From: a virus
DNA: 34,293 bases
Reading direction: 5' to 3' (one strand)
Virus record (IMG/VR): IMGVR_UViG_3300035688_000306
Span: 1 to 34,293 of that record
Below the pieces are notes generated by a model, which saw only the letters and a list, made by a program, of their open reading frames with translations, made no database searches and was not told the origin of the DNA. Below are positions 1 to 34,293 of the stretch, one piece after another; position 1 is the first letter of the stretch; the number at the start of each line of letters is the position of its first letter. The position numbers and the translations under genes are program-made.

Positions 1-127
1 GTTTAAGGTGAAAACAAAAAATGTCAGAAAAAAAGATTGTTGCAGAAGCAAAAACAGGCGACGGTACAGTGATAGAGATTAATCTGCCCGAAATAGACAA
101 GACCATTCAGAAACTTGTTGAGGAAAG
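1..127. repeat. Left copy of exact 127-bp terminal repeat
   Basis: Bases 1-127 are identical to 34020-34146. The repeat covers the ribosome site and the first 35 codons of the MCP gene. From base 128 the two copies differ: four third-position silent changes, then about thirty mismatches in all over the remaining 147 comparable bases. The length of 127 equals a common maximal k-mer in short-read metagenome assembly, so the repeat probably marks a circular assembly graph with a variant branch rather than a biological repeat. The last point is inference. Confidence 0.85.
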
Positions 128-1130
128 CCCGAAACTTAAAGAATACTTTGAAGAACTGAAGGAATACAAAGCTAAGAAGGCAGAGGGCAAAGGCGTTGTA
201 GAATCAATGGGAACCGACAAAAAGACCAAACTTGTTGAAGCATTGAAAAACGTTAGAACCGCCGATATTAAGGAACAGTGGACAGTTGTGGTTCCAAGCG
301 GCACAGCCTACGAAGTCGCTGGCAACCTACGTGCCTACGTATTCGTCAGTGATGTTGTACAGGGCAAACAAGGCGAAACCGTCAACATTCCATATGTGAA
401 AGACTTTGATTTCGTGCAGATCACGCCTGAAGCAGACTCGCTGACGGAAGCCACAAGCATAATCAGCACTTTAACCACCACACTGAAGGAAGCAGGAAAG
501 TACACTCAAGTGCCATACGCCGACATTGAAATGATTGACAGTAACTTGCTCGACGAGCTTAACCAACGATTCGTCAGAGCAGCAGTAAGGTCAGAAGACT
601 TAAACCTCATCACAGAAATCGGCACAAAAGCCACCACAGCCTACGCGGGAATCATTGACGGCCAAAGTGACACCGCTGCGTTCTACGCACGATACATTCC
701 AGAAGCAATCGGCAAACTCTTGATGGCAGGCAAAGACGTTCATCCCGGCGAACTTATCCTATACATAAACGGCGAACCATACGCGACGTTGCTTGAAGAA
801 TTAAGCGCAAGCTCACCCCAAGCATTCGCTGTGGGGCAACCGCTCAAATCAGGCGTCCTCACCGAGTACATGGGCGTTAAAATCGTTGTGGGCGGTTACC
901 AGACAGGAAGCCACATGACCACAAGCACAGACACAGGAACACACTTGCAAGCTTTCCTGATGCGTCCCAAACGTGCATTAGCGTTATGTCCAAAACGTGA
1001 ACTTCTAATTGAAACTGACAGGCTGATTAAAGAACGAGTGCTAAAGATTGTTGGCAGCCACACTTTCGGCGTTGTCGCCATCGACTTAAAAGAAATAGTG
1101 CCAATCTTCACAAACCTAACCAAGGCTTAA
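21..1130 (+). CDS. HK97-fold major capsid protein
   Basis: This 369-residue protein most likely builds the icosahedral head shell. Residues 1-60 are charged and helical, with many Lys and Glu, as in the scaffold-like delta region of HK97-type capsid proteins. The remainder has the usual E-loop/P-domain/A-domain texture: alternating beta strands, a long helix near residues 175-200 (LLDELNQRFVRAAVRSEDL) and the strand-rich ending typical of this family. A ribosome site (AAGGTG) lies 10 bases before the ATG. On a circular map the gene directly follows the protease/scaffold gene that ends at 33908, the standard head-gene order. A hairpin and T-tract follow the stop. Family assignment rests on length, texture and position, not on a search. 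Confidence 0.85.
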   Translation: MSEKKIVAEAKTGDGTVIEINLPEIDKTIQKLVEESPKLKEYFEELKEYKAKKAEGKGVVESMGTDKKTKLVEALKNVRTADIKEQWTVVVPSGTAYEVAGNLRAYVFVSDVVQGKQGETVNIPYVKDFDFVQITPEADSLTEATSIISTLTTTLKEAGKYTQVPYADIEMIDSNLLDELNQRFVRAAVRSEDLNLITEIGTKATTAYAGIIDGQSDTAAFYARYIPEAIGKLLMAGKDVHPGELILYINGEPYATLLEELSASSPQAFAVGQPLKSGVLTEYMGVKIVVGGYQTGSHMTTSTDTGTHLQAFLMRPKRALALCPKRELLIETDRLIKERVLKIVGSHTFGVVAIDLKEIVPIFTNLTKA

Positions 1131-1149
1131 ACCTAGTTTGTCGCATACT

Positions 1150-1172
1150 GAAACCCCAGTTTCCCCCTTTTT
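1150..1172 (+). terminator. Hairpin plus T-tract after MCP gene
   Basis: GAAAC (1150-1154) pairs with GTTTC (1159-1163) around a CCCA loop. Four C and five T residues (1168-1172) follow. The element lies 20 bases beyond the MCP stop and before the next ribosome site. It could lower read-through from the highly expressed capsid gene into the sugar-enzyme cassette. The stem is short, so the T-tract may matter more. Confidence 0.5.
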
Positions 1173-1187
1173 AAGGAAGAACAATAT

Positions 1188-1877
1188 ATGAAAGACAAAC
1201 AAGTTCATGCCGTACTAAATTTATACAATGACCGCGCATTCTTAGGCGCTTGCTTGGAAAGTTTAAAAGGCAACGTGGACTCCATCATAGTTGCTGACGG
1301 CGCATATGAACTGTACCTAAAACAGTACAGGCAATATCATCCTGATGCTCAACCATGGACAACCGATGGCAGTTTAGAAATCATTAAAGCTTTCAAGGAT
1401 TTGCCGCCAGTTAAAATAATAGAGTGTCCAGATGGTAAGCCGTGGCTAAACCAATGCGTGAAACGCACAGCCCTCATTGACGCGGTTCCAACAGGCGATT
1501 GGCTAGTGATAATTGACGCTGACAACATGCTCGTAGGCAATGTGGGCGAAGGCTTATATGAAATTCAAACCAGCGGCTGCGTAGTTGGCGGAACACCCTA
1601 CTACAATCCAGGATTACACACATCTTCACTGCGGACTTATTGGCATCCTTGGATTTACCAGAAAAGCGACGGAATGCACTATGACATGACACACTGGTTT
1701 CTACAGGACAAACATGGCAGAATAATTGAGCACACTTACCCCGTTTACTGGACTCAAAAATTTGTTTATGTTCACTTCAAAGCATTCAAGCTTCGAGAAA
1801 GGCTTCAGCCCCACGAGGACTACATGGACATTCTTGGTCCAAGAGGTTGGTTAGAGCCTGTAAAGGCGAAAAAATAA
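1188..1877 (+). CDS. GT-A (family 2-like) glycosyltransferase
   Basis: Predicted nucleotide-sugar glycosyltransferase of 229 residues. The N-terminus (VLNLYNDRAFLGACLESL) and following strand (SIIVADGAY) fit the nucleotide-binding half of the GT-A fold. A DxD-type metal site, IIDADNM, lies at residues 108-114 (Asp110, Asp112). The C-terminus, with HFKAFKLRERLQPHEDY, resembles the lid of small GT2 enzymes. The start has AAGGAAG 8 bases upstream. It is the first of five enzymes ending at 6037 that look like a glycan-building set, probably acting in the host cytoplasm on virion proteins or a host surface glycan. Acceptor and sugar are unknown. Confidence 0.8.
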   Translation: MKDKQVHAVLNLYNDRAFLGACLESLKGNVDSIIVADGAYELYLKQYRQYHPDAQPWTTDGSLEIIKAFKDLPPVKIIECPDGKPWLNQCVKRTALIDAVPTGDWLVIIDADNMLVGNVGEGLYEIQTSGCVVGGTPYYNPGLHTSSLRTYWHPWIYQKSDGMHYDMTHWFLQDKHGRIIEHTYPVYWTQKFVYVHFKAFKLRERLQPHEDYMDILGPRGWLEPVKAKK

Positions 1878-2575
1878 TGCAAGAAACAGTTAAGAAGTCA
1901 GACCGTGAAGCATGGTCTACGCTTAACTTAGGCAGAATGTTGTTCACTACAATGCCCGACTATGATCGTGCAGTCGCCGATGTGCTATGCCAACTGATTC
2001 AGCATAATAAGGAAACGATTGTCGAGTTAGGCTGTGGCGATGGCATCTGGCTAGAGTTTCTCGCAAGACTGTTTCCTGAAAAGAAATTCGTAGGCATCGA
2101 ATGGAACAAGCAGATACTATCGTATGCACGAGAAAAACGGCTTAAAGGCTTCAAAAACGTAGAGTTACACCAGAAGGACGCGACCAAATTCTTTGTGGAT
2201 TGCGACATGTTTTACGGTTTCGGCTTTATAGAGCATTTCAGTAATCCTGTTGAAGTTTTGAGAAAATGGACTGAGCATTTGTCGCCTAACGGCTTCGCAG
2301 TTTTAACCGTGCCGAACCTTCTCAACTCAATTTATGCTAGCAGAAGATTTAGTTTGCCCCTTCAGGAGATTCTCTACAAGAATGAAGTATCCACCGACGT
2401 TTACGGGTTGACAAAACTGTGGAGCCATAACACTTTCATCAAGAAAATCATGGATGCAGGCTTAGAAATACTGCATTTCAGGGTTATTGACGAGTTGGAA
2501 AATGAGAAGCCGTTGTTGGCTGTAGCGTTTAAACGACCCGTAAAAGAGGTGAAAAAATGGATAAAGACGAATTAA
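1877..2575 (+). CDS. Class I SAM-dependent methyltransferase
   Basis: A 232-residue methyltransferase starting at the ATG that overlaps the preceding stop (TAATG). Motif I is ELGCGDG at residues 50-56, the ribose-binding acidic residue is Glu75 in GIEWN, and a motif-II/IV region reads DMFYGFGFIEHF, followed by LSPNGFAVLTVPN as in Methyltransf_11/23-type sugar or small-molecule enzymes. Position between two glycosyltransferase genes suggests methylation of a glycan or of a sugar intermediate. A start 30 bases earlier is possible but lacks the tight stop-start coupling seen throughout this genome. Confidence 0.8.
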   Translation: MQETVKKSDREAWSTLNLGRMLFTTMPDYDRAVADVLCQLIQHNKETIVELGCGDGIWLEFLARLFPEKKFVGIEWNKQILSYAREKRLKGFKNVELHQKDATKFFVDCDMFYGFGFIEHFSNPVEVLRKWTEHLSPNGFAVLTVPNLLNSIYASRRFSLPLQEILYKNEVSTDVYGLTKLWSHNTFIKKIMDAGLEILHFRVIDELENEKPLLAVAFKRPVKEVKKWIKTN

Positions 2576-2856
2576 CGAAATGGATGAAAAATCATGGGAT
2601 AGACCAGCAACTTCGCGTGTGGGTGGCAAACGACATTGTTGGACTGAATGACTACACTATTCTTGAAGACTTAGTTACTACTGGAGTGTCAACTATTTCT
2701 ATAACGTTGAACCCTCAGAGCGGTCAACTTAGCTTCGCCAAAAATGAACCAGTGAAAATCGTTACGCCAGAGCCTATCCTTCCACATGTAGAAGTGGAAC
2801 CCGTTGAAACTCCATCCATTAAACCTAGGAGAAAATCAAAATTTGAAGATACTTAA
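2557..2856 (+). CDS. Hypothetical protein in glycan cassette
   Basis: A 99-residue protein with no recognised family. The first 45 residues look like a compact helical/strand domain (DELTKWMKNHG, LNDYTILEDLV). The last 30 are proline-rich and end basic (KPRRKSK), suggesting a disordered tail. A strong ribosome site (GAGGTG) precedes the ATG, and the gene overlaps the methyltransferase by 19 bases and the next gene's start by 14. It may be an adaptor for the enzymes around it; that is only a guess from position. Confidence 0.6.
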   Translation: MDKDELTKWMKNHGIDQQLRVWVANDIVGLNDYTILEDLVTTGVSTISITLNPQSGQLSFAKNEPVKIVTPEPILPHVEVEPVETPSIKPRRKSKFEDT

Positions 2857-3826
2857 CTTAAGTTTCAGCGACTTCGGCGGCGTAGCCTTCACGTTAAGCC
2901 ATGCCATGAACAAATATCATCCTGAACATTCAACCATAAACCTGCGCAGTCACAGCAGCTTTAACTATCCAACCATCGCGGAAATGCGAGATTACGATTT
3001 GAAATTATGCCGCAAAATCATCATGAAAGCCGACGTGATCCTATTCCATAGCGCAATAAGACCTTTCTTCCAAGGACTACACTTCAAACCTAAAGACATA
3101 CGCGACAAGAAGAAAATAATCTATTTCTTAGGTTCCGAACTCAGGCAAGTAGGTCCGCAACTGTTTGACCAAGCCAGAAAGTACCTTGGCAATTTTCAAG
3201 CTTTAATTGACATTCCAGACTTGTTCTTCTACACGAAAGAGAAAGTGAAGTGGCTTCCAAGTTGCAGGAGCTTCAGCGAAATCAGTAACATGTATGGCAG
3301 ATGCAACCAAGACACTAAAGCCCTAGAACAGTTTGAAGTGCCAAGGAAAAAAGTGATTTTCTGCCATGCGCCTTCCGACGAGTACAAGAAAGGAACAGAA
3401 TCATTCAGTAAAGTAATCACTGATGTTATGAAACTGAATCCAAACGTGAATTACATGCCCATCCGCAACCAAACATGGGCCAGTTGCCTGCAATCGTTAA
3501 GCATGGCAGACGTAGTATTTGACAGTGATCCGCCATTCGAGTATTCCTATGGCATGATAAGTGTCGAAGCCTCAATTTTCAAGATTCCAGTTGTCACAAA
3601 AATAAGCAACCGAGTAATCAAAAAAATCCATGAGGAAACAGGTTTGAACAGTCCCTTCATAACCTTTAGGGATGAGGATGACCTGTTTGAAAAGGCTTAC
3701 AGGCTGGGCAAGGATGAGGAAACGCGTAGAATGTTTGGAGAGATGACATACCGATACTGCAAACGATTGCATGATGAGAAGCCAGTAGCAGATAAGCTCC
3801 TCAGAATAATTGGTGAAATGGATTGA
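2843..3826 (+). CDS. GT-B glycosyltransferase (GT4-like)
   Basis: Predicted glycosyltransferase of the two-Rossmann GT-B type. The N-terminus (LKILNLSFSDFGGVAFTLS) matches the opening strand and glycine loop of GT4 enzymes. The C-terminal half has a strand KKVIFCHAPS followed by KGTESF, and a donor-site stretch (FEYSYGMISVEASIFKIPVV) where the conserved glutamate of the family is expected. I chose the TTG at 2843 because GGAG lies 11 bases upstream and the protein then begins exactly at the first strand. An ATG at 2804 is possible but would overlap the previous gene by 53 bases. Together with the GT-A enzyme it could extend a short glycan. Confidence 0.75.
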   Translation: MKILNLSFSDFGGVAFTLSHAMNKYHPEHSTINLRSHSSFNYPTIAEMRDYDLKLCRKIIMKADVILFHSAIRPFFQGLHFKPKDIRDKKKIIYFLGSELRQVGPQLFDQARKYLGNFQALIDIPDLFFYTKEKVKWLPSCRSFSEISNMYGRCNQDTKALEQFEVPRKKVIFCHAPSDEYKKGTESFSKVITDVMKLNPNVNYMPIRNQTWASCLQSLSMADVVFDSDPPFEYSYGMISVEASIFKIPVVTKISNRVIKKIHEETGLNSPFITFRDEDDLFEKAYRLGKDEETRRMFGEMTYRYCKRLHDEKPVADKLLRIIGEMD

Positions 3827-5067
3827 AACTCACGCTTATAAGACCATTTTATCATAGCATTTGGGAAAGCTTAGCGTGCGGATATATTGGCAGTTATTTA
3901 AAGGAATACTATCATGAAAAACCTTTGGAGCTACAGTTTTTTGATGGTTTCTTCGACAGTGATGAGGTAATTATTAAAGGTTCCGTAGATTCCGACTTCG
4001 TAGGATTTTCATGTACTTCCCCACAAATGAAGCATGCTTTGCGATTGGCTTGGAAAATCAAAGAGCGAAATCCGAAGGTGCAAACCGTTTTTGGTGGGCA
4101 TCATCCTTCAAGCCTTCAACGTGAAACTTTAGCCTATCCGCAAGTGGATATGGTTGTTGTTGGAGAGGGCGAAGTAGGACTACCAATGATACTTAGGCAT
4201 CCGAAAGACAAAACCGTTTATTTACCGCCGCCTATAGAAAACTTAGATATTATTCCTTTCCCAGATCGTAAACTGATTCATCAAGAGAGAACTTTAGCAT
4301 TAACTGAAAAGAACGATGGAGAACGTATAGCCTCTATGTTAAGTGGCAGAGTTTGCCCTTTCCATTGTGTTTTCTGCACTGGCGACCATGATGTTTTTGG
4401 AAATGTAGTTAGGAAACGTAGTGTGGAGAATGTTTTAGCTGAAATGCAACAGTTAATTAGTCAATGGAACATAGATTTTGTCAAGTTTGCAGATGCAGAA
4501 ATCAACACCACCTTGGAGTGGCTTAGAGAATTCTGCCGTGAAAAGATTGAGCGGGGCATAACAGTGCCTTGGGGTGGCAATATTCATGCGGCAATAATGG
4601 ATAAGCCTACGTTGGAACTTATGAAGAAGGCGAATTGCCGAGAAATCTGGATTGGTTGCGAATCTGGTTCGCCACACATCTTAAAGGAAATGGGAAAAGC
4701 CATAACAATCAAACAGATCAAACATGTGTTTACGTGGGCAAAGGAAGTTGGGATACGAAGACGTGCTTATTTCATGGTTGGTTTTCCCTCTGAAACACGA
4801 AGTGACTTTGACTTAACTCTGAAGTTGGCAGATGAGATTGACGCTGACACGTATGGCATGACAGTTCTCTGCCCTTATCCTGGAACTGCAGTCTATTCGG
4901 GGAAGTATGTGGATGTTGATTGGAGTTTAACTGACGAGTATAGTAATGATTTCTGGATAACAGACTCTTTTTCAAATGAAGAGTTGAAACAGTTACAAAG
5001 CGAATTTACCAAAAAGTTTCAAGATAGACTGTGTATTAGACAATCAAAAACCGTTCTAGCTTCATGA
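3823..5067 (+). CDS. B12-binding-type radical SAM enzyme
   Basis: A 414-residue enzyme with two parts. Residues 1-130 form a Rossmann-like B12-binding-type domain (VFGGHHPSS about 89-97; VVVGEGE 111-117). The radical SAM barrel follows, with the cluster motif CPFHCVFC (Cys178, Cys182, Cys185, the CX3CX2C spacing). WIGCESGSP and MVGFPSET are typical later barrel strands. Such enzymes perform methylations, epimerisations or rearrangements on unactivated carbons. The start is a TTG overlapping the previous stop (TTGA), with GGTG upstream. Beside glycosyltransferases and an aminotransferase it probably modifies a sugar. Whether cobalamin is actually bound cannot be told, since no DxHxxG motif is evident. 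Confidence 0.85.
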   Translation: MKLTLIRPFYHSIWESLACGYIGSYLKEYYHEKPLELQFFDGFFDSDEVIIKGSVDSDFVGFSCTSPQMKHALRLAWKIKERNPKVQTVFGGHHPSSLQRETLAYPQVDMVVVGEGEVGLPMILRHPKDKTVYLPPPIENLDIIPFPDRKLIHQERTLALTEKNDGERIASMLSGRVCPFHCVFCTGDHDVFGNVVRKRSVENVLAEMQQLISQWNIDFVKFADAEINTTLEWLREFCREKIERGITVPWGGNIHAAIMDKPTLELMKKANCREIWIGCESGSPHILKEMGKAITIKQIKHVFTWAKEVGIRRRAYFMVGFPSETRSDFDLTLKLADEIDADTYGMTVLCPYPGTAVYSGKYVDVDWSLTDEYSNDFWITDSFSNEELKQLQSEFTKKFQDRLCIRQSKTVLAS

Positions 5068-5086
5068 AGATAATTGAGGAAATGAA

Positions 5087-6037
5087 TTGACCATTCTAGA
5101 GACTGAGCAGAAGCAGATTCCTTTTTATGTTCTGCCTAAACTGTCTGAATCGCAGATTGAACATATTACGAATGAAGTTGCCAAAGTCATGCGAACAGGT
5201 CAGATTACAAACGGATTGAATGTTAGGCAACTGGAAGAGAGAACTAAGCAGTTACACGGTGTAGACTATGCTGTTGCGTGTTCATCAGCAACTCAAGCCA
5301 TGTGGATTGCGTTGAAAACCCTTAAAATAAAAGCTATAATGGTTCAAGCCTTCACTTGGAAAAGCCTTCAATACATACTGCCTTCTGAGACTTTCTATTG
5401 TGACATAAATAAAAACACTTGGCTTATGAATCAACAAAGCAATGATTTAAATGCCTTAATAGTCACGCATACTTTCGGCAACACAGATTTAGCAGAACAA
5501 AATAGTGAGAATCAGACAATAATTTATGATGGCGCTTACTCGTTAGGCGCGGATTTGCCAGAAATTGGCGATGCAACTGTCCTAAGCTTGACAGCGACCA
5601 AAACTGTAACTTCATGTGAAGGCGGATTAATCCTCACAAACAACCGTAAACTAGCAAACGAAGCTGAAGAAATAAGAGATAAATGCAGTCGCATGTCAGA
5701 ACTGAACGCAATCGTAGGCTTAACATATTGTGGTATGCTTGATGAAATTCTAGCTAAGAAAAAGCGCATTTTCGATTATTACAATGCTCATTTGCCGTTC
5801 CGAAGCCAGAAAACATCAAGATATGGCACAAACTATGGGTTCTACGGTTGCCTAGTTCCTAATCGGGATGTGTTACTTGACAACTTGAAACGTAAGGTGG
5901 ATGTGCGAATCCGATATGAACCATTGCAAAAAGGGTTTCCAGCAACTGATGAGATTGCGTCTAAGATTGTTATTCTTCCATGCTATCCAGATTTAGACCC
6001 GTCAACCGTTGTGAATTATGTTAATGAGGTGACTTAA
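5087..6037 (+). CDS. DegT/DnrJ/EryC1 sugar aminotransferase
   Basis: A 316-residue fold-type I PLP enzyme, somewhat shorter than the usual 360-390 residues. Motifs in order: ITNGLNVRQLE (substrate entry region), CSSATQAMWIAL (cofactor phosphate loop), IIYDGAYSLGA with Asp148 for the pyridine nitrogen, and the Schiff-base region TATKTVTSCEGG with Lys172. Key residues appear intact, so it may be active in converting a keto-sugar nucleotide to an amino-sugar. Start is TTG 5087 with GAGG 7 bases upstream. It closes the sugar cassette. The shortened C-terminal part may narrow or change the substrate pocket. Confidence 0.85.
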   Translation: MTILETEQKQIPFYVLPKLSESQIEHITNEVAKVMRTGQITNGLNVRQLEERTKQLHGVDYAVACSSATQAMWIALKTLKIKAIMVQAFTWKSLQYILPSETFYCDINKNTWLMNQQSNDLNALIVTHTFGNTDLAEQNSENQTIIYDGAYSLGADLPEIGDATVLSLTATKTVTSCEGGLILTNNRKLANEAEEIRDKCSRMSELNAIVGLTYCGMLDEILAKKKRIFDYYNAHLPFRSQKTSRYGTNYGFYGCLVPNRDVLLDNLKRKVDVRIRYEPLQKGFPATDEIASKIVILPCYPDLDPSTVVNYVNEVT

Positions 6038-6040
6038 AAA

Positions 6041-6310
6041 TTGGGAACTGATAAACCAGAAAGTTTGTTGAAAGGTAAAGACATTAAGTTTGGAGCTTGG
6101 AAAGTCTACGAGCTAGAAATGAACAATGGCGATTATGCAACGCTTGACGATTTTGACAGCAGTAAAACCTTGGATATTGCTACGATGGTGAAGAAAGACA
6201 CGAGGACAAGCGTAACCGTGACTATCCTGTTGAATAAGGTGACAGTGGCTGATGCTGGAGTAACTGTGACTACGCCTGTCTTGTTGTTTGCGGTGGGGAT
6301 ACCAACCTAA
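6041..6310 (+). CDS. Hypothetical small structural protein
   Basis: An 89-residue protein starting at TTG 6041 behind GAGGTGA with 8-base spacing. The C-terminal half is rich in alternating Thr/Val (SVTVTILLNKVTVADAG), which points to a small beta domain. It lies between the sugar cassette and the fibre cluster and overlaps the next start (TAATG). It could be a small tail or decoration subunit, but no family is recognised. Confidence 0.55.
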   Translation: MGTDKPESLLKGKDIKFGAWKVYELEMNNGDYATLDDFDSSKTLDIATMVKKDTRTSVTVTILLNKVTVADAGVTVTTPVLLFAVGIPT

Positions 6311-6708
6311 TGGCATTAGAACAAGAATTTCTTGAGGCAGAACTGAAAAGGCAGAGGGCAGAAGAGAACAAAATTCGAAAAAATATGGGGTTGCCATCTG
6401 TTGAACAAGAGGAAATCATGCAAAAAGAAGCTCTCATAGAGAAAGACAAAAAGGAAAAAGAAACTCTTAAAGAAGCGATCCAAAATACAGTTGTTCAAAT
6501 TGAAAAGTTACAAAGTGAACTTGCCACTTTAAAGGTAAAACAAGATCAAACTGTGGAAAGTCAAGACCAACTTATGCAAAGAATCAACGATGTTGAACAG
6601 AATCTTAAGCAGCGAATTGACGCGATTATTGAGTTGAAACGAGACGAGTTAGAACTGATGAAGAAAACTCTGGGGAAGTTGAATCAGTATTTGGATGATT
6701 GGCTTTAA
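6310..6708 (+). CDS. Coiled-coil protein
   Basis: A 132-residue, strongly charged protein predicted from its heptad-like pattern to be almost entirely coiled coil (IEKLQSELATLKVKQDQ, INDVEQNLKQRIDAI). No signal peptide or membrane segment is visible. Next to fibre genes it could be a fibre shaft, a chaperone for fibre trimerisation, or a small scaffold. The family is not recognised. Confidence 0.6.
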   Translation: MALEQEFLEAELKRQRAEENKIRKNMGLPSVEQEEIMQKEALIEKDKKEKETLKEAIQNTVVQIEKLQSELATLKVKQDQTVESQDQLMQRINDVEQNLKQRIDAIIELKRDELELMKKTLGKLNQYLDDWL

Positions 6709-6756
6709 GGCTTCAAGTGAAACTTGGGAATTAACAATTGACGAGGAATTCAACTA

Positions 6757-7503
6757 ATGGACATACTTTGGCTTGATAAAAACTATGATCTTCACACACA
6801 TCCAAATGTAACCATTAAAACTGAGCATCACAGTCACACACATTTAAATGCTACTATTACGAGTACTTCAACTACTCATGACCACGAAGTAGAAACAGTT
6901 TATTACACTGTTTCCAACAAGTGCGGTTATAGTGGCGCAGCCAATCATAGCCACAAAATTACAACGAATGTTCAAGATGCTCATACTCATTCTATTGTGG
7001 TTAGTTTTGGGTCTGCAAATTTGGGTAGTCCCAACTGGTATGAGCATGTTCACAGTATAAGTCTTGTAAGTGAAGGTAATGGCGGAGCTTCGCATCAGCA
7101 TGGTGGAACAGTTACAAACAATAAATGTAGTGCTTGTTCTCCAGCAACTAATCACGCCCATGCCATTGGAACTATTTTAACAAGTGCTGGTGGTGGTGCA
7201 CACAGCGACCACACTGTTAGTGGCAACACGAATAATGCTGATGTGGGTGGAACGGCGGAAAGTCACGTTCACCCATTCAGTATAACATTGGGTTATGGCG
7301 GAGACCACTCTCATGACAGTTGGGCTGGCACTTCCGCATCTGGAAACTGTGTAAGAGGCTATGCACATACGCATAACGCTCCTTCTGTAGCTACTGACTC
7401 AATTACTCACACTCATTCTTTGTTGGGTAATTCGGGGGTTGGTGGTGAAGCGGCAACTGGTGGGCAACAATTATTCACTTTAATCAACCAGGAAGACTAC
7501 TAA
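6757..7503 (+). CDS. Histidine-rich HxH-repeat tail fibre or adhesin
   Basis: A 248-residue protein with about twelve HxH motifs (HTH, HSH, HDH, HVH, HQH, HAH) spread over almost the whole length, separated by short Thr/Ser/Gly-rich segments such as TITSTSTTHDH. One variant is HSDH. Known precedent: in the tip of phage T4 long tail fibre gp37, HxH motifs from three chains coordinate a row of iron ions and hold an extended needle together. By analogy this protein is probably a metal-threaded trimeric fibre. Cysteines at about residues 58, 123 and 126 could add further bonds. It lies just upstream of another fibre gene. Metal binding is inference from the motif pattern. Confidence 0.65.
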   Translation: MDILWLDKNYDLHTHPNVTIKTEHHSHTHLNATITSTSTTHDHEVETVYYTVSNKCGYSGAANHSHKITTNVQDAHTHSIVVSFGSANLGSPNWYEHVHSISLVSEGNGGASHQHGGTVTNNKCSACSPATNHAHAIGTILTSAGGGAHSDHTVSGNTNNADVGGTAESHVHPFSITLGYGGDHSHDSWAGTSASGNCVRGYAHTHNAPSVATDSITHTHSLLGNSGVGGEAATGGQQLFTLINQEDY

Positions 7504-7536
7504 ATGGGAAGCATTTACCTACGCAAGCCTTATTAA
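7504..7536 (+). pseudogene. Relic 5' end of fibre gene left by HNH insertion
   Basis: Directly after the previous stop lies an ATG followed by codons for MGSIYLRK, then PY and a stop. The same MGSIYLRK begins the intact gene at 8131. The eight codons match in amino acids after the start, but most differ silently in base sequence. This is the expected scar of a mobile HNH gene entering at codon 8 of the fibre gene, with the fibre start rebuilt downstream. As a ten-codon leader it ends 2 bases before the HNH ATG and could couple its translation. Confidence 0.7.
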
Positions 7537-7538
7537 CT

Positions 7539-8075
7539 ATGGATGATATTCCTTTACGTTTGATACCTTTGCGTCTCATTGATTTAGCTAACCAAAAAAT
7601 CGGCAAACTAACAGTTTTGGAAAGAACAGGGAATCAAGGAACAAGAGTTGTCTGGAAATGTCGTTGCGAATGTGGCAATATTGTAAATGTAACGGCACAT
7701 GAACTTCGTAATGGGCAAATATCATGTGGTTGTGCCCATACTGGTCGTCCTTCCAAACATGGTCTATCTAACAGCCATGAATACCATATTTGGGCAGATA
7801 TGCGGAGGCGATGCAAATCTCCAACAGCTTTTGCGTACGCTCGTTATGGAGGACGTGGTATCGTTGTCTGTGAACGATGGGATAAATCCTTTCTATCATT
7901 TATTCAGGATATGGGAAAACGACCGAGTCCACGACATACTCTTGATCGAATAAATAACGATGGGAACTATGAACCTTCAAACTGCCAATGGGCAACACGA
8001 AAAACGCAAGCGAATAATCGGCATAAGAGAGCATTGCCAAACCGAAGCATGATTAATGGCAGATTCATCAAATAA
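7539..8075 (+). CDS. HNH homing endonuclease
   Basis: A 178-residue free-standing HNH nuclease of the type common in phage genomes. N-terminal DLANQKIGKLTVLERTG begins a DNA-binding zinc-like domain with CRCECG and a second Cys pair (SCGC). The nuclease part has the residues expected in this family: HTLDRINNDGNYEPSNCQWAT, with ATRKTQANN after it. It has no convincing ribosome site and may be translated by coupling to the ten-codon relic leader. A T-rich stretch follows the stop. It probably cuts copies of the locus that lack it and spreads by repair. Confidence 0.88.
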   Translation: MDDIPLRLIPLRLIDLANQKIGKLTVLERTGNQGTRVVWKCRCECGNIVNVTAHELRNGQISCGCAHTGRPSKHGLSNSHEYHIWADMRRRCKSPTAFAYARYGGRGIVVCERWDKSFLSFIQDMGKRPSPRHTLDRINNDGNYEPSNCQWATRKTQANNRHKRALPNRSMINGRFIK

Positions 8076-8130
8076 TTTTTCTTAATCGTTGAAATCTCAA
8101 TCTTGGATATTCTACTGGAGGTATAGCAAA

Positions 8131-9030
8131 GTGGGATCTATCTATCTTCGCAAATATGGCGTAGCCACAACAATTGACTTTTGCCTTTACGAACTAGATG
8201 GCACTGACCTAAAAGTAGACGCTGCCTATGCTGCGGGTGACATAGCCATGATGAAGGATGAAGGCAACCAAGCAGCACCCGCCGCAGGATTCACGGATGA
8301 AGGAACAGGTTATAGTTTAGCCTTGGCATTGGCTGAAATGCAAGCCGCAAGAATAGTCATTTACATCGTTGACCAAACAAACCCTAAAGCGTGGCTTGAC
8401 AAGTGCCTAATCATAGAAACTTATGGCAACGCTTCAGCACAACATCCATTTGACTTAGCAACAGCCACACAAAACGTGAATGTGGCTTCAAGTGATAACA
8501 TTGATTTTGGCGCAACAATGAAAGCCAGCATCAACACAGAAGTGGACAACGCACTAAACACGGAGGTACCCGCAGTAAACACTCTTAACAGCGTAAACGA
8601 CTTGCTTCGAGACCAAATTGACATAACTGTGGATAATATGAATTCCAATGTTATAAACATGGCTGTAAATGTAACTGACATTCTGGTAGATACTGATGAA
8701 CTTCAAACTGATTGGCATGATGGTGGAAGACTCGATCTTATCGTAGATGCAACCAAAGGTTATGTGGACACTGAAGTCGCCGATATAAAAGCCGTAACAG
8801 ACACTTTAACCCTCGCAGCCATAGCAGACGCAGTACACGATGAAACTACAGAAGTCGGCATGACCCTCCGTGAAGCAATCAACATTATACTCGCAGCACT
8901 AGCGGGCAAAAGCAGCGGCGGCGGAACAAACACAATCAAGTTCCAAGACCAAGCAGACACTAAACCTCGCATCACCGCAACAGTCACCGCGGTTGGAGAC
9001 CGCACCGCAATCACTAATGACGGCGCATAA
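8131..9030 (+). CDS. Tail fibre/baseplate upper-protein-like subunit
   Basis: A 299-residue structural protein starting at GTG 8131 behind a textbook GGAGGT site with 8-base spacing. An upstream in-frame start at 8089 would read into HNH flank. Residues 1-125 form a compact beta domain (VATTIDFCLYELDGTDLKVDAA, GTGYSLALALAEMQAARIVIY, KAWLDKCLIIETYGNASA) that I associate with N-terminal tail-attachment domains of phage fibre and receptor-binding-protein carriers. The middle is a long helical stretch (VNTLNSVNDLLRDQIDITVD), probably a trimeric coiled coil. A short Gly/Ser linker and beta tail close it. An HNH gene has inserted at its original start. Confidence 0.7.
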   Translation: MGSIYLRKYGVATTIDFCLYELDGTDLKVDAAYAAGDIAMMKDEGNQAAPAAGFTDEGTGYSLALALAEMQAARIVIYIVDQTNPKAWLDKCLIIETYGNASAQHPFDLATATQNVNVASSDNIDFGATMKASINTEVDNALNTEVPAVNTLNSVNDLLRDQIDITVDNMNSNVINMAVNVTDILVDTDELQTDWHDGGRLDLIVDATKGYVDTEVADIKAVTDTLTLAAIADAVHDETTEVGMTLREAINIILAALAGKSSGGGTNTIKFQDQADTKPRITATVTAVGDRTAITNDGA

Positions 9031-9032
9031 TC

Positions 9033-9248
9033 ATGGTTCTACTCACTCCAGGCTATTGGCAAACAACTTATTGGCCTAGTCAATATTGGCAGGAAGACTA
9101 CTGGCCCGAATATGGCGCGGTTGTTCCACCTGTAGCCGTAACTGAAGGCGACGCTTGGCTTGGTCCACCCGTACCCCATCCCAAATTTCCAGTTTACCTT
9201 CTCACGTTAATTCGGGATTATTTAGAAACCAAACAAAACGAGGAATAA
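9033..9248 (+). CDS. Small aromatic-repeat structural protein
   Basis: A 71-residue protein with a striking Tyr-Trp repeat near the start (YWQTTYWPSQYWQEDYWPEY), repeated every 5-6 residues, then a proline-rich segment and an amphipathic helix. Comparable YWP-repeat miniproteins occur in phage tail regions; the role is not known to me. It lies 2 bases after the fibre gene and ends 2 bases before the next start, so it is co-translated with structural genes. Confidence 0.6.
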   Translation: MVLLTPGYWQTTYWPSQYWQEDYWPEYGAVVPPVAVTEGDAWLGPPVPHPKFPVYLLTLIRDYLETKQNEE

Positions 9249-9250
9249 GA

Positions 9251-9661
9251 ATGCCTACTTTAAATGGTGCAAGCCTAACAAACCTGATTCCAGACACAAG
9301 TTTAACAGCCACAATCGCAGAATACATATTGGACATGGCAATTCACTGCTTAAACCTTTTCGGCGCAGAAGAAATCAGCAACTTGTCAGGAACAACAGGA
9401 TCAAAAACTAGAAACGTAACAACCAAAGAGTACGGTGCAATCCTGTTGGTTGCAAACCAAATTTACATGAGCTTCTACAAAGGTGGTGGAGGTTCTGGTT
9501 CTGGAGGCAGTTCTGGACACAGTTGGAGTCTCAGTGGCGTAAGTTACAGCGAAAGCACATCAAGCGCCATCACAAGCAATTTAATGAATAATCCTGAAGT
9601 TTTGGCAGCTGTCAAAGAAGCAAGCAAACAATTAATGGAAATCGACGTTAGTTATGGATAG
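9251..9661 (+). CDS. Putative head-tail adaptor or tail protein
   Basis: A 136-residue protein from the ATG at 9251 with GAGG 7 bases upstream. Residues 20-80 are helical and resemble a connector-like core (AEYILDMAIHCLNLFG; KEYGAILLVANQIYMSFYK). A flexible GGGGSGSGGSSG linker follows and then a short C-terminal helix (NNPEVLAAVKEASKQLMEI). The helical core is reminiscent of head-tail adaptor proteins, but the Gly/Ser linker is unusual. Assignment is tentative. Confidence 0.5.
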   Translation: MPTLNGASLTNLIPDTSLTATIAEYILDMAIHCLNLFGAEEISNLSGTTGSKTRNVTTKEYGAILLVANQIYMSFYKGGGGSGSGGSSGHSWSLSGVSYSESTSSAITSNLMNNPEVLAAVKEASKQLMEIDVSYG

Positions 9662-9670
9662 GCGAAAAAA

Positions 9671-9889
9671 ATGGTAGAACAAAAATTTGTTGAATTGTGG
9701 AAAATATGCAAAAGAAGAAGAACAAGGTTCAAACCACCACAAAACGTACTGGAACAATTGCAGTCAACACCAGACCATAACCTTCTAAAATGTCCACATG
9801 GAAACGCAGAAGCAAACCATACGCAATACCAACTTCGAAACGGACTCGGTTGGCAATGCAAAGCAGACGGTACGGAGGGATATGAGTAA
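9671..9889 (+). CDS. Hypothetical protein, basic N-terminal half
   Basis: A 72-residue protein with a basic segment (KICKRRRTRFK) and one Cys-His cluster (CPHGNAEANH) followed by a single Cys near the end. No family is recognised. It lies between the adaptor-like and beta-helix genes, and its stop overlaps the next ATG (TAATG), so it is part of the structural operon. Confidence 0.5.
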   Translation: MVEQKFVELWKICKRRRTRFKPPQNVLEQLQSTPDHNLLKCPHGNAEANHTQYQLRNGLGWQCKADGTEGYE

Positions 9890-11307
9890 TGCCAGCATGG
9901 ATTGATGGACAAAAAATTTCGCAACTTGAATGGGGTCAACTAATCGGCACCAACCCATCATGCTATACAGTTCACAAAATAGGGTCAACCGTCTACGCAG
10001 ACTGCAACGTTTACGCGGGTACAGATTACTCAGGCATAGCAGGGTCAGTTGACGCGGACATGATTCAAAAAGCAATCAACGCCTTAACCGTTGGAAGAAC
10101 AAGCCCCGAAAAGGTCACGGTGAAAGGAGCCTTCACCGTTGAAAAAACAATTTCTGTTCCCGGCTACACCATATTAGATTTGACTGGTGCAAAGTTGACT
10201 GCTAAAAAAAGTTTAGATGATGAAATGCTTGATTGTTCAGGAATATTTTGGAATCTATCAGGTGGCATCCTAGATGGGAACCAAACAGAGCAAGCAAGTG
10301 GCACCGTCATAAAAATTACTGGAGTCGCAGGTTCAACAGCACGGTTTTTCATTGGAAACGGCATGCGAATCATAAACGCTAAAACCTACGCAATATACGC
10401 CCTCGGCACATTGGGACCACCCTTCTGCAACATTGGCGCAGGAACCTTCTCCCATTTAGACATTGAAGACTCAGCAGCCACAGGCATCGCCCTAAGCGAC
10501 TACACAGACGACTGCATACTCACCAACATCAACATTGGCGGCTGTGACGGCACAGGCTTCAGCTTAAACGGATCAGGCGCACACTCAATCGCTAACAGTT
10601 TATTCTGGAACAACCTTATTGGAATGAATTTCACAAATGGAATAGCCAACTCTATCAGCAACTGCCGCATTGACTGGAACGATTATGACGGCATCAAACT
10701 TGACACCATAAGCGACAGAAACACTTTCAACGGATGCAAACTCATAGACAACTGTAGCATGGATGGAACCCGTTCAGCAATCAAACTGGAAGACTCAGAC
10801 TACAACATCATAACAAACTGTTACATGGGCAACCCGGGAGGCGGAGCCCAAAAATACGGAGTCACAGAAGTTGCAACAAGCGACCACAACCGCATAACCA
10901 ACAACACATATGGTTCTCTAGGTACCGCACCCACAAACATACTAGGAGCAAACACAATTGTAGACGGAACCTTAAGAACCGCAGTGTCAGCCGACTTATC
11001 AGGCGGGGCAACAACACTTGTTACTCTTCATCCAGAACAAGCATGCCAACTAATACGGGCGCATTTACTCTATACTGAGGCTTCAAGCGCAGACGCGGGC
11101 ATAACAGTGGAAATTGGAAAAGAAACAGACCGAGACTATTACTACACAGGCACAACAGAAATAAACAAAGCCCTATGGTATTCTAAAACGGTTACACTTC
11201 TCAAAACCGACATTGCAGCAGGAGACACAGTAACATTTTACTCGCCAGGAGCCAAAGCGGGAACAGGCGAAATTATGTTAGTAATTGATTATTTGACAGG
11301 TGCCTAA
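9889..11307 (+). CDS. Right-handed beta-helix tailspike/receptor-binding protein
   Basis: A 472-residue protein with the periodic Asn/Gly/Ile pattern of parallel beta-helix (pectate-lyase-like) proteins between about residues 90 and 340: repeats such as ISNCRIDWNDYDGIKL, TFNGCKLIDNC and NIITNCYMGNP occur about every 22-25 residues. Residues 1-85 probably attach it to the tail (DYSGIAGSVDADMIQKAINAL is the usual spike entry segment). After residue 350 comes a separate beta domain (LRAHLLYTEASSADAGITVEIG) that may be a trimerisation or glycan-binding cap. It probably recognises or degrades a host surface polysaccharide. Catalytic residues cannot be assigned. Confidence 0.75.
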   Translation: MPAWIDGQKISQLEWGQLIGTNPSCYTVHKIGSTVYADCNVYAGTDYSGIAGSVDADMIQKAINALTVGRTSPEKVTVKGAFTVEKTISVPGYTILDLTGAKLTAKKSLDDEMLDCSGIFWNLSGGILDGNQTEQASGTVIKITGVAGSTARFFIGNGMRIINAKTYAIYALGTLGPPFCNIGAGTFSHLDIEDSAATGIALSDYTDDCILTNINIGGCDGTGFSLNGSGAHSIANSLFWNNLIGMNFTNGIANSISNCRIDWNDYDGIKLDTISDRNTFNGCKLIDNCSMDGTRSAIKLEDSDYNIITNCYMGNPGGGAQKYGVTEVATSDHNRITNNTYGSLGTAPTNILGANTIVDGTLRTAVSADLSGGATTLVTLHPEQACQLIRAHLLYTEASSADAGITVEIGKETDRDYYYTGTTEINKALWYSKTVTLLKTDIAAGDTVTFYSPGAKAGTGEIMLVIDYLTGA

Positions 11308-11727
11308 ATGGACAAGGCAATCATAGGAACTATGCATATAGGTTCTTTTCGCATAGGCGTATTCGATGACACTTGGGATAAAATAATTCTGCAAATCAAA
11401 AATTTAGCTGGAACCAGCCTCAATGTGACTCGCAAACATTTAACGTTGGGTGACCGCGATACAACGACAGGTTGGTATACTAAAGAATATGATAATTTAA
11501 CAATTGAAATGTACACAACCACTAAAGGTTCAAATCCCTCTTTATTGCCACCGGGCACTTACGTGAAGACAGAAGCCTTGGGCTTGACTGCTGATCCAGT
11601 TGTGGAAGGCGACGAAATCGTTGTTAACAATATGTGTTATGAGGTTAAAACAGTTCGGTTTCGGTATATCGCTGGTAGTTTCTATTTTCGAGAATGCGAC
11701 TTAACCCTGTTGCCCTTGCATCTCTGA
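11308..11727 (+). CDS. Putative neck (head-closure-like) protein
   Basis: A 139-residue beta-rich protein. The C-terminal sequence GDEIVVNNMCYEVKTVRFRY fits small SH3-like or head-closure proteins, where a short beta-barrel ends with a strand about the measured or derived quantity. The start lies one base after the beta-helix stop (TAAATG). It is the first of the neck/tail block, separated from the rest by a reverse-oriented HNH gene. The family assignment is tentative and from pattern only. Confidence 0.5.
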   Translation: MDKAIIGTMHIGSFRIGVFDDTWDKIILQIKNLAGTSLNVTRKHLTLGDRDTTTGWYTKEYDNLTIEMYTTTKGSNPSLLPPGTYVKTEALGLTADPVVEGDEIVVNNMCYEVKTVRFRYIAGSFYFRECDLTLLPLHL

Positions 11728-11732
11728 GGACG

Positions 11733-12329
11733 CTAGGTTTTATGTTCTCTTTCGGTCAACGTTACATGGCACTTTTTGCATAGAGTAAGCACTAATAGTG
11801 GCTGACCGTAATCAGTATGGTGATGTTCTAATCTATCTACGGAACCACATAATTCGCATTTATCTTTGAGTGGCACATAATAGTTTGCAATATTGCGCGA
11901 TTTAATCAAATTGGCATGTCTTCTTCGATAGTTCCTCATCCAACTGTTAACTTTTTCTTTATGATTTGCTCGGTATTTTTTGCTATTCTCTGTCTGTTCT
12001 TCTTTATGATTGTCGTAATATTGACGCGCTTCAATTCTTTTCTTCGCGACAAATTCAGGGTGATTCACTCGGTATTTCCGTTTTTGTTTCCGATTTAACT
12101 CATTATATTTATCACGGTTAAGCGTACGATAAAGTCTGTGGTATGCGACCTTTTCCTTCAAATGTTCCTTCGTGTATTTCTTATCTCGCGCTTTACACTC
12201 TTCAAGATGGCGTTTTCTATAAGTTTGATGATTGACTTTTTCCTTTAGTCTAAATGTTGGGTCAGTAAGTCGTCTTTCGCGTTTTCGTTCTCTATCCCGT
12301 TTACGTCGCTCTTCCTTGCTCATAGGCAC
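11733..12329 (-). CDS. HNH endonuclease with basic repeat arm
   Basis: A 198-residue protein on the strand opposite to all neighbouring structural genes. The N-terminal 140 residues are extremely basic and repetitive (KRDRERKRERR, YRKRHLEECKARDKKYTKEH), like the modular DNA-binding arms of phage HNH proteins. The C-terminus carries the metal-bound nuclease: CELCG, EHHHTDYGQP and CKKCH. Start GTG 12329 has GGAGG 9 bases upstream; an ATG at 12323 is an alternative. It is presumably a mobile intruder between two neck genes and does not break either. Confidence 0.85.
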   Translation of the reverse strand: MPMSKEERRKRDRERKRERRLTDPTFRLKEKVNHQTYRKRHLEECKARDKKYTKEHLKEKVAYHRLYRTLNRDKYNELNRKQKRKYRVNHPEFVAKKRIEARQYYDNHKEEQTENSKKYRANHKEKVNSWMRNYRRRHANLIKSRNIANYYVPLKDKCELCGSVDRLEHHHTDYGQPLLVLTLCKKCHVTLTEREHKT

Positions 12330-12435
12330 GTAGTTTAGCCTCCAATTCAGCGATTTTATTTTTCATTTTAGCACGGAACTTACGTGAAGCGTTTCTTACA
12401 GCTTCTCGTTGTTTCGCTTTGTCTTTGTAAGGCAT
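12301..12435 (-). CDS. Small basic ORF upstream of reverse HNH gene
   Basis: A 44-residue frame starts at ATG 12435 (MPYKDKAKQREAVRNASRKF) and overlaps the HNH gene by 29 bases in another frame. The opening resembles the N-terminus of many phage HNH and DNA-binding proteins, so it may be the true beginning of the HNH protein displaced by a frameshift, or a leader that provides the GGAGG site for the HNH start. Too short for a firm call. Confidence 0.45.
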   Translation of the reverse strand: MPYKDKAKQREAVRNASRKFRAKMKNKIAELEAKLRAYEQGRAT

Positions 12436-12438
12436 TAA

Positions 12439-12458
12439 CAATACCCTGATCGGTATTG
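12439..12458. repeat. Perfect 7-bp inverted repeat beside HNH gene
   Basis: CAATACC (12439-12445) and GGTATTG (12452-12458) form a perfect inverted repeat around CTGATC. It lies just upstream of the reverse HNH unit and about 40 bases before the next tail gene. It could be an operator, a boundary scar of the insertion, or an RNA hairpin. Confidence 0.5.
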
Positions 12459-12496
12459 CGTAAAACTACTATAAAAAATTAACGGAAGTATAACCT

Positions 12497-12934
12497 GTGG
12501 TGGATGACTCAAGACTTAGAATGAAGGTATACTTAGAAACTTGGTTGCTTAATGCGAACCTTACAAAGGATGATGGCACTACACAAGTCAATTTTATAGT
12601 GACTTATGGTAATCCAGATTATCCTTTAGTGCGCGTTTTCAAAGAAAAAGGTGTGGATTTAGTGTTTTGTATAGGCACACCTGACAGTACAGCTTTACCA
12701 GTTGGAGTAGGTTACGAGGAACGTGTGCCAATAACTATATGGTGTATTGACAAAACTGGAATCACTGGAACTAAACTTAGATGGCAAGCTGAAGCTGAAT
12801 TGAGACGTGTCACAGAGACTTATCCGACTGGTTCACTACGAACTTTTCAACGATTAAGCGATAATGAGAAGAATTTAGGTTCAACCGTTCTCTATTCAGT
12901 TGAATATGTCGTAAATTATAAGAGGTACTCTTAA
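12497..12934 (+). CDS. Putative tail-terminator/neck protein
   Basis: A 145-residue alpha/beta protein. Its order of elements (an N-terminal helix, then strands such as GYEERVPITIWCIDKTG, a helix LRWQAEAELRRVTE, and a final edge strand STVLYSVEYVVNYKRY) fits small tail-terminator or minor tail proteins. It begins at one of two adjacent GTG codons (12497 or 12500); the ribosome site is weak (GGAAG). The following gene starts on its stop (TAATG). Position between neck and tube-like genes supports the call, which stays tentative. Confidence 0.5.
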   Translation: MVDDSRLRMKVYLETWLLNANLTKDDGTTQVNFIVTYGNPDYPLVRVFKEKGVDLVFCIGTPDSTALPVGVGYEERVPITIWCIDKTGITGTKLRWQAEAELRRVTETYPTGSLRTFQRLSDNEKNLGSTVLYSVEYVVNYKRYS

Positions 12935-13158
12935 TGCGCAAGGAAGTTAGAGAGGGCAAAACCATAACCGTGTTTGATGATGTGGAAGAAATGAAATGGC
13001 ACTATCACGCAAGATTGTGCAAAGATTCAAACGACAACGTAGCGGTTTACATGACAAAAATATATGAATTGTCTTATTACGCAAACAATGTTCTGACTGT
13101 GGAAGAGGCAAATAAACAGTTAAAACTAATGGGCGAACCATGTGAGGTGAAAGTGTGA
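12934..13158 (+). CDS. Hypothetical protein in tail operon
   Basis: A 74-residue protein with mixed charge (GKTITVFDDVEEMKWHYHARL). It overlaps the previous stop by one base and the next start by four (GTGA). No family is recognised. Tight coupling suggests it acts with the neck/tail proteins on either side. Confidence 0.5.
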   Translation: MRKEVREGKTITVFDDVEEMKWHYHARLCKDSNDNVAVYMTKIYELSYYANNVLTVEEANKQLKLMGEPCEVKV

Positions 13159-13643
13159 CTTTAACACCAGTCAAAACGGAGAAGGTACAAGGCCGCATTA
13201 GCAACGTGCACATTGGTTATGATGCTACGCATGGAGTCAACATTACAAACGGAATCCTAAGTTTTGAATATAACCGCATCCATGACGCAATACGCAATAA
13301 ACCCCCGGGAGCAGCAACTTCACCAACCATAAATTTACAGCAACCTAGTTGTTTCGATTGGAAATTAAGGTTTCTGAGTGATTGTAGAATCGCCTTTTTT
13401 GCTACTGATGTTCAAGTGGCTGGGGGCAATCAATATGCCTTAGTGGATAATGGGTTTAGCAACAAAATAGAATATTTCAAAATCATCATGGCTATTGAAG
13501 ACGGTGCGGGTGCGCCTAAGACTCGGACTTACACGATAGCAAACGGTTATTGTTTGCGAAATAATGCTCAGATAGGAGAGGATCAAGATGCGGTTTACTC
13601 GTATGAAGGTGAAGCGGAATACATCAGTTATAGTGACGCATAA
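13155..13643 (+). CDS. Putative tail tube protein
   Basis: A 162-residue beta-rich protein starting at GTG 13155. The pattern KVQGRISNVHIGYDATHGVNITNGILSFEYNRIHDAI near the start, a central strand pair (FDWKLRFLSDCRIAFFATDV) and a C-terminal strand ending in YEGEAEYISY are compatible with the simple beta-sandwich plus helix of tail tube proteins. Its place after a terminator-like gene supports this. No sheath protein is recognisable, so a contractile tail is unlikely. Confidence 0.45.
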   Translation: MTLTPVKTEKVQGRISNVHIGYDATHGVNITNGILSFEYNRIHDAIRNKPPGAATSPTINLQQPSCFDWKLRFLSDCRIAFFATDVQVAGGNQYALVDNGFSNKIEYFKIIMAIEDGAGAPKTRTYTIANGYCLRNNAQIGEDQDAVYSYEGEAEYISYSDA

Positions 13644-13658
13644 TAGAGTAAAAGAAAT

Positions 13659-14033
13659 ATGAGCATCTATTTTGATTTTGCTAAAGGCACAGTTAAAGAG
13701 GATTTGGCTACTCTTCCACAGAAAATGTTAGAATACGCTTTTGAAGTTTTAATGCGACAAGCTGAATTGATGAAGGGTTTAGCCCAAGTCTACGTGCCAG
13801 TTGACACGGGAAGTTTAAGAGATAGTATTCGTGTTGAACGAGGCGGGGAAGGCGAAGGATGGCGACGTGTTCGCGTAAGGGCTGGGGGCTATGTGACCAA
13901 TTATCGAACTGGAAAAATAGTCAACTATGCCGGGGTTGTTGAGGCTAAATATCCGTATATGAGGCTTGCGTTTGAAGAGGTTAAGGCTACGATTGCAGAA
14001 ATGATTAAGGCAAATGTGGTGCAGAAGGTTTGA
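13659..14033 (+). CDS. HK97 gp10-like minor tail/completion protein
   Basis: A 124-residue protein with the hallmark of the HK97-gp10 family: an N-terminal helix (EYAFEVLMRQAELMKGLA) followed by VPVDTGSLRDSIRVE, then strands around RVRVRAGG and a closing NYAGVVEAKYPYMRLAFEE helix. Family members sit at the head-tail interface and help tail completion. Here the gene follows the tube-like gene instead of preceding it, a less common order. Confidence 0.75.
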   Translation: MSIYFDFAKGTVKEDLATLPQKMLEYAFEVLMRQAELMKGLAQVYVPVDTGSLRDSIRVERGGEGEGWRRVRVRAGGYVTNYRTGKIVNYAGVVEAKYPYMRLAFEEVKATIAEMIKANVVQKV

Positions 14034-14326
14034 GTGAAGAAACTGTAACCTTCAATTTAGAATTAAACGTGGAACACGCGTTAAGTGACATAAGGCGATT
14101 TGAAACTTTAATGTTCCGCACCTTAGGACTTGTTAGACGTTTATGTGGCGACGAAACCATAGACGCGGCAATAAACAAGGTTCAACAGTTTGTCATGGTC
14201 GTTCGCTTGGCACATTCAGCATGGATAGCGTTTTCTTTGGCAACCGGGCCTTTGGGCTGGGCTATGGCGATTGTTTCAGGTTTAACTGCTGCTTCAGTTG
14301 CTTCAGACTTTATACTCTCAAGGTGA
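14030..14326 (+). CDS. Short hydrophobic tail protein; possible mini tape measure
   Basis: A 98-residue protein starting at TTG 14030, which overlaps the previous stop (TTGA). Residues 1-50 are amphipathic helix; about 55-95 are hydrophobic and Gly/Ala-rich (WIAFSLATGPLGWAMAIVSG), enough for one or two membrane-crossing helices. It sits exactly where a tape-measure gene belongs, before the hub gene. A tape-measure protein of this length would set only a very short tail at about 0.15 nm per residue. It may instead be a membrane-inserting tail-tip protein. Confidence 0.5.
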   Translation: MSEETVTFNLELNVEHALSDIRRFETLMFRTLGLVRRLCGDETIDAAINKVQQFVMVVRLAHSAWIAFSLATGPLGWAMAIVSGLTAASVASDFILSR

Positions 14327-14331
14327 TTGAT

Positions 14332-15996
14332 ATGATTCCACAAAATAGAATTAAAACCTACACGGGCGCGGTTAACGACTACATATTAGACAATAAGGCC
14401 CTGAGCATCCACGTTAAAGCTGTTCTCAATGATATAGGCACATTCAATTTTGTTTTGCCCACAGTAGAAGACACGGGCTATCTTTACACGGACATAGCCA
14501 TAAATGATAAAGCATACTTCTATTTGTGGGATGCTGAAGTTGGAAGTTTACCTGCGAACCATCAGTTTATTGGGAAAATCTGCAGAATCTCCGCGCCTTT
14601 AACTTGTGGATCAGGATATTATCGCGTGTTTGAAGGCAAACTTTTAGGGGAAATTTTAGGGCGACAGTTGAAACGGAATAAGTCTTGGATCGCCACAGAC
14701 GCGGATGTTATAGTTGCGGAATTGGCTGCTGATTTAGGTTTAGGCACATCCTTTTCTGGTGACGCTTCAGACGATTACCATGTGACGTTGCATGTTGACG
14801 TTGAACCCTTCATGGATGTTTTACAGAAGGTTTCAGATTATTGGGTTTCAGCGGGGGTTGAAATTAGGAAAGATTGGAAAATTGACATTTCTAATAACCT
14901 CGTTTGGAAGACAAGACCACTTAGAAGCGTGGGAGTTGAAACCTTAACTGTAGGCACGAATATCCTAAACTATAATGTTTTGCGAGACGTTGAACAAGTA
15001 AGAAATTACATAACAGTTTTTGGCACTAACGGAACAAACGCGCAAGAAGGCAGATGTGAACCGTCAAATCATGATGCGTGGACTTATGGGGCTGGATGGG
15101 ATGCTGATTATGGCACAGAAGGCGCGAGTGTTGTAACAAAGATTTTAGGCGCAAACAGTTTACTATTAAGCTCTGAAGATGTCGCTGGGCATGAAACAAT
15201 CCAGTGCCATTATGACTTTTCCACAGCCCTGCAGGGCATGGGCCGAAGCGGTTATCAACTTCTCAAGTTTTACATATGCCGTGACATTACAGGGGCTGCG
15301 CCTATAACGGCTCAAGTTAGACTATGCACAAACGCAACTAATTATTTCTATCGTAACATAGTAACTGAAGCGTCAAACTTGAATTTTAATGCTGTAAACA
15401 GTGACTTAGGAGACAGCCAAGAATATGACGCGGTGTTAAATCCTAATGGAGTTTGGCATAAAGCACTTTCGCCTGATTGGTTCAACATTAACTTTATAGA
15501 ATTCTATTTTGAACGCACAGACACAAACGACATGTTCTTCTATATTGACGCACTTTACTTCTCTAAAGGCCGATATAGGGCAAACGCTTCAAGCGGAGCA
15601 CCCGCGAGCGAACAGTCTGACCTCGACGTTGTTGATGATAACTTAAAATCTGATGCTGAATGTCAAAGTAGAGCAGAAACTCTGCTTTATCAATTAAAAG
15701 ACGCGCCAATTCGGATTGACATAGAGACAATGGGTAATATGAACCTTCTAATTGGTGATCAACTCAGCGTGACAATCCCGGCTGAATCCATAACCGCGCA
15801 GCCTTATGATGTCCTCTCTGTAGAACATGATTTGACTAAAGAAGGGTTTAAAACGAAAGCAAGTATGGTTAATTCAAGCGTCACTCCGACTCTTATTAAC
15901 ATTCGGCAGTTGCCATCTGGCACGCCATACGAAGTTATAGCTAAAAAATTTGGTGTTCAACGTGAAATAGGTAGGGGTTTACAAATAATCAAATAG
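14332..15996 (+). CDS. Tail hub/baseplate protein with inserted jelly-roll domain
   Basis: A 554-residue protein from ATG 14332 with AGGTGA just upstream. Residues 1-215 have the beta-rich texture of gp27-like tail hub proteins (FEGKLLGEILGRQL, HVDVEPFMDVLQKVSDYW). About 225-435 look like an inserted beta-sandwich of carbohydrate-binding type (LLKFYICRDITG, FIEFYFERTDTNDMFFYIDA). The hub fold resumes with SRAETLLYQLKDAPIRIDI and IGDQLSVTIP. The C-terminus ends with SGTPYEVIAKKFGVQ. It probably closes the distal tail end and may bind host sugars through the insert. Confidence 0.7.
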   Translation: MIPQNRIKTYTGAVNDYILDNKALSIHVKAVLNDIGTFNFVLPTVEDTGYLYTDIAINDKAYFYLWDAEVGSLPANHQFIGKICRISAPLTCGSGYYRVFEGKLLGEILGRQLKRNKSWIATDADVIVAELAADLGLGTSFSGDASDDYHVTLHVDVEPFMDVLQKVSDYWVSAGVEIRKDWKIDISNNLVWKTRPLRSVGVETLTVGTNILNYNVLRDVEQVRNYITVFGTNGTNAQEGRCEPSNHDAWTYGAGWDADYGTEGASVVTKILGANSLLLSSEDVAGHETIQCHYDFSTALQGMGRSGYQLLKFYICRDITGAAPITAQVRLCTNATNYFYRNIVTEASNLNFNAVNSDLGDSQEYDAVLNPNGVWHKALSPDWFNINFIEFYFERTDTNDMFFYIDALYFSKGRYRANASSGAPASEQSDLDVVDDNLKSDAECQSRAETLLYQLKDAPIRIDIETMGNMNLLIGDQLSVTIPAESITAQPYDVLSVEHDLTKEGFKTKASMVNSSVTPTLINIRQLPSGTPYEVIAKKFGVQREIGRGLQIIK

Positions 15997-16048
15997 TTAC
16001 TACGAGGATGCTAAGAGGGATTAACACTGATTTGTTGAGAGAACAAAG

Positions 16049-16056
16049 TTTAAATA
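16049..16056 (+). promoter_or_regulatory. Archaeal-type TATA box
   Basis: TTTAAATA lies 22 bases upstream of the ATG at 16078. That spacing would place the transcription start at or next to the ATG, as for leaderless archaeal mRNAs. The following gene has no convincing ribosome site, which agrees. Confidence 0.5.
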
Positions 16057-16077
16057 TTAACCTTCACTTTTGAAGAT

Positions 16078-16245
16078 ATGATGTTGCCAATAACTCCGAC
16101 AAATATTCCGTCAATAACTCCTACATGGGTTGTCTATGCCATTGCAGGTTTAGGTTTTGGAGGTATTATTCTAGTGAATCTTCTTGTGTCTGACTCTTTT
16201 TGGAGTTACTTGCCGAAGATTAGAAAAAAACTTCTGCGAAAGTAA
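16078..16245 (+). CDS. Single-span membrane miniprotein
   Basis: A 55-residue protein. The first 17 residues are Pro/Thr-rich (LPITPTNIPSITPTW), then one hydrophobic span (VVYAIAGLGFGGIILVNLLV) and a short basic tail (IRKKLLRK), predicting an N-out, C-in membrane protein. It is the last rightward gene and has its own TATA-like box, so it may be expressed apart from the tail operon. A holin or lysis-related role is possible, but no lysis gene is otherwise recognised. Confidence 0.55.
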   Translation: MMLPITPTNIPSITPTWVVYAIAGLGFGGIILVNLLVSDSFWSYLPKIRKKLLRK

Positions 16246-16264
16246 TTTTTGTTTTGCTGTTTTT
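16246..16264 (+). terminator. T-rich terminator of rightward arm
   Basis: Directly after the last rightward stop lies a run of three T-tracts separated by G and GC. Such tracts terminate archaeal RNA polymerase without needing a hairpin. It lies where the rightward and leftward arms converge. Confidence 0.5.
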
Positions 16265-16441
16265 AGGCACTCTTCTCTGATTCCAGCGAAAGCCCTATCT
16301 GATATTGCCGATGGCAACGACTGCATTCTGTTAAAGCCACGGTTTCTTTTTTTAGTAGAACTCAAAGTCTATGCGCATTGTTAGGGTAGCACCAACTGCA
16401 ACGGGGTTTACCGTTTATCCACTTTGGCTTATACAGTTGAG
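16265..16441. other. Convergent intergenic spacer
   Basis: No gene with a convincing ribosome site is visible. A second forward T-tract (about 16345-16352) may back up the terminator. Frames of 64 and 66 residues cross the region on opposite strands, but neither has a ribosome site nor protein-like composition. Confidence 0.45.
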
Positions 16442-16645
16442 TCACAGTTTCACCCATGCCTCATATTTCGGGATTATATCAATGAGTTGATGAAAGTGGA
16501 ATCTTTGCCCGTTACGTTTTTGTTTTAGTCGCCTACCACATTCCGGACATGTTGGCTGCTTATTCTTATTGTAGAGTGCTTCTTTTTTCTTGACCCATGT
16601 TCCACAGTGTCGGCAACGAAAATGTTTAACATATTTATTGTTCAT
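16442..16645 (-). CDS. Zinc-ribbon miniprotein
   Basis: A 67-residue basic protein with two Cys pairs, CRHC and CPEC, 20-odd residues apart: a classical zinc ribbon. AAGGTGA precedes the ATG, which overlaps the upstream stop (ATGA). It is the last gene of the leftward operon. Probably a nucleic-acid-binding or protein-bridging factor; the exact role is unknown. Confidence 0.7.
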   Translation of the reverse strand: MNNKYVKHFRCRHCGTWVKKKEALYNKNKQPTCPECGRRLKQKRNGQRFHFHQLIDIIPKYEAWVKL

Positions 16646-16803
16646 TGTTTCACCTTGTATAAAGCCATAATCTTCTCCAACCTTTCAACGGGCACCTTCG
16701 ACTTTTTCAAATAATAGTTTAAACAATCGCAAATCAGCTGTGCCACTTGCTCAGTCATTGGAATGCTAGTGTATAAGGTGCGGAAAGCTACAAAGTCACT
16801 CAT
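16642..16803 (-). CDS. Small helical hypothetical protein
   Basis: A 53-residue protein (MSDFVAFRTLYTSIPM at the start, then helix-forming EQVAQLICDCLNYYLKK). The start has GGAGAGGA upstream and overlaps the preceding frame; the stop overlaps the next ATG. No family is recognised, but the coupling makes it a credible gene. Confidence 0.6.
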   Translation of the reverse strand: MSDFVAFRTLYTSIPMTEQVAQLICDCLNYYLKKSKVPVERLEKIMALYKVKQ

Positions 16804-16912
16804 TTTTTTGATTCCTCTCCATATCTCCTATAACATAGAATACCCAAGTGACAAGGCAAAGACCGATTAGAACTGGCACGCATGGAATTAATAGTAATCG
16901 CTTAAGTTTCAT
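16796..16912 (-). CDS. Single-span membrane microprotein
   Basis: A 38-residue protein: a basic start (MKLKR), one hydrophobic span (LLLIPCVPVLIGLCLVTWVF) and a short charged tail. It may be a membrane anchor or signal-like microprotein. It starts on the stop of the upstream gene (ATGA) and ends inside the next start region. Confidence 0.55.
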   Translation of the reverse strand: MKLKRLLLIPCVPVLIGLCLVTWVFYVIGDMERNQKNE

Positions 16913-17106
16913 ACTCTTTCCCACTCCAAAACGCGTTGGACCCACCAATCAGGAGTCGTTATTGGTTTAGGACGATCTATCTTGAATTGTTCGATGCATG
17001 GATAGCCATGACTGAAAACTATTTTGCCATCATCTAATTTGACCTTGTACAGGTATTGGTCTTTTCTAATAGGTTGGTTACATGCTACACAAATCGGTTC
17101 ACTCAT
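16909..17106 (-). CDS. Zinc-binding miniprotein
   Basis: A 65-residue protein with CVAC near the start and HGYPC later (PICVACNQPIRKDQ; SHGYPCIEQF), which together can bind one zinc. Start ATG 17106 has GGAG upstream. An in-frame ATG at 17142 is possible but lies inside the overlapping upstream gene. The family is not recognised. Confidence 0.65.
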   Translation of the reverse strand: MSEPICVACNQPIRKDQYLYKVKLDDGKIVFSHGYPCIEQFKIDRPKPITTPDWWVQRVLEWERV

Positions 17107-17213
17107 TGTTCTCTTGCTCCTTTTCCGTCGCAATATGGACAATCATCATAGCAACTCCAAAACTTGACTTTGCATTTTCCGCAACGAAACCAGTGACCAT
17201 GACCATCACTCAT
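17103..17213 (-). CDS. 36-residue zinc-ribbon microprotein
   Basis: A tiny protein with two close Cys pairs (CGKC and CPYC, with another Cys between) in 36 residues. GGAG lies upstream of the ATG, and both ends overlap neighbours by four bases (ATGA), the standard junction in this operon. Its size leaves room for the zinc site and little else. Confidence 0.6.
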   Translation of the reverse strand: MSDGHGHWFRCGKCKVKFWSCYDDCPYCDGKGAREQ

Positions 17214-17410
17214 TTTGAACTCCACTTCTTAAGTGCCAATTCAAATAATTGTCTAAGATTTCCATCCCAATCTCCGCCAAACACCTTCTTGCCATCAAGA
17301 TAAAATTCTAAACATGTTTCATTTTCCAATCGTATTTCGAGGTCATGATCCTCATTGTCTGATGTAACAATAGGTGTATGAATGCCCTCATCAAACTGGC
17401 GTTTACTCAT
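17210..17410 (-). CDS. Hypothetical beta-rich protein
   Basis: A 66-residue acidic protein starting at ATG 17410 behind GAGGAGGTG. Strands are likely at DLEIRLENETCLEFYLDGKK and a helix at NLRQLFELALKK. No zinc site is visible, unlike most neighbours. No family is recognised. Confidence 0.6.
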   Translation of the reverse strand: MSKRQFDEGIHTPIVTSDNEDHDLEIRLENETCLEFYLDGKKVFGGDWDGNLRQLFELALKKWSSK

Positions 17411-17487
17411 TTGTCGCACCTCCTCATTTTTGCGTGGCAAACGATGTCATGGTGCCAGATGCCTTCACAATGTTTCTTCTTCACCAT
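17407..17487 (-). CDS. 26-residue Cys/His microprotein
   Basis: A 26-codon frame with a good GGAGG site, overlapping neighbours at both ends. Three Cys and three His residues (CEGIWHHDIVCHAK then RRC) could form a single zinc knuckle. Alternatively it is a translational relay that keeps ribosomes on the operon. Confidence 0.45.
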   Translation of the reverse strand: MVKKKHCEGIWHHDIVCHAKMRRCDK

Positions 17488-18701
17488 TTCAAAACCTCCA
17501 AAATCTGCTCAAACAATTTATCTTCATCTTTATCCGTTTCATAGGGCAATGATACAACATGTACGCCTTGTTTCGTCAGTTGCTCCCTTATCATATCATC
17601 CTTGTCTTCTCTGCCCTGATGGACTGGACCGTCAATGTAAATGGCCAAGTTTTGCTTTCTGAAATAGAAGTCAGGAGTGGTTTTCTGCAAACAAAATTCA
17701 ATATCCGTTTCTGGCGTGAAACCTTTGCCACTTAATCGTAATAGTAGTTTTTCTTCCATTTTGCTATGTTGTGGTTGCATCACGGCTTTGCGTTGTTGCC
17801 AAGTTTCTTGGGGTTTGAATGTGGGTTCCAGTTCTAGTTTACGCACTGGTAAAGGCTTGTCTTTTCCAGCACATTCTGGACAAATTAAAAGGTTGTCAAC
17901 AAAATGCATTTTGGTTCGTTCTGTTTGTTTTCCACATTTTTCGCATGGTCGCATTCCAAGCAAGTATGTTTTGTAGATTTGTCCTGAATTTGCTTTTGGA
18001 ATTATGGTTTCTTGAGTCTTAAGAGGGGTTTCCACGCGTGGAAACTCATTCTTTTCTTCCCATCCTTTCTTTTGTGCTTCACTTAATACCTTGTCTTTTT
18101 TCTCTGGAGGCATATAATTATAGATTGTACTTTTACCGATTCCCGTGATTTCCGCAATCTGCTCCACAGTTAAACCCGAGCCAATCAACAATCCAATGTC
18201 GTTTTTCATCTCTTCACTTGAATAATGCCTACGGCAAAAGTTCACGGTCATTCGAGCTAAGGCCCGATCCACGGGCGTTTTAATCTGGTCATTCTTAACT
18301 GTCCAAGCCTTTGGATTCACTTTCAATCTGTGAAAACCGTCAATAATTATGCCCTCTGCATCTTGTAAGCATGGCACAAGTTGTCCAAGTTTTCCTTTCA
18401 AGCTTTTGCTGAGAGCATACTCGCCTTGTTCTTCAATAGGTGCCAAAGGTTCTTTAGGTTCTTCCTTTTCTTTTTGTTGTTTGGGTAAGGTGAAGATGGC
18501 AAACTTTGTCGTTTCATCCTTCCTATAACCTCCTCCCTTGTCGCTTATTGCCCGCAAGATTTTGCTGAAAGTAGGTCCATCCAAATAGCGATAAGCCTTA
18601 ATCACCCATTCCCCGTTCTGTTCTGTGATGATGAATCTGTCCGGAATTTCTTTTTCTGTGTAGCCTACTGCGTCTTGCAAAAGTTTCAAAGCTTCATTCA
18701 T
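17481..18701 (-). CDS. ParB-like/HTH/zinc-ribbon/Vsr-like nuclease fusion
   Basis: A 406-residue multidomain protein, largest in the leftward arm. Residues 1-75 form an unassigned domain. About 95-150 resemble the ParB N-terminal domain (GIIIDGFHRL, 117-126). A helix-turn-helix follows (LTVEQIAEITGIGKSTIYNY, about 177-196). A zinc ribbon uses Cys253, Cys256, Cys274 and Cys277. The C-terminus is PD-(D/E)XK-like of the Vsr/DUF559 type: Glu317, TPDFYF with Asp344, and LAIYIDGPVHQ with Asp357 and His361. It could bind a specific site and nick or cut it, for example in genome partition, replication start or packaging. The ParB/HTH/nuclease parts are visible by motif; the combined function is inference. 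Confidence 0.75.
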   Translation of the reverse strand: MNEALKLLQDAVGYTEKEIPDRFIITEQNGEWVIKAYRYLDGPTFSKILRAISDKGGGYRKDETTKFAIFTLPKQQKEKEEPKEPLAPIEEQGEYALSKSLKGKLGQLVPCLQDAEGIIIDGFHRLKVNPKAWTVKNDQIKTPVDRALARMTVNFCRRHYSSEEMKNDIGLLIGSGLTVEQIAEITGIGKSTIYNYMPPEKKDKVLSEAQKKGWEEKNEFPRVETPLKTQETIIPKANSGQIYKTYLLGMRPCEKCGKQTERTKMHFVDNLLICPECAGKDKPLPVRKLELEPTFKPQETWQQRKAVMQPQHSKMEEKLLLRLSGKGFTPETDIEFCLQKTTPDFYFRKQNLAIYIDGPVHQGREDKDDMIREQLTKQGVHVVSLPYETDKDEDKLFEQILEVLKW

Positions 18702-18841
18702 TGTTTGCCCACTTCCTTCACTTCAACCCACAACCGCTCCAACCCATCAGTCACGGAATCAATGAACCGTTCAAAATCCTCTTGACTAATGAAACTGACA
18801 ACAGTCTTGTAACCTTCTGTTCTCACAAGGAAAACCTTCAT
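18698..18841 (-). CDS. Small hypothetical protein
   Basis: A 47-residue protein (MKVFLVRTEGYKTVVSFISQ then ERFIDSVTDGLERLW), a likely strand-strand-helix unit. Start and stop overlap neighbours by four bases. Possibly an accessory subunit for the adjacent ParB-nuclease protein; no family is recognised. Confidence 0.55.
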   Translation of the reverse strand: MKVFLVRTEGYKTVVSFISQEDFERFIDSVTDGLERLWVEVKEVGKQ

Positions 18842-19164
18842 TTTTTATCTGCCACCTCTACCCAAGTCTGAAATCTACTCTGCAAGTAAGCGTCTACTCT
18901 TGGATAATGTTCTAAAAGTTGGGGAGTAAGAATACCTGAAAACCTATCAATTGCTGGTGCGATGCTATCAAAAGCCTTACATGCGTCTAAATTGACTTCA
19001 TTATGAATCAGGGCGTGTAATGTTTCATGGTTAACATCACAGAGTAATGCTTGAAAAGCGATTGAATCTGGTTTATCTTTTTGATATGCTAGTTCAATTA
19101 TATGTTCCAAATGGTCATAGCTAGAATGGTCATAGTTGGAAAATCTAAAATTAGGAATTATCAT
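18838..19164 (-). CDS. Possible HExxH metalloprotease-like protein
   Basis: A 108-residue protein starting at ATG 19164 behind AAGGTG. It contains NHETLHALIH, so His46-Glu47-x-x-His50 matches a zincin motif, with an extra His54, and a downstream acidic stretch (LDACKAFD) could supply a third ligand. It is very short for a peptidase and has no export signal. In a lysogeny arm such a protein could cleave a repressor. The motif could also be chance. Activity is unproven. Confidence 0.5.
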   Translation of the reverse strand: MIIPNFRFSNYDHSSYDHLEHIIELAYQKDKPDSIAFQALLCDVNHETLHALIHNEVNLDACKAFDSIAPAIDRFSGILTPQLLEHYPRVDAYLQSRFQTWVEVADKK

Positions 19165-19421
19165 ACTTTCACCTTCCAAGCCATCGCCCTACGCCCATTC
19201 TCCTGAACAATAATCTTGCTGAACACGACTAAACCCATCCGTCGCAGTTCCAAAATTCTAGGCGTAACCGTGTTAATGGGCCATCTCAACTCATAGGCCA
19301 ACTGTTTATTAGTGAAATCTCTGTCTCTACATGTTTGCATGAACCTGAAGATTCGTTGTTGACATGGTTTCAGATGGGGTTGGATTTGTAGGTAAGCCTC
19401 TAAACTTGTGTCCTGAATCAT
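19161..19421 (-). CDS. Winged-helix DNA-binding protein
   Basis: An 86-residue protein with a winged-helix pattern: CQQRIFRFMQTCRDRDFTNK, then the recognition region QLAYELRWPINTVTPRILEL, then the wing MGLVVFSKIIVQENGRRAM. GGGGGA precedes the ATG. Probably a regulator of viral promoters or a replication-initiation helper. Confidence 0.75.
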   Translation of the reverse strand: MIQDTSLEAYLQIQPHLKPCQQRIFRFMQTCRDRDFTNKQLAYELRWPINTVTPRILELRRMGLVVFSKIIVQENGRRAMAWKVKV

Positions 19422-19630
19422 TCTTTTGTTTCCCCCAAAATCTGATAAGCCTTAACCTGCGAGTTCTGTTCTTTATGAGCCAAACCGAGAAGCCACTTTC
19501 TACGAGCAAAATTGGGGTAACCATCACAACTAATTTGCTTGTGGATGTCTGCTAGGGCAATGGTTTTCTTGAAGAAACTACAGCAGTGTGTTTTTCTAGT
19601 AAAGTTGTGACATGAAGAGCATTGCACCAT
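19418..19630 (-). CDS. Zinc-finger protein
   Basis: A 70-residue protein starting MVQCSSCHNF, with a second Cys group (HCCSFF) and a later Cys. This N-terminal CxxC and following Cys/His cluster fits a zinc knuckle, followed by a basic helix (FARRKWLLGLAHKEQ). The ATG overlaps the previous stop (TAATG), behind GGAGGG. Confidence 0.6.
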   Translation of the reverse strand: MVQCSSCHNFTRKTHCCSFFKKTIALADIHKQISCDGYPNFARRKWLLGLAHKEQNSQVKAYQILGETKE

Positions 19631-19776
19631 TAAGAACCCTCCTTCTTTAGCGAGTCCATAAGCAGTCGCATCGCATGTTGAACCGCTGCTACCCTACTCG
19701 AAAATTTGCCCTCAATAATCTTGTCAAACTCGTCCACGAATTCGGCTGGCAACTCGACAACCTTAATTTTACTCAA
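19630..19776 (-). CDS. Ribbon-helix-helix (CopG/Arc-like) repressor
   Basis: A 48-residue protein starting at TTG 19776. It has the family layout: a short strand (IKVVELPAEFV), helix 1 (DEFDKIIEG), a turn, and helix 2 (SSRVAAVQHAMRLLMDSL). Such dimers bind operators with two short half-sites; the control region around 22.54-22.62 kb contains suitable repeats. It is a good candidate for the main regulator of lysogeny. The first codon overlaps the end of the upstream gene. Confidence 0.75.
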   Translation of the reverse strand: MSKIKVVELPAEFVDEFDKIIEGKFSSRVAAVQHAMRLLMDSLKKEGS

Positions 19777-20002
19777 TTTTTTTCAACTCCTCCTTTTTGT
19801 AGATTGGAACTTGTGAACCTTCAGATTGTTTAAATGGTAAATCATTCCATAGGCAAATCATCCATCTATTTGGATAATCTAAAACATAGTTCCGTGTTCC
19901 ACAACCGTTACATCGAAAACCATAATGAGTTTTAAATGTGTCACTGGAATTGCATTTTAGGCATCTGTCTATTCCAAATGGAGATTCAACAAAATTAATC
20001 AC
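19769..20002 (-). CDS. Zinc-ribbon protein
   Basis: A 77-residue protein with CLKC and CNGC separated by 14 residues (RCLKCNSSDTF; GFRCNGCGTRNYV), a zinc ribbon like those in transcription factors. It starts at GTG 20002, overlapping the integrase stop (GTGA), with AGGAGATGA upstream. Confidence 0.65.
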   Translation of the reverse strand: MINFVESPFGIDRCLKCNSSDTFKTHYGFRCNGCGTRNYVLDYPNRWMICLWNDLPFKQSEGSQVPIYKKEELKKIE

Positions 20003-20925
20003 TTTTCTATCATCTCCTTTTTTTCTGGTTTAAATCGGCATTCTGAAGCGCATGAGGGTAAAGGCGAGTTTTTCTGTGTCCAACTTCTACAGAGAGCAAG
20101 ATTAGAACAGCCATTACAGATTGTTTCTCCCGCAACCCAACCCACTTGCTTTGAATTCCTCGTATTAAATTGAGAGACATCATTGAGTTGGAGTTGAGTC
20201 GTTTCGGGAACTAATGGACTGTTTTGGACGCCGTCGAACTCTCTTTGCACATCCTCAAAAAAGCTCAGTTTAGAAAGGTAAACTTGCGTAACCGCTAGAC
20301 TCTTATGCCTTAAAATTCGTTGAAGAGTAACCAAACTTTTCTTTTCATCATAAACCCAATGTGCAGCAAAATAATGCCGTAAAATCCGTGGATTAAAACC
20401 TTTAACTCCTACCTTTTCTGCTATGTCATGGATGATTTGCCATATTTCGACGCGACTCAGAGGTTCATCGGCTTTAACCTTGGTCCAACTGCCTCGGTGC
20501 GTGAACACGAGGCCCTCACATCTTTCTCCAACCAAGTCTTTAACCAATTGTAGGCTTAACATGTCTAGGGGCAGGGGGAAAAACGTGTATTTTTTGCTGT
20601 CTAACACTTGGAAACTTCTGTTTTCAAAATCAATGTGTTCTATGCGTAAACTGCGAATTTCGCTGTTTCTTAACCCTATTTTCATGGGAATGTGAAGTAT
20701 CAAAAAGTCTCGGGGGTTTGCGTGTTGTTGTGCGTAGGCGTGTACATGTTCCACATCACTCCGTTTAATAACTATTGCTTCACCCGCCCAATCCCGCCTA
20801 TGTGTCCCTCCGTTGGTCATGAGAAGCTTAACCGTTAAGCGCATTTTGGATTTAACAACTTTGTTCATACTCCAATTCTGAATAGGGGACTGAGAGAGAG
20901 ATTGGTGTAAGTGGTTCTCCATCAT
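19999..20925 (-). CDS. Tyrosine recombinase/integrase
   Basis: A 308-residue site-specific recombinase. Catalytic residues visible: Arg86 (MKIGLRNSEIRSL), Lys111/112 (DSKKYTFFPL), the box PRILRHYFAAHW with Arg183, His207 (RILRHKSLAVTQ) and nucleophile Tyr216 (TQVYLS). The usual first His of the HxxR box is Arg180. The part before the catalytic domain is only about 50 residues, so a full core-binding domain is missing or divergent. A Cys-rich tail (CNGCSNLALC, CASEC) probably binds zinc. It makes the virus temperate or integrative. No att site can be assigned. Confidence 0.85.
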   Translation of the reverse strand: MMENHLHQSLSQSPIQNWSMNKVVKSKMRLTVKLLMTNGGTHRRDWAGEAIVIKRSDVEHVHAYAQQHANPRDFLILHIPMKIGLRNSEIRSLRIEHIDFENRSFQVLDSKKYTFFPLPLDMLSLQLVKDLVGERCEGLVFTHRGSWTKVKADEPLSRVEIWQIIHDIAEKVGVKGFNPRILRHYFAAHWVYDEKKSLVTLQRILRHKSLAVTQVYLSKLSFFEDVQREFDGVQNSPLVPETTQLQLNDVSQFNTRNSKQVGWVAGETICNGCSNLALCRSWTQKNSPLPSCASECRFKPEKKEMIEK

Positions 20926-21275
20926 TTCAACAACTCCTCAAACTTCTTTAGCCATTCAACCTCATTAAACGACATGCTTAACTCCCCCGAGATTTTTCCA
21001 TCCACGAAAGCGCAACGTTCCTTTGGATACTCTTTCAGCAGTTGTCGTAGTTTCTGTTTCCATTTACACAGCCTTTCCACATAATGCTTTGCACAGTTTG
21101 GGCACAATGGCTTCTCTTGCCCTGTTATTTTGTCGGGGTCTTCTCGAATGTCTCCTTTGAAAAAGGTTCTTCTGCAACAAACACATTTCAATTCGATGTA
21201 TTTGTATGGCTGACCTATCTGAGAAGGTTCAATTTTTACAAAGGTTGTTTTGGTTTTTTCTTCTAGTTTCTGCAT
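20922..21275 (-). CDS. Zinc-ribbon protein with basic helix
   Basis: A 117-residue protein starting at ATG 21275 on the upstream stop (TAATG). It carries CVCC and CPNC about 26 residues apart, then a long amphipathic helix (RLCKWKQKLRQLLKEY). Likely a DNA-binding accessory factor; its stop overlaps the integrase start, so it may assist recombination. Confidence 0.6.
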   Translation of the reverse strand: MQKLEEKTKTTFVKIEPSQIGQPYKYIELKCVCCRRTFFKGDIREDPDKITGQEKPLCPNCAKHYVERLCKWKQKLRQLLKEYPKERCAFVDGKISGELSMSFNEVEWLKKFEELLK

Positions 21276-21466
21276 TAGCCTTTCACTTCCTTCTTCTTTT
21301 TGAATGGTCGTGGTGGTTCGCCACAACCGCAATTACTTGCCCAAACTACACATTCCCATTTGCCTTTATTGTCTGGACCTGGCCACCAAATCCATCGACT
21401 ACCATGCTCACATGAAACATCTAATCTTCCGTGCCCTTCCTCAATCATTTCTGTTTCTTCAATCAT
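21275..21466 (-). CDS. Small Cys/Trp-rich protein
   Basis: A 63-residue protein with SCEHGSRWIWWPGPDN and SNCGCGEPPRP, so four Cys that could bind metal. GGAAGTGAAAGC directly precedes the ATG, a site almost repeated before the next gene. No family is recognised. Confidence 0.55.
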   Translation of the reverse strand: MIEETEMIEEGHGRLDVSCEHGSRWIWWPGPDNKGKWECVVWASNCGCGEPPRPFKKKKEVKG

Positions 21467-21588
21467 GCTTTCACTTCCAAATCGTCAACTGCTTCGGTAT
21501 AGCCACAATTTTGGCAAACGTCACAGTCGCTTGGAACCTGTGCCTGACAGTTTGGGCAAACCCAAACCCAACAAGATTCTTCGCTCAT
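21463..21588 (-). CDS. 41-residue double-CxxC zinc ribbon
   Basis: A tiny acidic protein with CPNC and CQNC separated by a loop (VCPNCQAQVPSDCDVCQNCG), a compact zinc ribbon, followed by an acidic tail. Its stop overlaps the next ATG. Probably a protein-protein adaptor, for example to RNA polymerase or the replisome; that is inference. Confidence 0.65.
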   Translation of the reverse strand: MSEESCWVWVCPNCQAQVPSDCDVCQNCGYTEAVDDLEVKA

Positions 21589-21746
21589 GGTTGAGTTTCC
21601 TTCATTCTTTCTCTCTGAACAATTTCTTTCCATTGTTTGCTATTCGCAAATTTCCAATATTCAAAAAGAGCTTGGCATGAAGCATCATAGCAACATTTAG
21701 CGTGTTCACATTCCACATCTGGATTTCTCCAACATAAAGAAGTCAT
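21585..21746 (-). CDS. Cys-rich small protein
   Basis: A 53-residue protein with five or more Cys and one His in the first 25 residues (CEHAKCCYDASC), then a helix (EYWKFANSKQWKEIVQRER). Start and stop overlap neighbours by four bases. It may bind zinc or another metal; no family is recognised. Confidence 0.6.
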   Translation of the reverse strand: MTSLCWRNPDVECEHAKCCYDASCQALFEYWKFANSKQWKEIVQRERMKETQP

Positions 21747-21886
21747 GCTTTGGTCTTCCTCTCGGAAAAGTCTGGATGACCCCTAAAAATCAAGCTTTCA
21801 ACTCGGTCTTCACACGTACTCCATAAGTCTGGGCATGTTTCGGGTGAACAACAGTAACATTTTCTAGGTGAAACTTCTTTTTGCAT
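21743..21886 (-). CDS. Cys-rich microprotein
   Basis: A 47-residue protein whose first half reads KCYCCSPETCPDLWSTC, with five Cys in 17 residues. It resembles the gene just downstream, and the two may have a common origin. The start follows the upstream stop directly (TGAATG). Confidence 0.6.
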   Translation of the reverse strand: MQKEVSPRKCYCCSPETCPDLWSTCEDRVESLIFRGHPDFSERKTKA

Positions 21887-22141
21887 TCAAACACCAACCC
21901 CTTCATGAAAATGCGGTTTACAACGCAAATTATCAACTAATCGTCTCCATTCTTCCGTATTTTTCTCTTTTTTTGGCCAAGAATTCAATGTTGCCATACA
22001 TTCATAGTAATATGTAGTCTTCATTGAGCAATATCGGCAACGACCCCATTCTCCAAAATGATGTGCTCTACACTCTTTTCTTAGTGAAGGTTCTTTCGCC
22101 AAAGAAAGTTCTTTCAGTTTTGTTTTTTGTTGAGAATTCAC
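21887..22141 (-). CDS. Zinc-binding small protein
   Basis: An 84-residue protein with a basic helical N-terminus (LKELSLAKEPSLRKE), then a His/Cys cluster (CRAHHFGEWGRCRYCSMK) and a C-terminal Cys/His pair. This pattern fits one zinc finger. It overlaps the upstream gene by four bases. Confidence 0.6.
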   Translation of the reverse strand: MNSQQKTKLKELSLAKEPSLRKECRAHHFGEWGRCRYCSMKTTYYYECMATLNSWPKKEKNTEEWRRLVDNLRCKPHFHEGVGV

Positions 22142-22338
22142 ACAGAACCCTCCTTTTTAGCTATAGAAACCAGATTTTGGGTTCTGCCTTCCCAATAATC
22201 GTTAATGATTTTCTCTAAACTTTTGAAGGCCTCAATCGGATTTTCGTTAATATCCAAGTCAGCTTCAATATGATAATCGACGGTTTGATAATTGCCCAAG
22301 TTGAACTTGCGAGTTATGGCTATGGTTTTTGGCTTCAT
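22138..22338 (-). CDS. Hypothetical protein
   Basis: A 66-residue protein starting at ATG 22338 with GGGTGA upstream. Predicted beta strands (KTIAITRKFNLG, QTVDYHIEADLD) precede a helix (IEAFKSLEKIINDYW). No family is recognised. A longer form from ATG 22353 is possible but would overlap more of the upstream gene. Confidence 0.6.
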   Translation of the reverse strand: MKPKTIAITRKFNLGNYQTVDYHIEADLDINENPIEAFKSLEKIINDYWEGRTQNLVSIAKKEGSV

Positions 22339-22514
22339 TGAATTTTCACCCATTTAGTGCGTTTCGTAAAATGGTTAAATTCTAACCGATAGAGCACACC
22401 GTCTTTTTCGACAATAGTATTCCAATAAAAGTCTGTGCCTAGAACTTTAAACGTGCCTTGTGTCTTATCTCTTACTATAGAACTTATCTTTACGTCCACA
22501 ACGTTAAATCCCAT
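22335..22514 (-). CDS. First gene of leftward operon, hypothetical
   Basis: A 59-residue beta-rich protein (FNVVDVKISSIVRDKTQGTF, KDGVLYRLEFNHF). An in-frame stop just upstream fixes ATG 22514 as the only start. It is the promoter-proximal gene of the leftward operon. Composition suggests a small barrel; no family is recognised. Confidence 0.6.
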   Translation of the reverse strand: MGFNVVDVKISSIVRDKTQGTFKVLGTDFYWNTIVEKDGVLYRLEFNHFTKRTKWVKIQ

Positions 22515-22535
22515 TTCTGTCGCCGCTTCACTCTT

Positions 22536-22554
22536 TACCTATGCCATACCTATG
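22536..22554. promoter_or_regulatory. Direct repeat TACCTATG, 11-bp period
   Basis: TACCTATG occurs at 22536-22543 and 22547-22554. The 11-base period is about one DNA turn, so a dimeric regulator could bind both on one face. The repeats lie where the leftward transcript should start, downstream of its TATA-like box. A ribbon-helix-helix protein encoded in the same operon is a natural candidate binder. Confidence 0.45.
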
Positions 22555-22560
22555 TTTTAC

Positions 22561-22568
22561 CTTATAAG
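22561..22568. promoter_or_regulatory. Symmetric TATA-like box of divergent control region
   Basis: CTTATAAG is a palindrome and could serve as TATA box in either direction. Leftward it lies about 47 bases before ATG 22514, giving a leader of about 20-25 bases. A near copy (ACCTTATTAAG, 22598-22608, against ACCTTATAAG, 22559-22568) lies 39 bases further right and may serve the rightward promoter. Confidence 0.5.
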
Positions 22569-22601
22569 CTTTATTGCGAATTAATTTGTAGGGGATAACC
22601 T

Positions 22602-22616
22602 TATTAAGACTTAATA
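22602..22616. promoter_or_regulatory. 15-bp perfect palindrome, operator candidate
   Basis: TATTAAG-A-CTTAATA is perfectly symmetric. It sits in the middle of the 175-base gap between the divergent arms and overlaps the second TATA-like element, a typical position for a repressor site. Confidence 0.5.
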
Positions 22617-22646
22617 CATAACGGATAAATTAGCAACTTTTCAAAT

Positions 22647-22675
22647 CTCACCCTTCAAGAAAAAAACTTGATGAG
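22647..22675 (+). promoter_or_regulatory. Leader hairpin before gene 22690
   Basis: TCAAG (22655-22659) pairs with CTTGA (22667-22671) around seven A residues; outer CTCA (22647-22650) can pair with TGAG (22672-22675). The hairpin ends inside the purine-rich ribosome site (GAGAGTGA, 22673-22680) and could limit translation. Confidence 0.4.
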
Positions 22676-22689
22676 AGTGAAAGAATAGC

Positions 22690-22965
22690 ATGTCACATCG
22701 TGGAGTTAGGAGCCAACGGGGCAAACTGAAACAAGCAGTTAGACGTTACATATTCACAACTAGCTTTCAAGACCCCATTTTAGCTGAATCCGTGTGCAGA
22801 GTAAACCGGGAAGACCTGTTGGCTTATGCTTCAACTTTCCTCGTAGAAATGCAACTAAGTGATGTTCCTGATTTGAATATTGGCGTGACTGTGGGTGATG
22901 TGCCAAATGTTGAGAAAGGCTTAATTTTAAGTGATTCAAGAGGACGAGGAGTGTTTCAAAAATAA
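22690..22965 (+). CDS. First rightward gene, hypothetical
   Basis: A 91-residue protein with a basic N-terminus (SHRGVRSQRGKLKQAVRRY) and an acidic, strand-rich C-terminal half (NIGVTVGDVPNVEKGLIL). It is promoter-proximal in the rightward arm. Its stop lies in an A-run directly joined to the next frame, which lacks a normal start, so a longer frameshifted product is possible. No family is recognised. Confidence 0.6.
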   Translation: MSHRGVRSQRGKLKQAVRRYIFTTSFQDPILAESVCRVNREDLLAYASTFLVEMQLSDVPDLNIGVTVGDVPNVEKGLILSDSRGRGVFQK

Positions 22966-23171
22966 GTGAAGTTGTTTGTGAGTATAAAAATAAATGTGTT
23001 AGCCATCCTAATTCATGTCAAACTTGCCAAAGAAACAAAGGTAAAAGAAGTTATTACGTTCCCGAACCTTACCCATATTATCCGTGGATTCCATGTTATC
23101 CACCATATCATTATTGGCAAATAACCACAAAAGTAGATCAATCTTCTAATTACTATCAACCATACAAATAA
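22962..23171 (+). CDS. Cys/Tyr/Pro-rich ORF without canonical start
   Basis: A 69-codon frame that looks coding: four Cys (CEYKNKC, then SCQTC) followed by a Tyr/Pro/Trp-rich stretch (YYVPEPYPYYPWIPCYPPYH). It contains no ATG, GTG, TTG or CTG. The first possible initiator is ATA 22962, which overlaps the upstream stop. Alternatives are a -1 slip of ribosomes on CAAAAAT at the end of the preceding gene, or a lost base in that gene. I give the ATA as the left edge only for convenience. Confidence 0.5.
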   Translation: MSEVVCEYKNKCVSHPNSCQTCQRNKGKRSYYVPEPYPYYPWIPCYPPYHYWQITTKVDQSSNYYQPYK

Positions 23172-23198
23172 AAAATGAATGGAGGTGATTTGTGAACC

Positions 23199-23597
23199 AT
23201 GCGTAAACTCGCAATCCTCGGCTTAATCAGCCTAATAGCCATAGTAGTCTTAGTTACGTTAGCAGCAATCAATTTTATGGGCATCCGAGACACAATATAT
23301 GGCGGAATCCAAGGAACCATTCTACAGCCGGGACACGATTGGATTGTGAATAGTTGGATTCAAATAGGCGCTCTCGGGTTCACTTACATTGCAGCCACAG
23401 CTTTGGCTTTAGCAATAGGTGGCGGCTTGATTATGGTGTTCATTGTTTACGGTTTGTTCTGGCAAAAACTGATACAAGGCAAAATCTTACATAAAACCAC
23501 ACCTTCACCAGTAGCTCCTATGCAACGCACGTTAAGCACACCCTTAACACCAACACAAGAAACAGTTCCCATTCCAGAGAAAAAAGAGGAAACATAA
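23199..23597 (+). CDS. Two-span membrane protein, GTPase cassette
   Basis: A 132-residue membrane protein. A first hydrophobic span (LAILGLISLIAIVVLVTLAA) and a second (about residues 55-90, including ALALAIGGGLIMVFIVYGLF) bracket a loop with GHDWIVNSW. The C-terminal 40 residues are Pro/Thr-rich and probably disordered. GGAGGTGA precedes the ATG. The stop overlaps the next ATG, coupling it to the GTPase gene. It may anchor or report to that protein. Confidence 0.7.
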   Translation: MRKLAILGLISLIAIVVLVTLAAINFMGIRDTIYGGIQGTILQPGHDWIVNSWIQIGALGFTYIAATALALAIGGGLIMVFIVYGLFWQKLIQGKILHKTTPSPVAPMQRTLSTPLTPTQETVPIPEKKEET

Positions 23598-24586
23598 TGT
23601 CAGCACAAAAATTTATTGACGCTTTAAACCCGTTCAAAACTAAAGGCCCAGTACCACAACAAGATGCGACTCCAGAACATTTGTACCGTTACAAGAACCG
23701 TTGGAGTCTGATCGGAACCGTAGGCAGTGGCAAATCAACAATCGCCGCCTTACTCATCTTAGCCGCTAGAACACTGAGCTTTCAACATCGGCCTTTCTAC
23801 TGTGATGTCGTGGAAAACACAAGCAACATTATGGAAGACGTAAGCAACCTGCAACGGGGCAGATTTCCAAAGAAAACAGGCGCCTACAACAAATACGCGA
23901 CAGAGTCAGGGTTAATGTTGTGGTGGGACGAAATGTGGAGTGGCAAAAGCCTACACATCCCAATTTGCGATGTGGCAGGCGAAGACCTGGAAATAGGACA
24001 TAGAGGCGTAGCACTAACCCCTGGTCCAGCCGCGTACACTCAAGCCAAGATTTTACAGGAATATGTGCGTGAAAGTGATGGGTTGATTTTGGTTGCGCCA
24101 GCCAGCAAAGGGTTACTATTCAAAAATGACGTGCAAATCGAAAGGGAAGAGGCGGACATAGCTTTTGATCCAGACGTGAATTTGGCTCGCATTTTTGGGG
24201 GCATCATAGATTACAAGCGCACGCATCAGTCAAGTAAACCGTTGAAGGGCCTCGTGATTATGGTGAGCAAATGGGATTTGATGCAGCCGTATGCGGATGA
24301 AATGAACATGGACATTTTAACGCAGCAGGGTAGGGAACGGTTTTTGGAAGTGTGTTTTCCCTTCACGAAAATGAAGATTAAAGCTATGCAACGGGTTTTC
24401 AACACGAAAGTTTTGTTTGTACCCAGCTTCGTAGAAGTGGAACGTGATGGGAATGGTAACATAGTGTTTTGGGATCAAGAAACTAAACGGCAACCAAAAA
24501 TCAAAGTTGGCGATAATCGCATGCCTTCGTATAGTGCTGGTTGGATGGCGGATACGATTAACTTTTTGGGGCAATTCGCACTTTGA
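23597..24586 (+). CDS. TRAFAC-like P-loop GTPase (double-GTPase family-like)
   Basis: A 329-residue NTPase. G1/Walker A is GTVGSGKST (residues 40-48), G3 is ICDVAGE (Asp125, Gly128), and a G4-like motif is VSKWD (Ser224-Asp227, in place of NKxD). LILVAPAS after G3 fits a GTPase core strand. The whole resembles the DO-GTPase (double-GTPase) proteins described by the Aravind group in NTP-driven conflict systems, where they sit beside GAP1 proteins. The next gene looks like a GAP1 N-terminal domain. In a virus it could sense or block host signalling, or act in exclusion of other viruses. Family placement is by motif and neighbourhood and needs a profile search. Confidence 0.7.
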   Translation: MSAQKFIDALNPFKTKGPVPQQDATPEHLYRYKNRWSLIGTVGSGKSTIAALLILAARTLSFQHRPFYCDVVENTSNIMEDVSNLQRGRFPKKTGAYNKYATESGLMLWWDEMWSGKSLHIPICDVAGEDLEIGHRGVALTPGPAAYTQAKILQEYVRESDGLILVAPASKGLLFKNDVQIEREEADIAFDPDVNLARIFGGIIDYKRTHQSSKPLKGLVIMVSKWDLMQPYADEMNMDILTQQGRERFLEVCFPFTKMKIKAMQRVFNTKVLFVPSFVEVERDGNGNIVFWDQETKRQPKIKVGDNRMPSYSAGWMADTINFLGQFAL

Positions 24587-24957
24587 GAGTTGAACAGTTC
24601 TATTACGGACCAAAACCAAACAGCGGCCTACAATACGAACAAACCAGTGGCGTATCCACTCTCTTGCCAGAAGACAAAATAATCGAACTCTACAACATTG
24701 GAGATCAAACACGCAAACCCATAGAAGTAGTGCAGCTTCACCAAACCTATTTTGGACCGCCCATAATCAGCGTTACCTTCGCAGAACCGACAGTTGATGA
24801 TACGGGCAGAAATACTATGCGAAACCGCACATTCCTAATTTCCTTGAAAGAAATAACTAACGAGTTGCTTCACACGTTGCGTCCTCTCTCCAATCTTCCC
24901 TTGGAACAAAAGTTGGAGCCTTTAGAAATTGACAAGTTCACAATCAAAAAGCGTTAA
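24583..24957 (+). CDS. GAP1-N-like GTPase-associated protein
   Basis: A 124-residue protein starting at TTG 24583, overlapping the GTPase stop (TTGA). It opens with VEQFYYGPKPNSG and has SVTFAEPTVDDTGRNTMRNR followed by TFLISLKE, which I relate to the N-terminal domain of GTPase-associated protein 1 (opening Q-hYYg; later D-x-x-GR and a hydrophobic strand). Full GAP1 proteins are much longer; here only the N-terminal module is present. It probably regulates or partners the adjacent GTPase. The homology claim is tentative. Confidence 0.55.
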   Translation: MRVEQFYYGPKPNSGLQYEQTSGVSTLLPEDKIIELYNIGDQTRKPIEVVQLHQTYFGPPIISVTFAEPTVDDTGRNTMRNRTFLISLKEITNELLHTLRPLSNLPLEQKLEPLEIDKFTIKKR

Positions 24958-25471
24958 TTGGAAGGCTGCCATATTTTGGGGACTCATAATAGGCTTAGTC
25001 TGTTTTGCAGTTTACCAGTATCGTGGACCAATCTTGGCTTGGATTGCAAAACCAACGTTTGACTTCTCTATCCTTCAAAACTTAACTCTTGACAAAATCG
25101 TGGCTTTCCTCAAAGACTATGGACTTATAATAACTGGAGTTGCCACGACTTTCACGTTTATTTATGGCTTGTACCAGAAACGTCAAGCAAACAAAAATGC
25201 GTTGCAACTTCTGAATTCGCAGCAGAATGCTCAATCGGAAGTCACTAAGGCTTATGGTTTGGCTGACCAATACAAAACCCAAGCAGAAACCTACAAGTCT
25301 CAAGTTGAACAACTGGGCAAAAACGATTTGGGCGAATCATTAAAAGAAGCACAAGACCAAGTCACACAGAAACAAGAGGAAATAAACAGTTTGAAAAGTC
25401 AACTTGAAGCAGTAAACAACCTCGTACTTTTGAAGGATACAAAAGTTATCATAAAAGAAGTGGTGAAATAA
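24929..25471 (+). CDS. Membrane protein with C-terminal coiled coil
   Basis: A 180-residue protein starting at TTG 24929 with GGAG 11 bases upstream. Two hydrophobic spans (AAIFWGLIIGLVCFAVYQY and YGLIITGVATTFTFIYGLY) are followed by a long polar helix (QNAQSEVTKAYGLADQYKTQ and onwards) with heptad pattern to the end. It would place a coiled coil on one face of the membrane, suitable for sensing or bridging. It overlaps the GAP1-N-like gene by 29 bases. Confidence 0.7.
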   Translation: MTSSQSKSVNWKAAIFWGLIIGLVCFAVYQYRGPILAWIAKPTFDFSILQNLTLDKIVAFLKDYGLIITGVATTFTFIYGLYQKRQANKNALQLLNSQQNAQSEVTKAYGLADQYKTQAETYKSQVEQLGKNDLGESLKEAQDQVTQKQEEINSLKSQLEAVNNLVLLKDTKVIIKEVVK

Positions 25472-25782
25472 TGGCTAAGCAAGAGCAACGTGTAGCCATA
25501 GAAATCCGAGGCTTATGGAAAGTCATAAAATATTTTGGCATCACATTTTTGGTTGGAGCCCTAGTCAGCTACGTTGGAACCCGCTTTTTCAACCTAGATT
25601 TGCTACTTATCACAATCGAATTACAGAACCTTTGGCTAATCATCCCCGAAGGCACAATACTTTTCGGAGCCGTTTGGCTTTGGAACTGGAGCAGAACAAG
25701 CGAAAAACACAAGCGACAAAAACAAGCCCAAGACCAGTTACAAACCTTAATTAAAGAGGCTGGGGCTGAAAAGAAAAAATGA
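25471..25782 (+). CDS. Two-span membrane protein with basic coiled tail
   Basis: A 103-residue protein with hydrophobic spans at YFGITFLVGALVSYVGTRFF and around LWLIIPEGTILFGAVWLW, then a polar tail (EKHKRQKQAQDQLQTLIKEA). Its start overlaps the previous stop (TAATG). Architecture echoes the gene upstream in smaller form. Probably part of the same membrane complex; a holin-like role cannot be excluded. Confidence 0.65.
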   Translation: MAKQEQRVAIEIRGLWKVIKYFGITFLVGALVSYVGTRFFNLDLLLITIELQNLWLIIPEGTILFGAVWLWNWSRTSEKHKRQKQAQDQLQTLIKEAGAEKKK

Positions 25783-25791
25783 GGAACTTAA

Positions 25792-26115
25792 TTGTCTAAT
25801 GACTGGATAAACGAGGAACGCATATTCAACCACAAATGCTCATTAGTCTACGAGGCTTACCTAGAAATATTGTACCCCGGCTGGATAGACCATTATCAAG
25901 ACGGCATTGTAGATGCACTTTTAACTTACTGGAAAACCGAAAAGGTAGATCGTATTCACGCTCAAATCGTAGCTACAAAATGGTTAATTCCCACCTTAAA
26001 CAGAATTAAACCGACACCCGCATGGATATTTTATGGCGCACCAACCAGCACCGTGCAATGTCCACACTGCGGCAAATCGATGAGTGTGCCAAAAGACTGG
26101 AAAGGAATGATATAA
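25792..26115 (+). CDS. Hypothetical protein with C-terminal CPHC
   Basis: A 107-residue protein from TTG 25792, behind GAGGAA. The first 80 residues are helical and aromatic-rich (YEAYLEILYPGWIDHYQDGI), the end carries QCPHCGKSMSVP, half of a zinc ribbon. The partner Cys/His may be HKC near the start. No family is recognised. Confidence 0.55.
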   Translation: MSNDWINEERIFNHKCSLVYEAYLEILYPGWIDHYQDGIVDALLTYWKTEKVDRIHAQIVATKWLIPTLNRIKPTPAWIFYGAPTSTVQCPHCGKSMSVPKDWKGMI

Positions 26116-26201
26116 GCGTAGACGTTGAATCCTAACCATCCAAACCGCTTCTAGAACAGTCCTTTCTCAATTAATTGTTTGCGGTTCAACGGCGCAAAAC
26201 T
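26116..26201. other. Spacer with nested inverted repeats
   Basis: AACCGC (26143-26148) and GCGGTT (26181-26186) are complementary, and between them lies the palindrome CAATTAATTG (26168-26177). This could be a regulatory site or hairpin between the membrane cassette and the methyltransferase/packaging genes. No gene is seen in it. Confidence 0.4.
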
Positions 26202-26315
26202 ATGCCAGAAGAAATTTGGACTTGCCTAAAATGCGGCGCAGTCAACCTAAGGTTAACATGGAAATGTAGAATATGCAGAAACCAAAACGAGATGATTGTT
26301 AATGCAAGAAGTTAG
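26202..26315 (+). CDS. 37-residue zinc-ribbon microprotein
   Basis: MPEEIWTCLKCGAV then a second pair CRIC, so two CxxC pairs 14 residues apart. It overlaps the methyltransferase start by 14 bases. No clear ribosome site is seen. Same kind of miniprotein as in the leftward arm, here in the rightward arm. Confidence 0.55.
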   Translation: MPEEIWTCLKCGAVNLRLTWKCRICRNQNEMIVNARS

Positions 26316-27114
26316 ACATCAAGAAATTATGGATACGATTCAGAAAGTAAAGTTGATTCTTCAAAATTTACATCTTAATACTTTTCAGAAATATCGTGAA
26401 GCTGGACAAGAAATTATAGGGTCAGGTTACAAAAAACGTAAATGGAACTCGGAGCAACGTAAAGAAGCATTAAAAGAATGGGCGATTTCTCGACAAACGT
26501 TCGACAATATAGTAAATCTAGGCACATTAACAGAAATAGAATTCGCTAACGTCGTTAGCCAATTTCCATCAGTTCATGCTTGGGCAAATCAGAGAACAAT
26601 AACTCCAATCAAACCCATGCCCCTTGGTGAGTTTGACATAATTTACGCTGACCCACCTTGGAAATATACATTTGATTTCTTAACATCAAGTCCAAATAAC
26701 CATTATTCTATTTTGAAGACACAAGAAATTTGTGAACTACAAATTCCTACCTCTGAGAATGCTGTTTTATTCTTATGGGCTACAAATCCTCTCTTAGAAG
26801 ATGCATTACAAGTTATGAAGGCATGGGGTTTTCAGTACAAGACTAACATAGTTTGGGTAAAAGACAAATTCGGAATAGGCTTCTACGTTAGAGGACAACA
26901 TGAATTACTCCTTATTGGAACAAAAGGCAATGTTCACCCTCCTGAAGAATCAAACCGTTTTTCCTCAGTGGTTAATGCTGACGTAAAAGAACATAGTGAG
27001 AAGCCAGAGGAAATATACAATCTTATCGAGGCAATGTACCCAGATAAAACATATCTCGAATTATTTGCGAGAAAACAACGACTTAAATGGAAATCTGGGG
27101 GTAATGAAGTTTAA
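26302..27114 (+). CDS. MT-A70-type adenine-N6 methyltransferase
   Basis: A 270-residue SAM-dependent methyltransferase. The catalytic DPPW (YADPPWKY, about residues 115-122) defines the MT-A70 group. ENAVLFLWATNPLL and WGFQYKTNIVWVKDKFGIGFY are the usual following strands. The end (EKPEEIYNLIEAMYPDKTYLELFAR) is the closing SAM-binding part of the fold. The N-terminal 100 residues (GYKKRKWNSEQRKEALKEWA) are helical and may recognise DNA. Viral members usually methylate adenines in viral DNA, guarding against restriction or marking it for packaging. ATG 26302 is preferred over TTG 26296. Confidence 0.85.
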   Translation: MQEVRHQEIMDTIQKVKLILQNLHLNTFQKYREAGQEIIGSGYKKRKWNSEQRKEALKEWAISRQTFDNIVNLGTLTEIEFANVVSQFPSVHAWANQRTITPIKPMPLGEFDIIYADPPWKYTFDFLTSSPNNHYSILKTQEICELQIPTSENAVLFLWATNPLLEDALQVMKAWGFQYKTNIVWVKDKFGIGFYVRGQHELLLIGTKGNVHPPEESNRFSSVVNADVKEHSEKPEEIYNLIEAMYPDKTYLELFARKQRLKWKSGGNEV

Positions 27115-27346
27115 CTTGAGAAAAGGCAACAAAGGAAATAACGATTTAGTTTTAGATGTTGCCACTGATGGCTGGGAGCAACTAAGCTACCAAGACCTAT
27201 TCAAATTGATTAAATTGCTCTATGTTAATGAAGATAAAAGTTATCCACCTCCAAACAAAGGAAGTAAAATGTTGCTAGAAGCTTTAGACTTTTTGCGAGA
27301 GCATAGTGTAGAAGAAACAATAGCAACCTTCCAAATAAAGAAATGA
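27104..27346 (+). CDS. Hypothetical protein before TerS
   Basis: An 80-residue protein starting at ATG 27104 (GGGGGT upstream) inside the end of the methyltransferase gene. Helix-forming segments SYQDLFKLIKLLYVN and MLLEALDFLREHSVEETI suggest a small helical protein. The stop overlaps the TerS start (ATGA). No family is recognised. Confidence 0.55.
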   Translation: MKFNLRKGNKGNNDLVLDVATDGWEQLSYQDLFKLIKLLYVNEDKSYPPPNKGSKMLLEALDFLREHSVEETIATFQIKK

Positions 27347-27759
27347 GATGTCTCAAAATGTCACTTTCTAAACAAACCTTAACACGATTACCAACAATCA
27401 AAGAAGGCATACTAAAAGGATTAAACTACGATGAAATAGCAGCGACATGCAAACTTAAAAACCACAGAACCATAGAGCGCGATGTTAAAGCATGGGTTGA
27501 TAGTGGCGAATTTGAAACATGGCTCAAAGTAGAATTCCTAACCACTTATCCTGAAATCAAAGCGGAAGATAAGATTTTAGCGTTTCAAGAAATAGCCAAA
27601 CTCGTAGGAAAAATGTTAACCAGAAAAATTGAAAGGAAAGAACAAATAGAAATTAGCGAGGAAATAGTGACGGTTAATGTCACAGAAAACGAAGACGAAA
27701 TCTTATCCAAGGCAAGTGCTATACTTGCCCGAAAGGACAGATTTAATAAAATTCACTGA
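27343..27759 (+). CDS. Putative terminase small subunit
   Basis: A 138-residue protein with an N-terminal helix-turn-helix (LNYDEIAATCKLKNHRTIERDV) and a charged C-terminal helix (KMLTRKIERKEQIEISEEI). This is the plan of small terminase subunits, which bind the packaging site and oligomerise. It lies directly before, and overlaps, the large terminase gene. ATG 27358 is an alternative start. Confidence 0.7.
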   Translation: MRCLKMSLSKQTLTRLPTIKEGILKGLNYDEIAATCKLKNHRTIERDVKAWVDSGEFETWLKVEFLTTYPEIKAEDKILAFQEIAKLVGKMLTRKIERKEQIEISEEIVTVNVTENEDEILSKASAILARKDRFNKIH

Positions 27760-29053
27760 GGCATTGGGCTATGTCAACGCACCATTTCACGTTGAATGGT
27801 ACAACTACCTGCAAAATACGTTCAGTCCGTTTAAAGCTGAACCAGAAAAAGAAAAACGGTTTCTACTCTTATGGCCTAGAGGACACGCCAAAACTGAAAC
27901 TACAACCATTAACTATACCAGTTGGCTTGTCGGAAACTACCCAGACATTCACATTAACATTGTCACTAAAACCGCAAGCCTCGCAGAAGAAATCTTATTA
28001 GCATTAATCACACGTTTCGAATCTGATGAGCGTTATAGAACAATATTTGGAGATCTGAAACCGCAAAACGCTAAAAAATGGACAAGCCAAGAACTGATAG
28101 TGGCCCGCGGTGAAATCAGCAAAAACCCAACACTCAAAGCAACAGGTCTAATGGGACCGATAACTGGCGGACGCAGCGACTTAATCATTTGCGACGACAT
28201 CATAGATGAAGAAAATGTCAGAACATCACTCCAGCTTGAGAAAGTTAATACATGGTTCAATAAGGTTTTAATACCTACACTATACCCTTGGGGAGGCATC
28301 ATTGCAATTGGAACCCGTTGGAGTTACGCTGACATCTATGCGGACCTACTATCTAAATGGCCACACGACATGAAACAAGCCATTCAACAAGACGGAACCG
28401 CTTTATGGCCTGAATACTGGAGTCTACAAAAACTTGAGGAACGGAGAAACGAAATAGGCACAATCTTCTTCAACTGCCAATACCAAAACGACCCGACAAG
28501 CATGCAGGGCGACTTGTTAAAAAGTGAATGGTTGCATCCATGGGAGTCGCTGCCACTTGGCAACGGAATCAAATATGCGGGAGTTGACCCAGCACTGGGC
28601 GAAGGTGACTTACAAGGCATAGCCACAATGTCGTATGACTCAACAAACAAGCAAGCCTACTTAGAAGACGTGTGGGCAGAACGAACAAGTTTTCCCATGT
28701 TTCTACAGAAAATTCAGCAGTTACATGCCTTGCACCACTACGCCAAAATCTATATTGAATCTAACGCTTTCCAAAAAGTCTTAACCTACGTCAATGAACT
28801 CCGTGGTTTGCCAATAGTGCCAACTGTCACTGCGCATGATAAACAGCAACGTTTCATAAGCATGAGTAGCCATTTTGAATCGAAAAGAGTCCTAGTAAAT
28901 CCGTTGTTGGATAGGAAAAGCGAGTTCTGGCTTGAATGGGTGCAGTTTCCACGCGGACAACATGACGACGCTTTAGATTCTGTGGAAATAGTGACTCGCA
29001 ACATCTTGTATCGTGGAGAAGTAGAAGCTACATCAGGTAAACTACAATGGTAA
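27677..29053 (+). CDS. Terminase large subunit
   Basis: A 458-residue packaging motor. The ATPase part has LLWPRGHAKT (residues 64-73, Walker A-like) and LIICDD (169-174, Walker B with acidic pair). IAIGTRW after it fits motif III. The RNase-H-like nuclease part has GVDPAL (Asp304), IESNAF (Glu361) and GQHDDALDS (Asp430, Asp431). It translocates DNA into the prohead and cuts it. ATG 27677 gives an 83-base overlap with TerS; GTG 27716 is an alternative. Confidence 0.92.
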   Translation: MSQKTKTKSYPRQVLYLPERTDLIKFTEALGYVNAPFHVEWYNYLQNTFSPFKAEPEKEKRFLLLWPRGHAKTETTTINYTSWLVGNYPDIHINIVTKTASLAEEILLALITRFESDERYRTIFGDLKPQNAKKWTSQELIVARGEISKNPTLKATGLMGPITGGRSDLIICDDIIDEENVRTSLQLEKVNTWFNKVLIPTLYPWGGIIAIGTRWSYADIYADLLSKWPHDMKQAIQQDGTALWPEYWSLQKLEERRNEIGTIFFNCQYQNDPTSMQGDLLKSEWLHPWESLPLGNGIKYAGVDPALGEGDLQGIATMSYDSTNKQAYLEDVWAERTSFPMFLQKIQQLHALHHYAKIYIESNAFQKVLTYVNELRGLPIVPTVTAHDKQQRFISMSSHFESKRVLVNPLLDRKSEFWLEWVQFPRGQHDDALDSVEIVTRNILYRGEVEATSGKLQW

Positions 29054-30492
29054 ATTGGAAATTTCTTCGCAAGCCTATAGAGGCAATTCACATTCCACAT
29101 CGTAAAGAAGATAAGGATAAAGGCACAACAAGTGTTTCGATTCAATGGTCAGATAAGCAGCCACATCCAACTCAAATGAGCAATTATGATGAATGGAATA
29201 ACGATCCAGAAGTAGATATTGCCCTTGACTTGCTGACGGATTTGGTTGCTGGTGTGGGCTTCTACACGGAAATGCCAGAGGAAGAAAAGCCAGATCATCC
29301 GAATAAACAGGCGATAGATGATTATTGCGAACGGATTAATGCTGATGAAAAGTTTAAACAGATAACAAGAACCACGTTGGGCAAAGGTTTTTGTCCAGCA
29401 GAAATCATAGGCGATTATGACCTTAAGATTCTACCACCTGAAACCTTCTATGTTTGGAGAACGAAACTAGGCAAAGTTTACAAGTACACACAAGAGATCA
29501 GTAGTGCCACAGTTGCTACATGGAACGAATCAGAACTAGATAAAGTGCTTCTATTCATTAACGAAGAGGATACAAGCCACCCTTACGGGCAAGCCCTTAC
29601 CGACTCAATCGGTGACTTACTAGATATTCGCAAACAAATGAATGATGACATTGGCAAAGCCTTACATCGTTATGCATGGCCTAAACGTGTTCACCGTTTT
29701 GACATGACTATTCAACCCATAAAAGACGCGTTTACCGATGCAGACATTGATGAAGACATTTTCTTGGGCAACTGCCCAAAAGACAGTTTCACGACTGACA
29801 CTTTAGAAGTTAATCCTAACACAAAATTTCAGGGCAGCATCGAAATGATCTATTACCAGATTGCAGAAGGCTTGCACGCTCCACTTCTCTTGTATCTTAA
29901 GAATGCAACAGAAGCCAGTGCAACAGTTATGATGGAAAGCGTAGACCGATTCGTAAATGGTTTTCAAAGGTACTTGAAACGTAGGATTGAACGGTATTTA
30001 TTTGAACCTCAATGCCACGAACCTGTTCCACGTGTGATTTGGGGGCAACCTAAAACTGGTCTTGAAAAAGTTACCTTAACAGAACTCGCAAGCATCATTA
30101 ACTCGCCTCGGGTTGCAAAGAACCAAGCCCAAACGATACTGAAACAGTTCTTTCCCAACTTGCCTGAACCAGAGTTTGAACCTATCCCCCAACCCTTGCA
30201 AGGTCAACTGCCTTTTCAGAAGCAGCAACCCCCGCAAGTTCCACTGGAGCAGATATTGGAGAAATTGAATGATTTGCAGACTGGCCTAGATATTATAGAA
30301 ACTAATTATAGAGAACGCAAAATCAGTTTGGTTGATGCAATGCGACTTGCCGACAAAACTGTGACTGTTTATCTTAAACGTGCTTATCCTGAGGGTTGGG
30401 AACTGAAGAGAGATGAAGAGTTTGACAAGTTCACACACAGATTGTTGGGAGCGAGTAGAACTGAAGAGAAGTGGGAAGTTACACGCAGATGA
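29047..30492 (+). CDS. Portal protein
   Basis: A 481-residue protein following TerL with a 7-base overlap. The pattern DPEVDIALDLLTDLVAGVGFY near residues 54-74, KILPPETFYVWR at about 130, the wing/stem region LLDIRKQMNDDIGKALHRYAWPKRV, and GLHAPLLLYLKNATEASATVMMES are typical of HK97/SPP1-type portals. Residues 380-410 are Pro/Gln-rich, then comes a helical end that might reach into the capsid. It forms the dodecameric gate for DNA. Confidence 0.88.
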   Translation: MVNWKFLRKPIEAIHIPHRKEDKDKGTTSVSIQWSDKQPHPTQMSNYDEWNNDPEVDIALDLLTDLVAGVGFYTEMPEEEKPDHPNKQAIDDYCERINADEKFKQITRTTLGKGFCPAEIIGDYDLKILPPETFYVWRTKLGKVYKYTQEISSATVATWNESELDKVLLFINEEDTSHPYGQALTDSIGDLLDIRKQMNDDIGKALHRYAWPKRVHRFDMTIQPIKDAFTDADIDEDIFLGNCPKDSFTTDTLEVNPNTKFQGSIEMIYYQIAEGLHAPLLLYLKNATEASATVMMESVDRFVNGFQRYLKRRIERYLFEPQCHEPVPRVIWGQPKTGLEKVTLTELASIINSPRVAKNQAQTILKQFFPNLPEPEFEPIPQPLQGQLPFQKQQPPQVPLEQILEKLNDLQTGLDIIETNYRERKISLVDAMRLADKTVTVYLKRAYPEGWELKRDEEFDKFTHRLLGASRTEEKWEVTRR

Positions 30493-30800
30493 GTTGCAGC
30501 GGAATCATAGAGGTAATACACGCCATAGACGCTGTGTTGGAAGCTAAGAAACGAATAGACTTTCCAGTACGACATGGCGTAACTTTCTTCAGCCAGAAAG
30601 ACCAGTGGTTGTACGTTGCCGTTTTAGATGCTAAAGTGTGTGACATCTGTCGTGGGCACGAAGACAAAAACATTTTCTACGGCAACGAATTGCGACGTAC
30701 ATTCCCCAATTTAGAAGTAATTGATGAAGACATGATTCAAGTAAATGAGCATCCATCATGCAGATGTTTTCTGATGCGTTATATTGGTGAACCAGAATGA
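30489..30800 (+). CDS. Short minor head (Mu gpF/SPP1 gp7-like) protein
   Basis: A 103-residue protein from ATG 30489, overlapping the portal stop (ATGA). It carries the hallmark C-terminal part of phage minor head proteins: LDAKVCDICRGHEDKNIFY then EHPSCRCFLM, with Cys and His that may bind zinc. Full family members are 250 residues or more, so this is a trimmed version retaining only the conserved end. Confidence 0.75.
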   Translation: MSCSGIIEVIHAIDAVLEAKKRIDFPVRHGVTFFSQKDQWLYVAVLDAKVCDICRGHEDKNIFYGNELRRTFPNLEVIDEDMIQVNEHPSCRCFLMRYIGEPE

Positions 30801-31045
30801 GTATGGGACAGGAAGGTGACACAAGAAAATTTCGTCCACCCTACCCCGGTGGCGTTACAAAAGACATCAGCACCAAACCAGCAAAGAAAAAAATGTGTTA
30901 CAGTTGTGGACAAGAGATCAGGGGCAAAATATGGCGAGTAGACAATAAAAATGTGGAATGCACTCAGTGCCATAATGAAGGCACAACGTCTCCGTTGGAA
31001 GGCGACTTCTTAAATAACGATTTTAACATTCTAGATTTCTATTAG
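30797..31045 (+). CDS. Zinc-ribbon protein in head operon
   Basis: An 82-residue protein with CYSC and CTQC about 20 residues apart. The N-terminal 30 residues are polar and Pro/Gly-rich. It starts on the stop of the minor head gene. Could be a virion component or assembly factor; no family is recognised. Confidence 0.6.
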   Translation: MSMGQEGDTRKFRPPYPGGVTKDISTKPAKKKMCYSCGQEIRGKIWRVDNKNVECTQCHNEGTTSPLEGDFLNNDFNILDFY

Positions 31046-31059
31046 AAAGGTGAACTTGA

Positions 31060-31713
31060 ATGGTTAGAGCCAATAAAATAACTGATGCAAACAAGCCGAT
31101 AGACAGAAATATTTACAATCCACTTATCGACGATTACATGAGCCAGTCAGATGGGGCGGCGCAGACGATAGCGAGTTCAATCACGTTTAACGGTTCAGCA
31201 ACGTTTACTGGAGGCACAAGCGGATCTTTACTAATCCAGAAAACAACGGCGACAGCGGCAGTAACAACGCTGAGTCTAACAGGCTTGAATCTGATTCCAT
31301 CAAAACTTTACATGATAACCAACAAAATCAAAAACGTCTTTGCAGGCGCAATCGTCTGCAAGCTTTTCTACAACAACGATACAACGGACACCAATTATTA
31401 TGAGGCTTTCTATAACTATGCTTCGGGCATAGGCTTCGCCAGCGGCGCAGGCAACGATGCTAGCCTACAATGTCCGCCCGCGCAGAACATACTTGAACAG
31501 TTTGTGGCATGGCTGACTTTTGACTTGGATGGACACCCATGCTTGAGAATTACTAATCATGCAGTCTTGGCGGGCGCGACTGGCGTGGTTGTCGAAGATT
31601 TTGCGCTTCTATACAAAATCCCTCTTGCCAGCATTACTCGAATAGACTATGTGAGCAGCGTAGCCAATTCTTTTGGGGTGGGAAGCGAGTTGGCTATCTA
31701 CGCACTTGACTAG
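31060..31713 (+). CDS. Head decoration-like beta-sandwich protein
   Basis: A 217-residue protein with AAGGTGA upstream of the ATG. Residues 1-60 are polar and Ser/Thr-rich, the rest beta-rich (SKLYMITNKIKNVFAGAIVC) ending in ASITRIDYVSSVANSFGVGS and a final short strand. That ending recurs in the next gene (ANITRIDIIANVAASIAAGS), so the two are tandem relatives. Location between minor head and protease genes fits a capsid decoration, spike or internal protein. Confidence 0.6.
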   Translation: MVRANKITDANKPIDRNIYNPLIDDYMSQSDGAAQTIASSITFNGSATFTGGTSGSLLIQKTTATAAVTTLSLTGLNLIPSKLYMITNKIKNVFAGAIVCKLFYNNDTTDTNYYEAFYNYASGIGFASGAGNDASLQCPPAQNILEQFVAWLTFDLDGHPCLRITNHAVLAGATGVVVEDFALLYKIPLASITRIDYVSSVANSFGVGSELAIYALD

Positions 31714-31854
31714 AAATAAAATGATAGGAGACACCTTGTTATCTCACTATTTAATGATATTCGCAAGGCTTTAAAGGACGAAAAGAAAAGCGAATTCATA
31801 GACCCAAAAACAAGTGAAATCCAGTTTGGCAAACTTTCAAACATAAGAATAATA

Positions 31855-32289
31855 ATGACTTTTGCGGGCATAGACCCAAAAGCATATCGCCTAGTATTTA
31901 GCATTCAAAGCAACCAAGTCATTCCAGTATTGTATAATTGGCAGATTAATGCTGACGCAGTGGCAGCAAATTATGGATTCAACTCAATCTGGCGTCAGTA
32001 TGGAACAGCAAATGATACGATAAAAACGTCAAAAGGTAGCACAAACCTTCTAAATGATAACAATTCAGAAGCAAGTGAATTGTTCTTGGTTCTTGACCTT
32101 ATAATAGCACCAGACGGCTTAGTATGGGTTATTGGACGTTTCGTAGGATATGCCGCTGCTTTTGAAATGGGAACTATAGGATTAGTTCATACCGCAGCCG
32201 TCGCAAACATCACAAGAATAGACATAATAGCAAATGTGGCAGCAAGCATCGCCGCAGGCAGTTTCATAGCGGTTTACGAAACAGAATAA
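31855..32289 (+). CDS. Second decoration-like protein, start unclear
   Basis: A 144-residue product counted from ATG 31855, related to the gene upstream through its C-terminus (ITRID motif, Gly-Ser, closing strand). The reading frame stays open to 31720, and the extra residues (SLFNDIRKALKDEKKSEFID and on) look protein-like, but no ATG, GTG or TTG occurs there. AGGAG at 31726-31730 sits as if for a start near 31738. The true N-terminus is probably upstream by a non-standard start, or one base is wrong. Confidence 0.6.
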   Translation: MTFAGIDPKAYRLVFSIQSNQVIPVLYNWQINADAVAANYGFNSIWRQYGTANDTIKTSKGSTNLLNDNNSEASELFLVLDLIIAPDGLVWVIGRFVGYAAAFEMGTIGLVHTAAVANITRIDIIANVAASIAAGSFIAVYETE

Positions 32290-32300
32290 GGTGAAACAAA

Positions 32301-33908
32301 ATGAGTAAAGTTAGTGAACCATGTTCCCCAAAACTTCGAGCATGCGTAGACGACTTAATCGCACAGGGCAAACCTGAAAGTTCAGCATGGGCAATCTGCA
32401 AAGCTCAACTAAACGAGAAACTGCGCGAAGCCCAAACCGCCAATGTCTGCGGAACATGCAACTGGGTCGAAGATGATCCTAAAGAACCAAAAGAAACTTG
32501 TCCATTATGCGGTGCTAAAGCATATTACGTGCCAGTTCTCCATCCCCAAGAAACTTTTAAACATTCTGATTTTCAAAAAATCCAAAATCAATTCATAACA
32601 CAATGCGGACAAGAAGAAGGTTTAAGGCGCTATCAAGAATGGATTGACCGATTAGGGTTAGACGAAAGTAAAAGTTATTTGGCAAACGCAACTATGAGAG
32701 AAAAGTTCCAGTGGGTAAGAAAGCATGTTGACTTTGAACTTTGGAAAGAAGATGTAGATGCTAAATACTGGAAAGTGGAAGTGGCATTTCCATTAGAAAG
32801 CATGAATAGTAATGTTTACTCACGCGAAGAATTACAACTAGCGGCACGAACTCTTAAAGGTAAACCCGTTAATCTCAATCATAAATTCAATTTTCCAACA
32901 GTGGAAATAGTCGCGTCTGAATTTGAAAGCGATACTGTTGAGGCCATATTGCGAATTCCTCGGGCACTAAAATGTCCTATTTGCGACAAAAACAAGACGT
33001 TGAATGAACTTATTGAAACAAACGGAATTGTTAATGTAAGTCACGAATCAGGATGCGAATATGGCACAGGTTCGCATGGTGAATGTCAAGGTATGAGTTA
33101 TACCGGATTAGCCTTGTTAACTAAGGATGTTTTGGCTGGAATTCCGTTGACTCGTCTTATGCCTTTAGAAAGTATCATGGTTGAAGCCTTACAAGTTAAT
33201 GAGACAAAAACCGAAAAGAAAGTGAAAAAGTTGGAAGCAAAAATAGTGGAAAAACCTAAATCAACCCAAGAACAAAGTGACGCGACAAACCCGATTTTGA
33301 CACCGACTGCAGGCGAATGTCCTGAAGGCTACCATAAGAATGAGGACACTGGTGAATGCGTCAAAGATATTGAGCAAAGCGATACGTCTGCGCAGACAGT
33401 GAAGGGTACAAGTGTTGAAGATGCTTTAATTGACGAAAAAGTTGGAAGGATAAAAGCAGAGCGTGAAGCAACAAAAGGAATTCAAGAGTTTAAAGATAAA
33501 GCAACAGAATGGGAGAAGCAGTTTCGAGATTCAGAAGCAAAACTCATCAAACAGACGGGCATGATTGAAGCGCAAACCAAAACTATTGAACGATTAGAAA
33601 AGCAAGTGGCAGACCGCGATTTGAAAGCTGTGGAAGATGGCAGAAAACTCTCAGACCGCGAAGACAGATTGAAAGATGCAATATTGAGTAGAGATGACTA
33701 CAAACTGCAATTGGAAAAGGTGAAGACTGAACATGAAACATTAACGGGCAAGTATCACGATGGCCTAAAGACAAACTTGGACTTGAGCAGAAAACTAACG
33801 GCGGCAAACGAGGATTACCTGACTGTTTCAAAAGAGAGCGATGACACAAAAGAAGCATTAAAAAGAGCACAGATACAAGCAAAGAAAATCATTCGCATTA
33901 CACCATAG
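32301..33908 (+). CDS. Prohead protease fused to scaffold
   Basis: A 535-residue protein just before the MCP gene. Residues 7-37 (PCSPKLRACVDDLI, SSAWAICKAQL) match a short motif seen in phage head-protease proteins. A zinc ribbon follows (Cys50, Cys53, Cys67, Cys70). About 155-290 resemble XkdF-type or prohead-protease domains (NSNVYSREELQLAARTLKGK, NLNHKFNFPTVEI with His194, and a later NVSHES). Residues 385-520 are a long coiled coil that would act as internal scaffold. ATG 32301 has GGTGA upstream. Catalytic residues are not certain. Confidence 0.7.
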   Translation: MSKVSEPCSPKLRACVDDLIAQGKPESSAWAICKAQLNEKLREAQTANVCGTCNWVEDDPKEPKETCPLCGAKAYYVPVLHPQETFKHSDFQKIQNQFITQCGQEEGLRRYQEWIDRLGLDESKSYLANATMREKFQWVRKHVDFELWKEDVDAKYWKVEVAFPLESMNSNVYSREELQLAARTLKGKPVNLNHKFNFPTVEIVASEFESDTVEAILRIPRALKCPICDKNKTLNELIETNGIVNVSHESGCEYGTGSHGECQGMSYTGLALLTKDVLAGIPLTRLMPLESIMVEALQVNETKTEKKVKKLEAKIVEKPKSTQEQSDATNPILTPTAGECPEGYHKNEDTGECVKDIEQSDTSAQTVKGTSVEDALIDEKVGRIKAEREATKGIQEFKDKATEWEKQFRDSEAKLIKQTGMIEAQTKTIERLEKQVADRDLKAVEDGRKLSDREDRLKDAILSRDDYKLQLEKVKTEHETLTGKYHDGLKTNLDLSRKLTAANEDYLTVSKESDDTKEALKRAQIQAKKIIRITP

Positions 33909-33931
33909 TCACCAAGTTTATTGGGACATCC

Positions 33932-34003
33932 TTGAGGTTCTCAACCCTGTGAAGTTGAGCGGCTGACTAAAAACGGGTTCGCAGCCGTCACCCCAACGAG
34001 GGG
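33932..34003 (+). ncRNA. Structured leader upstream of MCP
   Basis: Four hairpins can form in 72 bases: TTGAG/CTCAA (33932-33936 with 33940-33944); CTCAAC/GTTGAG (33940-33945 with 33954-33959); CGGCTG/CAGCCG (33960-33965 with 33982-33987); CCCC/GGGG (33991-33994 with 34000-34003). The first two share CTCAA and exclude each other. The element lies 37 bases before the MCP start and might tune capsid expression, process the transcript, or hold a DNA site. No known RNA family is recognised. Confidence 0.4.
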
Positions 34004-34019
34004 ATAATGCCCAACAAAA

Positions 34020-34146
34020 GTTTAAGGTGAAAACAAAAAATGTCAGAAAAAAAGATTGTTGCAGAAGCAAAAACAGGCGACGGTACAGTGATAGAGATTA
34101 ATCTGCCCGAAATAGACAAGACCATTCAGAAACTTGTTGAGGAAAG
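34020..34146. repeat. Right copy of exact 127-bp terminal repeat
   Basis: Identical to bases 1-127. Here the upstream context is visible: protease/scaffold gene, structured spacer, then the MCP ribosome site. This is the natural genomic position of the MCP gene. Confidence 0.85.
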
Positions 34147-34293
34147 TCCGAAGCTTAAAGAATACTTTGAAGAATTGAAGGAGTACAAAGCTAAGAAGGC
34201 AGAGGGCAAAGGCGTGGTTGAAGCCATGTCCACAGATAGGAAAACAAAGTTGGTTGAGGCCCTTAGAAACGTTAGACAAGCTGACATTAAAGA
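34040..34293 (+). CDS. MCP 5' end, variant allele (partial)
   Basis: The first 84 codons of an MCP gene, cut by the window end. The protein matches the complete copy except for five substitutions after residue 60 (for example EAMSTDRK in place of ESMGTDKK), while DNA in that stretch is clearly diverged and most changes are silent. Either this is the same gene from another strain joined at the ends of a circular map, or the start of a second, tandem MCP gene. Confidence 0.75.
   Translation, partial: MSEKKIVAEAKTGDGTVIEINLPEIDKTIQKLVEESPKLKEYFEELKEYKAKKAEGKGVVEAMSTDRKTKLVEALRNVRQADIK

Follow-up and report, generated by a model that had tools for sequence, protein, structure and literature searches.

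Parallels for a DNA site lying inside a gene are known in parS, which sits within spo0J of B. subtilis, and in ori, which sits within lambda O. A nuclease joined to a domain of a replication protein is found in Odn of phage ICP1, which combines a T5orf172 nuclease with a RepA_N domain and targets the origin of a satellite. Fusions of the ParB-CTPase fold have been surveyed, and HNH and methyltransferase fusions are mentioned in that survey (PMC12704722), in the main text of which we found neither a DUF559/Vsr fusion nor in-gene palindromes. Among Vsr-like proteins, FASTKD4 is reported to lack cutting activity (PMC11879112), and rapid module exchange is also typical of homing-derived nucleases (PMC10448857). 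Here, we describe a viral gene that combines a ParB-like DNA-binding unit with a Vsr-like nuclease domain and carries a palindrome between the two.

Architecture and genomic context of the ParB-nuclease gene

The DNA analyzed, a virus record, comprises 34,293 bases and carries genes for capsid, terminase, and integrase; the whole stretch is referred to as the window. Its ends (1-274 and 34020-34293) align with each other gap-free, with 88.7% identity across 274 bp, and thus the genome is probably near complete; the same match places the start of the capsid gene in the record twice, which may reflect either duplication of the gene or a circle whose overlapping ends come from different strain variants. 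Database matches suggest that the host is probably a Bathyarchaeia archaeon, because relatives of the nuclease domain and of the ParB-HTH unit occur in Bathyarchaeia genomes or a MAG. Among the 52 window ORFs, no polymerase, primase, helicase, or Rep protein and no member of the ParA family was recognized with Pfam (E ≤ 1e-4) or PHROGs (E ≤ 1e-6), and the statement in an earlier sequence-only reading that no other replication protein is recognizable holds for this ORF set.

The gene is an intact minus-strand ORF (17481-18701) with an ATG start, encoding 406 aa, and it lies in a minus-strand block of small genes, several of them with Cys pairs, with a tyrosine recombinase (19999-20925) in its neighborhood; in related viruses, it is located downstream of the integrase. 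Elsewhere, the late region of the window encodes two free-standing endonucleases of the HNH type (7539-8075 and 11733-12329), and genes for glycosyltransferase, methyltransferase, B12/radical-SAM, and DegT aminotransferase proteins cluster beside the capsid gene (1188-6037), perhaps with a role in virion glycosylation. An MT-A70 adenine methyltransferase is encoded at 26296-27114, and a role in self-protection was considered for it and dropped, as none of nine related viral records has the gene. The features of the ParB-nuclease gene are as follows.

17481..18701, minus strand: ORF comprising an N-domain, ParB fold, HTH, zinc ribbon, and EDxHD nuclease; 11 homologous genes
18477..18701, minus strand: N-terminal alpha/beta domain, residues 1-75; missing in L057, L059, and L060
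18222..18425, minus strand: ParB-CTPase-like fold, residues 93-160; PHROG, family-profile, and structure matches
18327..18341, minus strand: box II DGFHR (GxxR), residues 121-125; D121, H124, and R125 near-invariant
18228..18242, minus strand: box III-like NFCRR, residues 154-158; N154, R157, and R158 near-invariant
18102..18221, minus strand: helix-turn-helix, residues 161-200; PF02796, E = 1.9e-6, above the cut-off, and helices in the model
17958..18101, minus strand: flexible linker, residues 201-248; low pLDDT at 208-247
18028..18045, no strand: 18-bp perfect palindrome GTTTCCACGCGTGGAAAC, proposed binding site of the protein's own ParB-HTH; within the linker-coding stretch
17862..17954, minus strand: zinc ribbon CxxC...CxxC, residues 250-280; C253, C256, C274, and C277
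17484..17801, minus strand: EDxHD/Vsr-like nuclease domain, residues 301-406; DUF559, E = 3.1e-5, above the cut-off
17754..17756, minus strand: predicted active-site E316; E or D in 16 of 16 sequences
17670..17672, minus strand: predicted active-site D344; invariant, 16 of 16
17619..17621, minus strand: predicted active-site H361; invariant, 16 of 16
17598..17600, minus strand: predicted active-site D368; invariant, 16 of 16

These data indicated that the ORF is real and that the ParB, HTH, ribbon, and nuclease features named in the sequence-only reading are all present in one chain, with the HTH borne out by the PF02796 match and the four ribbon cysteines kept in at least 90% of 12 alignment rows; the N-terminal domain and the in-gene palindrome had been missed. 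For the ParB-type domain, a PHROG of ParB-like partition proteins matched residues 94-215 (E = 2.5e-6), a family profile matched PDB ParB-N chains (E = 0.005), a Foldseek search with the predicted model returned Spo0J as its top matches, and structure comparison of the model with VIA gave Z scores of 8.0 for ParB and 7.9 for KorB, so that the segment of residues 95-150 does resemble ParB, as that reading had proposed. The model has a mean pLDDT of 67 and a pTM of 0.29, so it does not give the relative placement of the domains. Pfam ParB_N (PF02195) did not match the window protein, and the survey of ParB-CTPase fusions relied on this profile, which does not match the present family (PMC12704722). 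The hallmarks of a ParB-CTPase, namely, box I, a GxxR box II, box III, and an HTH directly after the ParB fold, were all found, and the G and R columns of box II are invariant across 11 diverse sequences. Retention of the GxxR and N..RR motifs makes CTP binding by this fold plausible.

Relatives of the N-terminal domain form the end of chromosomal Bathyarchaeia proteins of about 120 to 150 aa (L012, L043, L044, and L047), in which a GG-Y-S-GK-SHF-PK motif is seen, and in one other archaeal protein this domain precedes a canonical ParB_N (E = 5e-19). A ferredoxin-like fold was considered for it; as the Z scores were only middling (up to 6.0), no fold is claimed.

At the C terminus, the Vsr-like nuclease end was supported by the DUF559 match, which also exceeded the cut-off for a stand-alone relative of the domain, and by VIA Z scores of 10.6 for I-Bth0305I, 10.3 for Vsr, and 10.2 for the DUF559-like structure NGO0050. 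The active-site comparison covered 16 viral and chromosomal sequences, with nuclease-domain identities as low as 24-30%; position 316 is D in place of E in L003 and L053. Judging by the sequence pattern and by what is generally known of Vsr, we take E/D316, D344, H361, and D368 to be the EDxHD motif, and the C-terminal acidic residues thus sit on the columns of a nuclease site in all 16 sequences, in line with the sequence-only reading. Stand-alone EDxHD (DUF559) proteins of about 120 aa, with all active-site residues kept, occur in dozens of Bathyarchaeia genomes (including L023-L041).

A Vsr-like domain need not cut, and the protein could be a DNA-binding autoregulator or a partition-type protein in which this domain contributes only contacts to DNA (or RNA), and FASTKD4 is an example of activity being lost in this fold (PMC11879112); position x of EDxHD is a Tyr in the window protein, and the palindrome described below is about equally common in genes lacking the nuclease. 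However, retention of the four residues in 16 sequences at 24-30% identity would be unlikely for a dead enzyme, and the stand-alone chromosomal copies retain the same residues. We therefore regard a noncutting domain as improbable.

Independent exchange of the ParB-HTH and nuclease modules

The sequence-only reading knew of no standard family with this domain order. A homolog search revealed a recurring architecture: the ParB-HTH-ribbon-nuclease order is present in 11 genes, comprising that of the window, 9 on viral contigs, and 1 in a Bathyarchaeota MAG (JALHSQ010000166.1), and hence the combination is not due to chance. One viral member is split over the ends of its contig, which repeat exactly for 123 bp, and one relative in a Bathyarchaeia genome has the N-domain, ParB-HTH, and ribbon followed by a different C terminus, next to a SNF2-type helicase (named from sequence). 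Second ParB-like genes were also observed in the same viral or MAG contigs (L003:5308-6234 and L005:3946-4548), the latter with an in-gene palindrome of its own, TGCGACACTAGTGTCGCA.

Comparison of family members revealed that the ParB-HTH and nuclease modules have been swapped independently. For L003 and L005, identity is 97% in the ParB domain versus 31% in the nuclease domain, L003 and L053 show 98% identity in the nuclease domain versus 40% in the ParB domain, and the window protein and L002 show 95% identity in the ParB domain versus 35% in the nuclease domain. Tree tests rejected the grouping of L003 with L053 in ParB-HTH (p = 3e-5) and, in the nuclease domain, the groupings of L003 with L005 (p = 6.6e-65) and of the window with L002 (p = 4e-4). 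The exchange borders are sharp in the DNA. Between L003 and L053, the swapped ParB-HTH segment extends slightly beyond the palindrome, to gene positions 808 and 733, respectively (palindromes at 791-804 and 710-727), and thus the reader and its candidate site travel together. A global alignment had first hinted at a mobile gene in unrelated flanks, and this idea was dropped: L003 and L053 are mosaic viruses related to each other, and the gene occupies the same region in both, which argues for exchange within the gene and does not show mobility of the gene itself.

The border just past the palindrome could also be read as the trace of an intragenic gene-conversion drive, in which the palindrome is a cut site and the homologous gene of a coinfecting virus is cleaved at the module border, causing the swaps. 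Against this reading, which we consider very unlikely, the nuclease-module border lies elsewhere (L003 and L005 diverge after gene position ~1055), and nuclease-less ParB-HTH genes, as well as genes probably from bacterial viruses, carry the palindrome too.

Palindromes downstream of the HTH codons

The 18-bp palindrome of the window was reached by searching for palindromes common to the window and L002. It spans codons 219-225, about 60 nt past the end of the HTH, and is the longest uninterrupted palindrome in the window, with no further copy within 4 mismatches elsewhere in the window; in L002, it is degenerate, with the outer arms alone kept. Its half-site GTTTCCACG resembles the Pseudomonas half-parS heptamers GTTCCAC and GTTTCAC (PMC7022226), a likeness that may be coincidence. 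Other kinds of sites were considered and rejected. For the bacterial parS consensus, the window has one 3-mismatch match (at 15954, versus 0.32 expected), and for iterons or multicopy operators, no 12-mer of the window reaches four occurrences, and the window and L002 share no repeated 11-mer. A second contig with the 18-mer (L145) proved to be an unrelated virus in which the match falls outside any ParB-like gene.

Different palindromes occupy the equivalent position in other members, namely, CTGCGAGCTCGCAG in L003, CTCCGAGCTCGGAG in L005, GAACTGACAGCTGTCAGTTC in G004, and AAGTCGCACGTGCGACTT in L053; the palindrome is weak (6+6 or less) in L057, L058, and L059, imperfect in L050, and absent in L060. 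Between L003 and L005, A-to-P and Q-to-E changes alter both half-sites with symmetry kept, and paired changes of this kind also distinguish L116 from L118. The spacer is zero or one base in most members, so an RNA hairpin is unlikely and was set aside. Such spacing is that of sites bound by HTH dimers.

In-gene palindromes are also found in ParB-HTH genes that lack the nuclease, where L013, L014, L016, L021, L061, L078, and L082 have perfect arms of 7 to 13 bp, as well as in further viral relatives (L091 and L095) and in some more distant ParB-like genes, probably of bacterial viruses (L104, L116, L118, L125, L130, and L133). Since the palindrome occurs with and without the nuclease, it has no direct word on cleavage.

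Several observations concern the surrounding DNA. In L116-L133 and L104, long palindromes are built around GGAAATTCC, e.g., GGTGCGGAAATTCCGCACC and GAGCATTGGGGAAATTCCCCAATGCTC, about 245-250 nt after the DGHHR codons, a position equal to that in the archaeal family, with L104 and L133 slightly earlier. L019 and L020, which encode ParB-HTH with a cupin-like domain, have no in-gene palindrome and instead carry one of 18+18 (16+16) bp about 50 nt upstream of the gene. An extra 22-bp perfect palindrome, AGTAGGGGTGGCCACCCCTACT, is located at gene position 234 of L053, in the linker that joins the N-domain to the ParB fold. Finally, a TVKTQ[DE]T peptide recurs in the linker of the window protein (17958-18101) and its relatives, although the rest of the linker varies; its coding DNA, AAGACTCAAGA, lies just downstream of the palindrome and is near-identical in distant members.

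Compared with same-length stretches of the same contigs, the linker palindromes gave a combined p of 1.8e-8. For 14 nuclease-less ParB-HTH homologs that had not been used to form the idea, a synonymous-codon reshuffling null gave p = 4.1e-8; the reshuffling p values rest on 200 to 1000 shuffles and are thus approximate. Across 36 clusters, which were grouped by ungapped identity and include the discovery set, the bin 225-375 nt after the DGxHR codons was enriched (approximate p = 3.6e-6, kinship ignored), with arms of at least 8 in 10 of the 36, and the five other bins along the genes of these clusters gave no palindrome signal (p = 0.64-0.999). About two thirds of the wider ParB-like clusters are without a long palindrome. 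These results indicated that the palindrome is a recurrent feature of the position just after the HTH codons.

Candidate function and comparison with known systems

Taken together, the protein may be a modular nuclease with site-specific DNA binding, belonging to Bathyarchaeia-associated head-tailed viruses. Its ParB-fold and HTH unit would bind as a dimer to the palindrome just downstream of the HTH codons (18028-18045), probably under nucleotide regulation as in ParB, and the ribbon and linker would place the EDxHD domain on nearby DNA. The presumed target is the virus's own genome, to be nicked or cut to start or resolve replication, or to be held in a centromere-like maintenance complex. 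This reading, in which the modular ParB-HTH nuclease binds the in-gene palindrome and acts on the genome of its own virus for replication or maintenance, is the one we favor, with confidence slightly short of even. Nuclease action at or near the in-gene site, in origin nicking or maintenance, would be the likeliest role. The window contains no recognized replication protein, which makes an origin or maintenance role attractive without proving it; we know of no Vsr-type nuclease that serves as a replication initiator.

The sequence-only reading had offered three roles, namely, a nickase for replication start, a maintenance factor, and an anti-competitor nuclease. The palindrome, kept in several nuclease-bearing members and exchanged together with ParB-HTH, favors the first two, in which the protein acts on the genome of its own virus, over a nuclease aimed purely at competitors. 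The third would take the form of a domesticated homing-type nuclease resembling Odn, in which a ParB-HTH derived from the partition protein of competitors steers the nuclease to their ParB-bound site and destroys them. Phage homing endonucleases with EDxHD domains are indeed known (PMC3943268), comparable module swapping has been described for phage homing nucleases and Odn (PMC10448857), the window also carries free-standing HNH nucleases, the nuclease-less ParB-HTH genes L013, L061, and L003:5308-6234 could be targets, and some nuclease-bearing members have a degenerate or missing palindrome. However, several members keep a perfect palindrome in the nuclease's own gene, and L003/L005 restore its symmetry, which counts against a simple version of this scheme because silent loss of the site would protect from self-cutting. 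Moreover, among the viral contigs and 257 genomes of the MAG's class, we found no gene that lacks the nuclease and either matches this ParB-HTH closely or has an identical palindrome, and PADLOC models match weakly, in the HTH or the surrounding region alone, for which reason membership in a defense system was also rejected. Thus, we judge an Odn-like role unlikely.

In our reading of these sequences, each ParB-HTH would travel with its own parS-like candidate site, and because the site is inside the gene, specificity and target would move together when viruses swap modules. More broadly, ParB-like HTH proteins of archaeal and bacterial viruses might constitute a large class with their own site in the gene directly after the HTH codons, reader and site forming one cassette, to which the archaeal family would add an EDxHD nuclease directed at the virus's own genome; we consider this wider proposal an even call. 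A search of open-access papers turned up no account of in-gene sites across a whole family. If the proposal is right, a simple sequence rule, to look just after the HTH codons, would predict binding sites of orphan viral ParB-like proteins, whose targets are mostly unknown. It would also suggest a way for DNA-binding specificity to change while its site is retained, and provide a candidate for how a virus without recognizable replication genes starts or maintains its genome.

Compared with ParB, Noc, and KorB, the protein shares the fold, the order of ParB followed by HTH, the GxxR and N..RR motifs, and a palindrome as the likely site; it differs in having a ribbon and a nuclease in place of the C-terminal dimerization domain and in its silence to PF02195. 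Unlike ParB of ParABS systems, it is accompanied by no recognized ParA in the window, and its candidate site lies inside the gene, after the HTH. The association of a ParB fold with enzymatic domains on mobile elements is shared with the surveyed ParB-CTPase fusions, which include bacterial HNH fusions (PMC12704722). The predicted nuclease fold (Z ~10) and the invariant E/D-D-x-H-D residues are those of the EDxHD nucleases Vsr, I-Bth0305I, and DUF559, from which it differs in that guidance would come from ParB-HTH rather than from NUMOD-type parts or mismatch recognition. Like ICP1 Odn, it joins a nuclease to the DNA-binding domain of a replication or partition protein and shows domain swapping, whereas its candidate site is in its own gene. 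In this respect, it would resemble lambda O, in which a site is embedded in the coding sequence between the DNA-binding and effector domains, except that lambda O has iterons and no nuclease domain.

What the first reader, a model, noticed from the sequence alone, without database searches (positions are those of the whole stretch)
23199..25782. Viral GTPase / GAP1-N-like / membrane-protein cassette
Five overlapping genes encode a two-span membrane protein, a GTPase with G1 GTVGSGKST, G3 DVAGE and G4-like SKWD, a short protein resembling the GAP1 N-terminal module, and two membrane proteins with coiled-coil tails. Known context: double-GTPase and GAP1 proteins were described as parts of NTP-driven conflict systems in cellular genomes. 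A compact version in the early rightward arm of a tailed virus would be unusual. Possible roles are superinfection exclusion, blocking of a host GTPase defence, or membrane remodelling for entry or exit.
Basis: partly seen in the sequence, partly recalled or inferred. Interest (0 to 1): 0.82.

Follow-up and report, generated by a model that had tools for sequence, protein, structure and literature searches.

The report
Membrane GTPase switch cassette in viruses
A group of little-known tailed viruses all carry, just before their DNA-packaging genes, a block of genes for a GTP-powered molecular switch, a matching regulator and membrane anchors; it looks like a stripped-down viral version of a switch known from cellular conflict systems, and it may help the virus act on its host's membrane.

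Summary
Five overlapping genes at 23199-25782 encode a TM protein, a GTPase, a ~124-aa protein and two more TM proteins. All 18 virus contigs found (the window plus 17) carry the GTPase with the small gene downstream, and TerL further downstream, although TerL itself belongs to at least four lineages 15-23% identical. The GTPase is a remote DO-GTPase1 (family consensus 36.8 bits, cut-off 27; one member 30.1; the window protein alone 13.0). The small protein's consensus has one Pfam hit, GAP1-N1, over its whole length but below cut-off (13.8 of 27 bits); its confident model is a longin/PAS-like fold with an invariant Asp and Arg in one turn. GTPase and small protein diverge together (r=0.84), the TM neighbours less so (~0.6), virion genes not. 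In the relative L076 the five genes are replaced as a block between 75-88% identical flanks. Best reading: a reduced, membrane-tethered DO-GTPase/GAP1-N-type switch acting late, probably in egress (inferred); superinfection exclusion is the main rival. None among 50,697 phage records; host unknown.

The parts
22690..22965 (+). Basic 91-aa protein with C-terminal motif SRGRGxFQK; flanks the block upstream, not part of it
   Evidence: homologues before the block in most relatives; 83% identical in L076 although the block is not
23199..23597 (+). Two-span TM protein with Pro-rich tail (TM-up)
   Evidence: TM spans predicted; TM gene directly upstream of the GTPase in the relatives where that gene is held; divergence tracks GTPase r=0.58, n=9
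23597..24586 (+). TRAFAC-type GTPase, remote DO-GTPase1; G1 at residues 40-47, G3 DVAGE 125-129, G4 SKWD 224-227
   Evidence: profiles; fold; motifs
24583..24957 (+). Stand-alone GAP1-N1-like domain, longin/PAS-type (profilin-like) fold; conserved D72, R76, N81, T83
   Evidence: fold; profile; co-divergence; motif
24929..25471 (+). TM protein with long, probably coiled-coil C-terminal part (TM-CC)
   Evidence: divergence tracks GTPase r=0.61, n=8
25471..25782 (+). Small membrane protein with charged helical tail
   Evidence: 67% identical in L001; only 22% in L076
25792..26115 (+). 107-aa protein with C-terminal CxxC zinc-ribbon-like motif; right flank of the block
   Evidence: 85% identical in L076 while the block is not
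27343..27759 (+). HTH small-terminase-like protein
   Evidence: cluster c3 in 14 of 16 contigs, directly before TerL
27677..29053 (+). Terminase large subunit: landmark downstream of the block
   Evidence: phrog_38 E 9.5e-95; TerL downstream in 18 of 18 contigs

Best explanation
The block is a reduced, virus-resident relative of the DO-GTPase/GAP1 pair. Shown by computation: a GTPase homologous to DO-GTPase1; a linked, co-diverging small protein with a confidently predicted longin/PAS-type fold and a weak full-length GAP1-N1 match; membrane proteins on both sides; a fixed position at the head of the packaging/virion operon. Inferred: the GTPase cycles between GTP and GDP states; the small domain binds it and regulates it, perhaps as a GAP with the invariant Arg76 as a finger, as proposed for Arg78 of the NPRL2 longin domain; the TM proteins tether the pair to the host membrane. 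Since the block occupies the place that lambdoid phages use for lysis genes, the most likely step is a switch-controlled membrane event late in infection, that is lysis or egress. My probabilities: GTPase homology about 0.9; small protein as its regulatory partner about 0.7; late egress or lysis role about 0.35-0.4. The stated confidence is for the whole chain apart from the exact late step.
For: DO-GTPase1: family consensus 36.8 bits (cut-off 27, E 3.5e-9); L010 30.1 bits; L029 26.7 and L025 (DO-GTPase2) 26.4, just below. G3 with Glu in 18 of 18, the Walker B glutamate given as a DO-GTPase trait (PMC7159879). Fold: YcjX Z 13.9 over 269 residues, Asgard RagA-like GTPase Z 13.5. Small protein: model pLDDT 87; VIA list holds PAS/LOV domains and longin domains of Rag/Rab regulators FNIP2, NPRL2, MON1-CCZ1, Lst4 and TRAPP at Z 5-6.8; consensus hits only GAP1-N1, 2-95 against 1-99/101, E 0.072 among 24,736 families, and L032 alone hits it too. 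Pairing: Mantel r=0.84, 0 of 5000 permutations; TerL 0.13, portal 0.06, c5 -0.08. Unit: in L076 DNA similarity stops at 22961 and resumes at 25802, flanking proteins 83-85%, the five block proteins 22-40%. Slot: directly before TerS/TerL, as lysis genes in lambdoid late operons (PMC8022706). No endolysin or holin among the window ORFs tested. Some relatives add a TM-anchored Ig/NEW3-like protein.
Against: The window GTPase alone scores only 13.0 bits for DO-GTPase1, and the window's small protein has no Pfam hit. GAP1-N1 matches are far below cut-off; real GAP1-N members could not be fetched for a profile-profile test. Longin Z values are in the range the tool calls possibly just a common arrangement, and PAS domains score alike. 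Three relatives lack the G4 lysine and L017 has a changed P-loop, so GTP specificity is unproven there. Co-divergence is partly what physical linkage alone would give. No experimental link to lysis; block replacement between close relatives also fits an exclusion or conflict role.
Confidence: 0.6

Rival explanations
1. Superinfection exclusion or inter-virus conflict: the block is a membrane complex that senses or blocks a competing virus, with the GTPase as trigger. Alleles differ between close relatives because each must not act on its own virus.
For: Whole block replaced between flanks 75-88% identical; parent family proposed as a conflict system (PMC7159879); the virus carries an integrase.
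Against: Present in 18 of 18 contigs whichever TerL they have, unlike usual optional exclusion genes; lies at the head of the virion operon, not in the integrase/regulatory arm; no toxin or effector domain found.
Confidence: 0.25
2. Virion morphogenesis or packaging accessory: the GTPase complex docks capsids, terminase or tail parts at the host membrane during assembly.
For: Constant placement upstream of TerS/TerL.
Against: GTPase divergence is unrelated to that of TerL (r=0.13), portal (0.06) or c5 (-0.08), and the block is kept while TerL lineages are swapped, so no tight fit to virion parts.
Confidence: 0.15
3. Viral decoy or inhibitor of a host DO-GTPase/GAP1 defence: the viral pair poisons the host complex.
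For: Homology to a conserved component of the cellular systems, and probably to two.
Against: GTPase motifs are conserved as in an active enzyme, and the virus brings its own TM partners; hosts and their systems are unknown.
Confidence: 0.1
4. An unrelated P-loop NTPase with chance neighbours.
For: Individual members score weakly against several P-loop families.
Against: Family consensus passes the DO-GTPase1 cut-off; order conserved in 18 contigs; TRAFAC-type fold.
Confidence: 0.03

Closest known systems
DO-GTPase/GAP1 'GTPase-centric' systems (Kaur et al. 2020, PMC7159879; Pfam PF19975, PF19993, PF20012, PF20013)
   Same: GTPase with Walker B Glu; small partner gene directly downstream; TM components; Ig-like exported domain in some relatives, where GAP1-N2 systems have FNIII
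   Different: one GTPase, no zinc ribbons; partner is only a GAP1-N-sized domain without M and C; no GASH, tubulin, HSP70 or effector seen; lies in the packaging operon of tailed viruses
YcjX GTPase (PDB 6NZ4-6NZ6)
   Same: best fold match, Z 13.9 over 269 residues
   Different: 12-13% identity; Pfam YcjX family not hit
Rag GTPases with longin-domain regulators (GATOR1 NPRL2, FLCN-FNIP)
   Same: RagA-like GTPase among best fold matches; longin domains of NPRL2 and FNIP2 among best matches of the partner; invariant Arg in a turn, compare NPRL2 Arg78 and FLCN Arg164 (PMC7464330)
   Different: no sequence homology detected; PAS folds match equally; the Arg correspondence is my interpolation from alignment end points, not a residue alignment
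Lysis cassette of lambdoid phages
   Same: head of the late operon, before terminase; membrane proteins; overlapping genes
   Different: no endolysin, holin or spanin homology; contains a GTPase

Membership tests
DO-GTPase1 (PF19975) | score over the curated cut-off (27 bits) | tested here: met
   family consensus 36.8 and L010 30.1 bits; the window protein alone is below, 13.0 bits
DO-GTPase1 (PF19975) | conserved glutamate in Walker B (G3) | tested here: met
   [DE]x[AS]GE in 18 of 18 keyed sequences
DO-GTPase systems | two paralogous GTPases (38% of systems) and N-terminal zinc ribbons (60%); frequent, not obligatory | tested here: not met
   single GTPase per contig and no zinc ribbon at its N-terminus
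GAP1-N1 (PF20012) | score over the curated cut-off (27 bits) | tested here: inconclusive
   below cut-off: consensus 13.8 bits, whole length, only hit; L032 14.4 bits. No profile-profile test was possible
GAP1-N2 (PF20013) | profile match | tested here: inconclusive
   no match in the window or in any small protein scanned; weak relatives could be missed
GAP1 protein | three domains N-M-C | tested here: not met
   110-141 aa, one domain
GTPase-centric conflict system | GASH or FNIII component plus variable effector | tested here: inconclusive
   no GASH or effector hit among proteins scanned; Ig/NEW3-like protein in some relatives
Longin domain | b-b-a-b-b-b-a profilin-like fold | tested here: inconclusive
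   model has this order; longin Z 5-6.8, PAS up to 8.0
Phage lysis module | holin, endolysin or spanin homologue; causes lysis | not testable with these tools
   no such homologue seen in tested ORFs; function needs experiment

The most novel reading that the evidence does not exclude
A lineage of tailed viruses uses a GTPase with a longin-like GAP, tethered to the host membrane, as the switch that times or drives virion release. That would be a GTP-switched egress machine, and would make GAP1-N1 a prokaryotic longin-type GTPase regulator.
Probability: 0.25. Interest if true: 0.9.

Novelty: new variant of a known kind. Interest (0 to 1): 0.7.

Why it matters
Neither the GTPase nor the small protein has a credible relative among 50,697 public phage records by tblastn, and DO-GTPase/GAP1 pairs were described from cellular genomes. 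A conserved viral minimal version (GTPase plus one small domain) would be the simplest system in which to test what the DO-GTPase/GAP1 pair does. If the hosts are archaeal, it would also be a candidate for the egress machinery that is missing from archaeal tailed viruses: a 2015 review states that no holin gene had been identified in isolated archaeal viruses (PMC4456609).

Tried and rejected
Genome-contig scans with A1 and A10 gave no relative; plasmids gave no credible relative, the Rhizobium hit lying beside an IS5 element with no GTPase ORF. Attempts to obtain true GAP1-N members through plasmid records failed, so no hhalign test was possible. Host: no tRNA genes, no TTTATATA boxes, sigma-70 and terminator scans at shuffle level; host left open. 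PDB sequence profile of the small protein: no significant hit. Packaging or pilus ATPase for the 23597 gene: no support. BFVD: generic matches to giant-virus Ras-type and dynamin-type GTPases only. TerLs of relatives might have been one divergent family: pairwise identities show at least four lineages.

Full report
WHAT IS THERE. The window is a 34,293-base virus record of a tailed virus: terminase (phrog_38, E 9.5e-95), portal (phrog_9232, E 2.8e-5), major head protein (phrog_544, E 1.4e-10) and integrase (phrog_216, E 7.9e-21). The five ORFs at 23199-25782 exist as described and overlap. They start the rightward operon that continues into MT-A70, TerS, TerL and portal; the integrase lies on the other strand at 19999-20925. 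The block is therefore not early-arm cargo by position, though no expression data exist.

CONSERVATION. A terminase query brought 17 loci; the six with enough upstream sequence all carry the GTPase. GTPase queries brought further contigs, 18 in all with the window. In 16 of 16 clustered contigs the GTPase, the small protein and TerL occur on one strand in this order; the two added later, L076 and L078, agree. A TM gene directly upstream and a TM/coiled-coil gene downstream are usual; gene calls differ in detail and some neighbours were not clustered. TerL falls into at least four lineages 15-23% identical, so the block is kept when the packaging module changes.

ONE UNIT. Pairwise identities of GTPase and small protein are correlated (Mantel r=0.84, 0 of 5000 permutations). 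For the TM neighbours r is 0.58 and 0.61 on 8-9 genomes, for TerS 0.26, TerL 0.13, portal 0.06, c5 -0.08. Linkage alone could give some of this. In L076 the flanking proteins are 83% and 85% identical to the window's, but the five block proteins only 34, 40, 24, 25 and 22%; detectable DNA similarity ends at 22961 and resumes at 25802. The exchanged segment coincides with the reported block, though a boundary drawn from loss of similarity is approximate.

THE GTPASE. Window protein alone: DO-GTPase1 13.0 bits, below cut-off. Relatives: L010 30.1 bits, over the cut-off of 27; L029 26.7 (DO-GTPase1) and L025 26.4 (DO-GTPase2), just below. Consensus of 18: 36.8 bits, E 3.5e-9. Motifs: in the keyed comparison G1 is GxxxxGK[ST] in 17 of 18 and GTRGSSKT in L017; G3 is [DE]x[AS]GE in all 18; G4 is [ST]KxD in 15 and TAxD in L010, L018 and L032 (the G4 pattern caught wrong stretches in L033 and L036, whose G4 is LTKWD). 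The model (pLDDT 78) matches YcjX (Z 13.9), a RagA-like Asgard GTPase (13.5) and EF-Tu/Arf types.

THE SMALL PROTEIN. No Pfam hit for the window copy and only chance-level hits for most relatives. L032 hits GAP1-N1 at 14.4 bits, and the consensus of 18 has GAP1-N1 as its only hit, co-linear over 2-95 against 1-99 of 101 positions, 13.8 bits, E 0.072. Two subgroup consensuses did not hit it (same call). The two positive tests are not independent, and both are far below the cut-off of 27. Because GAP1-N had been named beforehand, a hit to just this family among 24,736 is more telling than its E-value suggests, but it is not proof. The model (pLDDT 87) has order b-b-a-b-b-b-a. VIA-align lists PAS/LOV domains and longin domains of GTPase regulators side by side, so the fold is profilin-like; calling it longin rather than PAS rests on the GTPase context. 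Asp72 (18 of 18) and Arg76 (17 of 18 by column; the remaining sequence has an Arg one place away) sit in the b4-b5 turn. NPRL2 and FLCN carry their proposed catalytic Arg in a longin loop (PMC7464330); the correspondence is inference.

MECHANISM. Shown: homology of the GTPase, linkage, co-divergence, membrane neighbours, position. Inferred: GTP cycle, direct binding, GAP action, membrane tether, late timing, egress. The place directly before terminase is that of lysis genes in lambdoid late operons (PMC8022706, and general knowledge of lambda), and no endolysin or holin was found among the window ORFs tested. Block replacement between close relatives is also what an exclusion function would give; I rank that second.

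NOVELTY. The parent system is known (PMC7159879). New, as far as these collections show, are its viral residence, its reduction to GTPase plus a GAP1-N-sized domain, and its fixed place in the packaging operon. Neither protein has a credible relative in 50,697 phage records. I did not find it described in the papers searched, which do not cover all literature.

Noticed in passing
1188-6037: Cargo between capsid and tail genes: glycosyltransferases, a methyltransferase, a B12-binding radical SAM protein and a DegT-type aminotransferase, a possible surface-sugar modification set.
   Followed up: no
26296-27114: MT-A70-type adenine methyltransferase inside the packaging operon (E 1.1e-25); homologues in G009 and G011.
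   Followed up: no
7539-8075: HNH endonuclease (phrog_374, E 1.1e-65) within the structural region.
   Followed up: no
17481-18701 (-): HTH plus zinc-ribbon-like plus DUF559 protein, cluster found in 10 of 16 contigs.
   Followed up: partly
L013:5182-5610 and equivalents: TM-anchored Ig/NEW3-like proteins near the block in several relatives (Ig_VWA7 E 8.3e-6); none recognised in the window block.
   Followed up: partly
L054:11233-12819: In relative G007, a DNA methylase and an Mrr-type nuclease domain in one protein.
   Followed up: no
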